Below are positions 1 through 64,000 of a stretch of DNA of 64,000 bases, piece after piece (position 1 is the first letter of the stretch; every line of letters starts with the position of its first letter). The notes beneath the pieces are model-generated. The model had not been told where the DNA came from and ran no database searches. It was given only the letters and a program-made list of their open reading frames with translations. Source of the stretch: Mesorhizobium sp. J18 (GTDB lineage: Bacteria; Pseudomonadota; Alphaproteobacteria; Rhizobiales; Rhizobiaceae); the NCBI RefSeq assembly GCF_007829525.1, contig NZ_VLJP01000034.1, forward strand, positions 26,527-90,526. Reading direction: 5' to 3'. A program made the position numbers and the translations under genes.

Positions 1-321
1 GGCGATCGGCGTCAGGAACTGCCATGCCGAGATGCCAGCCGAGCGGGCGATCACCAGTTCGTATTTGCGGTTGAGGCTGATCAGGGTGACGATGGCAGAT
101 ATCAGACCGATGAACGGCACCGCCTGCAGCATGATGAAGGGCAATTGAAGTGCCGCAAGCTTCAGCGCCCAGTTCGCCGAATAGCCGGGAAGGGCGCCCG
201 ATCGGCCGGAAATCTCGGTGAAATTGACGATGAAGACCAGAGCCGCGATGCCGATGGAATTCCATATTGTGATCATCACATAGCGTCGGAAGAAATAGCG
301 GCCGAGGGTAAGCCCTATCAT
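1..321 (-). CDS. lptG: LPS export ABC transporter permease LptG, 5' part only
   Basis: The first 107 codons of LptG, an inner-membrane subunit of the LptB2FG transporter that extracts lipopolysaccharide from the inner membrane and passes it to LptC/LptA. The gene reads off the left edge of the window, so its C-terminal part is not visible. Seen: a start ATG whose first bases overlap the stop of lptF as ATGA, an N-terminal TLGRYFFRRYV segment followed by a hydrophobic helix (about residues 15-38) and a second hydrophobic stretch (about 55-80), then the KYELVIARSAGIS segment typical of the LptF/LptG (YjgP/YjgQ) family. The overlap implies translational coupling with lptF. The assignment as LptG rather than a second LptF rests on its place behind lptF. 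Confidence 0.9.
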   Translation of the reverse strand, partial: MIGLTLGRYFFRRYVMITIWNSIGIAALVFIVNFTEISGRSGALPGYSANWALKLAALQLPFIMLQAVPFIGLISAIVTLISLNRKYELVIARSAGISAWQFLTPIA

Positions 322-1526
322 GCGCGCCCCCTTGCTGCGCGCCGGCGCATGGCTGCCAGCCTCAGACGCAGACGCAAAAGCCTGTCGCTGATCTTCTGGA
401 ACTGAGTGGCAAACTTCTCGGTCCAGCTAACTGGGAGCTCCATCACCTTGCCGGTGGCAATGAAGCCCATTGCCACGATGGCGGCAAGGACGGGCACCGC
501 ATAAAGCACGAATGAGAAGAAAGGCACTGTCTCGGCTTCATTGCCGGCATAGAAGCCAGCCCAGCGCACGACGAGCGCGATGGACAGCGTGGTGAGCATC
601 GGATGCATTCGTGCTTCGCGGAACGAACGCGCATCGCCGGCAACCGCCAGCCCGATCAACGCGAATACTATCGGATAGAGCCAATCGGAAAGGCGAAGAT
701 GCAACTCGGCCCGGTATCGCTGCGGGTTGCGCTGAAAGATGCGGTCGTTGGGATCAGGATCGAGCAGATAGGCCAGGCTGCGATCTTTCGGAAAGAGCCT
801 CGGTTCACCGTCGGCGCTGCTTTCGAATTGCGAGAGATCGAAGGCATAGGCATCGAAATGGATGATCGAGATGTCGCCGTTCTGCGCTTTGCGCTGAACC
901 ACGCCATCCTGCATGACAAGCACGCTGCCGCCGTTATGCTCGACGGTTGCGCCCCGCTTGGCGTGATAGATCAACTCGACATTCTCCTCGCGGGAATCGG
1001 CAACGAAGATCCCGCCGAGCTGTCCGTCCGGCAAGCGTTGTCCGATCTGCACGAAAAGACCGTCGTCCACTTTCTGAAAGCTGCCTTCCTGCAGCACGGT
1101 GCTGATCAGGTCGGCGCGCGAACCGGCAATCAGTTCGCGGAAGGCCTGGCGCGAATAGGGCTCCAACAGGTTATGGACGGAGAAGGAAACCAGGCTCGCC
1201 AATATGGCGATGATCATGATCGGCCGGATGATCGTGGTGCGCGGTCCGCCGGCGGCACTGATGACCACCAGTTCCGAATCGGTGTTCATTGTCGCCAGCG
1301 TATGGGCGACTGCGATGCCGATGGCGAAAGGCATGACGATTGGAATGACCGCCGGGAGCACGAGAGCGGCCACAAGAAAGAATGTCGCCGCGGATTGGCC
1401 GCTGTCGGTCACCAGATCGATACGGTTCAGGACCTGCGTGGTCCATACGATGGCGAGCACCCAGACCAGCGTTGCCAGGAAAATCCCGAAAGTGCGGCGC
1501 ATGATGTAGAGTTCGACTACTTTCAT
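318..1526 (-). CDS. lptF: LPS export ABC transporter permease LptF
   Basis: 402 residues, a usual length for LptF, the partner of LptG in the lipopolysaccharide export ABC transporter. Hydrophobic helices lie at about residues 10-32, 48-75 and 98-118; a hydrophilic periplasmic (jelly-roll) region spans roughly 125-270; three more helices follow at about 283-300, 313-330 and 338-358. The segment NTDSELVVISAAG after helix 2 is the cytoplasmic coupling region shared by the YjgP/YjgQ family. The start at 1526 was taken because it is the most upstream ATG; an internal ATG at residue 9 is possible. The gene overlaps lptG by four bases and diverges from pepA, so the 281-bp gap should hold promoters for both directions. 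Confidence 0.93.
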   Translation of the reverse strand: MKVVELYIMRRTFGIFLATLVWVLAIVWTTQVLNRIDLVTDSGQSAATFFLVAALVLPAVIPIVMPFAIGIAVAHTLATMNTDSELVVISAAGGPRTTIIRPIMIIAILASLVSFSVHNLLEPYSRQAFRELIAGSRADLISTVLQEGSFQKVDDGLFVQIGQRLPDGQLGGIFVADSREENVELIYHAKRGATVEHNGGSVLVMQDGVVQRKAQNGDISIIHFDAYAFDLSQFESSADGEPRLFPKDRSLAYLLDPDPNDRIFQRNPQRYRAELHLRLSDWLYPIVFALIGLAVAGDARSFREARMHPMLTTLSIALVVRWAGFYAGNEAETVPFFSFVLYAVPVLAAIVAMGFIATGKVMELPVSWTEKFATQFQKISDRLLRLRLRLAAMRRRAARGRA

Positions 1527-1807
1527 GTGCTGCTTTGTTCCGTGCTTTCATGGCTGAGATGCGGCATATGCCACACCGGCCCTGCTCGCATAAGAGAAGA
1601 CAGGGTCAAATGCGTCATTTCCGCTCATTCCGTCCCTGCGCGAGTTTCAGCCGGAATGGCTAAGAAAGCAAAAAGAAACTCGGTTAACGCCGAATTGATT
1701 GCTCCTTTGTACGGTTGATGGATGGCGCGCACGTTTCAATCCCTTGCCAAACTTCGTAAAAGCCCCAAGATCGCCCGACTCCAATCACGAACGAATTGCA
1801 GGAAATC

Positions 1808-3310
1808 ATGACCGAAAGACCATCCATTGCCTTTGCCAAATTTGCCGCTCCCAAGAAGGGGAGCGTTGCCGTCCTCGTGCCGGAAGGGGCCACTTTGGAG
1901 GATACCGGTAAGGTCTACGACCCTGGCGATGTGTTGCCGCGGGCTTGCAGGACGAGCGGTTTTTCGGGAAAGCTCGGAAAGACGCTGGACATCCTTGCGC
2001 CCGCTGGCGCCGAGTTCGACCAGTTGATCGTGGCGGGGGTCGGACCGACCGACAAGCTCGATGAGCAGGCCTGGCTGAGGATCGGGGGAGCGGTGGCCGG
2101 CGCGGTGCGCAACGCCACCGAAATCACGCTGGCGCTGTCTGTGAATGGAGCCGAGGTGAAGGCCGAGGATGCGGCGAATGTCGCTCTCGGCATCCTCCTG
2201 CGTTCCTACAGTTTCGACAAATACAAGACGCGAAAGGAAAACGGCAACGGCGAGGACAAGCCGTCATCAGGCAAGCCCGTCAAATATACGATCCATTGCG
2301 CCGACCCGGCTGCCGCCAAGCGGGCCTTCGCGACGGCCGAGGCTGTCGCGGGCGGCGTTTTCCTGGCGCGCGACGTGGTGAACGAGCCCGCCAACATCCT
2401 GGGCCCTGTCGAATTTGCCGAGCGCGCCAGGGACCTGGAAAAACTCGGCGTGAAGGTCGATATACTGACCGAGAAGGAACTGAAGAAGCTTGGCATGGGC
2501 GCGCTTCTCGGTGTGGCGCAGGGATCGGCGCGGCCGCCCCGTGTCGCCGTCATGCAATGGAACGGCGGCAAGTCCAAGCAAAAGCCCGTCGCCTTCGTCG
2601 GCAAGGGCGTCGTCTTCGATACGGGCGGCATCTCCATCAAGCCCGCCGCCGGCATGGAGGACATGAAGGGCGACATGGGCGGTGCGGCGGCGGTGCTGGG
2701 CGTCATGCATGCGCTGGCCGCCCGCAAGGCGAAGACCAACGCCGTCGGCATCATCGGCCTTGTGGAAAACATGCCGGATGGCAACGCGCAGCGTCCTGGC
2801 GACATCGTCACCTCCATGTCCGGGCAGACGATCGAGGTGCTGAACACGGACGCGGAAGGCCGTCTGGTGCTGGCGGATCTCCTCTGGTACTGCAACCAGG
2901 AGTTCAAGCCGCAATTCATGGTCAATCTGGCCACGCTTACGGGCGCCATAATCGTCGCGCTTGGCAATGCCCATGCCGGCATGTTCTCCAACAATGACGA
3001 ACTGGCCGCGCGCCTGACGGCGGCCGGAACCGCCACCGCCGAGAAGGTTTGGCGTATGCCCCTCGGGCCCGAATACGACAAGCTGATCGATTCCAAGAAT
3101 GCCGATATGAAGAATATCGGCGGCCGCAATGCAGGCGCCATCACGGCGGCGCAGTTCCTGCAGCGCTTCGTTGACGGCACCCCGTGGGCGCATCTCGATG
3201 TCGCCGGGACGGCAATGGGCTCTCCCTCTTCGGAGATCAACCAATCCTGGGCTTCGGGCTTCGGCGTGCGCCTTCTGGATCGGCTCGTGGTGGACAATTA
3301 CGAGGGGTAG
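1808..3310 (+). CDS. pepA: Leucyl aminopeptidase (M17 family)
   Basis: A 500-residue cytosolic aminopeptidase of the M17 (leucine aminopeptidase/PepA) family that removes N-terminal residues from peptides using two metal ions. The C-terminal catalytic domain shows [15 protein letters not shown] (from about residue 265) and the family signature NTDAEGRL (about 346-353), which carry metal ligands and the catalytic Lys/Arg. The less conserved N-terminal domain covers about residues 1-165. The ATG at 1808 was preferred to an in-frame TTG at 1796 because an AGGA lies just before it. holC follows 9 bp downstream, the pepA-holC order common in proteobacteria, so the two are probably cotranscribed. 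Confidence 0.95.
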
Positions 3311-3319
3311 GATCGAAGG

Positions 3320-3766
3320 GTGGAGGTCCTCTTCTACCATCTGACCGAGTCGACCCTGGAAGAGGCTCTTCCGCCGCTGGTCGAGAAGAGCCTCGACCGC
3401 GGCTGGCGGGTGGCGATCCAGACGGTCAGCGAAGAGCGCCGCGATGCGCTCGACGCGCGGCTGTGGACCTATCGCGACGATTCCTTCCTTGCCCATGCCA
3501 GCGACCGCGAAGCTCATCCGGAGGAGCAACCGGTCCTGCTCACAACCGGCACCGGCAGCGCCAATGGCGCGAAGATCCGCTTCCTCGTGGAAGGAGCCGA
3601 GCCCGGCAGCATGGAAGGTTATGACCGCGCCGTCTTCATGTTCGACGGACACGACACGGCCCAGGTGGAAGCCGCGCGAGCACAGTGGAAGGCGATGAAG
3701 GCCGCGGGCCATACCGTGACCTATTGGCAGCAGGGCCCGGACCGTCGGTGGGAACGCAAGGGCTGA
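3320..3766 (+). CDS. holC: DNA polymerase III chi subunit
   Basis: 148 residues starting at a GTG. HolC (chi) is the clamp-loader accessory subunit that contacts single-strand-binding protein. Seen: the opening VEVLFYHL pattern, a central WTYRDDSFLAHA segment and the late FMFDGHD motif, all characteristic of chi. It begins 9 bp after pepA and its end is followed after 17 bp by a lipoprotein gene on the same strand, so the three may form one transcript ending at the hairpin at 4227-4257. There is no strong separate ribosome binding site other than GAAGG immediately before the GTG, which fits translational coupling with pepA. Confidence 0.9.
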   Translation: MEVLFYHLTESTLEEALPPLVEKSLDRGWRVAIQTVSEERRDALDARLWTYRDDSFLAHASDREAHPEEQPVLLTTGTGSANGAKIRFLVEGAEPGSMEGYDRAVFMFDGHDTAQVEAARAQWKAMKAAGHTVTYWQQGPDRRWERKG

Positions 3767-3783
3767 AACATGCTGAAGTTCTT

Positions 3784-4200
3784 ATGAATTTTCGGCTGGT
3801 TCTTCTTTGGGGAGCAGCCGCTGCGGCTCTTTCCGCCTGCACCGATGGTGGAAGCGAGGCGCCTGCGCCGGCGACCCGCACACCGATGGAAGAAAGCTCT
3901 GCTTCTCCTTCGAACCCATCATTTTATGGAAGCTGGGCAGCCGACCCGGCCTGGTGCTCCGGCGAAGGAGAAGGGACTCCGATCACTCTTTCCGAAGGCC
4001 AGTTCGAGGGACGCGAGAATATCTGCGACATGCAGGTGGCAGTCGAAGGGGAAGGGGCCTGGACAGCCACCCTCACTTGCACCGGAGAGGGCACGACGTC
4101 TTCCGAGCGTATTCGGCTAAATCTGGAGAGCGAGAATGCGCTGGCGCTCACCTATCTCGATCGCGACGGCGCAAAGGTCGAGCTGACCCGTTGCCCCTGA
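3784..4200 (+). CDS. Small lipoprotein of unknown function
   Basis: 138 residues. The N-terminus is a lipoprotein signal: a charged start, a hydrophobic Ala-rich core and the lipobox LSAC at about residues 16-19, so the mature protein is probably membrane-anchored at Cys19. After a Pro/Ser/Thr-rich linker comes a compact domain with four cysteines, suggestive of two disulphides, and the pattern FYGSWA near its start. I do not recognise a specific family; the shape resembles small lipocalin-like or AprI-type lipoproteins. It follows holC on the same strand and ends just before the convergent terminator. Confidence 0.7.
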   Translation: MNFRLVLLWGAAAAALSACTDGGSEAPAPATRTPMEESSASPSNPSFYGSWAADPAWCSGEGEGTPITLSEGQFEGRENICDMQVAVEGEGAWTATLTCTGEGTTSSERIRLNLESENALALTYLDRDGAKVELTRCP

Positions 4201-4226
4201 ATAGCCGCGTCATCCGGCGCAACGAA

Positions 4227-4257
4227 AATGCCCTCCGGACAGAATCCGGAGGGCATT
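4227..4257. terminator. Bidirectional hairpin terminator
   Basis: A perfect 13-bp stem (4227-4239 with 4245-4257) closed by a 5-base loop lies between the convergent lipoprotein gene (ends 4200) and the leftward membrane-protein gene (ends 4300). On the minus strand the stem is followed by a short T-rich run; on the plus strand the run is poor. Confidence 0.75.
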
Positions 4258-4299
4258 CTGCCTCTGGAGCATAGATGCCGGCGGAGATGACCGGGGTAT

Positions 4300-4746
4300 C
4301 TAGCCGTCCGAGGTTGTGGTTTTCACCGTGGATTCATCCGGCGCGACGACTTGCGCCGGTACCTCGTCCAGGGCCGCGAGCCTGTCAGCACACATATCGG
4401 CTGCTCCGGAAATCTCGTCTTCGAGGCCTGCGATCTTGGTGAAGCCGCCATCTTTGATCACGTCATCCCGCTTCCACGAACTCACTTCTTTGAGCTCGGC
4501 CAGACGATCCGCGGCATTGGCGGTTGCCAGGAATTTGTCGACGCAAAGGGACGCGACAAGCCCGGCGCGGGCATCGTCCGAGGCATTTTCGACCATTTCA
4601 TTGGCTGTTCCGCCAGTGACCCAGCCGCCGACCGTGAAGCCGATCAGCATGGTCGCAACCGCACAACCTGCACAGGACCACAGCCAGAGCGCCTTGGTCG
4701 GGCGATACTCCTCCCAACGCTGTGGAAAGCTTTTTCCTTCGGACAT
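4300..4746 (-). CDS. Predicted single-pass membrane protein, unknown function
   Basis: 148 residues. The start at 4746 was chosen because AAGGGGA lies 6-7 bases upstream; a longer reading from 4923 has no such signal. The protein has a short basic N-terminus, one transmembrane helix at about residues 18-40 that is rich in Gly/Ala, then a helical soluble domain with two widely spaced cysteines (in SLCVDKF and DMCADRL) that could form a disulphide in the periplasm. Similar small proteins occur in rhizobial genomes as uncharacterised. It stands alone between the terminator at 4227 and the crotonase gene. Confidence 0.65.
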   Translation of the reverse strand: MSEGKSFPQRWEEYRPTKALWLWSCAGCAVATMLIGFTVGGWVTGGTANEMVENASDDARAGLVASLCVDKFLATANAADRLAELKEVSSWKRDDVIKDGGFTKIAGLEDEISGAADMCADRLAALDEVPAQVVAPDESTVKTTTSDG

Positions 4747-4980
4747 GTCATTTCCCCTTATCACATTTGTATTTCTTACCGTAACAATGTGAGAGTACGC
4801 CTTTAGGGCGTGTCTGTGAACCTTAAAACTCACCAAAAACCTTCTGCGATGGAAACTGATTGAAAAACAAAAGCTTGAAAGGCATCTGCCGGCGAAAACC
4901 AGCCAGTCATACGCAACGGTCAAATTTCGTTATGGGCAGGGAAGAGGGTGCTGGTGAGTTTCCTGCCAGCAGTCGTCATC

Positions 4981-5787
4981 TTAGATTTCGTCGAAATCGC
5001 CGGAGCGTCCCTTGCCGCCGGCGAAGCGCGCGGCTCCCGCAATGCCCTCGGCTCGGAAGGTCTCGGCGCTTTTCCACTCGTTCACCAGCGCGGAAGGCAC
5101 ATCGAGTGACCATTGCCGGATAGCCGAAAGCCGGTCGGCGCGCATGCAGGCCTGCGGGAAGCGGACGAGCTCGGCCGCAAGTTCGAGAGCGGTTTCGAGC
5201 GCCGATCCGTCCTCCACCATGCGATTGGCAAGGCCGATGGCCAAGCACTCCTCGGCGTCGACCCTGCGACCCGTGAGGATGAGGTCCATCGCGCGCCCAT
5301 GGCCGACAATGCGCGGCAGCCGTACCGTGCCGCCGTCGATGAGCGGGACCCCCCAGCGCCGGCAATAGACGCCCATATAGGCCGACCGTTCCATCACGCG
5401 CAGATCGCACCACAGCGCCAGCTCCATGCCGCCCGCGACCGCCGGCCCGGAGATGGCGGCGATCACCGGCTTGGAAAGCTGAAGCCGTGTCGGCCCCATC
5501 GGCCCCTTGCGCGGCTGGTCGTCACGGCCGTCGAAGCCTGAATCCAGATCGTGCTCGGCGAACCATTTCTCGTCTATGCCCTCGGCGGCGAATTTCAGGT
5601 CGAAGCCGGCACAGAAGGCGCCAGGGACACCCGTCAGTATCGCAACCTTGCTGTTTTCGTCCCGGTCGAAGGCGGTGAAGGCCTTGAAGAGCCCGTCGGC
5701 CATTTCCGGGCTGACGGCATTGCGCGCCTCGGGCCGGTCGATAGTAACGATCGTGATTTCGCCTTGTTTTTCAACCCGGATCGTCAT
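4981..5787 (-). CDS. Enoyl-CoA hydratase/isomerase (crotonase) family protein
   Basis: 268 residues. Crotonase-fold enzymes act on acyl-CoA thioesters, stabilising an enolate in an oxyanion hole. Seen: IDRPEARNAVS near the N-terminus, the first oxyanion-hole segment AFCAGFDLK (about residues 56-64) and the second, ISGPAVAGGMELALWCDLRV (about 114-133). The start ATG overlaps the stop of the ABC-F gene as ATGA, implying coupled translation although no functional link is obvious. Substrate cannot be told from the sequence. Confidence 0.88.
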   Translation of the reverse strand: MTIRVEKQGEITIVTIDRPEARNAVSPEMADGLFKAFTAFDRDENSKVAILTGVPGAFCAGFDLKFAAEGIDEKWFAEHDLDSGFDGRDDQPRKGPMGPTRLQLSKPVIAAISGPAVAGGMELALWCDLRVMERSAYMGVYCRRWGVPLIDGGTVRLPRIVGHGRAMDLILTGRRVDAEECLAIGLANRMVEDGSALETALELAAELVRFPQACMRADRLSAIRQWSLDVPSALVNEWKSAETFRAEGIAGAARFAGGKGRSGDFDEI

Positions 5788-7661
5788 TCGGCCGCCTCCT
5801 CTTCATAACGGGCCGACAGGTCGAGCCACATTTCCTCATGCCGGCTCAGCGCATTGGAAAGGTCGGAACGTTCCTTGGCAAGGGCGGAAGCGCGGCCAGG
5901 ATCTTTTTCATAAAGGGACGGATCGGCAAGCTGGGCTTCTATTCCCTCGATCCGCTTGCGGGTGCGCTCGATCAGACCCTCGGTAGCCTTGATCTGCTTG
6001 GCCAGAGGTTCAAGTGCGGCACGTTTCCTGGCTGCGTCGCGCCGCTTGTCGGCCTTGGAAATCTTGTCCGTTTCCTTGCGCTCGCGCCGCTCGGAGGCGC
6101 CGCCTGTGATCTGTTGCCGGTAATCGGAAAGGTCTCCGTCGAAAGGCTGCACGGTGCCGTCTCGCACCAACCAGAGCCGGTCTGCGGTGGCTTCGATCAG
6201 ATGCCTGTCATGGCTGATGAGGATGACCGCCCCATCAAAATCGTTCAGCGCATGCATCAACGCCTCGCGCGAATCGATGTCGAGATGGTTCGTCGGCTCG
6301 TCGAGGATGAAGAGGTTTGGCCCTTCGAAGGCAGCGAGCCCCATCAGCAGGCGCGCCTTTTCGCCGCCTGAAAGATCCTTGGCCGGTGTATTCATCTTTT
6401 CGGTCGTCAGGCCGAACTGGGCCACTTTGGAGCGCACTTTCGATTCCGGCGCATCGGGCATCAAGCGCCGCACGTGCTGATAGGCGTTCTCCTCCGGGCG
6501 CAGATCGTCCAGCTGGTGCTGGGCGAAGATGGAGACCTTGAGCCCGGGCGCTATGGTCATGGTGCCGGCTTCGAGGTTCAGCCTTCCGGCAAGCAGCTTG
6601 GCGAAGGTCGACTTGCCATTGCCGTTGGCGCCGAGCAGCGCGATGCGGTCGTCGTTGTCGATCCTGAGTGAAAGATTCTTCAGGACCGGTTTACCCGGGG
6701 CGTAGCCAACCGCGCCGCGATCGATCGCGATGATCGGGGAGGCGACTGCCTTTTCCGGATCGGGAAAGCGGAAGGGCGCCACCGTCTCGTTTACGGCTGC
6801 TGCGATCGGCTTCAGCTTCTCCAGCGCCTTCAGGCGGGATTGTGCCTGCCGCGCCTTGGATGCCTTGTAGCGGAAGCGCTCGACAAAGGATTCCATATGC
6901 TTGCGCTGAGCCTCCTGCCTGGCGCGCATCTTCTCCTGAAGCTCGGCGCGCTCGGCATATTGACGCTCGAACTGGTCATAACCGCCGCGCCAGAAGGTCA
7001 GCTTCTGCCGCTCCAGATGGACTATGGATGAGACTGCGCGGTTGAGGAGGTCCCGGTCGTGGCTGATGAGCAGCACCGTATGCGGATAGCGCGCCACATA
7101 GCTTTCCAGCCAGAGCGTGCCTTCGAGATCGAGATAGTTGGTCGGCTCGTCGAGCAGGAGCAGATCCGGCTCGGCGAACAGCACTGCCGCCAGCGCGACG
7201 CGCATGCGCCAGCCGCCCGAAAAGGATGAGGCCGGCCGCTTCTGCGCCTCGGCGTCAAAACCGAGGCCGGCCAGGATCGAGGCGGCGCGTGCTTCTGCCG
7301 AGTGGGCGTCTATGTCGGCAAGGCGCGTCTGGATTTCGGCAATCCGATGAGCATCGGTTGCCGTTTCGGCTTCGCACATGAGGGAGAGCCGTTCCGCATC
7401 GGCCTTCAGCACGATCTCGATCAGCGGTTCCTCGGTGCCGGGCGCCTCCTGCGCCACCTGGCCGATGCGTGTGTTCTTCGGCAGCGTGATCGATCCGGTC
7501 TCGGGTGCCAGATCGCCCGTGATGGCGCGGAAAAGCGTGGTTTTGCCCGTGCCGTTGCGGCCGACCAGCCCCGCCTTGGTCCCGGCGGGCAGGGTCAGCG
7601 AGGCATGATCGAGCAGAAGTCTGCCGGCAATGCGCAGCGAAAGATCGGAGATCGTAAGCAT
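5784..7661 (-). CDS. ABC-F family ATP-binding protein (Uup/YheS type)
   Basis: 625 residues with two ATPase domains and no membrane segments, the layout of ABC-F proteins that act on ribosomes rather than transport. Domain 1 shows Walker A GRNGTGKTT (34-42), signature FSGGW (147-151) and Walker B followed by DEPTNYLD (171-178). A basic linker of about residues 230-290 follows, then domain 2 with Walker A GANGNGKST (344-352), signature LSGGE and DEPTNHLD (454-461). A charged coiled-coil C-terminus spans about 540-620. The start at 7661 gives the family N-terminus MLTISDLSLR; a longer in-frame reading to 7838 lies in AT-rich non-coding DNA and crosses the VapB stub, so it was rejected. Confidence 0.93.
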   Translation of the reverse strand: MLTISDLSLRIAGRLLLDHASLTLPAGTKAGLVGRNGTGKTTLFRAITGDLAPETGSITLPKNTRIGQVAQEAPGTEEPLIEIVLKADAERLSLMCEAETATDAHRIAEIQTRLADIDAHSAEARAASILAGLGFDAEAQKRPASSFSGGWRMRVALAAVLFAEPDLLLLDEPTNYLDLEGTLWLESYVARYPHTVLLISHDRDLLNRAVSSIVHLERQKLTFWRGGYDQFERQYAERAELQEKMRARQEAQRKHMESFVERFRYKASKARQAQSRLKALEKLKPIAAAVNETVAPFRFPDPEKAVASPIIAIDRGAVGYAPGKPVLKNLSLRIDNDDRIALLGANGNGKSTFAKLLAGRLNLEAGTMTIAPGLKVSIFAQHQLDDLRPEENAYQHVRRLMPDAPESKVRSKVAQFGLTTEKMNTPAKDLSGGEKARLLMGLAAFEGPNLFILDEPTNHLDIDSREALMHALNDFDGAVILISHDRHLIEATADRLWLVRDGTVQPFDGDLSDYRQQITGGASERRERKETDKISKADKRRDAARKRAALEPLAKQIKATEGLIERTRKRIEGIEAQLADPSLYEKDPGRASALAKERSDLSNALSRHEEMWLDLSARYEEEAAE

Positions 7662-7775
7662 TGCGCGCTTGTGGCCGAGCCTAGGCGGGAAAGCAAGAGC
7701 CGGCCCAGAAGCCGGCCGTTGTATGGCAGGGTTGCGATGTTTATATTTGATCTGATCATACACATCGAGACCGCT

Positions 7776-7841
7776 ATGCGCACCAATATAGACATAGATG
7801 ACGAACTGGAGGACCTGCTGGGTTTGACCGGATTGCATTAA
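7776..7841 (+). pseudogene. VapB-type antitoxin N-terminal stub
   Basis: A 21-codon reading frame, MRTNIDIDDEL followed by LTGLH and a stop. The first 11 residues are the canonical beginning of ribbon-helix-helix VapB antitoxins (family formerly DUF2191), in which a fuller protein of about 65-75 residues continues after a TGL segment. Here it stops at once and no PIN-domain VapC toxin follows: the next gene is a leftward DinB protein. The DNA just upstream is AT-rich, as expected for a former toxin-antitoxin promoter. I read it as the relic of a deleted toxin-antitoxin locus; a coding short peptide is less likely. Confidence 0.6.
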
Positions 7842-7846
7842 TCCTG

Positions 7847-8359
7847 TTACGCGAAATCCTGCCCCTCCGGCATCCTCTGGAAATACGCGAGGTCGAGCGA
7901 CGGCGGCTCCTTCCCCAAAACGGACAGGATCATGTGGGCTTGGCCGCGATGATGTGTCTGGTGGTTGAAGAAATGGCTGAGGGTGGGCGCCAGTCGCTGA
8001 GACACGCGCTGAGAATTGGTCACGGTCGTATAGGCGATCGATCCTGCGAGGGTTGATTCCTCCAGGCCCTCTATCCAGCTGGCGATCCGTTGATCTTCCT
8101 TCTCACGCGCCGACCTGAGAGCAGACAGATCAGGATGAAGGATGGCATCCAGCCTCGTCGGCGCATCACCTTCCCCGGTGAAGCGTTTCATCCAGATGCG
8201 GTCGGCGACCAGGATGTGGTTGAGCGTGCCCATCATCGACCTGAAGAAAGTGCCCACATCCCGGCCGCATTCCTCGTCGCTCAGACCGGCGGCAGCATCA
8301 TAAATGCGCCTGTTGGCCCATGTGTTATAGGCCGCCATCATCTTGAAATGCTCTTTCAT
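7847..8359 (-). CDS. DinB family protein
   Basis: 170 residues from the ATG at 8359, which starts MKEHFKMMAAYNTWANRR, the typical DinB-family opening with a helix ending in W-A-N. Members fold as four-helix bundles binding a metal through three histidines; candidates here are His in TLNHILVAD (about residue 46), and the two in FFNHQTHHRGQ (about 134-139). Function is usually unknown, some being thiol-dependent enzymes. A longer reading to 8431 overlaps the divergent transferase and was rejected. It diverges from the glutathione transferase with a 64-bp gap. Confidence 0.88.
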   Translation of the reverse strand: MKEHFKMMAAYNTWANRRIYDAAAGLSDEECGRDVGTFFRSMMGTLNHILVADRIWMKRFTGEGDAPTRLDAILHPDLSALRSAREKEDQRIASWIEGLEESTLAGSIAYTTVTNSQRVSQRLAPTLSHFFNHQTHHRGQAHMILSVLGKEPPSLDLAYFQRMPEGQDFA

Positions 8360-8423
8360 GGCTTCACTTTGTCCTGTTGCCCGTCGATTATGCACCGCAC
8401 CACAGGAGGCAGAAAGGAGCATA

Positions 8424-9116
8424 ATGACCATTCAGCTTTATGACCTCGTCGGCAGCGACACTGGACGTCCTTTCAGCCCCCATTGCTGGAAGGCGGCCTT
8501 CGCGCTTGCCCATAAGGGACTGGACTTCAAATCGATCCCGACGCGCTTCACCGAGATACCGCAAGTGGAAGAGGGGGTGTCCAGGACCGTTCCGGTGATC
8601 CGCGACGGCGACAGTGTGGTGGTGGATTCCTTTGCGATCGCCGAATATCTGGAGGACAGCTATCCGGAGCGGCCCTCGCTCTTCGGCGGTGAAGGGGGCA
8701 GGGCTGCTGCACGATTTGTCGAGCGTTGGGCCCTCACGCAGGTGCATCCCTTCATCGTTTCGGCGGCGGTGGTCGATATTCACGACATGCTGGACCCGAA
8801 GGACCAGATCTATTTCCGCGCCAATCGCGAGGAGCGTTTCGGCAAGCCGCTGGAGGAGGTCATTGCGGACAGGGACGCCGGGTTGGCCGGCTTTCGAGCG
8901 TCGCTCGAATCCTTGCGCAACATGCTGAAATTCCAACCGTTCATTGGCGGCAAGAAGCCGCTTTTCACCGATTACATCGTCGCCGGCGCCTTCCAATGGG
9001 CACGCATCGTGACCTCCTATCAGTTTCTCGCGCCTGACGATCCGGTTGCAGAGTGGTTCGATCGCTGCCTCGATCTTCACGATGGTCTGGCGCGCCGCAT
9101 TCCGGCGGCAGCCTGA
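8424..9116 (+). CDS. Glutathione S-transferase family protein
   Basis: 230 residues. The start at 8424 is supported by AGGAG 5 bases upstream. The N-terminal thioredoxin-like domain (about 1-85) contains SPHCWKAAFAL, with the glutathione-activating residue probably Ser or Cys in this segment, a cis-Pro in SRTVPVI, and the glutathione gamma-glutamyl site DSFAIAEYLED. The C-terminal helical domain follows. The pattern resembles beta-etherase-like transferases (LigF relatives), but substrate is not predictable. It diverges from the DinB gene and precedes ndk at 82 bp. Confidence 0.85.
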   Translation: MTIQLYDLVGSDTGRPFSPHCWKAAFALAHKGLDFKSIPTRFTEIPQVEEGVSRTVPVIRDGDSVVVDSFAIAEYLEDSYPERPSLFGGEGGRAAARFVERWALTQVHPFIVSAAVVDIHDMLDPKDQIYFRANREERFGKPLEEVIADRDAGLAGFRASLESLRNMLKFQPFIGGKKPLFTDYIVAGAFQWARIVTSYQFLAPDDPVAEWFDRCLDLHDGLARRIPAAA

Positions 9117-9198
9117 TATCCCTTCACATCGGCTGCATCGGCGGCTATAGAGCGCGCCATCTCATGCCATCTCCCCTCAAGAACATGAAGGAAACCTC

Positions 9199-9621
9199 AT
9201 GGCGATCGAACGCACCTTTTCCATGATCAAGCCGGATGCCACGCGGCGCAATCTCACCGGCGCCATCACCAAAATGCTCGAGGACGCCGGTTTGCGCGTC
9301 GTCGCTTCCAAGCGCGTCTGGATGAGCCGCCGCCAGGCGGAAGGCTTCTATGCCGTCCATAAGGACCGTCCGTTCTTCGATGAACTCTGCGAGTTCATGT
9401 CCTCCGGACCGACCGTCGTGCAGGTTCTGGAAGGCGAGAATGCGATCGCCAAGAATCGCGAGGTGATGGGTGCCACCAATCCCGCCGACGCGGCTGAAGG
9501 CACGATCCGCAAGGCTTTTGCCCAGTCCATCGGCGAGAATTCCGTGCATGGTTCCGACGCGCCGGAAACCGCAGCCCAGGAGATCAAATACTGGTTCTCC
9601 GATACCGAGATCGTCGGGTAA
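9199..9621 (+). CDS. ndk: Nucleoside diphosphate kinase
   Basis: 140 residues, the usual length. Transfers the gamma-phosphate of ATP to nucleoside diphosphates through a phosphohistidine. The opening [14 protein letters not shown] and the active-site segment NSVHGSDA (His at about residue 117) are clear, as is the nucleotide-binding region around [20 protein letters not shown] precedes the ATG. The gene ends 21 bp before the hairpin terminator that separates it from moaE. Confidence 0.97.
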
Positions 9622-9642
9622 GCAGCCATCTGCCTGAATGCA

Positions 9643-9669
9643 AAAAAGGCCGGGCCTGCCGGCCTTTTT
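9643..9669. terminator. Bidirectional terminator between ndk and moaE
   Basis: An 11-bp stem, A5-GGCCGG (9643-9653) with CCGGCC-T5 (9659-9669), loop of 5 bases. Runs of A on the left and T on the right make it a rho-independent terminator in both directions, serving ndk and the leftward moaD-moaE operon. Confidence 0.88.
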
Positions 9670-9693
9670 ATTGTTGCTCTGTGGTAGGCGCAG

Positions 9694-10161
9694 TCAGCGC
9701 TTCCATCGCTGCAAGGCCTCCTCGTCATGGCGCGCCGCTTCCACCCAGCCGCCTTCCTGGCCATCCCGCCGATGCTCCTTCTTCCAGAAGGGCGCACGTG
9801 ATTTCAGGTAGTCCATGAGGAAGGAGGCCGCCTCGAATGCCGCCTGCCGGTGAGGCGAGGTGGCGACAACGAGAACGATATTCTCTCCCGGCGCGATCCT
9901 GCCGTGGCGATGGATGACGGAAAGACCATTGATCGGCCACCGCTCCACCGCTTCGCGGGCGATGCGAGTGATCTCTTCTTCAGCCATGCCGGGATAGTGC
10001 TCGAGTTCCAGCGCCTCCAGCGTGCCGGATTCGTCGCGGCAAAGCCCGCTGAAGGTGACAACCGCGCCAACGTCCTTGCGGCCACGGGTCAAGCGCTCGC
10101 ATTCGGCCGCGAGGTCGAAATCCTCTGCCTGCACCCGGACAAGCAGTTCGCAGACAGGCAC
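9694..10161 (-). CDS. moaE: Molybdopterin synthase catalytic subunit MoaE
   Basis: 155 residues from a GTG start one base after the moaD stop. MoaE with MoaD converts precursor Z (cPMP) into molybdopterin by adding two sulfurs. Seen: VGAVVTFSGLCRDE near residues 31-44, the HYPGMAEEE segment, INGLSVIHRHGRI and SPHRQAAF, the family's active-site and dimer-interface motifs with the conserved Lys residues around MDYLKSRAPFWKKE. The product supplies cofactor for enzymes such as the molybdopterin oxidoreductase at 17953. Confidence 0.95.
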   Translation of the reverse strand: MPVCELLVRVQAEDFDLAAECERLTRGRKDVGAVVTFSGLCRDESGTLEALELEHYPGMAEEEITRIAREAVERWPINGLSVIHRHGRIAPGENIVLVVATSPHRQAAFEAASFLMDYLKSRAPFWKKEHRRDGQEGGWVEAARHDEEALQRWKR

Positions 10162-10162
10162 C

Positions 10163-10414
10163 TCAGCCTCCCGTCATCGGCGGAAAGAGGGCGATCTCCC
10201 TTGCGCCAGCCACGGGTTCGGAATGATCGACATGCTCATGGTCAATCGCCACCCGGATGACTTCCGGATATCGCAAGGCCGCTTCGTAACCTTCGCCGCG
10301 CGATTTCAGCCAGGCGAGCAGGTCGGAAACGGTCCTGATCTGCTGTGGCAGGTCGATTTCCTCTTCTCCTGTGCCGATCCGCTCGCGCACCCAGGCGAAA
10401 TATACAAGTTTCAT
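10163..10414 (-). CDS. moaD: Molybdopterin synthase sulfur carrier subunit MoaD
   Basis: 83 residues, a ubiquitin-like sulfur carrier. The protein opens with KLVYFAWVRERIG and ends in Gly-Gly (PPMTGG), the C-terminus that is adenylated and thiocarboxylated. It sits 4 bp after pgsA and one base before moaE, so it is part of the leftward SDR-uvrC-pgsA-moaD-moaE transcript. Confidence 0.94.
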   Translation of the reverse strand: MKLVYFAWVRERIGTGEEEIDLPQQIRTVSDLLAWLKSRGEGYEAALRYPEVIRVAIDHEHVDHSEPVAGAREIALFPPMTGG

Positions 10415-10418
10415 GGCC

Positions 10419-11009
10419 TTATTCGTCCACGATATGCTTCAGCCCGGCACGGAAATAGTCGTAGCCCGTATAGAGCGTGACCAGCGCCGAGATCCACAAG
10501 AGCAAGATGCCGGTCTGTGTAACATAGGGCAGTATCCTGTCGCCTGCAGGGCCGACGAGCAGGAAGGCGATAGCGATCATCTGGATCGTCGTCTTCCATT
10601 TGGCAAGCTGGGTGACGGGGACACTTACTTTCAGCGCTGCCAGATATTCCCGCAGGCCGGAGACCAGGATTTCACGGCAGAGGATGATGATCGCCGCCCA
10701 AAGCGTCCAGCCTGCGATGGTGCGGTCAGTGTCCGCCGCCAGGAGGAGCAGGCAGGTGGCGACCAGAAGCTTGTCGGCGATGGGATCGAGCATCTTGCCG
10801 ATATTGGAGGTCTGCTTCCAGGTGCGCGCGAAATAGCCGTCAAGGTAATCCGTCACGCTTGCGGCGATGAAGATGAGCAGCGCCGACCAGCGGGCGAATT
10901 CGCTCGACTGCAGACGGCCTTCCAGAAAGAAGCAGAGGACGATAAGCGGCACTGCCAATATGCGCGCATAGGTCAGGAGATTGGGCAGGTTGAATGCGCG
11001 CTTTGACAT
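10419..11009 (-). CDS. pgsA: CDP-diacylglycerol-glycerol-3-phosphate 3-phosphatidyltransferase
   Basis: 196 residues from the ATG at 11009, with AGGGGG about 9 bases upstream. PgsA makes phosphatidylglycerol phosphate in the inner membrane. The opening NLPNLLTYARI and the CDP-alcohol motif D-x2-D-G-x2-A-R-x8-G-x3-D-x3-D are visible (VTDYLDGYFARTW and GKMLDPIADK, about residues 55-85), followed by several transmembrane helices. The uvrC-pgsA-moaD-moaE order is common in rhizobia. A second protein of the same superfamily lies at 22058. Confidence 0.95.
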   Translation of the reverse strand: MSKRAFNLPNLLTYARILAVPLIVLCFFLEGRLQSSEFARWSALLIFIAASVTDYLDGYFARTWKQTSNIGKMLDPIADKLLVATCLLLLAADTDRTIAGWTLWAAIIILCREILVSGLREYLAALKVSVPVTQLAKWKTTIQMIAIAFLLVGPAGDRILPYVTQTGILLLWISALVTLYTGYDYFRAGLKHIVDE

Positions 11010-11089
11010 GAAGGATGCCCCCTTTCTTTCCTTTCTACTCAAATCAGATGGAAACATGCGGGGCAATCTCCCTGTTTGACTGCGAAGGG

Positions 11090-13174
11090 TCAGCGGCTGT
11101 TTTCATGGAAATGATTGTAGATCACCTGCGCCATGGATTCCGAAATTCCGGCAACTGCTGCCAAATCCTCGACACCTGCGCGGCTGACGGCCTTGGCCGT
11201 GCCAAAGTGATGGAGAAGGGCGCGCTTGCGGCCGGGGCCGATGCCGTCGATTTCGTCGAGCGGATTGCGCACCATCTCCTTCTTGCGCCGCGCGCGATGA
11301 GAGCCGATGGCGAAGCGGTGAGCCTCGTCACGCAGGCGCTGTATGAAATAGAGGACGGGATCGCGCATCGGCAGCGAGAATGGCTGCCGCCCTTCCATGA
11401 AGAAGCGCTCACGGCCTGCGTCGCGATCAACACCCTTGGCCACGCCGATCGCGGTCACCGCGTTTTCGATGCCGAGTTCGGCGAGGATCTGTCGCACGGC
11501 CGACATCTGGCCCTGACCGCCGTCGATGAGGATGAGGTCCGGCCAGGCGGGGAAGCTGTCGGTCTCCTCGGCGACGGTGTCTTCCTCACCGGGGCGATCG
11601 GCCGGGTTGCCATGTTCCTTGAGGAGCCGCGAGAAGCGCCGCTGCATGACCTCGCGCATCATGCCGAAATCGTCGCCCGGCGTGATCTCCGTCGAGCGGA
11701 TATTGAACTTGCGGTATTGATTCTTCACGAAGCCTTCCGGCCCGGCGACGATCATGGCGCCAACGGCATTGGTGCCCATTATATGCGAGTTGTCGAACAC
11801 TTCTATGCGCCGGGGCGTCCGGGGCAGGCCGAAGGTTTCGGCAAGGCCGGCAAGCAGCCGCGCCTGCGATGAGGTTTCGGCAAGTCTTCGTCCCAGTGCC
11901 TCGCGGGCATTCTGCAAAGCGTGATCCGTCAGGTCCTTTTTCTCGCCGCGCTGCGGAACAGATACCGAGATCTTGCGTCCGGCGCGGGTCGATAGCGCCT
12001 CGGCGAGCAGCGCCTGTTCCTCGATTTGATGGGATAGCAGAATCTGCCGAGGGCAGGGCTTGTCGTCATAGAATTGGGCAAGGAAGGAACCGAGCACTTC
12101 CGCCGGCCCGAGCGCCGGATCCGCCTTGGGGAAATAGGCGCGGTTACCCCAGTTTTGTCTGGTTCGGAAGAAGAAGACCTCGATGCAGTTTTGCCCGCCC
12201 TCCTGATGGATGGCGAAGACATCTGCCTCCTCGACAGTTTGCGGATTGATGCCCTGATGCGCCTGCACATGGCTGAGCGCGGCAAGTCTGTCGCGATAGA
12301 TCGCCGCGCGCTCGAAATCGAGCGCCTCCGAGGCTTCCTGCATGGCGGCGGCGATCTCGTTTTTGACCTTGCTGCTGCGGCCTGACAGGAACGCCTTGGC
12401 CTCCGCCACCAGTTCGGCATAGTCCTCGGGACTCACCTCGCCGGTGCAGGGGCCCGAGCATCGCTTGATCTGGTAAAGCAGGCAGGGGCGGGTGCGGCTT
12501 TCGTAGACGGAGTCGGTGCAGGTTCTCAGAAGAAAGGCGCGCTGCAGGGAATTGATCGTCCGCCCGACCGCGCCGGCCGAGGCGAAGGGGCCGAAATAGT
12601 CACCCTTGCGCGACCGCGCTCCGCGATGCTTGAAGATGCCTGGAGCAGGGTGATCGCCAGTCAGGAGGATGTAGGGGAAGGACTTGTCGTCCCGCAGAAG
12701 GACATTGAAGCGCGGCCTGAGCCTCTTGATGAGATTGGCTTCCAGAAGCAGGGCTTCCGTCTCGGTGCGGGTGACGACGAATTCCATAGCCGCTGTCTCG
12801 CGGACCATCCGCGTGATGCGATTCGAATGCCCGCGTCCTTGCGCGTAGTTCGTCACCCGCTTCTTCAGGCTGCGCGCCTTGCCGACATAAAGCACGTCGC
12901 CGGCGGCATTCATCATGCGGTAGACGCCGGGCGCGTTCGGCAGGCGTTTGACCAGAGCCTGGATGACCTCGACGCCCAGCTTGCCTTGTGCTTCGCGGCC
13001 GCCTGAATCCCACTCGATAGGCGCGCGTTTGGCCTCCGGCGTGGTCTCTGCAGACGCTTCCTCCACTTCCGGTTCGTCGTCATTGTCGTCGCCCGGCAGA
13101 TAGCCGGCCATGTCCGGTGCGGCGCCTCGCTCGCCCGGCCTTCTGCGCCTGTTCTCGATGTCGTCCGCGCTCAT
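11090..13174 (-). CDS. uvrC: Excinuclease ABC subunit C
   Basis: 694 residues from the ATG at 13174. UvrC makes the two incisions in nucleotide excision repair. In order: an Asp/Glu-rich N-terminal extension (about 1-55), the GIY-YIG 3'-nuclease ([27 protein letters not shown] region, about 80-110, split here by normal spacing), a Cys-containing segment after [10 protein letters not shown], the UVR domain, the RNase H-like 5' nuclease domain ([12 protein letters not shown] and [10 protein letters not shown]) and C-terminal helix-hairpin-helix motifs ([13 protein letters not shown]). The start overlaps the upstream SDR gene as ATGA; a longer reading to 13267 lies inside that gene and was rejected. 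Confidence 0.96.
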
Positions 13175-13935
13175 TCGGCAACTCCGGTCACGTCCGGTGT
13201 CTCCCAGGCGAGATGCTGTCCGCCGTCGAGAGCGATCATCTGCCCGGTCACCGATCGTGCCTCCCAAAGATAGCGAACGGTTGCGCCGAACTCTTCAAGC
13301 GCGGGTCCGCGCCTCAAGATCAGCGCTCGTGTCTGCCTCTCGAAATCGGCAGTATCCTGGCGCTCGTTGGCGAGCGTCGGCCCCGGCCCGATGGCGTTGA
13401 CACGTATCCTCGGCGCCAAAGCCTGCGCCATGGTCCTTGTTGCCGTCCACAGCGCCGACTTGGAAAGCGTATAGCTGAAGAAGCGCGGCGTCAGCGCCCA
13501 GACCCGCTGGTCGATGATGTTGACGATCAGTCCTTCATGCCCCTCCGGCAGAGCAGCAGCAAAGGAGCGGGCGATGATCGCCGGCGCTTTCACATGCAGG
13601 TCGAAATGCCTGTCCCATGCTTCCCCGTCAAAATCGGTCACCGAATCGTCCTCGAAGAGCGAGGCATTGTTGACGACCAAGCCGACAGGCCCGAGAGCGG
13701 CGATCACTGCCGGAACGAGTCGCGCCGTAGCCTCGCTGTCGAGAAGATCCGCCTCAATGGCAGCGGCCCGGCCGCCGCCGGCATTGATTTCCTCCGCAAG
13801 TGCGTTGGCAAGTTCCTGCGACCTGTTGCAATGGATCGCGACCGCGAAACCATGCGCCGCGAGGTCGAGTGAGATCGCACGGCCTATTCGTCTTGCACCG
13901 CCCGTAACCAGGGCGACCTTGTGTGCCTGTACCAT
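13171..13935 (-). CDS. Short-chain dehydrogenase, FolM/pteridine-reductase-like
   Basis: 254 residues. NAD(P)-dependent Rossmann protein. The cofactor loop reads [10 protein letters not shown] (about residues 11-20): Arg at the sixth position of TGxxxRxG is the mark of pteridine reductase/FolM-type SDRs rather than the usual TGxxxGIG. NNAS (about 89-92) and the catalytic YTLSK (Tyr about 154, Lys 158) are present. The stop overlaps uvrC by four bases. A role in dihydrobiopterin or dihydrofolate reduction is inferred from the loop only. Confidence 0.85.
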
Positions 13936-14336
13936 GCCGAACCTGTGCTGCTGAAACCGACCAACTATATAAACGCGGCCCTCCTGCGGACCAATCCGTC
14001 AAAATCAGCAGACCGGTTCTTGCAAAACCAAGATATGGTAAGCATTTATAAGGGAATGCGGCGATTTCGTGCATACAGGGTTTTCGCCGGCCCAAGGCCA
14101 AGGTGGCAAAGCGCAGCCTGGCCAAGGCTTTGAGCCTTATCTGTTGCGAAAACGCAACGTCAGACTGCCGCCATATTGCTGCCAGCGAAAGACCCATTTG
14201 TGGGTGCGATTGAGCCGCATTTGGAAATGACATTCGGAACCGGTTTCGCCCTCGACCGTTGTGCCTCCCAAGCACGGGGAGGGTGTTCCCGTTCTAGGAA
14301 ACGCTTAGTCGTTTTGAGTGGCAAGGAGTTTACATT
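13936..14336. other. 401-bp intergenic region with divergent promoters
   Basis: No convincing gene. It must hold the promoters of the leftward SDR-uvrC operon and of the rightward outer-membrane protein gene. A small perfect hairpin (6-bp stem, AAAA loop) lies at 14143-14158 without a T-run. AAGGAG at 14323-14328 is the ribosome binding site of the outer-membrane protein. Confidence 0.6.
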
Positions 14337-14993
14337 ATGAAAGCCAACAAAAACCTCATGCGATCTGCAGCTATTGCCCTCGGGCTTGTTGCCGTCGCTG
14401 GAGCTCCGGCTCTTGCGGCTGATATCATCACCGAAGCGCCGCCCGCGCCGCCCGCGGCTCCGATGGAAGTTCCGCCGGTCGCGACCTGGGCCGGTCCCTA
14501 TGCCGGTGTTGCCCTTGGTTGGGGCTTCAGCGGCCAGTCGGAGGTTGAAGGCGGCCCCGAGGTCGAAAGCGATGGTTTCGTCGGCAATGTCTTTGCCGGC
14601 TGGAACTGGCAGTCCGGCAGCTTCGTCTACGGTGTGGAAGGCGATATCGGCTACAATGGCATGGATGGGTCTGAAAACGGTTATGAAACCGAGCGCGGTG
14701 TCGACGGTTCGCTCCGTGCGCGCCTTGGCTTTGCCGCGACCGACAACCTCCTGATCTATGGTACGGCCGGTGGTGCCGCCGAGCGTCTTGAGGTTTCCGA
14801 GGCCGGCATCGGTTCCGAAACCCAGACCATGCTCGGCTGGACGGCCGGCGCCGGTATGGATGCCAAGCTGACCGAGAATGTCTTCGGTCGTCTTGAGTAC
14901 CGCTACACCGACTACGGCAGCGAGGACTTCAATGGCCTCGAGGTTGACGATTCAAACCACAAGGTCATGGTCGGCGTCGGTATGAAGTTCTGA
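14337..14993 (+). CDS. Outer membrane beta-barrel protein (Omp25/RopB-like)
   Basis: 218 residues. A signal peptide of about 28 residues ends ALA-A, followed by a Pro/Ala-rich linker (about 32-48) and then the WAGPYAGV motif that begins the barrel in the Omp25/RopB/Omp31 family of Rhizobiales. Alternating aromatic and polar residues, repeated GWNWQSG, GVEGDIGY and RLEYRYTDYG strands, and a C-terminal Phe (MKF) fit an eight-stranded barrel. These proteins are abundant outer-membrane components. A strong ribosome binding site and a strong terminator at 15014 make it a single-gene unit. Confidence 0.93.
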   Translation: MKANKNLMRSAAIALGLVAVAGAPALAADIITEAPPAPPAAPMEVPPVATWAGPYAGVALGWGFSGQSEVEGGPEVESDGFVGNVFAGWNWQSGSFVYGVEGDIGYNGMDGSENGYETERGVDGSLRARLGFAATDNLLIYGTAGGAAERLEVSEAGIGSETQTMLGWTAGAGMDAKLTENVFGRLEYRYTDYGSEDFNGLEVDDSNHKVMVGVGMKF

Positions 14994-15013
14994 TTTGCCG
15001 ATCCGAATCAAAG

Positions 15014-15041
15014 AAAGCCGGGCCTCGCGCCCGGCTTTTTT
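15014..15041 (+). terminator. Rho-independent terminator after the Omp gene
   Basis: 10-bp GC-rich stem (15014-15023 with 15029-15038), 5-base loop, then continuous T to 15040. Located 21 bp after the barrel-protein stop; the A-run on the left could also stop the leftward transferase transcript. Confidence 0.88.
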
Positions 15042-15060
15042 ATGGAACCTTGATAAAGGT

Positions 15061-15660
15061 TCAGCCTTTCGGAGCCAGCTCCGCGAGTTCAGGAAATTTC
15101 TCGTCAAACCGCTTTTTCCAGCGCACTAGCTTCGAGCGTTTCTTCTCCCATTTCCCGGCAAAACGCAGATCGAGATAGCCGAGCGTGGCACGCAGCGCGA
15201 TGTGTCCGGCAGTGATTTTCCTGGGCAGTTTCGGCGGGTTGGCGGCAAGGTAGTCGAGGGCGCGCTCCGCCTTGGACCACTGTTTGTCAAGCCAGGATTG
15301 CTCGACCTTCTCCTCCGGGCGGAAACGCCGCTCATAGACATGGGCGAGCAGGCAGTCGCAAATGCCATCCGCCAGAGCTTCCAGCCGTTCCGCTTCGGTA
15401 CGTTTCACCGCGTTGCGGGGGAACAGGGCGTTGCCGGAAATGCGGTTCAGATATTGGGTGATGGCACGGCTGTCGAAGATGCTTTCGCCGTCATCCGTCA
15501 CGAGCACGGGAATCTTGCCCAGCGGATTATTGTCGATCAGCAGCGGCGGTTCCGCATTTGTATCGACGATCACCGGCTCGACGGCGACGCCCGCATAGGC
15601 GGCAGCCATCCTTACCTTGGCGCTGTATGGGGAACTGGGGGAATAAAGGACTTTCGGCAT
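15061..15660 (-). CDS. Glutathione S-transferase family protein
   Basis: 199 residues from the ATG at 15660 (GGAG upstream); a longer frame to 15768 overlaps the RNase T2 gene. The N-terminal thioredoxin fold starts with KVLYSPSSPYSAKVRMAA, the Ser-rich active-site loop of the Ser-type transferases, with cis-Pro in LGKIPVLV and the substrate-binding DSRAITQYLNR. The helical C-terminal domain is short and ends in a basic, Trp-rich segment. Substrate unknown. It overlaps nothing and ends near the bidirectional hairpin. Confidence 0.85.
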   Translation of the reverse strand: MPKVLYSPSSPYSAKVRMAAAYAGVAVEPVIVDTNAEPPLLIDNNPLGKIPVLVTDDGESIFDSRAITQYLNRISGNALFPRNAVKRTEAERLEALADGICDCLLAHVYERRFRPEEKVEQSWLDKQWSKAERALDYLAANPPKLPRKITAGHIALRATLGYLDLRFAGKWEKKRSKLVRWKKRFDEKFPELAELAPKG

Positions 15661-15725
15661 CGGGAACTCCGCATTGAATCGCGGAGCGACACTAGGCGGG
15701 GCCGCGCGTCGCCGCAATCGGTGGT

Positions 15726-16394
15726 TTATCCGCCGCCCGGCGGCATCAGAGCCTCGTCCATCCGGCATTGGTCCTCGTCAATTTCCGGGCAGGGGCGGAA
15801 TTGCAGATCTTTGGTCATGCAGATACGCACCTCGCGCAGGTAACGCTGGTCGCATGTGACGGCGATGCCGATGGCTTCAAGGCCCGGATTGGCGTCGAGG
15901 AAAGCCTTTTCCAAAACATCGGGATCGACCATTCGTGCATCTTCCGATTGCCTGAACGCCTCCGGTATCCTGACGCGTTCGCGCGCGGCGCGCACGGTTC
16001 GAAGATAGCCCTCCTGGCCGAGTCCCGTACAAGAACCGTGCTTGCGCCACTGGTGGCCGATCAATCCGGCCGAAGGCATGATGTCCAGATATTGCCTGAC
16101 AAGCTTGTCCGGCACGCGATCCGGTCCGCTGCCGGCGCAGAATTCCGGATAGCCGCCGCCTTCCTCTTGCGGCCACAGACCGTGCACGATGAAGCCGAAG
16201 GAACTGTCATCGCCGCATTGGCGGCGATTGGCGTTTTCGCCTTCGACGGCGCAATAGCTCGGCGACCAGGTGAGGGCGAGGGCGTAAAAGTCGAACTCTG
16301 CGGCCTCAGCCGCGGTTGCGGCGCCCGAGACGGCAAAGCCGTGGAAACACAGGAACAGAGCTGCCTTGAAAGGCGGCCATCGAAGGATTCGCAT
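15726..16394 (-). CDS. Secreted ribonuclease T2 family protein
   Basis: 222 residues. A signal peptide of about 30 residues (hydrophobic core FKAALFLCFHGFAV, Ala-rich end) precedes an RNase T2 domain. Both catalytic blocks are intact: CAS I FIVHGLWP and CAS II HQWRKHGSC, giving the two catalytic histidines plus Glu/Lys; several cysteines fit disulphides. Periplasmic or exported RNase T2 enzymes (such as E. coli RNase I) degrade RNA without base preference. It lies 17 bp after a second secreted protein and may be cotranscribed with it. Confidence 0.92.
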   Translation of the reverse strand: MRILRWPPFKAALFLCFHGFAVSGAATAAEAAEFDFYALALTWSPSYCAVEGENANRRQCGDDSSFGFIVHGLWPQEEGGGYPEFCAGSGPDRVPDKLVRQYLDIMPSAGLIGHQWRKHGSCTGLGQEGYLRTVRAARERVRIPEAFRQSEDARMVDPDVLEKAFLDANPGLEAIGIAVTCDQRYLREVRICMTKDLQFRPCPEIDEDQCRMDEALMPPGGG

Positions 16395-16411
16395 CGGAAA
16401 GCGTCGTCAGG

Positions 16412-16852
16412 TCAGTACAGAACGCGGCAGTTGCCGTTGTAGACATGCCAGCGATCGAAGCCGCTGACGCAGAATTCGACATTGTCGCCAAGTCCTGCGA
16501 AGCCCTGGCCGTATTCGATCAGGTACCAGACCGGCCTGTCCTGTCCGTCGGAAAGCCGCACGACGGCGCTGCAATAGCGCCGTGCGATCGGCCGGTATTC
16601 AATCTCCGGGAGATAGCGGGTCTCGCGGACATTGTAGAAATCCACGATGCCGACATCGGGCAGGTTGGGAACATTGCGGACCTGATAGCTGAACCGGTCG
16701 GTGATTGCGCCGAGCACGCTGCGATGCGCGCAGATGCCGCTGTCCTGAACATAGGAGCCCACGGCATAATCGGCTGCCTGTGCCTGCCACGCCGGCAGAA
16801 TTGCCGCTGCTGTCATGAGGACGGCGCTGGCAAGGTTCGCAATACGCATCAT
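16412..16852 (-). CDS. Secreted cysteine-containing protein, unknown function
   Basis: 146 residues starting ATG-ATG at 16852/16849 with GAGGAG eight bases before. A clear signal peptide (about 1-26, ending AQA) is followed by a domain of about 120 residues with four cysteines spaced for two disulphides and many Tyr/Trp residues (GYGQGFAGLGDN-like loops; final NCRVLY). I do not recognise a named family; similar proteins occur in Rhizobiales as hypothetical periplasmic proteins. It is immediately upstream of RNase T2 on the same strand, so the pair could be expressed together. Confidence 0.7.
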   Translation of the reverse strand: MMRIANLASAVLMTAAAILPAWQAQAADYAVGSYVQDSGICAHRSVLGAITDRFSYQVRNVPNLPDVGIVDFYNVRETRYLPEIEYRPIARRYCSAVVRLSDGQDRPVWYLIEYGQGFAGLGDNVEFCVSGFDRWHVYNGNCRVLY

Positions 16853-16909
16853 GTCGAAGCTCCTCGGAGATTCAAGGTTGGCGCACTTTCAGCCAGCCGC
16901 CCCTTCCGG

Positions 16910-17770
16910 TCAAGACCGGACCTGCTCCCTGGTGAGCTGTTCGATGGAAAATCGGCCCCGATCATTCTCGGAAAGAAGCTTCGCCAGGAAGGGAAGGAGC
17001 AGATTCATCTCCTCCTTCAGCACGAAAGGCGGGTTGACCACGATCATGCCAGAGCCGTCGAGGCGCGGATCGGGCGAGGGTGGCCTGATCTCGAGCCGCA
17101 GGTCCAGTATGTCTGGAATTGCGCTTGTCTTGAGCCATTCATGGAAATCCGCCACCGCCTTGCGGTTCTTGATTGGATACCACAAAGCATAGGTTCCGCC
17201 TGGCCAGCGGCGATATGCTTTCTGCAGGCCATCCACGAGCCTGCCGAATTCGCCTTCATCCTCGAAGGGCGGGTCCACAAGGACAAGCCCGCGCTTCTCC
17301 TTGGGCGGCAGATGCGCGCCGAGTGCAAGCCAGCCGTCAAGCTCGATGACGCGAACCTGCATATCGCCGGCGAAGAGCGTCTTGAGCGAGGCGGCATCCT
17401 CGGGATGCAGTTCGATTGCCGTCAGCCGATCCTGCTTGCGCAGGAGGTGGCGCAGGATCTTGGGTGAACCGGGATAGAATCTGTTGGGACCTTCCTGGTC
17501 CACGGATTCAACGGCGGACAGGAACGGCTTCAAAAGATTGGCGATTTTGCCCTCGGGCTGCGCTTCCATGAGCCGCCCGATGCCGCGCTGCCACTCGCCC
17601 GTTTTTCCGGCTTCCTCACCGGTCAGATCGTAGAGGCCGACACCCGCATGCGTATCGATGACGCGGAAGGCCTTCTCCTTTCGCTTCAGATATTCCACGA
17701 TCCGGGTGATGACGACATGCTTCATGACGTCGGCAAAATTCCCGGCGTGATAGGCATGGCGGTAATTCAT
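16910..17770 (-). CDS. rlmJ: 23S rRNA (adenine(2030)-N6)-methyltransferase RlmJ
   Basis: 286 residues, the usual length. RlmJ methylates A2030 of 23S rRNA. Opening MNYRHAYHAGNFADVMKH is diagnostic, followed by the SAM-binding segment VIDTHAGVGLYDL (about residues 37-49) and the catalytic LVDPPFE (about 165-171), a D-P-P-F/Y motif of N6-adenine methyltransferases. GGGACTCC... upstream gives no strong ribosome binding site. Alone on its strand, upstream of the palindromic repeat. Confidence 0.95.
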   Translation of the reverse strand: MNYRHAYHAGNFADVMKHVVITRIVEYLKRKEKAFRVIDTHAGVGLYDLTGEEAGKTGEWQRGIGRLMEAQPEGKIANLLKPFLSAVESVDQEGPNRFYPGSPKILRHLLRKQDRLTAIELHPEDAASLKTLFAGDMQVRVIELDGWLALGAHLPPKEKRGLVLVDPPFEDEGEFGRLVDGLQKAYRRWPGGTYALWYPIKNRKAVADFHEWLKTSAIPDILDLRLEIRPPSPDPRLDGSGMIVVNPPFVLKEEMNLLLPFLAKLLSENDRGRFSIEQLTREQVRS

Positions 17771-17835
17771 GGGGACTCCATCACGCTTGCGAATGCGACG
17801 GACAAGTGCTTTTCATCGCGAGCAAGTTTCTGATT

Positions 17836-17912
17836 CTAGTGGAATTTTTGAATTTGACATTCGATCCCCAGGCCAACATCAAGCGGTTCGAACGTCAAAT
17901 TCATTCCACTAG
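17836..17912. repeat. Imperfect palindromic repeat element
   Basis: A long inverted repeat: the left arm (17836-17867) starts CTAGTGGAAT and contains AATTTGAC then TTCGA; the right arm (17884-17912) is its reverse complement with a five-base and two single-base differences. The 16-base centre is GC-rich. It sits in the gap between rlmJ and the divergent molybdopterin oxidoreductase. It could be a dispersed REP-like element or a large operator; I cannot search the genome for other copies. Confidence 0.7.
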
Positions 17913-17952
17913 TGCTCTACAATCTGCCTTCGCGATCGGCTAGCTTTAAAGC

Positions 17953-20058
17953 ATGAACACCCATCCCCGAATCCATATCGGACATTCGGCCTGTCCGCAT
18001 GATTGCCCTTCGACCTGCGCGCTCGATGTCGAGATCATCGACGGGCGTATCGGCCGGCTGCATGGCGCAAAGGATAATACCTATACGGCAGGCGTGATCT
18101 GCGCCAAGGTGGCGCGCTATGCTGACCGCATCCATCATCCGGAGCGGCTCCTGAAGCCGCTGGTGCGGGCGGGCGCCAAGGGCGAGGCAATCTGGAAAGA
18201 GGCAAGCTGGGAAGCCGCCCTTGATCTCGTGGCCGAAAAATTCATCGCCGCCGAGGACAAATACAGCAGCGAGACGGTCTGGCCTTATTTCTATGCCGGC
18301 ACCATGGGGCTCGTGCAGCGCGACGGCATAGAACGGTTGCGCCATGCCAAGAAATATTCGGGCTTCTTCGGCTCCATCTGCACCAATCTCGCCTGGACGG
18401 GCTGGATGATGGGCGCGGGCGCGTTGCGTGGACCTGATCCGCGAGAGATGGCGAAATCGGACTGCGTGGTGATCTGGGGCACCAATGCTGTCGTCACGCA
18501 GGTCAATGTGATGACGCATGCGGTAAAGGCCCGCAAGGAGCGTCGGGCGAAGATCGTGGTCATCGACGTCTACAAGAATGCCACGATGAAGCAGGCCGAT
18601 ATGGGCCTGGTCATAAAGCCCGGCACCGATGGCGCGCTGGCCTGCGCCGTCATGCATGTGCTTTTTCGGGAGGGGATGGCCGATTGGGCCTATCTGGAAA
18701 GATACACCGACGATCCGAAGGGATTGGAGGCTCACCTCCAGACGAAGACCCCGGAATGGGCGGCCGCTATCACTGGCTTGTCGGTGGAGGAGATCGAGGA
18801 CTTCGCTCGCCTGGTGGGCACGAGGAAGAAGACCTATTTCCGCCTTGGCTATGGATTTTCGCGCCAGCGCAATGGTTCGGTGAACATGCATGCGGCGCTG
18901 TCGATCGCCGCGGTAACGGGCTGCTGGCAATATGAAGGTGGTGGCGCCTTTCACTCCAATTCCGGTGTGCTGAAGCTCGACACCGGTCTCGTTGAAGGCA
19001 AGACCCTGCGCGATCCGAGCGTGCGATATCTCGATCATTCGCGCATCGGCCCGGTGCTGACAGGCGCGCCGGATGCGCTTTACGGCGGGCCGCCGGTGAC
19101 GGCCATGCTGATCCAGAACACCAACCCCGCCAATGTGGCACCCGAGCAGCGGCTGGTCAGAAAGGGCTTCTTGCGCGAAGACCTCTTCACCTGCGTGCAT
19201 GAGCAGTTCATGACGGACACAGCCAAGCTGGCGGATGTGGTGCTTCCGGCGACCATGTTCCTAGAGCATGACGACATCTACAAGGGGGGCGGTAACCAGC
19301 ATATCACGCTCGGACCCAAGCTGATCGAGCCGCCCGAAGGTCCGCGCACCAATCATTACGTGATCGAGGAACTGGCCAAGCGCCTTGGCGTCGCCCATCT
19401 GCCCGGCTTCGGCATGACCGAACGCGAGCATATCGACATCATGCTGCAGAGGAAGGGGCTCGGCAATTTCGATAGCTTCAAGGAGCAGCGCTGGGCGGAT
19501 TTGCAGCCGCCTTTCGAGGAGGCGCATTTTCTCAACGGTTTCGGTCATCCGGACGGAAAATTCCGCTTCCGGCCGGATTGGACGGGGCAAGCCGCACCCA
19601 ACCGTCCGCCGAAATCCATGGGCATATTGGGACCCTACGAGCGTCTGCCGGAATTCCCGGACCATGTGGACCTGATCGAGGTTGCTGACGAGGAGCATCC
19701 GTTCCGGCTGGCGACTTCGCCGGCACGCAATTTCCTCAATTCCAGCTTCACGGAAACGCCGGTATCGAAGGAAAAGGAGGGCAGGCCGCAATTGCTCATC
19801 CATCCGGAAGATGCAGCATCTGTCGGGCTCGCCGATGGCGACCGGGTGGAGATCGGCAACATGCGCGGCGAAGTGGTGCTTCATGCTAAGCTGTTCGATG
19901 GCCTGCGCCGCGGTGTGGTGATCGCGGAAGGCATCTGGCCGAACAGCGCCCATGAGCGCGGCGAAGGCATTAATGTGCTCACCGGCTCCGATGCGCCCGC
20001 TCCCTATGGCGGTGCGGCCGTGCATGACACGAAGGTATGGGTGCGGGCAGCGTCGTGA
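17953..20058 (+). CDS. Molybdopterin-dependent oxidoreductase (DMSO reductase family)
   Basis: 701 residues. The N-terminal Fe4S4 site is C-x3-C-x3-C-x26-C (CPHDCPSTC, then VICAK), followed by the molybdopterin oxidoreductase domain (about 60-490) and the C-terminal molydopterin dinucleotide-binding domain (about 570-700, with LATSPARNFLNSSF and GDRVEIGNMRGEV). No Tat signal is seen, so it is probably cytoplasmic. It matches the soluble, single-subunit oxidoreductases often annotated as assimilatory or anaerobic dehydrogenases of unknown substrate. Cofactor can be supplied through moaD-moaE at 9.7-10.4 kb. No partner subunit gene is adjacent. Confidence 0.9.
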   Translation: MNTHPRIHIGHSACPHDCPSTCALDVEIIDGRIGRLHGAKDNTYTAGVICAKVARYADRIHHPERLLKPLVRAGAKGEAIWKEASWEAALDLVAEKFIAAEDKYSSETVWPYFYAGTMGLVQRDGIERLRHAKKYSGFFGSICTNLAWTGWMMGAGALRGPDPREMAKSDCVVIWGTNAVVTQVNVMTHAVKARKERRAKIVVIDVYKNATMKQADMGLVIKPGTDGALACAVMHVLFREGMADWAYLERYTDDPKGLEAHLQTKTPEWAAAITGLSVEEIEDFARLVGTRKKTYFRLGYGFSRQRNGSVNMHAALSIAAVTGCWQYEGGGAFHSNSGVLKLDTGLVEGKTLRDPSVRYLDHSRIGPVLTGAPDALYGGPPVTAMLIQNTNPANVAPEQRLVRKGFLREDLFTCVHEQFMTDTAKLADVVLPATMFLEHDDIYKGGGNQHITLGPKLIEPPEGPRTNHYVIEELAKRLGVAHLPGFGMTEREHIDIMLQRKGLGNFDSFKEQRWADLQPPFEEAHFLNGFGHPDGKFRFRPDWTGQAAPNRPPKSMGILGPYERLPEFPDHVDLIEVADEEHPFRLATSPARNFLNSSFTETPVSKEKEGRPQLLIHPEDAASVGLADGDRVEIGNMRGEVVLHAKLFDGLRRGVVIAEGIWPNSAHERGEGINVLTGSDAPAPYGGAAVHDTKVWVRAAS

Positions 20059-20092
20059 AGACAGGCCGCCTCTAGATTCTGGGCCGAAGCGC

Positions 20093-20806
20093 TTACGGCG
20101 TAAACCGGGCGAGGGATTCGAGGTCCACCGGTCCAGTATCCGGTCGCGGTGAAATCAGCTTGGCTTCGGGCGAGATATCTTCGGGAAAGGCGGAGAAGAC
20201 GGCTTTCCGCCCCTCCATACGTACCTTTCCCTCGCAAACGAGGCGCAACGCCAAGGGATACAGCTTGTGCTCGGCTTTCAGGACGCGAGCGGCCAGAGAG
20301 GTCTCGTCGTCACCAACAGCAATGGGAACCGCTGCTTGGGCAATGATCGGACCGCCGTCCGTTTCCGCAGTAACGAAATGCACGGTGCAGCCATGGATGC
20401 GCATGCCGGCTTCGAGCGCGCGCCGGTGGGAATCGAGCCCCTTGAACAAGGGCAGCAGGGAAGGGTGGATGTTGATCATCCTGCCTTCCCATTGCGCGAC
20501 GAATTCGGCGCTCAGGAGTCGCATATAGCCGGCGAGGCAGACTATCTCTGTACCGAGATCGGTCAGCGCCTTGCCGGTCGCTGTTTCCTGCGCCTGCTTG
20601 TCTGGATAGTCGATCCTCGACACGGTGCGTGTGGCGATGCCGGCCCGCTTTGCGATATCGAGGCCGGCCGCATCTGCCCGATCGGAGATGACGCCGACAA
20701 TCTCTGCGGGATAGCTTTCGTCCCGCGCCGCCTCGATCAAAGCCGCCATGTTTGAGCCACGGCCGGAGATCAGGATGGCAACGCGTTTGCGCGGATTCCG
20801 GGTCAT
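20093..20806 (-). CDS. purN: Phosphoribosylglycinamide formyltransferase
   Basis: 237 residues from the ATG at 20806, which overlaps the purM stop as ATGA. Transfers a formyl group from 10-formyl-THF to GAR in purine synthesis. Seen: [16 protein letters not shown] at the start, and the catalytic region [23 protein letters not shown] in pieces (Asn/His about residue 108-110; catalytic Asp in the later ETDGGPII segment). The C-terminus is about 20 residues longer than the E. coli enzyme. Order purM-purN is the usual one. Confidence 0.95.
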
Positions 20807-21867
20807 AGGTCGAGGCGCCCACGATAGATGACGCCGTGCTCGCGGCTCGGCACGAGACGGCCCAGCGTCGTCACATGCTCGCCTGCCTGCTGCAGCACGG
20901 CGGCCACCTGCGCCGCCTGGCCTGCCGCCACGACGGCGATCATGCCGATCCCGCAATTGAAGGTGCGCAGCATCTCGTCATGGGCGACACCACCTTCCGC
21001 TGCAAGCCATCGGAAAACTGGGGGCACGTCGATCGCCTTGAGTTCGATTTCGGCGGCATATTCCTCGGGCAGCACGCGCGGAATATTGTCCGGAAAGCCG
21101 CCGCCGGTGATGTGGGCGAGCGCCTTGATGCCATGCGTGCCGCGGATCGCACCGAGTATGGATTTCACATAGATGCGGGTCGGCTCCAGAAGTGCTTCGG
21201 CCAGGCTGCGGCCTTCGGCGAAAGGCGCGGAATCCTGCCAGCCCAGCCCGCTTATGGCCACGATGCGCCGGACCAGAGAAAAACCGTTGGAATGGACGCC
21301 GGAAGAGCCCAGCCCGAGCACAACGTCGCCTTCCACGATATCGTCGGTCGGCAGCAACTGCCCACGCTCGGCCGCACCAACGGCGAAGCCTGCGAGGTCA
21401 TAGTCCTTTTCCTGATACATGCCAGGCATCTCTGCCGTTTCGCCGCCGATCAGCGCGCAGCCCGCCTGCCGGCAACCTTCCGCGATGCCGCCGACGATCG
21501 CCGCGCCCTGTTCCGGGTCGAGCTTTCCGGTCGCCAGATAGTCGAGAAAGAAAAGTGGCTCGGCGCCCTGCACGACGAGATCGTTGACGCACATGGCGAC
21601 GAGGTCGATGCCGACCGTATCGTGCTTTCCCGCCTCGATGGCGACCTTCAGCTTGGTGCCGACGCCATCATTGGCGGCCACCAGCACCGGATCGGAGAAA
21701 CCCGCCGCCTTGAGGTCGAAAAGGCCGCCGAAGCCGCCGATCTCGCTATCGGCGCCGGGCCGGCGTGTGGAGCGCACCAGCGGTTTTATCTTTTCGACAA
21801 GCGCATTGCCTGCATCGATGTCCACACCGGCATCGGCATAGGACAGGCCATTCTTCCCCTTGCTCAT
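20803..21867 (-). CDS. purM: Phosphoribosylformylglycinamidine cyclo-ligase
   Basis: 354 residues from the ATG at 21867, preceded by GGAAGAA; a GTG at 21888 would add seven residues. PurM (AIR synthetase) closes the imidazole ring. Seen: [24 protein letters not shown], the [23 protein letters not shown] block (in two parts) and the [15 protein letters not shown] segment, all family hallmarks. Translationally coupled to purN. It diverges from the CDP-alcohol phosphatidyltransferase gene with about 190 bp between. Confidence 0.96.
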
Positions 21868-22057
21868 CGAATTCTTCCATTGCGCCACGATGCACGGCTA
21901 TTCGCATGACCAGGCCGATGCTGCAAGATTTACCCGACCCTGATCCGAGGTCGCGGACAGGATTGTCCTGTTCGCCGGCACTTGAAGCCGGCTATTGCTC
22001 CGGCCATCTATCTCGAATCATCTGTTGGCGTTCAGCGGGTAAGATGGGAGAGCCTGA

Positions 22058-22615
22058 TTGACCATTCCGAATCTGATCACCCTGATGCGGCTGCTTCTCG
22101 TGCCGTCCGTGGTCTTCGCACTGCTGACCGGCTATATGGGATGGGCCTTTGCCGGCTTTGTGCTCGCCGGCGTCTCCGATGGCGTCGATGGCTTCATCGC
22201 GCGGCACTTCGACCAGCGTTCGGAACTCGGCGCCTATCTCGATCCCATGGCCGATAAGCTGCTGCTGGTCAGCGTGTTCCTGGTGCTGGGCTATATGGGC
22301 GAACTGCCGCTGTGGCTGGTGATCGCTGCCGTCTCCCGCGACGCCCTGATCGTCAGCGCCGTGCTCCTGTCGACCATCATGTCGCATCCCGTCAAGGTCA
22401 GGCCGCTGTTCGTCTCCAAGGCCAATACGCTGGTGCAGATCGTGCTTGCGGCTCTCGTTCTCGGAGAGCTTGCCTTGGGGCTTGGTTCGGGCATGCTGCG
22501 CACGGGACTCATCTATCTGTCCGGCCTCTTGACCGTCGCTTCCGGCGCGGCCTATTTCGTCGGCTGGATCAAGCATATGGGCGGCCATGCCGAGACCGAA
22601 GCGCCAGGTGAGTGA
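22058..22615 (+). CDS. CDP-alcohol phosphatidyltransferase family protein
   Basis: 185 residues from a TTG start with GGGAG upstream. An integral membrane enzyme joining a CDP-activated lipid to an alcohol. The full motif D-x2-D-G-x2-A-R-x8-G-x3-D-x3-D is present within residues 46-72 (SDGVDGFIARHF, LGAYLDPMADK). Hydrophobic helices at about 12-45, 70-115 and 125-170. As a PgsA is encoded at 10419, this one is a paralogue; a eukaryote-type cardiolipin synthase (transfer to phosphatidylglycerol) is the most reasonable alternative. Its 3' end overlaps the next gene. Confidence 0.85.
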   Translation: MTIPNLITLMRLLLVPSVVFALLTGYMGWAFAGFVLAGVSDGVDGFIARHFDQRSELGAYLDPMADKLLLVSVFLVLGYMGELPLWLVIAAVSRDALIVSAVLLSTIMSHPVKVRPLFVSKANTLVQIVLAALVLGELALGLGSGMLRTGLIYLSGLLTVASGAAYFVGWIKHMGGHAETEAPGE

Positions 22616-23720
22616 AATCAAGGTAGAGACTCCGCTGGCGATCGCGTTTCGCCGGCAGGCCGCCTTCTGGATAGGTGCCTTCCTGGTATTTATCCTTTTC
22701 CTTTACGTGTTCAGCGCGATCCTGCTGCCTTTCCTGGCCGGGATGGCGCTCGCCTATTTCCTCGATCCGGTTGCCGATCGTCTCGAGAGACTGGGGTTTT
22801 CGCGTACGGCGGCGACGGTCTTCATTCTCGTCGCCTTCGTTTTCGTCCTTGCGCTTGCGCTGACGGTGATGATCCCGATCCTTGCACGGCAGCTTGCGGA
22901 TTTCGGGGCCCGGATACCTGAATATCTGTCGCGCCTTCAGGGAATGGTCACCAATTTCGATTCCGAGTGGTTCGAACGGGTGGTGGGCGTCGATTCCACG
23001 GCGCTCAAGGACGGGCTCAACTCGCTTCTGGCGCAAGGCACCGGCTTCATCGGACAATTGTTCCAGTCGATCTGGAGCTCCGGCGCGGCACTCGTCAGCG
23101 TTGCCAGCCTCTTCATCGTTACGCCCGTTGTCGCTTTCTATATGCTGCTCGACTGGGATCATATGGTGGCCAAGGTCGACAGTCTCGTGCCCCGGCAGCA
23201 TGTGGAGACGGTGCGTCAGCTCGCCCGCGACATCAACGCCTCCACTGCGGGTTTCGTGCGCGGGCAGGGCACGCTCTGCCTCATTCTCGGAACCTTCTAT
23301 GCCATCGGCCTGACACTGGTCGGACTTAATTTCGGTCTGCTGATTGGTTTCTTCGCGGGCCTGATCAGCTTCATTCCCTATGTGGGCTCGCTGGTCGGGC
23401 TCGTGCTCTCGGTGGGCGTCGCTTTCTTCCAGTTCTGGCCTGAATGGTATTGGGTGGTAGCGGTCGCGGCCATATTCTTCCTCGGCCAGTTCATCGAGGG
23501 CAATATCCTGCAGCCGAAGCTGGTCGGAAAGAGCGTCGGGCTTCATCCGGTCTGGCTCATGTTCGCGCTGGTCGCCTTCGGCTATCTCTTCGGTTTTGCA
23601 GGCCTGCTGATCGCCGTACCGGCTTCAGCAGCGGTCGCCGTTCTCGTCCGCTTCGCGATCTCGCGCTACCTTGAATCCCCGCTTTACGGTGGCGACCGTG
23701 ACGGCGGGAGCAGGGAGTAG
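22587..23720 (+). CDS. AI-2E family transporter (PerM/YdiK-like)
   Basis: 377 residues if started at the ATG at 22587 (inside the end of the previous gene); a GTG at 22608 is equally possible. Six to eight transmembrane helices: two near the N-terminus (about 27-60 and 72-100), a soluble loop of about 105-160, then closely packed helices from about 165 to 365. The FIPYVGSLVG segment and LGQFIEGNILQPKLVGKSVGLHP block are diagnostic of the AI-2E exporter/PerM family. Some members export the autoinducer or act as Na+/H+ antiporters; here the role is unknown. Confidence 0.9.
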   Translation: MPRPKRQVSEIKVETPLAIAFRRQAAFWIGAFLVFILFLYVFSAILLPFLAGMALAYFLDPVADRLERLGFSRTAATVFILVAFVFVLALALTVMIPILARQLADFGARIPEYLSRLQGMVTNFDSEWFERVVGVDSTALKDGLNSLLAQGTGFIGQLFQSIWSSGAALVSVASLFIVTPVVAFYMLLDWDHMVAKVDSLVPRQHVETVRQLARDINASTAGFVRGQGTLCLILGTFYAIGLTLVGLNFGLLIGFFAGLISFIPYVGSLVGLVLSVGVAFFQFWPEWYWVVAVAAIFFLGQFIEGNILQPKLVGKSVGLHPVWLMFALVAFGYLFGFAGLLIAVPASAAVAVLVRFAISRYLESPLYGGDRDGGSRE

Positions 23721-23726
23721 CGTATC

Positions 23727-24428
23727 ATGCGCGGACTGCCACCGGTTCGCCAATTGCCGCTCGAACTTGCCCATCCCCCGGGCTTCTCGCGCGACGACCT
23801 TGTGGTGACAAACGCCAATTCCAAGGCAGTCGGGCTGATTGATAGCTGGCCGCAATGGCCGGCGCCGCTTGTTGTCCTGGCTGGCCCGGCAGGGTCCGGA
23901 AAGTCCCATCTGGCCGCCATCTGGCGCGATCTTGCCGGGGCGGCGGAGATAAACCCGAAATCAATCGGCGAAGAGGAAATAAGGCTTGCTGGACAGGCGC
24001 CGCTGTTGATCGACAATGCCGACGGCGGCGATCTCGACGAAAACGGCCTGTTCCACCTAATCAATGCGGTCAGGGGCGCGCAAAGCCATTTGTTGCTGAC
24101 GGCGCGACGCTTTCCGATTGCCTGGGGCGTGCGTCTTCCGGACCTTCTGTCCCGGCTGAAGGCCGCCGCCATGGTCGAGATTGACGAGCCGGACGACATG
24201 CTTCTCGCCGGAGTCATCACCAAACTTTTCGCCGACCGTCAGGTCGAGGTGGAGCCGCATGTGGTGCAGTATGTGGTACGGCGCATCGAGCGTTCGCTCT
24301 CGACCGCCATGATGGTTGTGGACCGGCTCGACCGCGTGGCGCTGGAGCGCAAGGCGCGCATCACTCGCGCTCTGGCCAGCGATGTCATCGGCGCCATGGA
24401 TGCAGGGCAGGGCGATCTCGGATTCTGA
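23727..24428 (+). CDS. hdaA: DnaA-homologous regulator of replication HdaA
   Basis: 233 residues. An AAA+ protein related to DnaA domain III without DNA-binding domain IV. Walker A GPAGSGKSH (about 53-61), Walker B LLIDNAD (about 95-101), sensor-like LLLTARRFP (about 122-130) and the lid with RIERSLSTAMMVVDRLD are visible. HdaA proteins (known from Caulobacter) promote hydrolysis of DnaA-ATP with the clamp; the N-terminal RQLPLELAHPPGF contains the QLPLEL clamp-binding motif (residues 9-14). It ends the three-gene operon and is followed by tRNA-Pro. Confidence 0.93.
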   Translation: MRGLPPVRQLPLELAHPPGFSRDDLVVTNANSKAVGLIDSWPQWPAPLVVLAGPAGSGKSHLAAIWRDLAGAAEINPKSIGEEEIRLAGQAPLLIDNADGGDLDENGLFHLINAVRGAQSHLLLTARRFPIAWGVRLPDLLSRLKAAAMVEIDEPDDMLLAGVITKLFADRQVEVEPHVVQYVVRRIERSLSTAMMVVDRLDRVALERKARITRALASDVIGAMDAGQGDLGF

Positions 24429-24561
24429 AGTCCATACGGGAGGCCCGGTTCGGTCTTTCCTGAATTACCGTGCCGAAGAGAGTCCTCTATGTGCCGATTG
24501 TTCGTTTTCCTGCGATGAGGGCTTGCTTATATGAGCCCCAAACCCTATGGAAGCCCGGCCT

Positions 24562-24638
24562 CGGAGTGTAGCGCAGCCTGGTAGCGCACCTGATTTGGGA
24601 TCAGGGGGTCGCAGGTTCGAATCCTGCCACTCCGACCA
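24562..24638 (+). tRNA. tRNA-Pro (anticodon TGG)
   Basis: 77 bases with encoded CCA. Acceptor stem CGGAGTG/CACTCCG, D-arm AGCGCAGCCTGGTAGCGC, anticodon stem-loop CCTGATTTGGGATCAGG with TGG at the centre, T-arm GCAGGTTCGAATCCTGC. All four stems pair. Confidence 0.96.
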
Positions 24639-24655
24639 TTTTCGAGGAGTGAGAC

Positions 24656-24961
24656 ATGTCCGCGCGCATCTACAGCCCGGCCCGCAATGCGATGCAATCC
24701 GGCACTGCCAAGACCGGCCACTGGGTGCTGGAATTCGAGCCCGAGGAGCCGCGCAAGATAGACCCGCTGATGGGCTATACGAGCTCCGGCGACACGAAGA
24801 GCCAGATTCGCCTTACATTCCCGACCAAGGAAGAAGCGATCGCCTACGCCACGAGGTACGGAATAGCCTTTCAGGTCTTTGAGCCGAAACCGGTGAAGCG
24901 CCGCCAGATTTCCTATGCGGACAACTTCCGCTATGACCGCAAGATCCCCTGGACCCATTGA
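24656..24961 (+). CDS. NADH dehydrogenase accessory subunit, NDUFS4-like (ETC complex I region)
   Basis: 101 residues. The protein opens ARIYSPARNAMQSGTAKTG and contains WVLEFEPEEPRKIDPLMGY, LTFPTKEEAIAYATRYGI and a final NFRYDRKIPWTH: the ETC_C1_NDUFS4 family, an accessory subunit of respiratory complex I that alphaproteobacteria share with mitochondria. GGAGTGAGAC precedes the ATG. It is enclosed between two tRNA genes, an arrangement seen in related genomes. It sits apart from any nuo operon in this window. Confidence 0.93.
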   Translation: MSARIYSPARNAMQSGTAKTGHWVLEFEPEEPRKIDPLMGYTSSGDTKSQIRLTFPTKEEAIAYATRYGIAFQVFEPKPVKRRQISYADNFRYDRKIPWTH

Positions 24962-24977
24962 GGATCCGAATGGTCAC

Positions 24978-25054
24978 GGTCCCGTAGCTCAGCTGGATAG
25001 AGCACCGGCCTTCTAAGCCGATGGTCGCAGGTTCGAATCCTGCCGGGATCGCCA
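24978..25054 (+). tRNA. tRNA-Arg (anticodon TCT)
   Basis: 77 bases with encoded CCA. Acceptor GGTCCCG/CGGGATC (one G-U pair), D-arm GCTCAGCTGGATAGAGC, anticodon arm CCGGCCTTCTAAGCCGG-like with TCT in the loop, T-arm GCAGGTTCGAATCCTGC identical to that of the neighbouring tRNA-Pro. A run of six T follows directly and may be its terminator. Confidence 0.96.
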
Positions 25055-25074
25055 TTTTTTCTGTACGGCTCGGA

Positions 25075-25111
25075 GACATAAGTAACATTTTATGCCTAAG
25101 ACATGAGTGAC
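25075..25111. repeat. Pair of direct repeats, possible IS-end relic
   Basis: Two 12-base copies, GACATAAGTAAC (25075-25086) and GACATGAGTGAC (25100-25111), 25 bases apart, 20 bp after tRNA-Arg. Repeated short sites of this kind occur at the ends of IS21- and IS481-type elements as transposase binding sites. No transposase reading frame is left between here and ugd, so this would be only an end fragment. Low confidence. Confidence 0.3.
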
Positions 25112-25253
25112 GGCTTGGCGCTGAATGGGTTGTCGACTGTCTGGAGGGTTCTCTGCTCCAGGCCTTCAGAGGCGATACGCTACTGTCCATCCGGAGCGTG
25201 GGGAGCGGCAGTTCGCCTTAGCAGCCTACGACAACCTCGGAAAGGAAAGCGAC

Positions 25254-26591
25254 GTGAATATCACCATTTTTGGAACAGGCTATGTGGGCCTTGTCCATGC
25301 TGCCGTCATGGCCGAAGCAGGCCACGAGGTCGTCTGTGTTGATATTGACGCAGACAAAATCGCGCGGCTGAAGCACGGTGAGGTTCCGATCTTCGAGCCG
25401 GGGCTGGAGCGGCTGGTGGCTGACAATCTGGCGGCTGGGCGGCTGGGTTTTACCACGGATGCCGCGGAAGGCATACGCCACGGGCGCATCATCTTCATCG
25501 CGGTCGGCACGCCGCCTGACGATGACGGCTCTGCTGATCTTCGCCATGTGCTCGCCGTTGCGGAGAGCATCGGAGCGCATATGGCCGCACCCGCCATCGT
25601 CGTCAACAAGTCGACCGTGCCCGTGGGCACGGCAGACAGGGTGCGCGCCGTCATCACTGAGCGGCTTGCTCGGCGTGGTCTAGAAAACCTCGTCTTCGAC
25701 GTTGCCTCGAATCCGGAGTTCCTGAAGGAGGGATCGGCCGTCGCCGACTCTATGAAGCCCGACCGCATTCTCATCGGCGTGAGCGAGCCGGGCTCCGAGA
25801 CGGAGAGGCTGCTGCGCGAGATCTACGCTCCCTTCAACCGCAATCACGAGAAGATTATCGTGATGGACCTGCGCAGCGCCGAGCTTGCGAAATATGCCGC
25901 AAACTGCATGCTGGCCACCAAGATAAGCTTTATGAACGAGATGGCGAATCTGGCCGAGCGGCTGGGCGCCGATATCGAGAAGGTGCGGCTCGGAATCGGC
26001 TCTGACCCGCGCATCGGCTATCACTTCATTTATCCCGGGGCCGGCTATGGCGGTTCATGCTTTCCCAAGGATGTGCGTGCACTCATCGCAATGGCGGAGC
26101 GCGAGGATTTTGAGCCGCTGGTGATCGGTGCCGTGGAGGCGCGCAATGAACGTCAGAAACGGCTTCTCTTCGAGAAGATCATGGCTCATTTCAGCGGCGA
26201 GATCGCCGGACGCACCTTCGCCCTGTGGGGCCTTTCCTTCAAGCCCAATACGGACGATATGCGCGAGGCGCCTTCGCGCACGCTGATGGAGGCGTTGTGG
26301 CAGGCGGGTGCACGTGTGCGCGCTTTCGATCCCAAGGCAATGGAAGAATGCCGGCGTATCTATGGTGCCCGGGAGGATCTTGTCTTGTGTTCCTCCCAGG
26401 AGGAGGCGCTGGAAGGAGCAGATGCACTGGTAGTGGTGACGGAGTGGCGTAACTTCCAGGCCCCGGACTTCGCAGAAATCGCCGCGCGGCTCAAGCAGAA
26501 GGTGATCTTCGACGGCCGCAACATTTACGACCCAGCGATCCTGGAGCGCTATGGGCTGAAGGTTGTGGGTATGGGGCGGGCGGTAGGGTAA
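25254..26591 (+). CDS. ugd: UDP-glucose 6-dehydrogenase
   Basis: 445 residues from a GTG at 25254 with GGAAAGGAAAG upstream. Oxidises UDP-glucose to UDP-glucuronate with two NAD+. The N-terminal Rossmann motif is FGTGYVG (residues 6-12), NKSTVPVGT is the central segment, and the catalytic cysteine is C269 in GGSCFPKD. The C-terminal UDP-binding domain contains [18 protein letters not shown]. An in-frame extension to 25125 reads into DNA unlike coding sequence and was rejected. It faces the surface-glycan genes and could supply glucuronic acid to that pathway. Confidence 0.95.
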
Positions 26592-26707
26592 TAAGGTAGT
26601 CGGATCAACCTAACAATCGAGCCTTTCAGGATAGCTTTTTAAAGGCGATTCAATTATTGGGATCTATTATCACAGCGGCTGCCTTCTTGTTATATATTGA
26701 ACAAGTT

Positions 26708-29221
26708 TTATGCAGGAACTTTCTGTAACTTTGATAGATAATCTTTCTCAATAATTTTCTGGATCGGTTCCTTATATTCGACACGCGCCACGCTTTTGGC
26801 AACCGTTCTTACCATCAGGCCACTGCGCAATTGCGCATCACGATCCCCGCCGCTCCAAATCCCTGCGGGATGCTGTACATAAACACTCATTATTCTATCA
26901 ATGTAGCCAATGTATCCGAATTTTTCTAGAAAAAAAGCTAATGAAATCTCACTAAATCTGTGCTCAAAAAGAATTTTCGGCAATTTTTTCATTAATTCCG
27001 ATCTAAACATACAACATGAAAAATTTGCTATCAAATTCATCGTCGGATGGTTAAGAAAGTCTTGACCGGTCAATTTATTTTTCTTTATAGAATCTTGCCT
27101 TTCAAGGGTTTTAAAACTTTTGTCTTTTAAATTACAAACATTGATTTTTGAAAAAACCATGGAGCAATCAGGGTTCTCTCGCAGAAAATGCGCTTGCGCA
27201 TTCAATTTCTGATCGTCAATCCAGTAGTCATCTCCTTCCAGAATTGCCACAAACTCACCGGCAGCCTCCTCGAAGGCTCGACGGAAATTAGCGGAAACGC
27301 CCATGTTTACACCTCCGCCAACGCTCCGAATCAAGTTCGGATGGGAGCGACAGTACTTATCTATAATTTCGGGCGTACCATCTATCGAGCCATCATCCGA
27401 GAGGATGATCTCATGGTCAAAATCTCCCTTTTGGGAAAGGGCACTCCGGATGGCTTTTTCGACAAATTTTTCTTGGTTATATGAAAGTATGACTGTTGAT
27501 ATTGTTTTGTTGATATCATGTTTATTAGTAATCTGTATTCTTGATTTAAGAGCGGACTCCTTCCTGCTTATTCTATTTGGATCTTCATTGTCGCTGTAGT
27601 CTAATAAAATATTTGGTATATAACGTGGGGGATAAGACCTCGTATAGCGGAGGATTAGATCCCAGTCGACCAACCGCTTTAGAGATCGGTCGAATCCGCC
27701 CATCTCTTCAAAGCATTTCCTGTGGTGAACAAATACACCTAAGTCGATGAAATTTCCTTGGCGAAGACGCTGGTAGTCGAATATTCCCCCTCCTATCTTG
27801 CCGTCTTCTCTTCTACAGAATTCCGCGTAAAAGGTATATATTTCAGGGTTCTCTTTTATGCTTTGGGAGAACACTTTAAGAAAGTACGGCCTTATTGTGT
27901 TGTCGGAGTCGACATATGCGATCCAATCGAAGCGCGCAGCCATCAAGCCGATATTGCGCGCGGAACAAACTCCGACGGAGGATGGTAACCGTATATATGT
28001 AATCCGTCCTTCCTTTATCGCGTCCCCGTATCGCTCACTAATGAGCGCCTCTGTTCCATCAACAGATCCATCATCTATGATAATAAGTTCAAAATTCCGA
28101 TGCGTCTGTAAGAGTACAGAGTTTACTGCTTTCTCTATGCAGTGCGCTCTGTTGTAAGTGGGCATGATAAGAGAGAAGGAAGCATCTTCAGCGCTCAAAT
28201 AACGGTTAATGGTATCATCTTGGATGGCAAATTCATATAGAGAGGGGTTTGAAGACTTCAATTTTTCTAAAGTAATATCAATCCCATCCAGGTTGCAAGC
28301 CGCCTTTTTTAAAGCCTTGACTTTAATTAAAGGCGATCCTTGATCAAGTAAAAAGCAGGGATAATGCTCTATGCTTAGGGGGCGCCTCTGCCGAGGATTT
28401 TCCATTTCAGGCTGAGTTCGTATTACAGAATCGACCTTAAAGCCTAAATCAGTCAATAATTTTGTTAGCCGAACTTCATAATTTTTAATTACATCTTGGA
28501 CAGTCTTGTGTGCTTTTACAGATAGAAGAAACTCCTCAAACGTTTTGTGCAGAAAAACAGATTTTGAGAAACAAAGGAAATAGCTTTGCAGATGATATTG
28601 AAAAAATTCACTCCCCGTTATCCCCCAAAAGTCCGCACCTCGCTCGGACATCTCTAAAAACATTTTTCCGAAGTTCGAGACTGGTCCAAAGCAGCTATCG
28701 TTGCAAAGAATCAGCTCATCCACTTCCTGAAGAAAACCATTCTCTTTTGCAAAAATATAGCCGCGCTTATATGATCCAAAATCATACTCTCCATGGCGCC
28801 CGCTAATTATGTTAACAGATTGTCTTTGGATTTTCTTTTTTTCATATTCTGATATATCGTTATCTGCTACGAATATTATTCTCTCTGATACGTCTAAGAG
28901 TCCGTCTATATAATATTTTACGTACGGATTTATAATTCCAAATTCATTATAAGATGCAAAAATAACAAGCCTTCTCTTTTGTATAGAAGAATTCTCTATA
29001 TTGTCTGTGATATCTTTGTTTATAGTGGCACCGTTTTGAAAATCCTTGGCCGAGCGGGACCGGTTTAATTTTCTTCCCAGCCAGAGATAGTGCTCTAGAG
29101 GATCCATCCCCAGTGCTTTCACATCCGGATATGTATCAAGATACCATTCGGCATCGAACGGGCCGGAATTGCGGATGGCTTCCAGATCTTCCTTTGATAT
29201 TTCGCCCACCAATGACCCCAC
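26708..29221 (-). CDS. Large glycosyltransferase: WYL-like module, RgpF-like domain and two GT2 domains
   Basis: 837 residues. In order: a short module FDAEWYLDTYPDVKALG...HYLWLG (22-49); a rhamnan-synthesis-F (RgpF)-like domain (about 84-300, with LVIFASYNEFG, DEYDFGSYKRG-like GEYDFGSYKRG and LILCNDSCFGP); a first GT2 domain (about 349-555, with SLIMPTYNRA, IIDDGS, YVDSD and DWDLILRY); a second GT2 domain (about 574-830, with TVILSYNQE, LSDDGSIDGT and EGDDYW). Both GT2 domains keep the nucleotide-sugar Asp motifs, so the protein probably adds several sugars to a surface polymer. The coding DNA is markedly AT-rich except at its 5' end, unlike its neighbours, a sign of transfer. Sugars and acceptor are unknown. 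Confidence 0.88.
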   Translation of the reverse strand: MGSLVGEISKEDLEAIRNSGPFDAEWYLDTYPDVKALGMDPLEHYLWLGRKLNRSRSAKDFQNGATINKDITDNIENSSIQKRRLVIFASYNEFGIINPYVKYYIDGLLDVSERIIFVADNDISEYEKKKIQRQSVNIISGRHGEYDFGSYKRGYIFAKENGFLQEVDELILCNDSCFGPVSNFGKMFLEMSERGADFWGITGSEFFQYHLQSYFLCFSKSVFLHKTFEEFLLSVKAHKTVQDVIKNYEVRLTKLLTDLGFKVDSVIRTQPEMENPRQRRPLSIEHYPCFLLDQGSPLIKVKALKKAACNLDGIDITLEKLKSSNPSLYEFAIQDDTINRYLSAEDASFSLIMPTYNRAHCIEKAVNSVLLQTHRNFELIIIDDGSVDGTEALISERYGDAIKEGRITYIRLPSSVGVCSARNIGLMAARFDWIAYVDSDNTIRPYFLKVFSQSIKENPEIYTFYAEFCRREDGKIGGGIFDYQRLRQGNFIDLGVFVHHRKCFEEMGGFDRSLKRLVDWDLILRYTRSYPPRYIPNILLDYSDNEDPNRISRKESALKSRIQITNKHDINKTISTVILSYNQEKFVEKAIRSALSQKGDFDHEIILSDDGSIDGTPEIIDKYCRSHPNLIRSVGGGVNMGVSANFRRAFEEAAGEFVAILEGDDYWIDDQKLNAQAHFLRENPDCSMVFSKINVCNLKDKSFKTLERQDSIKKNKLTGQDFLNHPTMNLIANFSCCMFRSELMKKLPKILFEHRFSEISLAFFLEKFGYIGYIDRIMSVYVQHPAGIWSGGDRDAQLRSGLMVRTVAKSVARVEYKEPIQKIIEKDYLSKLQKVPA

Positions 29222-29411
29222 TTGAGATTTTCTGACGATACATCAATCCGTGTAGCGATCTAGCTAAAATGATTGAGCGGCAACTTCAACTTTTGAGGCG
29301 GCCGTTGGGATGCCGTCCCTCTCTTGCGCCGAAGAGCACATAGTGCTTGATCGGATCAATGCCGGCCTCTGCCACATCGGTATAGTGCCTGAGATACCAT
29401 TCGGCGTCGAA
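29139..29411. repeat. Near-identical 20-bp direct repeats in two adjacent genes
   Basis: Copies at 29139-29158 and 29392-29411 differ at one base of 20, within a longer similar stretch of about 55 bases. Both encode the FDAEWYL motif, in the same orientation: the first at the start of the large glycosyltransferase, the second near the end of the sulfotransferase. Confidence 0.8.
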
Positions 29412-30998
29412 AAGACCGGAGCGCTGGACAATGGCGATGGCGCGCCGCATGCGCGCCCCTGCCCAGAAGAAAGGATGGCGCCTGTTATCCATCACCGCGG
29501 TGATAGCGCGCCCAAGCTCCGTTGCAGCTTGGCTGGCCACTTGCTCGGTCCGTAGGCGCCCGGCCTCTACCTCTGCCTCGCGGGCGCGCAAGAGGCGGCT
29601 TATTTCAGCGATCTCGTTGAAACGGGTATCGAGCCGAGTGGAAAGGTCGCGGTTGAGGGCTGCAGCCTGCTCCGCCTCCTGGCGGGCAGCCTCCGCTTCT
29701 TGCCGAGCCTGGGTGTGAGCCTCCTCCGCCTTCTGGCGGGCGGCCTCCGCATCGGCCAGCTTCTCACGTGTCTGCTTGAGAGCTTCTGCCGTCTCCTCCG
29801 CCTCGTGGCGGCGCTGTTCAAGTGCACTCTTGGTCTGTTGAAGTTCGGCACGCGTGTCGGCAGCTGCCCGTTCGACTGTCTCAAAGGCCTCCTCCATCTG
29901 CGCTGCAGCTTTGCGCGCCTCGGCAAGTTCGGCCTTATTTTGCTCGAGATCATCTTCTAAGCGACGCGCTCTGCCGATCGCCGCGTGGCCGGCATCGGCA
30001 AGTAGCGCGAAGGCAGGGGTGGCAGCGTCGAATTCGGCAAGGATGGCGTCAAGCGCTGCGTGGTCGGCTGTATCCTCGCCCTTTTCGATCCAGCGGGAGA
30101 GAATGCGGTAGCTGTCGCGCAGCCAGCGGGAAAGCGTCGGATTTTCCACCACGCTTTCCGGTGCTTCCTTGTGGTGTCTGAGCTTGTCTGAGAGGAATGT
30201 CTCGATCTCCGCTATGGCCGTGCTTGACTTGCGCGGCAGCGAAAGGCGGAACTGTTCCTCCGCCCGCTCCACGACACGCGCCCAGGAACGCAGCATGGAG
30301 TCATAGCTTAGGAAGATGCGTGGCAGTCCGCGTGTAGCCACCTCCGCCTCCAGCACATGGCGCAGCCACAGAAGGTGACCGAAGGCGAGCTCGAAGCCGT
30401 TGCGCTTCTGCAACGAGGCGGCAACCTCGAGAGGATTTCGCAGCGGCAGGACGACAAGCGGACGGACGCCGGCCCCGGCCAGCACATCGAGCCAAAACGG
30501 CACCAAACGGCAGATACGCGGATCCTTCAGAACAAAGAGTCGGGAGTTGCCGAACTCCTGCTCGAGAACGCTGAGCGCTTCCTCACGGAAGGTCTGTGCT
30601 TTCGGCGAGCGCAACCAGCCGGGATTGAAGGCCTGCCAGTCGTGCCAGCATGAGCCGGCCGATTCCAACAGTCGGTCATTGAGTTGGCAGATAGGGACAG
30701 ATTCCCAATGGCCTGCTTCGTTCGACTTATTGGCGCCCATGAGATTGGCCGGCAGGTCGCAGCCCAGCAGGCTGAAGATACGTGTCACTGCGCTGGTGCC
30801 CGAGCGATGCATGCCCAGTACAAGCACGCATGTGCGCCCGATCTCGTCCGGAACCAGCATGCTGGCGTCTTCGGATGACACGTCTCCAGGCATTTTCTTC
30901 ATCATGGCCTCTGGTTGCTCATTCCACTCGGGCAAGGCACAGGCGATAGACAACGTCCCGTCGCTGCATGAGTCCGCCGCCTGAAGAACACTTGCCAT
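29286..30998 (-). CDS. Sulfotransferase with coiled coil and C-terminal FDAEWYL module
   Basis: 570 residues. The sulfotransferase domain (about 55-330) carries the PAPS-binding P-loop VLGMHRSGTSAV (60-71) and the 3'-phosphate site PLRNPLEVAASL (185-196). Then comes a highly charged Glu/Ala/Arg coiled coil of about 140 residues (about 345-490), and last a 44-residue module SGLFDAEWYLRHYTDVAEAG... ending with GREGRHPNG-like AREGRHPNG (527-566). The likely job is sulfating or otherwise modifying a surface glycan while tethered by the coiled coil. Starting at Met32/33 (preceded by AGAGG) instead of 30998 is possible. Base composition resembles the core genome, in contrast to the adjacent glycosyltransferase. 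Confidence 0.82.
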   Translation of the reverse strand: MASVLQAADSCSDGTLSIACALPEWNEQPEAMMKKMPGDVSSEDASMLVPDEIGRTCVLVLGMHRSGTSAVTRIFSLLGCDLPANLMGANKSNEAGHWESVPICQLNDRLLESAGSCWHDWQAFNPGWLRSPKAQTFREEALSVLEQEFGNSRLFVLKDPRICRLVPFWLDVLAGAGVRPLVVLPLRNPLEVAASLQKRNGFELAFGHLLWLRHVLEAEVATRGLPRIFLSYDSMLRSWARVVERAEEQFRLSLPRKSSTAIAEIETFLSDKLRHHKEAPESVVENPTLSRWLRDSYRILSRWIEKGEDTADHAALDAILAEFDAATPAFALLADAGHAAIGRARRLEDDLEQNKAELAEARKAAAQMEEAFETVERAAADTRAELQQTKSALEQRRHEAEETAEALKQTREKLADAEAARQKAEEAHTQARQEAEAARQEAEQAAALNRDLSTRLDTRFNEIAEISRLLRAREAEVEAGRLRTEQVASQAATELGRAITAVMDNRRHPFFWAGARMRRAIAIVQRSGLFDAEWYLRHYTDVAEAGIDPIKHYVLFGAREGRHPNGRLKS

Positions 30999-31061
30999 AG
31001 GGCATCGTCATCCTGACGACTAAGACTCGATGATGCACCATCACACTCTGAGACTACACAC

Positions 31062-31982
31062 CTAGTGCGAGTATTGGATATTGTAGATTTCGGACGGATC
31101 GGCGGACCAGTTAACAAGAGGTTCGCCGATTTTCCGGGCAATGCATGCGCTCAAGAGAAATGTCTTCTGTGTGTCGATCCCTTGGAGGGGGCCGTTGTTT
31201 TTTGACCTCGGAACAATTGAGGCCTCATGATCATAAGCGCTGTCAACGATTTCAAAGCCTGTGAACTTGTTGAATAGCCCACTCCATGCCTCTCGCGAAA
31301 ACCGGAAGAAGTCCCATGGCTCTTCGTGGAGTGGCCATGCTGGGTGCGACTGGATATAGGCGAGACCACCAGTTTTAAGCACCTTGTTAAGCTCATAGGC
31401 TGCAACCCACGGCATGATCAAATGCTCGAAAACGGAAATGGAGAAAGCGAAGTCGAACTGTTCAGAAACGCGGTGTGAAAGCGTGTGTGCATCAGCTACG
31501 AGATCGACATTTGGACCGGCCGAGATATCCATGCCAACGTATTTTGCAATTGTAGGGAACAGATGGCGATAGCTATTGCCTGACCGAGAGCGCGATCCGA
31601 TTTCGATTAGGGAAGCATTTCGCCTTTTTGCGACTTGTTCGAGAAAGCTATTGCGCACCTTAACGAGGCGAGCTTCGACGGAGATTCCAGAGCTTCCCAC
31701 TATATCTCCATCTTCGAACCGAACGCCTATTGTTGAATTGTCGGTGATCACATCTTTGACCACGGCCGCCATGCGGAATCCAGAAAATTCGAAATCCTGA
31801 CCGTGTACTGCAGCTACATCCATTCGGCGAAAACGTGAACACACCTGATCTTGTACCGGGCTGCCGTTTACGACCAACAATGGATTTCTGCCGTCGCACC
31901 AGCCAACGGCAACGATGGCACCATCCAAGACGGTAATCCGATCAACGCTTTTTAGGAGCTTTTTCGGTTGTAAAAGGCGCAT
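31062..31982 (-). CDS. SAM-dependent methyltransferase with N-terminal extra domain
   Basis: 306 residues from the ATG at 31982. Residues 1-110 form a beta-rich domain (VLDGAIVAVGWCDG, VRFEDGDIVG) that I do not recognise; residues about 115-290 are a class I methyltransferase with motif I LIEIGSRSRSG (125-135), an acidic end of strand 2 in VGMDIS (149-154) and SISVFEHLIMPW (181-192), the Methyltransf_11-type post-motif. The domain also contains HPAWPLHEEPWDFFRFSREAW, seen in methyltransferases of surface-glycan clusters. It lies between the two sulfotransferase genes' neighbourhoods and points the same way, suggesting a capping or decorating O-methylation. A longer reading to 32054 was rejected because it enters the IS66 end. 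Confidence 0.82.
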   Translation of the reverse strand: MRLLQPKKLLKSVDRITVLDGAIVAVGWCDGRNPLLVVNGSPVQDQVCSRFRRMDVAAVHGQDFEFSGFRMAAVVKDVITDNSTIGVRFEDGDIVGSSGISVEARLVKVRNSFLEQVAKRRNASLIEIGSRSRSGNSYRHLFPTIAKYVGMDISAGPNVDLVADAHTLSHRVSEQFDFAFSISVFEHLIMPWVAAYELNKVLKTGGLAYIQSHPAWPLHEEPWDFFRFSREAWSGLFNKFTGFEIVDSAYDHEASIVPRSKNNGPLQGIDTQKTFLLSACIARKIGEPLVNWSADPSEIYNIQYSH

Positions 31983-32060
31983 CGGTTGTCTCCATTTGGG
32001 GCAACTTAAAACCACACCAAGGCCCGCCCCGCAATCACCATGCGATCGGTACAATGTAGC

Positions 32061-32241
32061 GTAAGCGGTGTTCTCAGGCCACGGCCTTGATCTCGGGAGC
32101 GGCGATGTAGGTCCAGGGCAGGAGATCGTCGAGCTGGCTGTTTGGGTGGCCGTTGACGATTCTGGTGGGCACGTCGGCGAGGTAACCGAGCGGCTCGACG
32201 TTGTTCATGGTCTGCTTCCGGCTAAGTGCCCTCGAATCGGG
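32061..32241 (-). pseudogene. IS66-family transposase (TnpC) C-terminal relic
   Basis: On the minus strand a frame ending at 32074 reads ALSRK, then NNVEPLGYLADV, RIVNGHP and LDDLLPWTYI, the conserved C-terminus of IS66 TnpC. About 30 residues expected between ALSRK and NNVEP are missing, so it carries an internal deletion, and the frame is closed by a stop upstream at 32242-32244. GTAAGCGGTGTTC at 32061 resembles an IS66 terminal repeat. Confidence 0.8.
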
Positions 32242-32270
32242 TTAGAGTTTTCCGCACCATTTTCTTGGCT

Positions 32271-32484
32271 GGGAAACGCATTGATAACGCCTTCATCGAA
32301 GCGTTCAATACCCGGCTGCGGGCGGAATGTTTGAACGCTCACGGGTTCTTGAGCCTAACGGATGCGGCGGAAAAGTTGGAGGTTTGGCGCAGAGACTAAC
32401 GAGCAACAGCCAGGCGGCGCGATCGGGAACAAGGTCCCCGCAGCGTTCATGAAATCCGCACACGCAGCCAGCCCGTGTTGCTGA
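32271..32484 (+). pseudogene. IS3-family transposase (OrfB) C-terminal relic with frameshift
   Basis: Plus-strand frame GKRIDNAFIEAFNTRLRAEC continues through LNAHGFLSLTDAAEKLEVWRRD to a stop at 32397. The remaining part, NEQQPGGAIGNKVPAAF..., is found from 32398 in another frame: two bases are missing where the family has a Tyr codon after WRRD. DNAFIE is the catalytic-Glu region of IS3-type DDE transposases. The 5' two thirds of the gene are absent. No intact element ends can be delimited. Confidence 0.82.
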
Positions 32485-32659
32485 TCAAGGCCGGAAAACT
32501 CCAGCGCCAACCGAGGGCGCGTTGGGGAGCGGTCCAGAGCACGTCACAACCGCCAGTCCTCCGGCGTTGATCACAATGACGACTGGCTGCGCGATTTCAT
32601 GAGCCGGATCGGCAATCGGATGGTTCGATAAACCTCATATGCACCGGCTGTTGCAGCTT
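32485..32659. other. Non-coding stretch between transposase relics and sulfotransferase
   Basis: GC-rich, with no open gene. A short frame at 32576-32631 ends in DDWLRDFMSRIGNRMVR and a stop; it looks like the tail of some protein but I cannot name it. Part of the stretch is presumably the right end of the IS3-type element. Confidence 0.4.
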
Positions 32660-33478
32660 TCAACCGCGATCCAATATTGAGGTGTTAGCGTAACGTTTCT
32701 TCGCTTCTTCATAAAGGGCGACATCCAGTAAGTTCATTTCTCGGATGCGCTCTTTATGATTATCATTCAGCTTCAGAAGGCCAGATTTGGACACATTCGC
32801 TCGCCTGGTGGGCGGTATTGAGAGTCCGAGCTTGGCAAGTTTGAGAGAAATTTCATCAAGATTTTCGGCTAAGCCAAGCACATCGATCGTCTCTAACGCA
32901 GCTATTGCAGATTTAAGTCTGGCTTGCTCATTACCAATGGGGCCGTAGAGCAGATGGTGGTGCAGTTGGTTGATGTTGCTTGGGTGCATTAAGCCTACAT
33001 CCCCGCTGAGGTATCTAGTCATTGCGTTTGTGGCGACGCCACGTGTGATACCCTTACTTAAATCCTCCAAAATCGCTTCTGCGGTGTGGCCATTATATTG
33101 GATGTTGTGTTTCAGGTTTGAAATCACCCGGCTGACGGGCTCACGTAGTACGGCAATGGTGATTGGGTTTGTCAAAAGCTTGCGCACAGAAAGGTGGTAG
33201 TGACCGCGCAGCAATCGAACAGATGACCTCTGACGGACAACGTTCTCCATGACAAGCGCAATGTCGGGATAGTGCCCCCCAGACCGGGCCATCATGTACG
33301 CGTCGGGTATAATTTCATGTGGGCGTACGGATGCCTCTAGTGCCAGCCTAAGCGAAGTTCCGCCGGTCTTCGGCAGATGACAGAAAAATATCGGCCTATC
33401 CACTGTATTTAATTGCCTTCTGTTTACCTTGATGCTGCTTCGAGAATCCGAATAGTATGTGGCGCTTTCGCCTAACAT
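32660..33478 (-). CDS. Sulfotransferase family protein
   Basis: 272 residues. The PAPS-binding loop is FCHLPKTGGTSLR (32-44), the variant K-T-G-G-T-S of the Sulfotransfer_2 group; the 3'-phosphate site is VLREPVSRVISNLKHN (about 110-125). Such enzymes sulfate carbohydrates, including lipo-oligosaccharides and polysaccharides. The C-terminal half is helical and lysine-rich. Composition is intermediate between core and AT-rich DNA. It stands between transposase relics and the double-GT2 gene, on the same strand as both other glycan-modifying genes. Confidence 0.82.
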   Translation of the reverse strand: MLGESATYYSDSRSSIKVNRRQLNTVDRPIFFCHLPKTGGTSLRLALEASVRPHEIIPDAYMMARSGGHYPDIALVMENVVRQRSSVRLLRGHYHLSVRKLLTNPITIAVLREPVSRVISNLKHNIQYNGHTAEAILEDLSKGITRGVATNAMTRYLSGDVGLMHPSNINQLHHHLLYGPIGNEQARLKSAIAALETIDVLGLAENLDEISLKLAKLGLSIPPTRRANVSKSGLLKLNDNHKERIREMNLLDVALYEEAKKRYANTSILDRG

Positions 33479-33767
33479 TCAGCCATGATTCCAAATCGGG
33501 ATTTCAGCGCACAGATCGATTTTGTCATTAGCCGTGAAGTGGAAGACAGAACGCTGTCGATTGTAGCCTCTGCGAATTGCAACCTAGATTGGGTTGAATA
33601 GAGAGAGGTGCATAATGTGTCGACCTCACTTTGCAACTTCCTCGATATAGATCGTGACGGTACAATTCAAAATACGGCGCAATTCAGATATCGACGTACC
33701 CCCTTCGGCAACGAGCGATAAAAATACGCTGCCTTCCCAAAGCTCCAAACTCGTCTGCAAAGCGGCA

Positions 33768-36011
33768 CTAAACTTCTCGTGCAGAATCCGACCTTAGAGA
33801 GAAGTCTTCAGCAGTTCGGGTAAGGTTCACATTATAGAAGCGGTCATTCTTGAGTTTGCTTCCCCACACCATTTCCATGTGGGAGATTTCGCTGGAAAAT
33901 CGCGCGATGTGTTCTGCAGCATGATCACTCCCTCTTGAAGCCGATTCAAAATGGTAAAGCTCTGCATATGGCGTGTAGATATTTCTATATCCGCAAGAGT
34001 CCAGCTTCAGGCAGAGATCAACGTCATTGAATGCCACCTTCAACCGCTCTTGATCGAATCCCCCGACCTCGAAGAATTTATGCTTTTCTACTACCATACA
34101 TGCGGCAGTTACCGCGGTTATCTGATGGGTAACATTTAACCGCGCGTGGTAACCTTCGGCATTGGGATCGAAGAAACGGAAGGCATGCCCCGCTACACCG
34201 GTAATTCCGCATATAACACCGGCATGCTGAACGCGACCGTCCTCGTATAGTAACTTTGCTCCTACTGCGCCGTTTTGCTTCTGGACCGCGAGACTCACCA
34301 TTTCTCGGAGCCAATCAGGGTGCTTAACCCCGGTGTCGTTGTTGAGGAAGCACAAAACTTCGCCCGTCGCAAGTTCTGCCGCGGTATTGTTGATCGCTGA
34401 GAAATTAAACTCACCAGAAAACGATAATATTCTTATGTTTGAATTCTTTCCTATATTCCTAAAAAATTCTTCTGTTTCCGGAAGAGCACTGTCATTATCC
34501 ATGATAATTATTTCAAAATTTTGATAATCTGTATTATATAAAATTCCACTAACACATCTCTTCAATAAATCAACTCTATCGCGCGTTGGTATTATTATAC
34601 TTACTTTCGGTGCGGGATTGGGAAGATCATATATAATTCTATTTCGGCCAAAATATCCCTCGGCAACTCGCGCAAGAGTTCCCTTTGACGATAGGTATTC
34701 TTGCACGGCGCGCTGTCTGGCGCTGATGGCTTTGCGAAGGGCCTTGTCAGAATATGATCCTGAGCCCTCGTAGGCACGCCAATGGTAAAGTACCTTTGGA
34801 ATGTGGAGAATCCGGTCTGGACTGGTTCTTGCTACTATCCGCAGTCCGAGATCATGATCCTGGCTCCCTTCGAAGCCTGCCCTAAGTCCCCCGACCTCGC
34901 GGAAGAGTGAAGCTCGATACACTGCTAGATGATTAATATAGTTATGAGCAAGGAACATTTCCTCATTCCAGTCAGGCTTGAAATGAGGCCCCACCCGTCG
35001 TCCATCAGGATCTAGTTTGTCTTCGTCGGAATAGACAAAATCCACGAAGGGATGGTCACTGATTGCAAGCGCGACTTCTGCCAGTGCATTTGCTGGCATG
35101 ACGTCGTCATGGTCCATCAGCGCAATCCAGTCACCGGTAGCCAACTCTGCCGCAGAATTAGTGCTTAAAGAGATATGCCCATTTTCCTCGCGGAATACGA
35201 CCTTGATGCGGCGGTCATTCTTCAGCCACCGCTCCAGGACCGGGCGGACATGAGGCTCCGTCGAACAGTCGTCGGCAATGCACAGTTCCCAATTCGGGTA
35301 GATTTGGCCGACCACGGAGGCGATCGCCTCCTCGAGCAGTTTTGCCGGCGTGTTGTAGACCGGCATGACTACGCTGATCAGCGGTTTCTCATCGAGCGCA
35401 GCGACCGCAGCGGCGACCGCCTCCGTATCGCGCGTGGGATCGAAATCGTGGCGCTTGATCCAATCGGCATAGGTTACTGCGCCGCCGGTTTGCACATTCT
35501 CGCGAAGCTGGAGGAAATACGGGCGGCGCAGCGCGTCGAGAAAGGTCGGCAGGCGGCGAATGAAGCCTCGTGGATCGTGGCGCAGCACCCTGAGTCCCTG
35601 CCAGCCAAGGGCGAGCGCGACTTCCGGAGCCGAGAGCCGGCGCATGCGAAAGGAATTGAGCTTGAAGGAACAGGCGGTGTTGGCTGGGTCCAGCCGTACG
35701 ATCGTGGCGGGAAAGGGGAGTTTGATGTCCGCCAAAAAGCGGCTGCTTCCCTGCCGCTTCAGACGGGTGGAGAAGACCTCGTTGAAGCCGCCGCCGAAAT
35801 CGAAGAAGACTTGCGGGCGGATTTCGCTCGCGATTTCCATCTCGAGTTCGATACGGTGCCAGCCGGTTGGCAGTGCGCTTTCAGGCTTGAAGATGATCTG
35901 TGGGACTTTGTTGAGCGCTTTGAGGTCAAGGGTTTCAAACGTCTCGCCGGTGGCTCTTACATTGACAAATTCCCTGGAGACGCTCTCGTCCAGAAACTCG
36001 ATCTGAGCCAT
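33768..36011 (-). CDS. Glycosyltransferase with two GT2 domains and N-terminal beta domain
   Basis: 747 residues from the ATG at 36011, preceded by GAGG; an upstream ATG at 36164 would add 51 residues without a clear binding site. Residues 1-130 are beta-rich (a putative sugar- or lipid-binding domain). GT2 domain 1 (about 212-405) has ISVVMPVYN, ADDCS, MDHDD and SDEDK; GT2 domain 2 (about 470-690) has SIIIPTRDR, MDND, FLNNDT and FNDVDLCLK. The layout is that of large rhizobial glycosyltransferases that add alternating sugars. The 3' part of the gene (about 33768-34680) is visibly AT-richer than the 5' part, coinciding with GT2 domain 2. Confidence 0.88.
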   Translation of the reverse strand: MAQIEFLDESVSREFVNVRATGETFETLDLKALNKVPQIIFKPESALPTGWHRIELEMEIASEIRPQVFFDFGGGFNEVFSTRLKRQGSSRFLADIKLPFPATIVRLDPANTACSFKLNSFRMRRLSAPEVALALGWQGLRVLRHDPRGFIRRLPTFLDALRRPYFLQLRENVQTGGAVTYADWIKRHDFDPTRDTEAVAAAVAALDEKPLISVVMPVYNTPAKLLEEAIASVVGQIYPNWELCIADDCSTEPHVRPVLERWLKNDRRIKVVFREENGHISLSTNSAAELATGDWIALMDHDDVMPANALAEVALAISDHPFVDFVYSDEDKLDPDGRRVGPHFKPDWNEEMFLAHNYINHLAVYRASLFREVGGLRAGFEGSQDHDLGLRIVARTSPDRILHIPKVLYHWRAYEGSGSYSDKALRKAISARQRAVQEYLSSKGTLARVAEGYFGRNRIIYDLPNPAPKVSIIIPTRDRVDLLKRCVSGILYNTDYQNFEIIIMDNDSALPETEEFFRNIGKNSNIRILSFSGEFNFSAINNTAAELATGEVLCFLNNDTGVKHPDWLREMVSLAVQKQNGAVGAKLLYEDGRVQHAGVICGITGVAGHAFRFFDPNAEGYHARLNVTHQITAVTAACMVVEKHKFFEVGGFDQERLKVAFNDVDLCLKLDSCGYRNIYTPYAELYHFESASRGSDHAAEHIARFSSEISHMEMVWGSKLKNDRFYNVNLTRTAEDFSLRSDSAREV

Positions 36012-36341
36012 GAATCCTCGTGCAGTTCGCCATGATGCCCCCACCATCGCGCTAACGCGGCGCGCAAATCCTTTGCGCCGGACCGTGATTATATCGGGAA
36101 GGATGGGACTGCAACCGAGAGCCTTATGTGGCTGGGGTTCTTCCTTCTGAGTTGCGTATTCCAATTGACTTTTTCCAATATGTCCAAGGCATCCGGCAGA
36201 AATCCAACTTTCGATCCTGCTTCACCCTGACAGCACGGCTTTTGACGGCCGATCCGGGATTACCGATAGACCAACGCCGGAGTGAGCACGGAAACCACCC
36301 TGGGCCGGTTCCATTTGTGGCCGATGAGAAACGATGAGTGC
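36012..36341. other. 330-bp gap upstream of the glycosyltransferase
   Basis: No convincing gene or hairpin found. It should contain the promoter of the leftward glycosyltransferase. If that gene starts at 36164 the gap shrinks to 177 bp. Confidence 0.5.
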
Positions 36342-36635
36342 TTAGTGACGGACCCAGGATGCCGTCATTTCCCGGATGATTGCCGTGGCAGGATCCTTGG
36401 CAAGGATGTTTGAGACCTTCGCAAAGGCAACGAAGGCGCGCCTGGCTTCCTCGACATTCTCCGGAGAAACAGTTGCGACGAGGCACTCCGCCAGGGCGTC
36501 CTCGTAAATTGGCCCCTCTTGTTGCGGCCAACCAAACAGAAGCTCCACAGCGTCCTCGGCGCTGTAAATTTCCTGAATGTCTGCCTCAGCGGCCAGTTTT
36601 AGGCGCACCGGAACCTGGAATTGAGCGGCATCCAT
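36342..36635 (-). CDS. DUF982 family protein (copy 1)
   Basis: 97 residues from the ATG at 36635. The DUF982 pattern is clear: FQVPVRLKL near the start, IYSAEDAVELLFGWPQQEGPIYEDAL (in two halves) in the middle, and ARRAFVAFAKVSNIL near the end. DUF982 proteins are small, nearly confined to Rhizobiales, often in multiple copies, and have no known function. Part of a run of three such genes on one strand; copies 1 and 2 are separated by 112 bp. Confidence 0.85.
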   Translation of the reverse strand: MDAAQFQVPVRLKLAAEADIQEIYSAEDAVELLFGWPQQEGPIYEDALAECLVATVSPENVEEARRAFVAFAKVSNILAKDPATAIIREMTASWVRH

Positions 36636-36747
36636 CTGATTATCCCTGTCTGTTTTCAGATGAACGCACTTCGGCGGAAGAAGTTTCCATGGGCCTCGCC
36701 TGAGAGAGCAGCGCGGCGCCATGATTGACGCCGTAGGAATAGTCCGC

Positions 36748-37032
36748 TCACGCAGCCAACCAGTCCTGTGCAGCTCGGGTAGTTGCCGTCTCCAACGCAT
36801 CGGGCGCCAGAATGCCCGCGGCTTTGGCAAATGCCACGAACGCGTCGCGGGCTTTTTTTGTCGTGAGTTTGCCAGCCAGAGCGGATCGACAGGCGAGAAG
36901 CGCCGCGGCATAGGTCGGTCCGCGTGCCCCGTTCCATTCGTGAAGAACTTCCCATGCTTCCTGTACGGTTTCCACGTCACGCGGAAAGCCAAGGCCAACG
37001 AATATGGATACGGGTCTTGTGAAGGTGGTCAT
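36748..37032 (-). CDS. DUF982 family protein (copy 2)
   Basis: 94 residues. Pattern: PVSIFVGLG, VETVQEAWEVLHEWNGARGP, YAAALLACRSALAG and ARDAFVAFAKAAGIL. ATTGGCATG context gives a modest ribosome binding site (GGAGATTGGC). Only loosely similar to copies 1 and 3 outside the consensus positions, so the duplication is old or the copies were acquired separately. Function unknown. Confidence 0.85.
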   Translation of the reverse strand: MTTFTRPVSIFVGLGFPRDVETVQEAWEVLHEWNGARGPTYAAALLACRSALAGKLTTKKARDAFVAFAKAAGILAPDALETATTRAAQDWLAA

Positions 37033-37142
37033 GCCAATCTCCGGGCTGCGGGGAATTTCATGGGAAGTGTAAAGGGCGGGACAACAACGCAGCAGTCGGC
37101 CATCAGTTGCACCGCCCCCATCCGAAGGTGGTGCCGGCCAAC

Positions 37143-37445
37143 CTAAGCCGGCACTCTCCCTGTGCCCTCCTGGCTGGCGGCAAGCCAGGGCATGACCGCA
37201 TCGTAATCTTCAAGGATATCGGCACGTTTGGCGAAGCCGGTAAAGGCAATGTAGGCCGCGACCAGTGGCTTGCGGCCGTCAAACGCTGCATAGCAGGAAT
37301 CAAGAGCGCGTTCATGAATGAGGTCGCGTTTGCGCTCTGGCCAACTCTCCAGGAAATCGATCGCGTCTTCGAGTGTTGCGATCTCCTGAACAAGATAACT
37401 CCCGTCCCTTACAAATATCGGACTATTGAACATCTTCTCGTTCAT
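37143..37445 (-). CDS. DUF982 family protein (copy 3)
   Basis: 100 residues from the ATG at 37445, with GGAGGA 7 bases upstream, the strongest signal of the three. Pattern: FNSPIFVRDGSYLVQEI, LEDAIDFLESWPERKRDLIHERAL, CYAAFDG and YIAFTGFAKRADIL. The longer frame reaching 37697 has no coding character before this ATG. First gene of the leftward trio. Confidence 0.85.
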   Translation of the reverse strand: MNEKMFNSPIFVRDGSYLVQEIATLEDAIDFLESWPERKRDLIHERALDSCYAAFDGRKPLVAAYIAFTGFAKRADILEDYDAVMPWLAASQEGTGRVPA

Positions 37446-37703
37446 CAGTTCCTCCAAAACTTTGAACGCGTTGAGCAACCTGGAAAGGACTGCCACCAGA
37501 AGGGGCGACAGGACAGATTTGTGATCGGAGTCGGGGTTGTTCAAGAGGCCGCGGCGGGAAGGGAATGCCAATTCAGGGATTGAACATTGCGATATCCTGA
37601 TGGCTTCGCCGGGGAGGTGCCGCACCGGTGTCCTGCATTTGAGACCGGTGCATGCAAAGGGATAGGGAGTCGTGGTCGTGCGCACGGCAATCCACAATAC
37701 CGG

Positions 37704-38084
37704 TCAGGGATTTATTCCCCATTCACTCCTGGGTGTTGGCCAGATCATTCGGTCCGAACGGCGGTCCCGTCGCCGTTCCCAGTCGCCCCGATCCCGGCGG
37801 CGGTCCCGATCCACGCGCTCGCGATGGCGATGCCGGTAATGGTCACGGTAGTCGCGATGGCCGCGATAGTGCACATGGTCCCGATAGGGGCGATGATGCC
37901 TGTAATGGCGGGGATAGCTGGGCCCTATGACGACGGCGCTGCCGGCATAATAGCCCCTCCCGTAATAGGGGCCGTAACTGCCATAGCCGTCATAGTAGTA
38001 CGAGCCGGAATCATAGACGCAGCCCGAAAGCGCGATCCCGGAGATCCCGATCACCGCCGAAATGACCAAGGACTTGATGGACAT
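37704..38084 (-). CDS. Tyr/Gly- and His/Arg-rich lipoprotein, unknown function
   Basis: 126 residues. A lipoprotein signal (hydrophobic core ISAVIGISGIAL, lipobox LSGC, Cys at about 22) is followed by a Tyr/Gly stretch (about 25-50: DSGSYYYDGYGSYGPYYG), then an extremely His/Arg/Asp/Tyr-rich low-complexity stretch (about 58-110) and a short tail. Similar basic, Tyr-rich lipoproteins are frequent in Rhizobiales; anchoring the envelope or binding anionic polymers or metals is conceivable but not shown. It diverges from the small gene at 38210. Confidence 0.75.
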   Translation of the reverse strand: MSIKSLVISAVIGISGIALSGCVYDSGSYYYDGYGSYGPYYGRGYYAGSAVVIGPSYPRHYRHHRPYRDHVHYRGHRDYRDHYRHRHRERVDRDRRRDRGDWERRRDRRSDRMIWPTPRSEWGINP

Positions 38085-38209
38085 ATTTCTACCTCCAGAT
38101 CAGGCATATGGAATAGTGCCGGCTGCTGGCAATTGTAAGGCAGAAAGATTCCTTGCTTTCTGTTGTCCGGCGGTGGAGGCTCGGCTCAGAAAATGTACGG
38201 ACAGGGTTT

Positions 38210-38446
38210 ATGATCAAAGATTATTCTCCGCCGCCCGGTGCAGCCGAGGCGATCTCGTCCGACCTTCATGTTCCGCCGGAACTTTGTGAAGCGCTTGATC
38301 GGTTCATCGCCGAACGGGAACCGGGCCTGACGCGGAAGGAGGCGCTGCTGGCGGTGCTGCGTGAATGGGCGAGCGAGCACGGTTATCTGCCGCAAAGCCA
38401 GCAATCCATCCAGCCCGAGGATCTGAATGCCAGCAACGACGACTGA
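38210..38446 (+). CDS. Small conserved hypothetical protein
   Basis: 78 residues from the ATG at 38210; a longer frame to 38153 is possible but lacks a binding site. The middle (LHVPPELCEALDRFIAEREPGLTRKEALLAVLREWA, in pieces) looks like a ribbon-helix-helix-type helical pair as in small CopG-like proteins: a short strand, then helices with Leu/Ala spacing. Seen often beside metC in related genomes as a hypothetical protein, as far as I recall. No partner toxin is adjacent. Convergent with metC, 30 bp apart. Confidence 0.6.
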   Translation: MIKDYSPPPGAAEAISSDLHVPPELCEALDRFIAEREPGLTRKEALLAVLREWASEHGYLPQSQQSIQPEDLNASNDD

Positions 38447-38476
38447 TCGCCGCTATCTGACCGCCAAGCAGGGGAT

Positions 38477-39646
38477 CTACCGGGCAGTCGCGATGAGGCC
38501 GCGTGCGATGTCGGCCTTCAGGTCTTCAACATCCTCCAGACCGATCTGCAGCCGGATGACGGGTCCCGCATAATCGCCCTTGGCTATGGTGCGATCGCCA
38601 AGAAAGACGTTCACGGCAAGGCTTTCATACCCGCCCCAGGAATAGCCGAGACCGAAGATTTCGAGGCCATCGAGAAAGGCATGAGCCTCGCGCTCGCCGC
38701 CGCCCTTCAGCACGAAGGAGAAGATTCCGCTGGCGCCGGAAAAGTCGCGCTTCCAGATGGCATGCCCGGGATGTGATTCGAGGCCGGGATGGAGCACCTG
38801 CGCCACGCTGTCCTGCGCCTCCAGCCAGCGCGCGATCTCAAGCGCGCTTTCCTGATGCCTTTCCAGGCGAACGCCCATCGTGCGCAGGCCGCGCAGCACC
38901 TGGTAGACGTCGTCCGGCGCGGCGCAGGTCCCGAGTGTCAGAAATGTCTCGTGCAGCTGGCTCCAGCATTTTTCATTGGCCGACACCGTGCCCAGAAGCA
39001 CGTCCGAATGCCCCGCCGGATATTTCGTGGCGGCATGGATGGTAACATCGACGCCGAAATCGAGCGGGCGGAAATAGACTGGGGTTGCCCAGGTATTGTC
39101 CATCATCACCACGGCGCCGCCGGCATGCGCCGCTTCTGCGATTGCCGGAATATCCTGCATCTCGAAAGTGTTGGAGCCGGGCGATTCGGTGAAGACCACT
39201 CTGGTATTCGGCTTCATCAGATCGGATATGCCCGCACCGATATGCGGGTCGTAATACTGCACCTCGACGCCAAACCGCGCCAGCATGGTGTCTGCGAAGC
39301 GGCGGGTCGGGTTATAGACCGAATCGACGATCAGCACATGATCGCCGGAGGAGAGGAAGGCAAGCAGCGGAACGGTGACCGCGGCAAGTCCGGAAGGCAC
39401 GATTATGGTGCCGGCAGAGCCTTCCAGTTCATCCATCGCCGAGGCCAGCGCGTCCGTGGTTGGCGTCCCGCGCGTGCCATAGGTGTATTTCTGATCGCGC
39501 TTGCTCATGGTCGCCGCATCGGGAAAGAGCACCGTCGAAGCATGGACGACCGGCGGATTGACAAAACCGAAGAAGTCGCGCGGGGCATATCCCGCATGCG
39601 CCAGGCGCGTGTTCGTGCCGATTTCGTTCTTTCCGTTCTTGCTCAT
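38477..39646 (-). CDS. metC: Cystathionine beta-lyase
   Basis: 389 residues of the PLP-dependent Cys/Met metabolism family. It cleaves cystathionine to homocysteine, ammonia and pyruvate in methionine synthesis. Seen: YTYGTRGTPTTDALASAMDELEG (in parts; SAM-pocket of phosphate binding), the MMDNTWATPVYFRPLDFG segment and the PLP lysine in ATKYPAGHSD (Lys about residue 207). Conserved neighbour of the aap operon in rhizobia. The divergent gap to aapJ is 292 bp. Confidence 0.93.
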   Translation of the reverse strand: MSKNGKNEIGTNTRLAHAGYAPRDFFGFVNPPVVHASTVLFPDAATMSKRDQKYTYGTRGTPTTDALASAMDELEGSAGTIIVPSGLAAVTVPLLAFLSSGDHVLIVDSVYNPTRRFADTMLARFGVEVQYYDPHIGAGISDLMKPNTRVVFTESPGSNTFEMQDIPAIAEAAHAGGAVVMMDNTWATPVYFRPLDFGVDVTIHAATKYPAGHSDVLLGTVSANEKCWSQLHETFLTLGTCAAPDDVYQVLRGLRTMGVRLERHQESALEIARWLEAQDSVAQVLHPGLESHPGHAIWKRDFSGASGIFSFVLKGGGEREAHAFLDGLEIFGLGYSWGGYESLAVNVFLGDRTIAKGDYAGPVIRLQIGLEDVEDLKADIARGLIATAR

Positions 39647-39938
39647 GGGACCTCTTGGATCAGGCGAAGCATCGCCATTCGCTCTTCATATCAGGACTGC
39701 CGCTGCGGCGAGCGGATGGAACGGCATAGGAGATGCGGCGTCAACCTTGATTGCTGATGCTTTGTCGACAAGCGGCATTCCTGCTTGACCAAAGCCGCAG
39801 AATGCCCTTCGATAGCGCCTGCGAATGGGAGAGAAGCTTTTGCTTTGGCATTGTTTCCAGGCTTGACGTCGGGAAATGCCGTGGCGTGCTTCCAAACGGG
39901 AATTCAGGGGGCACCCTGAGCACACTAAAGGGGTTCAC

Positions 39939-40961
39939 ATGAATAAGATGATTAAGATCCTGCTGGGAACGGCGGCGCTCACCGTGGCTGCAGTCTCCGC
40001 TTCGTCGGCTGCGACCCTCGACGATGTCAAGAATGCCGGCATGCTCAGATGTGGCGTCAATACCGGCCTTCCAGGGTTCGCTTCGCAGGACGACCAGGGC
40101 GAATGGCAGGGTCTCGACATCGACTACTGCAAAGCCGTCGCGGCCGCGGTTTTCGAGGGCGATGCAAGCAAGGTCCGCTATTCGCCGCTTTCTGCGGTGC
40201 AGCGTTTCCCGGCATTGCAGAACAATGAAGTCGACCTGCTGGCGCGCAACACCACATGGACGATGAACCGCGACACCGCGCTCGGCCTGAACTTCGTCGG
40301 GGTCAACTACTATGACGGCCAGGGCTTCATGGTGCGCGAGGATCTGAACGTGACTTCTGCGCTCCAGCTTTCCGGCGCTACGGTATGCGTGCAGGCTGGC
40401 ACCACGACCGAGCTGAATCTTACCGACTATTTCCGTGCCAACAACATGGAATTCAACCCGGTGGTCATCGAATCGCAGTCGGACGTCAACGCTGCCTATG
40501 AGCAGGGCCGATGCGATGTCCTGACCACGGATGCCTCCGGCCTCTATGCCAGCCGACTGGAGCTTGCCAATCCGGACGAGCATGTCGTGCTGCCTGAAAT
40601 CATCTCCAAGGAACCGCTGGGCCCCGCCGTCCGCCAAGGTGACGAGCAGTGGTTCGACATCGTCAAATGGGTGCATTTCGGCTTGCTGAATGCGGAAGAA
40701 CTCGGCGTCACTCAGGCCAATGTCGAGGAGATGAAAAACTCCGAGAACCCTGATATCCGCCGCCTGCTCGGCACCGACGGTACCTTCGGGCAGGACATCG
40801 GCCTCACCAATGATTGGATGGTCCACGTCATCAAGGCGGTCGGCAATTACGGCGAAATCTTCGACCGCAATGTCGGCCCTGATACGCCGCTGAAGATCCA
40901 GCGCGGGCAGAATGCCCTTTGGACCAAGGGCGGCCTGCAATACGCGCCGCCGGTCCGCTGA
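39939..40961 (+). CDS. aapJ: General L-amino acid ABC transporter, periplasmic binding protein
   Basis: 340 residues from the ATG at 39939, with AAAGGGG 6 bases upstream. A signal peptide of about 24 residues ends ASSA-A. The solute-binding domain contains GMLRCGVNTGLPGFAS near the start, DIDYCKAVAAAVF, and GATVCVQAGTTTELN, closely resembling AapJ, the broad-range L-amino acid binding protein of rhizobia. First gene of aapJQMP; an 84-93 bp gap to aapQ leaves room for an mRNA-processing or attenuating structure. Confidence 0.95.
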   Translation: MNKMIKILLGTAALTVAAVSASSAATLDDVKNAGMLRCGVNTGLPGFASQDDQGEWQGLDIDYCKAVAAAVFEGDASKVRYSPLSAVQRFPALQNNEVDLLARNTTWTMNRDTALGLNFVGVNYYDGQGFMVREDLNVTSALQLSGATVCVQAGTTTELNLTDYFRANNMEFNPVVIESQSDVNAAYEQGRCDVLTTDASGLYASRLELANPDEHVVLPEIISKEPLGPAVRQGDEQWFDIVKWVHFGLLNAEELGVTQANVEEMKNSENPDIRRLLGTDGTFGQDIGLTNDWMVHVIKAVGNYGEIFDRNVGPDTPLKIQRGQNALWTKGGLQYAPPVR

Positions 40962-41053
40962 TCGGAATTCGCAAGCCGCACTTCCAGGAGGTGCGGCTTT
41001 CTCGCACGAGAAAGCAGCGGGGGGCTGGCCGATAAAGCCGGGCCTTGCTGTGC

Positions 41054-42250
41054 ATGGCGGATCATATGACGGCTGACGTTCAAACCATTTCCGAGCCGCG
41101 CGTATCGCCCATGCGCGATCCCAGGATGCGCGGCCTGATCATCCAGATTGTGATGATCATCGCCATTCTGGCCTTCGCGGCGTGGCTCATCAACAATACC
41201 GTCCACAATCTGGCGCAGGCTCGGATAGCCTCCGGTTTCGGCTTCCTCTCGACTCGGGCCGGCTTCGACATAGGCCAGGTCCCGATCGACTATACGGCCA
41301 ATTCCAGCTATGGCCGCGCGCTGTTGGTCGGCATCACCAATACGGTGCTCGTGGCCATCTCCGGTATCGTCCTGGCGACGATCATCGGCTTCATTGTCGG
41401 CATAGGCCGGCTCTCGCGTAATTACCTGCTGCGGGGGCTCTGCACCATCTATGTCGAGACCTTTCGCAACATCCCGCCGCTTCTGGTCATCCTTTTCTGG
41501 TATTTCGGCGTGTTGTCGCTGCTGCCCCATCCGCGTCAGGCCTACGACCTGCCGTTCGGTGCGTACATGTCCAATCGCGGACTTCAGACTCCGGCGGCGA
41601 TCTTCGAACCCATGGCCATTCTCACCTTGGCGGCCCTCGTCGTCGGCATTGCCGGGGCGGTGATTTTGGCCAAGGCGAACAGACGCAGGCAGATGCAGAC
41701 GGGCCAATTTCGGCCTACCTTCTGGCCTAGCGTGGGTCTCATTATCGGCCTGCCACTGGTCGTCTTTATCCTGACCGGGTTTCCCGTCACCTTCGAGTTT
41801 CCGCAAGCCACCCGCTTCAACCTCGTTGGCGGCTGGCAGATCAAGCCCGAATTCCTGTCGCTGTTCCTCGCCTTGTCCTTCTATACGGCAGCTTTCATCG
41901 CCGAGATCGTGCGGGCCGGCATCATGTCAGTGTCGCGGGGGCAGACCGAGGCAGCCTCGGCGCTCGGCCTGTCGCGGGGAAAAGCGCTTCGTCTGGTCAT
42001 CGTGCCGCAGGCCTTCCGGGTCATCATCCCGCCGCTGACGAGCCAGTATCTCAATCTGACCAAGAATTCTTCGCTCGGTCTTGCAGTAGGCTATCCCGAA
42101 TTGGTCGCTGTCGGCTCGACGGTGCTCAACCAGACCGGTCAGTCAGTCGAGGTGGTTGCCGTCTGGATGGTGGTCTATCTCGGCCTTAGCGTCCTGGTTG
42201 CAGCCTTCATGAACTGGTTCAACGCTCGCATGGCGCTGGTGGAGCGATAG
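41054..42250 (+). CDS. aapQ: General L-amino acid ABC transporter, permease
   Basis: 398 residues with the ATG at 41054; alternatives are TTG 41045 and ATG 41066. Hydrophobic helices at about 28-48, 90-115, 130-150 and several after 185; the ABC permease domain (BPD_transp_1, His/Glu/Gln/Arg/Lys/Opine type) shows the coupling loop EAASALGLSRGKALRLVIVPQAFR. The long hydrophilic and hydrophobic insertion between helices is typical of AapQ. Works with AapM and ATPase AapP in the inner membrane. Confidence 0.94.
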   Translation: MADHMTADVQTISEPRVSPMRDPRMRGLIIQIVMIIAILAFAAWLINNTVHNLAQARIASGFGFLSTRAGFDIGQVPIDYTANSSYGRALLVGITNTVLVAISGIVLATIIGFIVGIGRLSRNYLLRGLCTIYVETFRNIPPLLVILFWYFGVLSLLPHPRQAYDLPFGAYMSNRGLQTPAAIFEPMAILTLAALVVGIAGAVILAKANRRRQMQTGQFRPTFWPSVGLIIGLPLVVFILTGFPVTFEFPQATRFNLVGGWQIKPEFLSLFLALSFYTAAFIAEIVRAGIMSVSRGQTEAASALGLSRGKALRLVIVPQAFRVIIPPLTSQYLNLTKNSSLGLAVGYPELVAVGSTVLNQTGQSVEVVAVWMVVYLGLSVLVAAFMNWFNARMALVER

Positions 42251-42259
42251 GAGACCGCT

Positions 42260-43753
42260 ATGGAAGAGCAAGTCGCGGCCTATGTCGCCCGGGAATATAA
42301 ACAACCCCTGCCTCCGCCCCCGAGCGAGGCGGGGCTGCCGGGAATTCTGCGCAAGAACCTTTTTGCCACCCCCTTTGACGCCATCGTCACCGTCGTGCTC
42401 GGCCTCTTTTCTGTATGGGCGGTGTGGAAGCTGGTCCAATGGGGGCTGACCACGGCGGTTTTCACCGGTGCGAATCGCGAGGCTTGCTTGGCAGGCGAGG
42501 GCGGTGCGGTCGGTGCATGCTGGGCCTTCGTCCGCGCCAAGTTCGGGCAGTTTGTCTACGGGCTTTACCCCATAGGCCAACGCTGGCGGGTGGACATTAC
42601 GCTCCTTTTGCTGGTCGCTCTGGTCCTGCCGTTCGCCATTCCCCGCGTGCCTTACAAGCGGCTGAACGTCATTCTGCTTGTCGTCGTCTTTCCCTTCGTC
42701 GCGCTTGTCCTGCTCACCGGCGGGCGGTTCAACATCAGCGGCGGCTGGGTAGCCTTCCTTTTTGCATTGGCAGCCTTCGTGTCGGCTGTGCTTGCGGCAG
42801 GCAATGCCGCTGCCGTTCCGCGCCTGCTGAAGGCCGCTACCGCGATGGCAGTCCTGTCGCTGGCATTTCTGCTGGCGTCCAATATTATTTCAAGCGCTCG
42901 GGTGGATCTGCTTGCATTCCGCTTTTCACTTCTGTCGTTGCTGGCGCTCCTGGCGGCGCTGGCTTCTGTCGTCGCAAGTCTGCTGTCTGTCCGGGGAACG
43001 GAGAGGACCGGGGCATGGACCATTCGCGTGCTGATACCGCCGCTCGCGGTCGCGGCCATTATCGTGCTTCTTTCCGGCGATTTCGGGCTGACCCATGTGC
43101 CCACCAATCTGTGGGGCGGACTTCTGGTGACGCTCGTCGTGGCGCTCACCGGAATCGCCGCTTCGCTGCCGCTCGGCATATTGCTGGCGCTGGGGCGACG
43201 CTCGCACCTTCCTGCGATCCGCCTGTTCTCGATCATCTTCATCGAGTTCTGGCGCGGCGTTCCGCTCATCACGGTACTTTTCATGTCGGCCTTCATGATC
43301 CCGCTTTTCCTGCCGGACGGGGTCAATTTCAACCAGCTCCTGCGCGCGCTGATCGGCGTTGCGCTGTTCTCGGCAGCCTATATGGCCGAGGTCATCCGCG
43401 GCGGCTTGCAGGCCATACCAAAGGGCCAGCACGAAGCGGCTCAGGCCCTGGGTTTGGGATACTGGCAGATGATGCGGCTGATCGTTCTGCCGCAGGCGCT
43501 GAAGCTCGTCATACCCGGCATCGTGAACACCTTCATCGGGCTCTTCAAGGATACGAGCCTCGTCTATATCATCGGCCTGGCCGATCTTCTGGGCACCGTG
43601 CGGCGCGGTTTCTCCGACCCGAACTGGATCACGCCGACCACCGCTGCGACCGGTCTCGTTTTCGCGGCCTTCGTCTACTGGGTGTTCTGCTTCAGCATGT
43701 CGCGTTATTCCATATACATGGAACGCCGGCTCGATACCGGCCACAAACGATAA
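42260..43753 (+). CDS. aapM: General L-amino acid ABC transporter, permease (expanded)
   Basis: 497 residues. C-terminal permease domain (about 282-495) carries the coupling loop [24 protein letters not shown] and ends with a Tyr-rich tail. The N-terminal part has the family's opening ([26 protein letters not shown]). Between about residues 155 and 265 there are roughly four additional hydrophobic helices rich in Ala/Leu; AapM of other rhizobia is, as I recall, near 385 residues, so this copy is about 110 longer. Nine bp after aapQ. Confidence 0.93.
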
Positions 43754-43772
43754 GCCGTAGGGGATTTTGATA

Positions 43773-44576
43773 ATGGCAACCGAAAACGCCATCGACAGCA
43801 GCGAGATTCAGGTCGACCGCTCCAAGATGCAGGTCTCCTCCACCGATGTCGCGATCGAGATCCGCGACATGAACAAGTGGTATGGCGACTTTCATGTCCT
43901 CAAGGACATAAACCTCAAGGTCATGCGCGGCGAACGCATCGTCGTGTGCGGACCTTCTGGATCGGGCAAATCGACCATGATCCGCTGCATCAATCGGCTT
44001 GAGGAGCATCAGAAGGGCAAGGTGGTGGTCGATGGCATCGAGCTCACCAACGACCTGAAGAAGATCGACGAGGTGCGCCGTGAAGTCGGCATGGTCTTCC
44101 AGCACTTCAACCTATTCCCGCATCTGACGATTCTGGAAAACTGCACGCTGGCCCCGATCTGGGTGCGCAAGATACCGAAGAAGCAGGCCGAGGAAACGGC
44201 CATGCACTTTCTCCGGCGGGTCAAGATACCGGAGCAGGCGAACAAATATCCCGGCCAGCTTTCCGGCGGTCAGCAGCAGCGTGTGGCGATCGCCCGTGCG
44301 CTCTGCATGAATCCTCGCATCATGCTGTTCGACGAGCCGACATCGGCCCTCGACCCCGAGATGATCAAGGAAGTGCTGGAGACGATGGTGACGCTCGCCG
44401 AGGAAGGTATGACCATGATCTGCGTGACCCATGAAATGGGTTTCGCCCGGCAGGTGGCCAATCGCGTCATCTTCATGGATCAGGGGCAGATCGTCGAGCA
44501 GAACACGCCGGCGGAATTCTTCGACAATCCCCAGCATGAGCGGACCAAGCTCTTCCTCAGCCAGATATTGCACTGA
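43773..44576 (+). CDS. aapP: General L-amino acid ABC transporter, ATP-binding protein
   Basis: 267 residues from the ATG at 43773, preceded by TAGGGGA. Polar amino-acid type ABC ATPase: Walker [10 protein letters not shown] (about 60-68), Q-loop [10 protein letters not shown], signature LSGGQQQR, Walker [13 protein letters not shown] and switch His in VTHEMG. An N-terminal extension of about 25 residues, rich in Ser/Asp, precedes the ATPase as usual in AapP. Last gene of the operon; convergent with the FAD monooxygenase 23 bp away. Confidence 0.96.
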
Positions 44577-44599
44577 TTGACAGCAATATCTGCAAAGAT

Positions 44600-45817
44600 T
44601 CAGGAAATTTGCCGAGGTGCGGAGGCATCCCAGCCGTAGAGCCAGTCGAAATCGGACATCAGGCGTTCCTCCGATCTCAGCCGAAGCACCAGATCGCGGC
44701 TCATGGCGATCGGACCCCAGGCATGCCAGACGAAGCGGTTGAAGGCGCCTCGCCTTGCTACGCGCTTGATGCGGGGCCGGCGCAGCTTGTCGTATCGTGA
44801 CAACGCTACTGCAATGTCTCCTGGCTGACCGGAGATCTGATCGGCAAGCACTGCGGCGTCCTCGATGGCTATGGCCGCTCCCTGTGCCGCGAAGGGTGTC
44901 ATGGCATGGGCAGCATCGCCGACCAGCACCATGCCGCGCGAATCGAACCAGGCGCTTCTCCGATCGACGACGTGCAGCGGCCAGGCCGTCCAAGGCGCGG
45001 CGCCTTCCACCAACCGGGCGAGGGCAGGGGCGGCGCGCTCAAGCGCATCCTTGAGGGGAGCGGGATCGGCTTGATTGTCCCAGCCACGGGACAGCGATCC
45101 GCCCTTCGTGAAGGCGACCAGATTGATCTGGCTTCCTGCCCGGACAGGATAGGCGATGAGATGAAATCGCGGATGGAGGAAGGCGCTCACCCGGTCGGCA
45201 GGTATGGCTCCCCGCAAAGGCGTAGCGGGTAGGATCGCCCGCCAGGCCACATAACCGGTGAAACGGCTTCCGCCGGACGGGTGGATCACCCCGCGCAGGC
45301 GCGACCACACGCCATCGGCTCCGACAACCAGCGCCGCCTGTACTTGCTCTGCCGCATTTTCCTGCGGGGTGGAGACGGTAATGCCGCTATCCGTGAACGC
45401 AATCCCTTCGACGGTGGCCCCGGTCCTCAAGGCTATTGCGGGATTGGTCGCCACCTGTTCCAGGAGAGCTGCCTGAAGGTCCGCACGGTGGGCAACGAGA
45501 TAGGGTGCGCCCCAGCGCGCTTCCGCGCCAGCGCCAAGCGGCATGCGGGCGATCACCGTCAAATCCGTTGCACGCCTGAGCTCGATGGCTTCCGGTTGCA
45601 CGGCTTTCGAGCGAAATCGCGCGAGGACTCCGAGCCTGTCGAGGATGCGTGTCGCATTGGGAGAAAGCTGCAGCCCCGCGCCGACCTCTTCCAACGCCGG
45701 TGCGCGTTCGAACAGCTTGACGGGAAAACCCTTCGACGCGAATGCCAGAGCCGCGGTTAATCCGGCAATGCCTGCCCCTGCAATGATAACAGGCCGGGCA
45801 TTGGTAGCCGCTTCCAT
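44600..45817 (-). CDS. FAD-dependent monooxygenase (salicylate/3-hydroxybenzoate hydroxylase-like)
   Basis: 405 residues. Class A flavoprotein monooxygenase: FAD-binding GAGIAGL (about 13-19), the second FAD motif VGADGVWSRLRG (about 163-174) and the ribityl-binding GDAAHAMTPFAAQGAAIAIED (in parts, about 290-310). The nearest relatives are salicylate hydroxylase-like enzymes that hydroxylate aromatic acids using NADH and O2, but no aromatic-degradation genes are nearby, so substrate is open. Upstream on the same strand is the zf-CHCC gene at 17 bp. Confidence 0.88.
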   Translation of the reverse strand: MEAATNARPVIIAGAGIAGLTAALAFASKGFPVKLFERAPALEEVGAGLQLSPNATRILDRLGVLARFRSKAVQPEAIELRRATDLTVIARMPLGAGAEARWGAPYLVAHRADLQAALLEQVATNPAIALRTGATVEGIAFTDSGITVSTPQENAAEQVQAALVVGADGVWSRLRGVIHPSGGSRFTGYVAWRAILPATPLRGAIPADRVSAFLHPRFHLIAYPVRAGSQINLVAFTKGGSLSRGWDNQADPAPLKDALERAAPALARLVEGAAPWTAWPLHVVDRRSAWFDSRGMVLVGDAAHAMTPFAAQGAAIAIEDAAVLADQISGQPGDIAVALSRYDKLRRPRIKRVARRGAFNRFVWHAWGPIAMSRDLVLRLRSEERLMSDFDWLYGWDASAPRQIS

Positions 45818-45833
45818 CTGGATTTGAGTTGCG

Positions 45834-46076
45834 TCAGACGGCTTCTAGATAAAGACAGCCCTCGGGGACGGTCTCGGTCGCCTTGAGATTCGGATTGTAT
45901 TTATAGAGCGTTGAGCAATAGGGGCAGACCCGCTCGACCTCGTCGCCCATGTCCAGGAAGACATGCGGATGGTCGTTCGGGGGCAAGGCACCCATGCACA
46001 TGAATTCCTTCACGCCGATCTCGATCGAGCGATATCCCGCGCTGTTGTGGAAATGCGGTATGGTGTCTCCCGCCAT
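45834..46076 (-). CDS. Zinc-finger domain protein (zf-CHCC, NDUFS6-like)
   Basis: 80 residues from the ATG at 46076 with GGGAGA upstream; a frame to 46118 has no such signal. Zinc ligands C-x-n-H-x-n-C-x2-C are visible: Cys in FMCMG, His in DHPHVF, and CPYCSTLY. The family corresponds to the complex I accessory subunit NDUFS6 of mitochondria. Commonly found next to this type of FAD monooxygenase in Rhizobiales. Divergent from ppk. Confidence 0.88.
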   Translation of the reverse strand: MAGDTIPHFHNSAGYRSIEIGVKEFMCMGALPPNDHPHVFLDMGDEVERVCPYCSTLYKYNPNLKATETVPEGCLYLEAV

Positions 46077-46216
46077 CACTGTCTCCCGCGTGGTCGTTTG
46101 CGATTGCGTTTGGAACATAAAGGGGCTCTTTGCAAGCCTGTGATATCAAACTGTCGCAAAAGCGTGTCAGGAGCTAAAATCCAGCCGAAAGGTGCCAGGG
46201 AGCGAAACGACGCAAG

Positions 46217-48424
46217 ATGAATGAACTGAAACCGGTTCTGACCGAATTCACGGCTGCGGCAAATGCGCAGGGCGAAATCGCGCAGGGAAATCCCGACCGC
46301 TTCGTCAATCGCGAATTCTCCTGGCTGCAGTTCAACCGCCGTGTCCTCGAGCAATCGCAGAATCCCAATCATCCCCTTCTGGAGCGCGTCCGCTTCCTTT
46401 CAATCTCGGCCGACAATCTGGACGAGTTCTTCATGGTTCGCGTCGCCGGTCTTGCAGGACAGGTGAGGGCAGGGATCGCCACCAAGAGCGCGGATGGCCG
46501 CACCCCCGAAGAACAGCTCGAGCAGGTGCTGCGCGAGGTCGGACGCTTGCAGGTCGAGCAGGAACGCAGTCTTTCGCTGCTGTTCGATCTCCTGCGCAAG
46601 GAAGGAATCGAGGTCATTCGCGCCGATGCGTTGAACCGCGAGGACAAGAAATGGCTGGAAGACCATTTCCTGGAATCGATCTATCCGGTGCTCACACCCC
46701 TCTCGATCGATCCGGCGCATCCGTTCCCGTTCATACCCAATCTAGGTTTCTCCATCGCGCTGCAATTGCGCAACCTCCGCGATGGCCAGGAAATGACAGC
46801 TCTCTTGCGTCTTCCGGTGGCATTGAAGCGTTTCGTGCGGTTGCCGGACAGGAAGGCGGCCGTTCGTTTCATCCGGCTTGAGGACGTGGTCGGTATCTTT
46901 ATCGGCAAGCTTTTCCCCGGCTATGAGGTCAAAGGCTCAGGCACATTCCGTATCATCCGCGACAGCGATATCGAGGTCGAGGAAGAAGCCGAGGACTTGG
47001 TTCGACTGTTCGAGACGGCGCTGAAGCGCCGCCGCCGCGGTTCGGTTACCCGCATCGAGTTCGACAGCGAGATGCCGGAGGCCCTGCGCGATTTCGTGGC
47101 GAGCGAGCTGGAAGTTTCGGCCAGCCGCATCAGCGTGCTGAACGGCCCTCTCGCCATCAATCAGATTTCCGAAATCGTGTCTCTGCCGCGCGACGATCTG
47201 AAATTCCCGCCCTATAATCCGCGCTTTCCGGAACGCATCCGCGAACATGGCGGGGACTGCTTCGCAGCCATCCGCGAGAAAGATATCGTCGTTCACCACC
47301 CTTATGAATCATTCGATGTCGTGGTGCAGTTCCTGCGGCAGGCGACCGCTGATCCGGAAGTCGTAGCCATCAAGCAGACGCTTTACCGTACTTCCAACGA
47401 CAGTCCCATCGTGCGCGCTCTGATCGATGCCGCCGAGGCAGGCAAGTCCGTAACCGCCCTGGTCGAGCTCAAGGCCCGCTTCGACGAGGAGGCGAACATC
47501 CGCTGGGCACGTGACCTGGAGCGCGCCGGCGTGCAGGTCGTCTTCGGCTTCATAGAACTGAAGACTCACGCCAAGATGTCGCTCGTCGTCAGACGCGAGG
47601 AGGGCAAGCTGCGCAACTACGTGCATCTTGGCACCGGCAACTACCACCCGATCACCGCGCGCATTTATACGGACCTCTCCTATTTCACCGTGGATCCGGT
47701 GATCGCGCGCGATGTCGCGCAGGTATTCAATTTCATCACTGGCTATGCCGAACCGGATACCGAAATGCGGCTAGCCATCTCGCCTTTCACCTTGCGCGAT
47801 CGTCTGCTCGGCCATATCCGAGACGAGATCGAGCATGCGAAATCCGGCCGCCCAGCGCAGATCTGGATGAAAATGAACTCGCTTGTCGATCCGATTGTCA
47901 TCGATACCCTCTATGAGGCAAGCCGCGCCGGCGTGGAGATCGATCTGGTGGTGCGCGGCATATGCTGCCTGCGTCCCCAGGTGCCCGGGCTTTCGGAGAA
48001 TATCCGGGTCAAGTCCATCGTCGGCCGTTTCCTGGAGCATAGTCGCATCTATTGCTTCGGTAACGGCCATGGCCTGCCTTCGGACGAGGCAATCGTCTAC
48101 ATCTCGTCGGCGGACATCATGCCGCGCAATCTCGATCGGCGCGTCGAGGCGATGGTGCCGATCACGAACGCCACTGTGCATGAACAGGTGCTGGGCCAGA
48201 TCATGCTCGGAAATATCATGGACAACCAGCAGAGTTTCGAAGTATTGCCGGACGGAACTTCGCGGCGCATGCTGCCGGAGGAAGGTGAGGAACCGTTCAA
48301 CGCGCAGGAATATTTCATGACCAATCCCAGCCTCTCAGGCCGTGGGCATGCCCTGAAGTCCCATGCGCCGAAGCGGATCGCCGCCTACAAGCGGCGCAAG
48401 AAGGCGACTGCTGGCACCGGCTAA
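46217..48424 (+). CDS. ppk: Polyphosphate kinase
   Basis: 735 residues, the usual PPK1 length. Reversibly makes long-chain polyphosphate from ATP. Opening [16 protein letters not shown] is typical. The autophosphorylated His lies in [16 protein letters not shown] (about 452), the second His in [13 protein letters not shown] (about 609), and HLGTGNYHP is present. Together with ppx downstream (5 bp), it controls phosphate reserves. A Lys/Arg-rich C-terminus follows. Confidence 0.97.
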
Positions 48425-48429
48425 TACAA

Positions 48430-49950
48430 GTGACAATCTCGGCGTCTCAAGGACGACTTCAGGATCGGCGGCCTGTCTCGGTCATCGATATAGGGTCGAA
48501 TTCTATCCGTCTGGTGATCTATGAGGGCGTGGCGCGCTCTCCCACCGTGTTGTTCAATGAAAAGATGCTCGCCGGTCTTGGGCGCGGCATCGTAACCACC
48601 GGCAAGCTCGATCCCGATGGCGTGCGCCGTGCCGTCGAGGAATTCCGCCGGTTCCGTGCGCTTTCCGAGCAGGCGGGAGCCAAATCGCTTGACGTGCTTG
48701 CAACTGCGGCGGCGCGAGATGCTGAAAACGGCCCCGATTTCATTCATCGCGCCGAAGAGATTCTCGGCACCAGGATCCGAGTCCTGTCGGGACGGGAGGA
48801 AGCAGGCTATTCCGCCCTTGGTGTCATTTCCGGCTTTTACCGAGCGGACGGCATTGTCGGAGACCTGGGCGGCGGCAGCCTCGAACTCGTTGACGTCAAG
48901 GATCAGCATATCGGCGATGGCATCACGCTGCCGCTCGGCGGCCTGCGCCTGCAGGACATGGCAAAAGGATCACTTTCCGAGGCGGCGGCCATCGCCCGAA
49001 AGGAGCTGTCCCGCGCGGGCTGGCTGAAGGAAGGCAAAGGACGGCCTTTCTATTGCGTGGGCGGTACCTGGCGAAACCTCGCCAGGCTCCACATGATGGT
49101 GACAGACTATCCGCTGAGCGTCATGCACCATTATGAACTCGATATCGCGAGTTCGGCGGCTTTCCTGAAACAGGTCGCGAAGGGCGATATCGACAAGCTG
49201 GAAGGCATCGGCCGGATATCCAAGAGCCGCCGTGCCCTACTTCCCTATGGCGCGGTCGTGTTGCAGGAAATCATCGCCGCCATGAAACCGTCCAAGCTGC
49301 TCGTTTCGGCGCTCGGCGTGCGCGAGGGGTTTCTCTATTCGCTGCTTTCGGAGGAAGATCGCGGGGTAGACCCGCTGATTTCGGCGGCTGAGGAACTGGC
49401 CCTGCTGCGCTCTCGCTCCGTCACTCATGCTCACGAACTGGCGGAGTGGAGTGGTACCTTCTTTGAGGCGCTCGGCATCGAGGAGACGGAGGACGATGCC
49501 CGCTACCGCCGCGCCGCCTGTCTGCTCGCAGATATCGGCTGGCGCGCCCATCCGGAATATCGAGGCACGCAGTCGCTTAACATCATTGCTCATGCCTCCT
49601 TCATAGGCATCGACCATCCTGGCCGCGCCTTCATCGCGCTCGCCAACCTGTTCCGTCATGAAGGGCTCTTCGCCAACGACCTCTCGCCCGAAATGCGCCG
49701 GCTGGCAACCCCGCATTATGTCGAGCGCGCACGCCTGCTGGGCGGTCTTTTGCGCGTCGTCTATCTGCTTACAGCTTCGATGCCGGGCATCATCCCACAG
49801 CTGAAATGGCGGGAAGACCCGGACGGTTCGCTGACCCTGCTTGTACCGAAATCCCATGCGGCCCTGATGGGTGAGCGGCCGCATGGCCGCATGGCGCAGC
49901 TTGCCAAAGTGGCAGGGCGGGAACTTGCGCTGGCTGTGGCGGACGGCTGA
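48430..49950 (+). CDS. ppx: Exopolyphosphatase (Ppx/GppA family)
   Basis: 506 residues from a GTG start 5 bp after ppk, so cotranscribed. Actin-like ATPase fold: phosphate-1 VIDIGSNSIRLVIYE (about 18-32) and phosphate-2 GDLGGGSLELVDV (about 140-152). The C-terminal half is the HD-like extension of long Ppx enzymes. Degrades polyphosphate or pppGpp. The stop (49948-49950) abuts the stop of rnd on the other strand. Confidence 0.95.
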   Translation: MTISASQGRLQDRRPVSVIDIGSNSIRLVIYEGVARSPTVLFNEKMLAGLGRGIVTTGKLDPDGVRRAVEEFRRFRALSEQAGAKSLDVLATAAARDAENGPDFIHRAEEILGTRIRVLSGREEAGYSALGVISGFYRADGIVGDLGGGSLELVDVKDQHIGDGITLPLGGLRLQDMAKGSLSEAAAIARKELSRAGWLKEGKGRPFYCVGGTWRNLARLHMMVTDYPLSVMHHYELDIASSAAFLKQVAKGDIDKLEGIGRISKSRRALLPYGAVVLQEIIAAMKPSKLLVSALGVREGFLYSLLSEEDRGVDPLISAAEELALLRSRSVTHAHELAEWSGTFFEALGIEETEDDARYRRAACLLADIGWRAHPEYRGTQSLNIIAHASFIGIDHPGRAFIALANLFRHEGLFANDLSPEMRRLATPHYVERARLLGGLLRVVYLLTASMPGIIPQLKWREDPDGSLTLLVPKSHAALMGERPHGRMAQLAKVAGRELALAVADG

Positions 49951-51129
49951 TCACTCCGCCGCGTTGGGCAGGTTCTCGCTAAGCGGGAAGATCTGGATCC
50001 TGCGTTTGTGGAACTTGAGGGCTATCTCGCCGCGCACCAGTTCCAGCGCCTTTTCGCCGAAGACTTCGCGCCGCCAGCCTGTCATCGCTGGCACTTGCGC
50101 ATTCTCGCCCTCAGCCGCAATCCTGTCGATGTCGTCGCTCGAGGCGAGCATTTTCGGCGCCACACCCTGCTTTTCAGCCACCAGCTTGAGCAGCACCTTC
50201 AAAAGCTCGGCGGCTGCGCTCGTCCCCTCGGGCATCTGCGCGGGGCGGGGCAGGGGAGGCAGCTCTTCCTTGGGGATGGCCAGTGCCCTGTTGACTGCTT
50301 CCAGCATGGATGCCGCCGTTGCCGAACGCTCCCAGCCCTTGGGAATGGAGCGAAGCCGGGCGAGCGCCTGCTGATCGCGTGGCTGCTGCTGAGCGACCTC
50401 GTAGATGGCATCGTCCTTGATGACGCGGCCGCGCGGTACATTGCGTTCGCGTGCCTCACGCTCGCGCCATGCCGCCACATGCTGGAGCACAGCAAGTTCG
50501 ATCGGCTTGCGCACCCGCATCTTCAGCCGCTTCCAGGCGTCGTCCGGATGTGGGTCGTAGGTCTCGCGCGCCGTCAGCACGTTCATTTCCTCGGTGAGCC
50601 AATGAGCGCGATCCTCGCGCTCGAGCTCTTCCCGCAGGTAAAGATAGATGTCTATCAAATGAGTGACATCCGCCAGGGCATATTCCAGCTGCTTTTCCGA
50701 CAGGGGACGATGCCGCCAGTCGGTGAAGCGGGATGACTTGTCGATGCGGTTGCCGGTCACCTTCTGGACGAGCTGGTCGTAGGAGACGCTGTCGCCGAAG
50801 CCGCATACCATGGCGGCAACCTGGGTATCGAAGACCGGGTGCGGAATAAGGCCGCCGAGATGGAAGATGATTTCAATATCCTGCCGGGCCGCGTGGAAAA
50901 CCTTCGTGACGGTCTCGTCGCGCATGAGATCGAAGAAGGGAGCGAGATCCATGCCGTCGGCCAGCGGATCGACGAGCGCCGTGACCCCGGGCGCTGCCAT
51001 CTGGATCAGGCAAAGCTCCGGCCAGAACGTCGTCTCGCGGATAAATTCGGTATCGACGGTGACGAAATTGGATTTTGCAAGTTCAGCCGTAACGGCTTCG
51101 AGTTCTTTTCGTGTTTTTATCAGTTCCAT
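49951..51129 (-). CDS. rnd: Ribonuclease D
   Basis: 392 residues. 3'-5' exonuclease of the DEDD family acting in tRNA and other RNA 3'-end processing. Exo I FVTVDTEFIRETTFW (about 22-36) supplies D and E; Exo II FHAARQDIEIIF gives the second D; Exo III has the YALADVTHLIDIYL Tyr/Asp. Two HRDC-like helical domains follow. AAGAGA precedes the ATG at 51129. Tail-to-tail with ppx with no spacer. Confidence 0.95.
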   Translation of the reverse strand: MELIKTRKELEAVTAELAKSNFVTVDTEFIRETTFWPELCLIQMAAPGVTALVDPLADGMDLAPFFDLMRDETVTKVFHAARQDIEIIFHLGGLIPHPVFDTQVAAMVCGFGDSVSYDQLVQKVTGNRIDKSSRFTDWRHRPLSEKQLEYALADVTHLIDIYLYLREELEREDRAHWLTEEMNVLTARETYDPHPDDAWKRLKMRVRKPIELAVLQHVAAWREREARERNVPRGRVIKDDAIYEVAQQQPRDQQALARLRSIPKGWERSATAASMLEAVNRALAIPKEELPPLPRPAQMPEGTSAAAELLKVLLKLVAEKQGVAPKMLASSDDIDRIAAEGENAQVPAMTGWRREVFGEKALELVRGEIALKFHKRRIQIFPLSENLPNAAE

Positions 51130-51179
51130 AGGGTCTCTTTAGAGGCTTTCCCTTTTGGAGAGAAGAGCACATAGAAGCT

Positions 51180-52409
51180 TCACTTCCGCTCCTTGCCGCG
51201 GCGGGCCAGCCGCACGAAAACGGGAGATGTGCGCAGCAATGCGATGAACCGTCCGCGTTCCGCGGCCGGCACAGCCGGTCGGGCGCGCATTCGATAAAGC
51301 GTGATGATAATGAAGACGGCGTAAATCACCGCTGTGAAGCTGAACAGCGCGGGCGGTCCGAAGCGTTCCATCAGATAGGACGAGGCGAGCGGGCCGATGA
51401 TTGCCCCGACGGAGTAGAAAAACATCAGGCCAGCGGCAACCTGCACGAATTCACCGCTTTTGGCGTAGTCATTGGCATGCGCTGCGGACAGCGAGTAGAG
51501 CGGCATGGCGAAGGAGCCGAACAGGAAGACCCAGAGGAAATTCGACAGCGCGCCGCTGCCTGCGAGAAAAACGATGGCGAGCGCGGAGGCCATGGCGGCA
51601 CCGGTCGAAATAAGCAGCACATAGCGCCGGTCCCAACGGTCCGACAGGGCGCCGAGCGGATATTGCATGATCGCTCCGCCAATGATGCCGGCGCTTATGA
51701 AAGTCGCGATATCGGCTACCGAAAGTCCGATTTCCTCGGCATAGACAGGCCCGACAATGCGGAAGGCGCCGTTTGTCGTGCCAATGGCGATGCAGCCAAT
51801 CGAGGCAAGCGGCGAGATGCGCCACACGCTCGCCAGATCCAGACGGAACTCGTCGGGCGGCTTCGGATTGGAGCGGTCGCCCATCGAAACAGGCACCAAT
51901 GATAGCGTTATCATGATCGCCATCACGGCGAAGATCGTGAAGCCTTCCGGCCCGAAAACCGGGACGAGATATTGCGAGCCCGTCACGGAAGTGATGTCGA
52001 TGATGCGGTATATCGCAAGCACCCGCGCCCGGTCGGTATTCGATGCGCCGGAATTGAGCCAGCTTTCCATGACGGTAAAGAGCCCGGAAAAGCAGAACCC
52101 GGTCAGGAAGCGGATGATCAGCCACATGATCGGGTCGATCACCAGAACCAGCAGCAGGGTGCCCGAAGCTGCAAGTGCGGCAAGAGAGGCGAAGGCGCGG
52201 ATATGGCCGATCGAGCGGATCAGTTGAGTGATGTAGAGGCAGCCAAGCAGAAAGCCGCCAAAATAGGCCGTGCCCATCAGGCCGATCAGGGCAGGGGAAA
52301 ATCCTTCCAGTCCGCCGCGCAATGCCACCAGGGTTGCCTGAAGCCCGTTCCCGCCAAGGAGGATGCCGGCTGCGATCAGGAGAGGGACAAGCGGACGGAG
52401 GCTCGACAT
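51180..52409 (-). CDS. MFS transporter (YcaD-like)
   Basis: 409 residues, twelve predicted helices. The opening LVPLLIAAGILLGGNGLQATLVALRG with a GTAYFGGFLLGC helix and PLGALSDRWDRRYVLL (motif A of the second half) is the YcaD-type branch of the major facilitator superfamily. A basic C-terminal tail ends RRGKERK. Substrate unknown. It diverges from the TetR gene over 149 bp that contains the palindromic operator, so it may be regulated by it. Confidence 0.88.
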   Translation of the reverse strand: MSSLRPLVPLLIAAGILLGGNGLQATLVALRGGLEGFSPALIGLMGTAYFGGFLLGCLYITQLIRSIGHIRAFASLAALAASGTLLLVLVIDPIMWLIIRFLTGFCFSGLFTVMESWLNSGASNTDRARVLAIYRIIDITSVTGSQYLVPVFGPEGFTIFAVMAIMITLSLVPVSMGDRSNPKPPDEFRLDLASVWRISPLASIGCIAIGTTNGAFRIVGPVYAEEIGLSVADIATFISAGIIGGAIMQYPLGALSDRWDRRYVLLISTGAAMASALAIVFLAGSGALSNFLWVFLFGSFAMPLYSLSAAHANDYAKSGEFVQVAAGLMFFYSVGAIIGPLASSYLMERFGPPALFSFTAVIYAVFIIITLYRMRARPAVPAAERGRFIALLRTSPVFVRLARRGKERK

Positions 52410-52523
52410 GAAAAATGGGCAGGTCCCCGGCGGAATCGCTTCCTTCTATAGAGGCCTTTTCTCGATGCGCCATGAGCCAACTCGCGGCGGTGATGGTCCC
52501 AGTTTGTTTGCGAGGATTGTATA

Positions 52524-52552
52524 TTGACATTTGAATTGAATTCAATTCAATA
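52524..52552 (+). promoter_or_regulatory. Predicted promoter with perfect 20-bp palindromic operator
   Basis: TTGACA at 52524-52529 is followed at once by TTGAATTGAATTCAATTCAA (52531-52550), identical to its reverse complement. With 17-bp spacing, the -10 box would overlap its end (52547-52552). A TetR dimer bound here would block RNA polymerase. The start codon of the TetR gene is only 7 bases further. Confidence 0.75.
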
Positions 52553-52558
52553 TGCCAT

Positions 52559-53245
52559 ATGAAGAGACGTTATCCGCTGCTTGTGCGCAAGAAGGTAGAG
52601 AGGCTGGAATATGCGGCCTCAAACCGCCGCCGACATGATAACGGCTCGTCACAGCAATCGTCGGTGGCCGAAACCCCTCCGCAACGTCTGATGATGGCAG
52701 CCGCCGAGCTTGTGGAAAACGGCGGGCGTCTCGAAATGGCCTCGGTCGCCGCACGGGCCGGTGTCTCCGTCGGCCTCAGCTATCATTATTTCCGCTCCAA
52801 GGCCGGGCTGATCGCGGCCGTGGTCGAAGATTTCTACGACCGTTATGACGCTGAGGTGATCGACCTCAATCCGCTGCCTGGACATGACTGGGCAGCCCGC
52901 GAGCGCCGCCGCGTCGAACTGATGGTCGATTTCTATTTGCGTGAGCCTTTGGCGCCGCTGGTGCTTGCAAGGCTTTCCATGGAGCCGGAGGTTGCGGCGG
53001 TCGATGCGCAGCGAATAGCGCGGCATATCAAGCTGGCTGCCCGTAATGTCGAGGGCGCGCGCCGCAAGGGTCATTTGCCTGCGGGGCCGGATGCCAGCCT
53101 GCTTGTGGGGATGATCATGGGCGGCTTGAGGCAGGCCGTCGGCCAGGTGCTGGCGGGGCATGTTCCACGCGACCGCGACCGCTTGGTGGAAGACTTGTGG
53201 GGCTTCATTTCTGCTGCTGCGGGCTTGGGGACACAAGACAGATGA
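52559..53245 (+). CDS. TetR family transcriptional regulator
   Basis: 228 residues with the ATG at 52559; a shorter start cannot be excluded because the first 40 residues are basic and unlike the family. Helix-turn-helix: MASVAARAGVSVGLSYHYFRSKAGLIAAV (in parts, about 60-90) with the TetR-typical YHYFRSK. The rest is the ligand-binding dimer domain. The palindrome overlapping its promoter points to autorepression. GAGGATTTA of the next gene is 13 bp after its stop, so the crotonase is cotranscribed. Confidence 0.88.
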   Translation: MKRRYPLLVRKKVERLEYAASNRRRHDNGSSQQSSVAETPPQRLMMAAAELVENGGRLEMASVAARAGVSVGLSYHYFRSKAGLIAAVVEDFYDRYDAEVIDLNPLPGHDWAARERRRVELMVDFYLREPLAPLVLARLSMEPEVAAVDAQRIARHIKLAARNVEGARRKGHLPAGPDASLLVGMIMGGLRQAVGQVLAGHVPRDRDRLVEDLWGFISAAAGLGTQDR

Positions 53246-53263
53246 CTTTTCCTGGAGGATTTA

Positions 53264-54073
53264 ATGCCCAAGGCCCTTTATGAGAAAAAAGGCCGTATCG
53301 CCTACGTCACCTTCAATCGGCCGGAGGCGATGAATGCGATTGACCTGGAAATGCACGAGCAACTCTGGGAGATCTGGCGGGATTTCCGCGACGACGATGC
53401 CGTGGAGGTGGCGATCCTTACCGGGGCGGGTGATGAGGCATTTTGCGCCGGCGCCGACCTGAAGACGCATCTGCCTTATTGGGTTGCCAATGCCGATGCC
53501 CTCCTGCCGCGCCGCAAGATCAGGGATGGCCTCGGCGGGATCACGCGGGGCCTGCATCGCATCTACAAGCCGATCATCGCCGCCGTGAATGGCTGGGCGC
53601 TGGCAGGCGGCTTCGAAAACGCTCTTGCCTGCGACATCCGCATCGCGTCGGAACGTGCACAATTCGGCTCCTTCGAGGTTCGCCGCGGCTTTCACCATGG
53701 CGACGGCGGCATCGTGCGGCTGGTGAATATCTGCGGCTCCGGCATTGCGCTGGAAATGCTGCTCACCGGCGAGCCGATCGATGCCGAGCGGGCGCTTCGC
53801 TGCAACATGGTGTCCAAGGTCGTGCCGCACGGAAAGCTGATGGAGGAGGCGGAGAAGGTCGCCAGACAAATCCTGCGCAACGATCAATGGGCGGTCCGCT
53901 CGGCCAAGGAGACGATTCTGAACGTCATCGGTCGGCCTCTGGAGGATCAACTCGCCTATGAAGCGATGACCGGCTATTCTGGCGCGGCGAATCCGCCGGT
54001 GCGCGAACGTTTGTCGGAATTCTACGAAAAGTCCGATACGGGGAGGGCCGGCCGCAATGGTACGCCTCTGTAA
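53264..54073 (+). CDS. Enoyl-CoA hydratase/isomerase family protein
   Basis: 269 residues, GGAGG upstream. Crotonase signatures: FNRPEAMNAIDL, first oxyanion segment AFCAGADLKTH (about 62-72), second WALAGGFENALACDIRIA (about 107-124), and the FGSFEVRRG catalytic-Glu segment. With the TetR gene it resembles an inducible degradative pair for a CoA-thioester, with a ligand perhaps an acyl-CoA. A second crotonase is at 4981; sequences differ clearly, so they are not recent copies. Confidence 0.9.
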   Translation: MPKALYEKKGRIAYVTFNRPEAMNAIDLEMHEQLWEIWRDFRDDDAVEVAILTGAGDEAFCAGADLKTHLPYWVANADALLPRRKIRDGLGGITRGLHRIYKPIIAAVNGWALAGGFENALACDIRIASERAQFGSFEVRRGFHHGDGGIVRLVNICGSGIALEMLLTGEPIDAERALRCNMVSKVVPHGKLMEEAEKVARQILRNDQWAVRSAKETILNVIGRPLEDQLAYEAMTGYSGAANPPVRERLSEFYEKSDTGRAGRNGTPL

Positions 54074-54239
54074 ATCTGCCGTCTTGCATCCGCTTCCGAC
54101 GCACGGCGAGGGCAGCATCCGCTAGGACTTCCGCAGCAACCTTGACAAATGCGGGCTCCCATGCGCTTTTCGCGCCGATTTTCAGGGCGCCGACGCGCGC
54201 CTCCTTTTCGATTTCAGAACAACGGAAAAGACCCGCAAA

Positions 54240-56030
54240 ATGCACCGCTATCGCAGCCATAACTGCGCACAATTGAGGAAATCCGACGTCGGGCAGTCAG
54301 TCCGCCTCTCCGGCTGGGTCCATCGGGTGCGCGATCACGGAGGCCTGCTTTTCATCGATCTGCGCGACCATTACGGGATCACGCAGATCGTCGCCGATCC
54401 GGATTCGCCCTGTTTCTCCACAGCCGAAAAGGTGCGCGGCGAATGGGTGATCCGTGTCGACGGCGAGGTGAAGGCGCGCACAGCCGAGACCGTGAACCCC
54501 AACCTGCCGACAGGCGAGGTCGAGATTTTCGCCCGCGAGATGGAGATCCTGTCCCAGGCCAGGGAACTTCCGCTGCCGGTCTTTGGTGAGCCGGATTATC
54601 CTGAGGACATCCGCCTCAAATACCGCTTCCTCGATCTGCGCCGCGAGACGCTGCACAGGAACATCGTCACGCGCACGAGGATCATCGCCGAAATGCGCAA
54701 ACGCATGGGCGAAGCGGGCTTCACGGAATTCTCCACGCCGATCCTGACGGCATCCTCGCCGGAAGGCGCCCGTGACTTCCTGGTGCCGTCACGCATCCAC
54801 CCCGGCAAGTTCTACGCGCTGCCGCAGGCCCCGCAGGTCTACAAACAGCTCATCATGGTGTCGGGCTTCGACCGCTATTTCCAGATCGCGCCCTGCTTCC
54901 GCGACGAGGACCCGCGCGCCGACCGCTTGCCGGGCGAATTCTACCAGCTTGACCTGGAGATGAGCTTCGTTGAGCAGGAGGACGTGTTCTCCACCATGGA
55001 GCCGGTCATGCGCGGCATCTTCGAGGCCTTCGCAAGCGGCAAGCCGGTGACGCAGTCATTCCCGCGCATTCCTTACGACGAAGCCATGCGCAAATATGGC
55101 ACCGACAAGCCGGACCTGCGCAATCCGATCGTCATGGAGGAAGTCTCGGAGCATTTCCGCGGCTCCGGCTTCAAGGTTTTCGCCAACATCCTTGCCAATG
55201 ACGAGAAGGCCGAGGTCTGGGCCATTCCTGCCAGGACCGGCGGTTCCCGCGCATTCTGCGACCGCATGAATTCCTGGGCGCAAGGGGAAGGTCAGCCCGG
55301 TCTCGGCTATATCTTCTGGCGCAAGGAAGGCGACAAGCTTGAAGGCGCTGGCCCGATCGCCAAGAATATCGGTGAAGAACGCACCGAAGCCATCCGCACG
55401 CAGCTCGGTCTGGAGGATGGCGACGCCTGCTTCTTCGTGGCGGGCGACCCGAAGAAGTTCGCCGGCTTTGCCGGTGCCGCTCGGACCCGCGCTGGTGAGG
55501 AGCTGAACCTCGTCGACCGCGACCGGTTCGAGCTCTGCTGGATCGTGGATTTCCCCTTCTACGAGTGGAACGAGGAGGAGAACCGGATTGATTTCGGCCA
55601 CAACCCCTTCACCATGCCAAAGGGCGGGCTGGATGCCCTGACGAGCGAGGATCCGCTCTCCATTAAGGCCTTCCAGTACGACATGGTCTGCAATGGCTTC
55701 GAGATCGCCTCCGGCGGCATCCGCAACCATCTGCCCGAGACCATGGTCAAGGCCTTCGAGATCGTCGGCTTCACGCGCGAGACGGTGGAGGAGCGTTTCG
55801 GCGGCCTCTATCGCGCATTCCAGTATGGCGCGCCGCCCCATGGCGGCATGGCTGCCGGCATCGACCGCATCGTCATGCTGCTTTGCGGCGCGAAGAACCT
55901 GCGCGAGATCACTATGTTCCCGATGAACCAGCAGGCCATGGATCTGTTGATGAATGCACCTTCGGAGGCGACGCCGCAGCAGCTACGCGAACTTTCCCTG
56001 CGCGTAGCTGTGCCGAAGAAGGAAGAGTGA
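54240..56030 (+). CDS. aspS: Aspartyl-tRNA synthetase (probably non-discriminating)
   Basis: 596 residues, bacterial-type class II AspRS with OB-fold anticodon domain (about 1-110), motif 2 [10 protein letters not shown] (about 219-228), GAD insertion (about 290-410) and motif 3 [13 protein letters not shown] (about 537-549). The anticodon loop reads VHRVRDHGG; the His here is the residue reported for non-discriminating AspRS (E. coli has Leu), so tRNA-Asn is probably charged with Asp and then amidated by GatCAB. Upstream gap 166 bp. Confidence 0.95.
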
Positions 56031-56203
56031 CCGACGGCCACAAGGCGTTGAGTTGACCTGCTCACAGGGTCGCGTCGGTCGCCCGATCGCCCCTTCGAGC
56101 ATCGGGAACTGACGCTGACGGGCCTGGGCGACATACACGGAGGGCAGCGGTTCTCGCTGCTCTCAGCCTTGCCAAGAAATCGCGCATCCGCTACGCCCCG
56201 CGC

Positions 56204-57577
56204 ATGAGTGTCACCGTCCGTTTCGCGCCGTCCCCGACGGGCGCAATCCATATCGGCAATGCCCGAACCGCGCTGTTCAACTGGCTTTTCGCCCGCAAGA
56301 ACCGCGGCAAGTTCATCCTGCGCTTCGATGATACGGATACGCAGCGCTCCCGCCAGGAATACGCCGATCGCATACAGGAAGACCTGCACTGGCTCGGAAT
56401 CGACCCGGACGTGACAGTGCATCAGTCGGCACGGTTCGAAACCTATGACGCGGCGGTGGAACGGCTGAAGGAAGCTGGTCTTCTTTATCCCTGCTACGAG
56501 ACGGCGGACGAACTGGAGCGCCGGCGCAAGATCAGGCTGTCGCGCCGCTTGCCGCCCGTATATGGCCGCGAGGCGCTGAAGCTTGGTGATGAGGAGAGAG
56601 CGAAATTCGAGACGGAAGGGCGCAGGCCGCATTGGCGCTTTCTGCTACCGAACTTTTCCTCCGATCCCTTCCAGCCAGAGCGAACCGAAATCCATTGGGA
56701 CGATGTGGTGCGCGGCCCGCAGACCGTGGACCTCGCTTCGATCTCCGATCCCGTGCTGGTGCGTGAAGACGGCACCTATCTCTATACGCTTCCGTCAGTC
56801 GTAGACGATATCGAAATGGGTGTTACTCACGTCATTCGCGGTGACGACCATGTGACCAATACGGGCGCGCAGATCGCCATATTCCGGGCATTGGGGGCGA
56901 AGGAACCGGCATTCGGCCATCACAATTTGCTGACCACCATATCTGGTGAGGGACTTTCCAAGCGCAGCGGGGCACTTTCCCTCGGCATCCTGCGCGAGGC
57001 GGGAATCGAACCGATGGCCGTCGCATCGCTTGCCGTGTTGCTCGGTACGTCGGAAAGCGTTTCGGCTGCCCGTTCGATGGAGGAACTGGCCGAGCTCTTC
57101 GATCCGGCCTCCGCATCCAAATCTTCGGCGAAATTCGATCCGGCCGAACTCAAAACGCTCAATCGCGCGCTTCTGCACGCAATGAGCTTCGAGGAAGCAC
57201 GCGACCGGCTGGCCAACCTCGGCATCAGCGGCTCCTCGGCGGAGCCTTTCTGGCTTGCCGTGCGGGGCAATCTGGAAACCTTTGCGGAGGCAGGCGATTG
57301 GTGGAAGATCGTCCGGAAGGGACCGCAGAAACAGCCAGAGCTTTCGGAAGAGGATGTTGCGTTCGTCCGCTCCGCCTTCGATCTGCTGCCGCCCGAACCC
57401 TGGGATGCTTCTACCTGGAAGACCTGGACGGGAACGGTAAAGGATGCCACAGGCCGCAAGGGCAGGGCGCTGTTCATGCCGCTCAGGCTGGCACTTACCG
57501 GGCGCGATTCGGGGCCGGAACTTGCAGATCTGCTGCCTCTTCTGGGGCGGGAAGGAGTATTGGCCCGGCGCCCCTGA
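56204..57577 (+). CDS. gltX: Glutamyl-tRNA synthetase (GluRS2 type)
   Basis: 457 residues. Class I synthetase: [21 protein letters not shown] (HIGH motif as HIGN, about residues 7-27, first 20 shown in the family pattern) and the KMSKS-equivalent LSKRSG (about 251-256). Short C-terminal anticodon domain. Alphaproteobacteria often have two GltX proteins, one specialised for tRNA-Gln; whether this is that one cannot be settled from sequence alone. Follows aspS after 173 bp and ends 9 bp before maeB's end on the other strand. Confidence 0.93.
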
Positions 57578-57586
57578 CCTTGCGCC

Positions 57587-59911
57587 TTACGGTGCCGTGA
57601 TGGCGGTGACCTGGGCCTTCTGGAGGGCCTCTACCGTTGCAAGCGCGCTCATATTGACGACACCGCGCGAAGTAACGGACGCCGTCAGGATATGCGCCGG
57701 CATGGCTGTACCGAGCAGGATCGGCCCGACATGCAGAGCGTCGGTCATCGCCTTCACGGTCGTCAGGGTTATGTTGGCAGCATCCAGATTCGGGAAGACC
57801 AGCAGATTGGCTTCACCATCGAGAATTGCATGCGGATAGACCCTCTGCCGTATCGGCTCCGAAAGGGCAGCGTCCCCATGCATTTCGCCATCCACCACGA
57901 GTTCGGGCGACATTCGATGCAATATGGCCGTCGCCTTGCGCATCTTTATCGCGCTTGCCGAATCGCGTGACCCGAAATTCGAATGCGAAAGCAGGGCGGC
58001 CTTGGGCTCTATACCGAAACGACGAATCTCCTCCGCCGCCAAGAGCGTCATTTCCGCGATCTCTTCGGCGGTGGGGTCAAGCGTCACATAGGTGTCGGTG
58101 AAGAAGGTGACGCCACGCTGGGAGATAAGCATGGAGAGTGTGGAAAGATCACCGACGCCTTCCCGCTTGCCGATGATCATGTCGACATAGCGTAGGTGTT
58201 TTTCGAACCGGCCTTCGAGGCCGCAGATCATTGCATCGGCCTCGTCGCGCATCATGGCGAGTGCCGCGATTACGGTGGTATTGGTGCGCACAAGCGTGCG
58301 TGCAGCTTCCTGCGTCACCCCGCGCCGACCGGCGATATTGATCAGAAGATCCACGTAGTGGCGGTAGCGCGGATCATCTTCGGGGTTGATCAGTTCGAAG
58401 TCCCTGCCGGCCCTGATCTTGAGGCCATAGCGGCGCAGACGCGTGTCGACGACGTTGGGGCGACCGATCAGGATCGGCTGCGCTACCCCTTCCTCAAGCA
58501 CAACCTGTGCGGCGCGAAGTACTCGCTCGTCCTCGCCGTCGGCATAGATGACACGCTTGGCGCCGGCCGCCTTGGCAGCCGAGAATACCGGCTTCATGAC
58601 GAGGCCGGAGCGGAAGACGAAGCGGTTCAGCCGGTCGAGATAGGCTTCCATGTCCTCGATCGGCCGCGTGGCAACGCCACTTTCCATCGCCGCCCTGGCT
58701 ACCGCAGGCGCGATGCGCAGGATCAGGCGCGGGTCGAAAGGCGAAGGGATAAGGTAATCCGGCCCGAAGATCTGCGTTTCGCCCGTATAGGCGCGCGCAG
58801 CCACGTCCGACGGCTCCTCGCGGGCGAGACCGGCGATGGCTTGCACGGCGGCGAGCTTCATCTCCTCGTTGATCGCCGTCGCACCGACATCCAGCGCGCC
58901 ACGAAAGATGTAAGGGAAACAAAGGACGTTGTTGACCTGGTTCGGATAGTCCGAACGTCCGGTGCATATCATGGCGTCAGGCCGGGCCTCGCGCGCCACT
59001 TCCGGCATGATCTCGGGCACCGGATTGGCCAGCGCCAGGATCAGCGGTTTTTCGGCCATGTCCTTGAGCATTTCCGGTTTCAGGACGCCTCCGGCCGAAA
59101 GGCCGAGAAACACGTCCGCGCCGCCGATCACGTCTGCGAGCGTGCGGGCATCCGTGTCCTTGACATAGGCTTCCTTCCAGCGGTCCATCTCCTCGACACG
59201 GCCGCGAAAGGCCACGCCGAAGCGGTCGGTCACCCAGATGTTCTCGATCTTCGCGCCGAGCGAGACGAGGATATTGAGGCAGGCGAGTGCGGCTGCGCCG
59301 GCGCCCGAACTGACGATCTTGACGTCTTCGATCTTCTTGCCGGCGAGTTCCAGCCCGTTAAGGATTGCGGCGGCCACGATGATGGCGGTGCCATGCTGGT
59401 CGTCATGGAAGACGGGAATGCTCATGCGGGCCTTGAGCTGTTCCTCCACCTCGAAGCATTCTGGCGCCTTGATGTCCTCGAGATTGATTCCGCCGAAAGT
59501 GGGCTCAAGCGCGGAGATGGTCTCCACCATGCGCTCGACGCCGGGTGCGTCGATCTCGATATCGAAGACGTCGATGCCGGCGAATTTCTTGAACAGGACC
59601 GCTTTGCCCTCCATGACGGGTTTGGAGGCCAGAGGGCCGATATTCCCCAGCCCGAGAACCGCCGAGCCGTTTGACACGACGGCCACCAGATTCGCCCGTG
59701 AGGTGTAGTCGGCGGCCAACCTCGGATTGTCGCGGATTTCCAGACATGGAGCCGCTACGCCCGGCGAATAAGCCAGCGCGAGGTCGCGCTGGTTGCCGAG
59801 CGGCTTGGTCGCCTGGATTTCCAGTTTTCCCGGAACCGGATGGCGATGGAAAAACAGTGCCGCCTGATCGAGATCGGAGCGGGCAGGGGCCTCGGACGGG
59901 TTGTCGGTCAT
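57587..59911 (-). CDS. maeB: NADP-dependent malic enzyme with phosphotransacetylase-like domain
   Basis: 774 residues. Malic enzyme domain (about 1-430): [37 protein letters not shown] metal site and NAD(P)-binding [11 protein letters not shown]. From about 440 on is the phosphate-acetyltransferase-like domain ([34 protein letters not shown]), present in bacterial MaeB but usually regulatory rather than catalytic. Converts malate to pyruvate plus CO2. The ATG is at 59911; divergence is not seen because the next gene also runs left. Confidence 0.96.
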
Positions 59912-59933
59912 GACGATCGCTTTCGGAGAAAGG

Positions 59934-60776
59934 CTATCTCGCTATCACCCTTTGCCGCTGTTCTCCAAGTCCGGCAATGCCAAGATGCATTTCGTCTCCC
60001 GCCTTGAGGAAGATTGGCGGCTTGTGGCCAAGACCAACGCCTGGAGGCGTGCCGGTGGTGATCACGTCGCCCGGCTCCAGCACCATGAACTGTGATAGAT
60101 AGGAGATGACATGCGCCACGCTGAAGATCATCGTCCTGGTGTTGCCCGTCTGTCTGCGTTCGCCATTCACGTCGAGGAACATGTCGAGATTTTGCGGGTC
60201 CGGAATCTCATCCGGGGTGACGATCCAGGGCCCAAGTGGGCCAAAGGTGGGCGCACTCTTGCCCTTGATCCACTGTCCGCCGCGCTCGGCCTGGTATTCG
60301 CGTTCGGAAACGTCATTGCAGAGCGCATAGCCGAAGACATGTGAAAGTGCGTCCGCTTCGTCGACATAGTCACAGCGCTTGCCAATGACGACAGCGAGTT
60401 CCACTTCCCAATCGGTCTTGACGGAACCCTTGGGGAGCATCACGTCGTCATTCGGTCCGCTGAGCGAGCTCGGCGCCTTGGAGAAGACGATGGGTTCCGA
60501 GGGAATGGGTGCTCCCGTCTCGGCAGCGTGGTCGGCATAATTCAGGCCGATGGCGATGAAATGGCCGATGCGGGCCACTGGCGCGCCTATGCGGGTGCCG
60601 GCCGGCACCTCTGGCAGGCTGGAAAGGTCCGCCGTCTCGAGAATCTTGATAAGCGAGGGCGAAATGCTTTCAGGAGTATAGTCGGCCACCAGCGAAGAGA
60701 CGTCCCGTATCGTGCCATCCTTGTCCAACACAGCCGGGCGCTCAGCGCCGGGAGTTCCAAAACGAAGCAGTTTCAA
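59934..60776 (-). CDS. Fumarylacetoacetate hydrolase family protein
   Basis: 280 residues. FAH fold: metal ligands in DWEVELAVVIGK (two Glu, about 119-130) and DALSHVFGYALCNDVSERE (Asp), IAIGLNYADHAAETG and a C-terminal TGTPPGVGLGHKPP. The sequence is like the ureidoglycolate lyase/2,4-didehydro-3-deoxy-L-rhamnonate or -fuconate hydrolase branch. A relic of an SDR on the same strand just upstream suggests that a sugar-oxidation operon once existed here. Confidence 0.88.
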   Translation of the reverse strand: MKLLRFGTPGAERPAVLDKDGTIRDVSSLVADYTPESISPSLIKILETADLSSLPEVPAGTRIGAPVARIGHFIAIGLNYADHAAETGAPIPSEPIVFSKAPSSLSGPNDDVMLPKGSVKTDWEVELAVVIGKRCDYVDEADALSHVFGYALCNDVSEREYQAERGGQWIKGKSAPTFGPLGPWIVTPDEIPDPQNLDMFLDVNGERRQTGNTRTMIFSVAHVISYLSQFMVLEPGDVITTGTPPGVGLGHKPPIFLKAGDEMHLGIAGLGEQRQRVIAR

Positions 60777-60825
60777 AATCTTGTCTCCTCTAATGAAGAA
60801 AGTGCATTAATCAAGTCTACCCCTG

Positions 60826-60943
60826 TCAGAAGGCGCTGTTGTACAAGCCTCCGTCGAGGAACAGGCTCTGGCCGGTTATATAGCCGGCCGAGGCCGAGCA
60901 AATCCATGCCGCATTCTCCTCAAAAACAATATTCCCGATCTAC
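60826..60943 (-). pseudogene. C-terminal relic of a short-chain dehydrogenase
   Basis: Minus-strand frame ending at 60826 reads ENAAWICSASAGYITGQS and LFLDGGLYNSAF then stop. ITGQ-x-L-x-x-DGG is the universal SDR C-terminus. About 35 residues upstream match (IGNIV) with a short deletion, after which homology stops, and no start codon or cofactor loop remains. About 50 bp upstream of the FAH gene, in the same orientation. Confidence 0.75.
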
Positions 60944-61033
60944 TCCGCCGGCCTGTCAAAAGACAACCGTCATAAGCCTGTGACATGAATCGAGGCATGG
61001 AAGGCGCGACGAACAGGGGCAGAGCCGATCGAC

Positions 61034-61858
61034 ATGGCGAGAAACCAGCCGCGCACCTACCGTACCCTATTTATTTCCGACGTCCATCTCGGATCGAAAC
61101 CGGCCAAGGCCGAGTACCTGATTGATTTCCTGCGTCATCACGAGGCCGAGCAGATTTATCTCGTCGGCGATATTGTCGACGGCTGGCGCCTGCGCCGTTC
61201 CTGGCACTGGCCGCAATTGCATAACGACGTCGTCCAAAAGCTTCTGCGCAAGGCAAGAAAGGGAACGAAGGTCACCTATCTTGCCGGCAATCACGACGAG
61301 TTCCTGCGCCCGTTTCAGGGCGTGCATTTCGGCGGCATCGTTGTGGCCGACCGGGTGATCCACGAGACGGCCGATGGCAAGCGACTTCTGGTCATTCATG
61401 GCGATCAGTTCGATTCAGTGGTCAATTCGGCACGCTGGGCAGCCTATCTCGGCGACAAGGCCTATGACGCGGCCATAGTGATCAACCGCATCGTCGCAAG
61501 GCTTCGTCACTGGGCGGGCCTGCCTTACTGGTCATTTTCCTCCTGGGCGAAGGTCAATGTGAAGAAGGCGGTCAACTTCATCAGCGCCTTCCAGGAACTG
61601 CTGGCGGAGGAGGCGCGGCGGCAGAATGTCGACGGCGTGATCTGTGGCCATATCCATCATGCGACGATCGAGGACATGAACGGCATCCGGTACATGAATA
61701 CCGGCGATTGGGTGGAAAGCTGTACCGCGCTGGTCGAACATTTCGACGGTTCATTCGAGATCATCCAGTGGACACAGCTTGCGCCGCGCGCGGTGATGAT
61801 GCCGCAGCAGCCCGCGCCTTTCGCGGGGCTCGATGGCAAGAAAGCCGAGGCGGCCTGA
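61034..61858 (+). CDS. UDP-2,3-diacylglucosamine diphosphatase-like metallophosphoesterase
   Basis: 274 residues. Calcineurin-like phosphoesterase with complete metal motifs: ISDVHLGS (Asp, His), GDIVDG, GNHDE, VIHGDQFD and ICGHIHHA. It is close to LpxH, which removes UMP from UDP-2,3-diacyl-GlcN in lipid A synthesis; in Rhizobiales these proteins are usually annotated as UDP-2,3-diacylglucosamine diphosphatase, although LpxI is the normal lipid A enzyme there. Start ATG at 61034; upstream GCAGAGCC gives only a weak ribosome binding site. Confidence 0.88.
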   Translation: MARNQPRTYRTLFISDVHLGSKPAKAEYLIDFLRHHEAEQIYLVGDIVDGWRLRRSWHWPQLHNDVVQKLLRKARKGTKVTYLAGNHDEFLRPFQGVHFGGIVVADRVIHETADGKRLLVIHGDQFDSVVNSARWAAYLGDKAYDAAIVINRIVARLRHWAGLPYWSFSSWAKVNVKKAVNFISAFQELLAEEARRQNVDGVICGHIHHATIEDMNGIRYMNTGDWVESCTALVEHFDGSFEIIQWTQLAPRAVMMPQQPAPFAGLDGKKAEAA

Positions 61859-61918
61859 GGAACTCCTTCCGTCGCCATAGAAACACCCTCGCCTCGTCAA
61901 AGTGCGGACCCTTGCATC

Positions 61919-62173
61919 ATGACAGTCCTGTTGCCCATGCAAACCATGCGCGACCTGGCCGAATCCGCTCAGACAGACCTGTGTCTGCCCTTGCAGGGTA
62001 TGATCCCGATGTCGCGCACAAGGGAGGCGGGAAAGGCAGGGTCCGGCACGCCGAATGGCTGCCGGCAGGCCGCACTGGCGCGCGCCGAGCGCATGGGGGC
62101 GATTGACATTCCCCGCCCCGAGCCAACCCACGGCAGCCGAAGGAAACCCGCGGTCAGGCGCTTCAGCTTCTGA
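61919..62173 (+). CDS. Possible small hypothetical protein
   Basis: 84 residues, basic (many Arg/Lys in the second half: SRRKPAVRRFSF at the end). No family recognised and no clear ribosome binding site. Its stop lies inside a hairpin followed by TTTT at 62161-62182, which supports a plus-strand transcript here. It occupies the only gap (61859-62191) between the phosphoesterase and the epimerase. Coding status is uncertain. Confidence 0.35.
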   Translation: MTVLLPMQTMRDLAESAQTDLCLPLQGMIPMSRTREAGKAGSGTPNGCRQAALARAERMGAIDIPRPEPTHGSRRKPAVRRFSF

Positions 62174-62182
62174 AGCTGTTTT
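62161..62182 (+). terminator. Possible terminator at the end of the small gene
   Basis: CTTCAG-CTT-CTGAAG stem (62161-62175), or the alternative CAGCTTC-T-GAAGCTG (62164-62178), followed by TTTT at 62179-62182. Confidence 0.5.
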
Positions 62183-62191
62183 GGCGCCCGA

Positions 62192-63175
62192 TCAGCCCCA
62201 GAGAGCGGATGAAGGCGGCGAAACCAGCGAACCCCGGTAACGAAGTGCGGGGTGGCGGTCACGCGCGAGCAGCAGGGGACCGTCGAGATCGACATAATCC
62301 GCTTCCTGCGCCAGCAGAACGGCCGGAGCCATGGCCAGGGACGTTCCCACCATGCAGCCTACCATGATGCCAAAGCCAAGCTCGCGGGCGCGCTCTCGCA
62401 ATTGCAGCGCGGCGGTCAGGCCGCCGGTCTTGTCGAGCTTGATGTTGATTGCGTCATAGAGCCCGGCGAGCTTGTCGAGGTCGTCCCCGGTATGGATGCT
62501 TTCGTCCGCGCAGACCGGCACGGGATGGGGGATTTCGCGCAAAATGCCATCCTTGCCCGCTGGCAAGGGCTGTTCGATCAGGGAAATGCGGAACTCGGCG
62601 GCGGCGACCAGATTGTCGTGGATATTGGCTTCGGTCCATCCTTCATTGGCATCAAGGATGATGCGGCTGTTGGGCGCGGCTGCCCTTATTGCATGGATGC
62701 GGGCGATATCGTTATCCGTGCCAACCTTGACCTTCAGCAGCGGGCGGAATGCATTGGCGCGAGCCTGCGCGGCCATTTCGTCGGGCGTGTCCAGGGAGAT
62801 CGTCATCGCGGTGGTGACAGGACGCGGCGCGGTGCTGCAGGCCTTGAGGTGGGCGGGAGCATTCTCAAGCTTGGCCTCGAGGTCCCAGAGAGCGCAGTCG
62901 ATGGCGTTGCGGGCCGCCCCTGGCTTCATCAGGGACAGCAGATCTTCCCGTCCGGCCCCTTCGGCCACGTCCTGGCGGCGCGCTTCGATCTCCTCGCGCA
63001 CGCTTTCCAGCGTTTCGTCATAACGGCCATAAGGTACGCATTCGCCGCGCCCAAGGCAGTCGCCGTCGCGGATGATGCAGGTCACGACCTCGGCTTCGGT
63101 CTTGGAGCCGCGTGAAATGGTGAATTTTCCTGCGATGGGAAAGCGCTCGAACTCTACGGATAACTCGCGTGACAT
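62192..63175 (-). CDS. Dipeptide epimerase (L-Ala-D/L-Glu epimerase-like, enolase superfamily)
   Basis: 327 residues from the ATG at 63175. Mandelate racemase/muconate-lactonizing enzyme fold: catalytic Lys pair in LLKVKVG (about 166-172), metal ligands in LDANEGW (Asp), IEQPL (Glu) and ADESI (Asp), and the second acid-base Lys in INIKLDKTGG. The profile is that of dipeptide epimerases that recycle murein peptides. A longer frame to 63235 lacks a start signal and was rejected. Divergent from the STAS-MlaE gene. Confidence 0.9.
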   Translation of the reverse strand: MSRELSVEFERFPIAGKFTISRGSKTEAEVVTCIIRDGDCLGRGECVPYGRYDETLESVREEIEARRQDVAEGAGREDLLSLMKPGAARNAIDCALWDLEAKLENAPAHLKACSTAPRPVTTAMTISLDTPDEMAAQARANAFRPLLKVKVGTDNDIARIHAIRAAAPNSRIILDANEGWTEANIHDNLVAAAEFRISLIEQPLPAGKDGILREIPHPVPVCADESIHTGDDLDKLAGLYDAINIKLDKTGGLTAALQLRERARELGFGIMVGCMVGTSLAMAPAVLLAQEADYVDLDGPLLLARDRHPALRYRGSLVSPPSSALWG

Positions 63176-63321
63176 GGCTGGTCCTGACTGGTCGGCTGAT
63201 TCGAAATGGCGGCGGATGACGGAATCACATAGCAAAGGAAACGGAGGATTCCGCCCTTGCCGCTGATGAATGCAAAGCCATTTCCTTCCCTTTTTCAGGC
63301 TCGCAGCCTAATGATGTGTCC

Positions 63322-64000
63322 ATGTTGATCAAACTCGGCAAACGCGCAAGTCCCGCGCGACGCGAGGAAAGAGCCAACCAGCCTCGCCTTGAGACGACCG
63401 AGCAGGGCGACAAGCTGATCTGCGTGCTTTCCGGCATATGGAACACGCGCACCGTGGCGCTGGTTGACGCGCAGATGCGCCAGATCGAGGCGCGTGGGGA
63501 TATTCGCGAGCTTGATCTGGACATAAGCGGCGTGCGCAAGCTCGATACGGCCGGTGCATGGCTGATCCAGCGCACGGCGAAGGTGCAGGCACAACGCGGC
63601 GCTGACATCAATCTCACCGGTGCCTCGGAAGCCGCATCGATCCTGCTTTCCGAAGTGGAAGGCACGGCAGAAGAATCCGGCAAGGTCGAGACCGAGCCGA
63701 AGCCGTGGTTCTTCTTACGGATGCTCGAATCGGTAGGCCGCTCCGTCTATGCGGCCCGCGACGATATCCTTTTTGGTCTCAACATTCTCGGCGCGACCAT
63801 CCGCGGCGCGCAGATGAAGCTCGGGCGCGGACATGCAGTCAACCCGGCCGCGATCGTCAGCCAGATCGACAGAATGGGGGTCGGCGCCATTCCCGTCATC
63901 GTGCTGATGTCAGCTATCGTGGGCGCTATCATCGCCCAGCAGGGTGGGTTCCAGCTCCGCTATTTCGGAGCAGAGATATTCGTTGTCGATCTTGTCGGCA
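63322..64000 (+). CDS. ABC transporter permease, MlaE family with N-terminal STAS domain (partial)
   Basis: The right edge cuts the gene after 226 codons. Residues about 15-110 are a STAS domain (LDLDISGVRKLDTAGAWL, with the D-T-A-G motif), followed by a transmembrane MlaE/YrbE permease start (FFLRMLESVGRSVYAARDDILFG, IVLMSAIVGAIIAQQGGFQLRYFG). The fusion is the normal rhizobial form of the phospholipid/lipid-asymmetry transporter permease. ATG at 63322; a GTG at 63316 is an alternative. The ATPase and substrate-binding genes are expected beyond the window. Confidence 0.88.
   Translation, partial: MLIKLGKRASPARREERANQPRLETTEQGDKLICVLSGIWNTRTVALVDAQMRQIEARGDIRELDLDISGVRKLDTAGAWLIQRTAKVQAQRGADINLTGASEAASILLSEVEGTAEESGKVETEPKPWFFLRMLESVGRSVYAARDDILFGLNILGATIRGAQMKLGRGHAVNPAAIVSQIDRMGVGAIPVIVLMSAIVGAIIAQQGGFQLRYFGAEIFVVDLVG

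Follow-up and report, generated by a model that had tools for sequence, protein, structure and literature searches.

Why should one short module end a protein and also begin the product of the adjoining gene? In the window analysed here, a 64,000-nucleotide stretch of a Mesorhizobium sp. J18 contig, a module of ~35 residues forms the C-terminal end of a 570-aa protein (hereafter T) and the N-terminal start of an 837-aa protein (hereafter G), both encoded on the minus strand. The T copy spans residues 530–564 (29307..29411, minus strand, FDAEWYLRHYTDVAEAGIDPIKHYVLFGAREGRHP), stops six residues short of the C-terminus and is modelled by AlphaFold2 (AF2) with a pLDDT of about 85–96, while the G copy spans residues 22–55 (29057..29158, minus strand, FDAEWYLDTYPDVKALGMDPLEHYLWLGRKLNRS), bearing out the shared module reported by the first-pass annotation. 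With the 45-aa T end as query against its own genome, the G copy was matched at E = 2.8e-8 and a third protein twice, at E = 5.9e-7 and 0.007, making four copies across three proteins; comparison of their sequences identifies the relationship of the T and G copies as old protein homology, far beyond chance. The third protein (1063 aa, G000:C57:71283-71504) carries two N-terminal modules, a GT2 and a group 1 glycosyltransferase (GT) domain, and no T protein was found among the module-bearing ORFs beside it. Our preferred answer, to which sequence patterns and analogy lead us to assign a probability of roughly 0.6, is that the T-end and G-start modules form a docking joint between a coiled-coil terminator or ruler and its polymerase.

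The T gene (29286..30998, minus strand) was interpreted from its ORF, AF2 model, fold search and relatives as encoding a sulfotransferase-fold head, a coiled coil, a basic helix and the module. Its head (residues 54–302; 30093..30839, minus strand), an alpha/beta domain in the AF2 model, was placed closest to tyrosylprotein sulfotransferase 1 by VIA-align (Z 15.4, rmsd 3.9 over 210 residues), and all 50 matches listed were sulfotransferases (Z 9.5–15.4). The sequence contains a GMHRSGTS PAPS loop (5'-phosphosulfate), KDPR and the 3'-phosphate motif RNPxEVAxSL, and in an alignment of 25 T-head relatives the PAPS-type motifs (HRSG.S, KDPR, R.P and S) were conserved in most. Fold and PAPS-loop type motif are thus common to the head and to tyrosylprotein and other PAPS-dependent sulfotransferases, but identity to these is 9–18% and the T head is joined to a coil and a repeat. 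Against Pfam Sulfotransfer_3 (PF13469, gathering score 27 bits) window T scored 11.7 bits and the best relative tested (L119) 25.3 bits, both below the cut-off. Judged from its predicted structure, the head is a sulfotransferase fold, and PAPS supply for the predicted enzyme is plausible because an APS kinase gene is present in the genome. The coiled coil (residues 310–502; 29493..30071, minus strand) was assigned from long AF2 helices, SMC-type NCBIfam matches and a composition scan, and is followed by an AF2-modelled helix (residues 510–527; 29418..29471, minus strand), which lies in a basic segment preceding the module and may contact the membrane. The 35 residues ahead of the module have a mean net charge of +4.3 across 40 T proteins; the window helix, with a hydrophobic moment of 0.52 against 0.76 for WbdD, is not strongly amphipathic. 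We propose that T is a chain terminator or modifier and a ruler. One sulfotransferase-type T head (L077:6174-8150) has lost the HRSGTS loop while the protein keeps coil and module, as if it acted as no more than a scaffold.

The AT-rich G gene (26708..29221, minus strand, 41% GC) encodes the module followed by an RgpF (rhamnan synthesis protein F) region (residues 115–306; 28304..28879, minus strand; PF05045, E = 3.9e-32) and two GT2 domains (residues 350–465; 27827..28174, minus strand; PF00535; and residues 577–714; 27080..27493, minus strand; PF10111). The left border of the cluster is a nucleotide-sugar dehydrogenase of UDP-glucose dehydrogenase type (25125..26591, plus strand), a family named from its translated sequence. 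Beyond T lie a SAM methyltransferase (31062..32054, minus strand; PF08241), a second, separate sulfotransferase (Sulfotransfer_2; 32660..33478, minus strand; PF03567) and a double GT2 protein (33768..36164, minus strand; PF00535 twice), the last two without any module match. In the gap between methyltransferase and second sulfotransferase (32080-32400), the sequence resembles by eye what is left of the C-termini of an IS66-type (minus strand) and an IS3-type (plus strand) transposase, which suggests that insertion elements assembled or disturbed the cluster. We found no polysaccharide exporter beside the cluster and no wzm/wzt in the window, and the genome lacks Wzt_C; the contig does encode an ABC-2 pair at another place, but by eye this is of the generic YadH/YadG type, and we discounted it as the exporter.

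The profile built here comprises 389 module copies from 156 ORFs in 95 sequences, in which successive copies most commonly lie exactly 38 residues apart (157 pairs), with the consensus FDADWYLERYPDVAAAGVDPLLHYLRHGAREGRDP and conserved aromatic and His residues (F, WY, HY). A three-module array was folded by AF2 into one compact solenoid (mean pLDDT 96.5, pTM 0.88), its predicted unit being three short helices, with a bridging strand joining successive units. Profile and fold searches found no Pfam, NCBIfam, PHROG or PDB family to which the module belongs: neither window copy matched Pfam, no Pfam or NCBIfam family was matched by more than two of 27 module arrays, and neither the PDB sequence and profile search (best 4bwr, E = 0.17) nor Foldseek of the array against the PDB (best E = 6.2) gave a significant match. 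The seven-repeat protein L030 exceeded the DUF7669 cut-off overall with no single stretch passing, and no A5 array matched that family. Sel1-like repeats are alike in being helical repeats of similar period with WY-type positions, the 4bwr match being non-significant, but the module differs in its three short helices and bridging strand. A literature search with the motif string returned no match. Sequence and model together thus identify a widespread, undescribed 38-residue helical repeat of glycan-assembly enzymes, encountered in bacteria, in an archaeal bin and, by fold, in giant viruses.

Of 192 good-quality genomes in the order Rhizobiales, 44 carry the module, as do 29 of the 96 genera. 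Matches in 97 plasmid records fell on glycosyltransferases, methyltransferases, rhamnan synthesis proteins, one sulfotransferase, WbsX-like proteins, a few secreted proteins and M10 metallopeptidase or Ig-like proteins. The first-pass annotation had named two things that would speak against it, absence of the module from other GT2 and sulfotransferase proteins and its being an ordinary part of a large known domain; neither was seen, since the module is frequent on GTs and sulfotransferase-headed proteins and, by Pfam, NCBIfam, genome and plasmid searches, lies outside any larger known domain. In the order sample, which was not picked for T, most modules form arrays at the N-terminus of GTs that have no T beside them, and the longest array on GTs lacking a T partner has 16 copies (L193). 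The role of the module must therefore be wider than docking to T. This sample is less biased than our pattern scan of genome contigs, for which the module-wide alignment (A1) was too diverse and a narrower T-type alignment, which enriches for T proteins, was therefore used.

A phage origin of the module was rejected, there being no convincing phage match and no viral contig in which a relative could be confirmed. In a BFVD fold search against predicted viral proteins, the best matches were enzymes of giant viruses, among them glycosyltransferases and an FkbM methyltransferase (E down to 4.7e-4); stretches in proteins of Hyperionvirus, Fadolivirus and Harvfovirus, a sugar reductase included, fit the repeat fold, with single units at 1.4–1.6 A rmsd and 23–32% identity. 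Two adjoining ORFs of an archaeal Methanosphaera bin (L146), for which a binning error is possible, carry eight and six modules at irregular spacing.

The pattern scan yielded 80 loci from many phyla. We defined T as a coiled-coil protein ending in the module, which gave 40 proteins by rule and four borderline cases in 38 loci, coiled coils being called by a simple composition rule of our own that has AF2 backing for the window protein only. In 32 of the 38 T loci, the following module-bearing gene on the same strand starts with the module, at a median of 164 nt from the T stop, and these G genes are of glycosyltransferase type, with GT2, GT4, RgpF, WbsX and WsaF bodies. The six exceptions comprise one contig that stops about 1 kb downstream of T (L076), one locus where a transposase gene adjoins T (L040), and L031, L085, L088 and L121. 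Nine further proteins are single-chain fusions of head, coiled coil, modules and GT domains (WbsX-GT4-GT2 in L125, for example), with one to three modules and, once, 13. A Wzm-type permease is encoded in 11 of 47 T or fusion loci.

Across these loci the sequences define a recurrent T architecture of catalytic head, coiled coil, basic segment and repeat, in which the head, sulfotransferase or SAM methyltransferase, is by the same comparison interchangeable on one type of arm and module. The window sulfotransferase family accounts for 26 distinct proteins (four of them fusions) and the main class of SAM methyltransferases for seven, besides small groups and about a dozen headless coil-and-module proteins; coiled coils in the sulfotransferase-headed T proteins span about 76 to 830 aa. 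A P[NSH] linker following the last R is present in 18 of 27 single-module T proteins, against none of 13 multi-module T proteins in their last module and one of 27 G blocks, so that the single-module T protein ends as if another unit were to follow. Headless coil-and-module ORFs of about 177–295 aa sit directly ahead of a module-GT gene in L127-L131, L135 and L094, and in Sphingobium one sits between a long T gene and G; they are possibly a second arm or a spacer subunit.

Comparison with close relatives places a break at the end of the G module. The closest relative of window T is in Chelativorans intermedius (L073), the two heads being 85% identical, and DNA homology between these loci runs through T, the spacer (29222..29285, crossed by the blastn alignment) and the first ~49 G codons before stopping at ~29076, inside the module. 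The N-terminal ends of the two G proteins share 81% identity across 53 aa, and the G bodies are not alignable. We set the breakpoint zone at the end of the module (29045..29076, minus strand) from the blastn end at 29076, the blastp end at residue 59 and a drop in GC3, which is 0.50–0.60 in the first 56 codons of G, then 0.38 and then 0.23; this drop is weak evidence alone, because 5.6% of other 60-codon windows reach the GC3 value of the first 60 G codons. The same arrangement recurs in the pair L089/L099, with T 71% and the module block 66% identical and G bodies not alignable, and 208 G–G pairs, which are not independent of one another, have a module block in common with no alignable body, their alignments stopping at a median of 2 aa from the end of the block. 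Homology of T, spacer and module followed by unrelated bodies indicates that the module was retained while the enzyme was exchanged; on these alignments, recombination acts at the module and between different GT genes, the downstream module staying in place while the G body changes.

This exchange differs from the one first suggested for the locus, in which unequal recombination between the two copies would swap enzyme tails or delete a gene. That suggestion drew on two 20-nt tracts, TTCGA[T/C]GCCGAATGGTATCT, which are present in the T and G copies with one mismatch, as claimed. Over their whole length, however, the copies are identical at 75 of 144 aligned nt (52%) and match at 20 of 48 third codon positions, so they are no recent DNA duplication, and at least five of six identical codons in the tract are expected at P = 0.11 given the residues and the codon usage of both genes. 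Identity of the last T module to the first G module is 0.448 within loci and 0.448 between loci (permutation P = 0.31), and consensus endings differ by position, EGRxP in T modules and LGRxP in first G modules. Unequal recombination is therefore not supported, since what is exchanged in the loci compared is the G body, and the partners are different GT genes; we consider it very improbable, and recent duplication or gene conversion between the copies is rejected on the same DNA identity, codon-match probability and within-locus identity. The distinct endings, each conserved, also weigh against the idea of an evolutionary scar, an ancestral head–coil–repeat–GT chain having split inside its repeat array with the ends kept as structural caps. 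Nine single-chain forms do exist and their module numbers resemble the sums of split pairs, but a scar would leave unexplained why the module is retained when unrelated GT bodies replace one another, and we think this origin improbable.

A stronger contender is that the module binds a glycan, a lipid carrier or the membrane, so that both enzymes sit on the same acceptor with no mutual contact. In its favour are the conserved aromatic and His residues and the basic segment ahead of the module in T proteins, and a general ligand is suggested both by the arrays of up to 16 copies on GTs that lack a T partner and by modules on methyltransferases and on M10 metallopeptidase or Ig-like proteins encoded by plasmids. 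Ligand binding alone, however, does not explain the T-then-G order, the natural fusions or the way in which the G module block stays with T during a change of body, and we judge it possible but unlikely as the whole account. A docking tag for both enzymes, which the first-pass annotation had offered alongside a lipid- or sugar-binding one, best explains the adjacency of T and G, the natural fusions and the module kept as GT bodies change, as far as these sequence patterns reach.

If docking is correct, the module would be the joint of a two-protein assembly line. T supplies a sulfotransferase-fold head on a coiled-coil arm ending in a basic helix and one repeat, and G begins with one repeat followed by its polymer-building RgpF, GT2 and GT2 domains. 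The two repeats would stack end to end in trans, like tandem repeats in cis, thereby holding the sulfotransferase one coiled-coil length from the polymerase, where it could modify the chain or cap it once a set length is reached. Sequence and model show the architecture, the sulfotransferase fold, the order of T and G in many taxa, the natural fusions and the exchange of G bodies at the module end; that T binds G, measures the chain and sulfates its end is what we infer. More tentatively, and with less than even confidence, we suggest that the solenoid repeat is a plug and socket: its split halves would stack in trans and so join terminator heads, carried on coiled-coil rulers, to polymerases, both partners being interchangeable and the polymerases swapped by recombination at the plug end. 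In this reading glycosylation enzymes in bacteria, archaea and giant viruses would all use the repeat, and sulfate would be a chain-terminating group. How a terminator finds its polymerase and measures the chain has been worked out for a few O antigens of enterobacteria; were the joint conserved and exchangeable, this coupling would become testable in many bacteria, including E. coli with group 3 capsules, the diversification of serotypes by polymerase swaps with length control kept would be explained, and glycan engineering would gain a natural coupling tag. The module also names a domain family missing from Pfam and NCBIfam.

Among known systems, the order of parts in T is that of WbdD in the WbdD-WbdA pairs of E. 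coli O8/O9/O9a and K. pneumoniae O3/O5, which make ABC transporter-dependent O antigens. In WbdD of E. coli O9a, as described, the catalytic head is followed by a coiled coil acting as ruler, a helix that associates with the membrane and, at the C-terminus, a site recruiting the polymerase (PMC11231755, PMC3482155); the C-terminal region of WbdD is proposed to contact the polymerase, whose gene adjoins (wbdD-wbdA, E. coli HS). The T head has a sulfotransferase fold whereas that of WbdD is a methyltransferase-kinase, and the window cluster, unlike the WbdD-WbdA systems, is without wzm/wzt. Our module HMM matched neither WbdD nor WbdA when run on those of E. coli HS, which excludes identity of the two joints; T-G is thus best read, by analogy, as a functional counterpart of WbdD-WbdA with a different joint and not as a member of that system. 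WbbB (K. pneumoniae O12) and ORF6-O7 are described as single chains that combine a terminator, a coiled coil and GT modules (PMC11231755), and in this they resemble our nine fusions; compared by description only, the portions of the published account that bear on them give no FDxxWYL repeat between coil and GT. We found no literature joining sulfotransferase, coiled coil, glycosyltransferase, O-antigen and chain length.

The same kind of T is encoded in group 3 (kps) capsule clusters of E. coli, where it consists of a methyltransferase head, a coil and two modules, G starts with one or two modules, and an ABC exporter adjoins; head and exporter distinguish them from the window. One such T-G pair is carried over 80% of its length by 16 of 5,426 complete genomes. 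The parts of the published descriptions of these capsules that cover the genes concerned do not name the repeat or its copy on the neighbouring GT, although variable coiled-coil length in the putative methyltransferase has already been noted (PMC13171606). Hong et al. 2023 report that substitutions between the methyltransferase alleles of two clusters lie mostly in the last 263 bp of the gene (PMC10433991), a stretch that corresponds to the module block (modules from residue 737 of 816). The T protein of E. coli GN25 shares 66% identity along its length with the L042 one, but the G body in GN25 is of WbsX type. The methyltransferase-headed T proteins of L042, L154, L159 and L160, on E. coli plasmids and one chromosome, are 99–100% identical at aligned residues and are set apart by a 96-aa coil indel. 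E. coli T alleles that are identical across 445 aligned coil residues differ by this in-frame 96-aa indel, and so offer a natural length series on which the proposed ruler could be tested.
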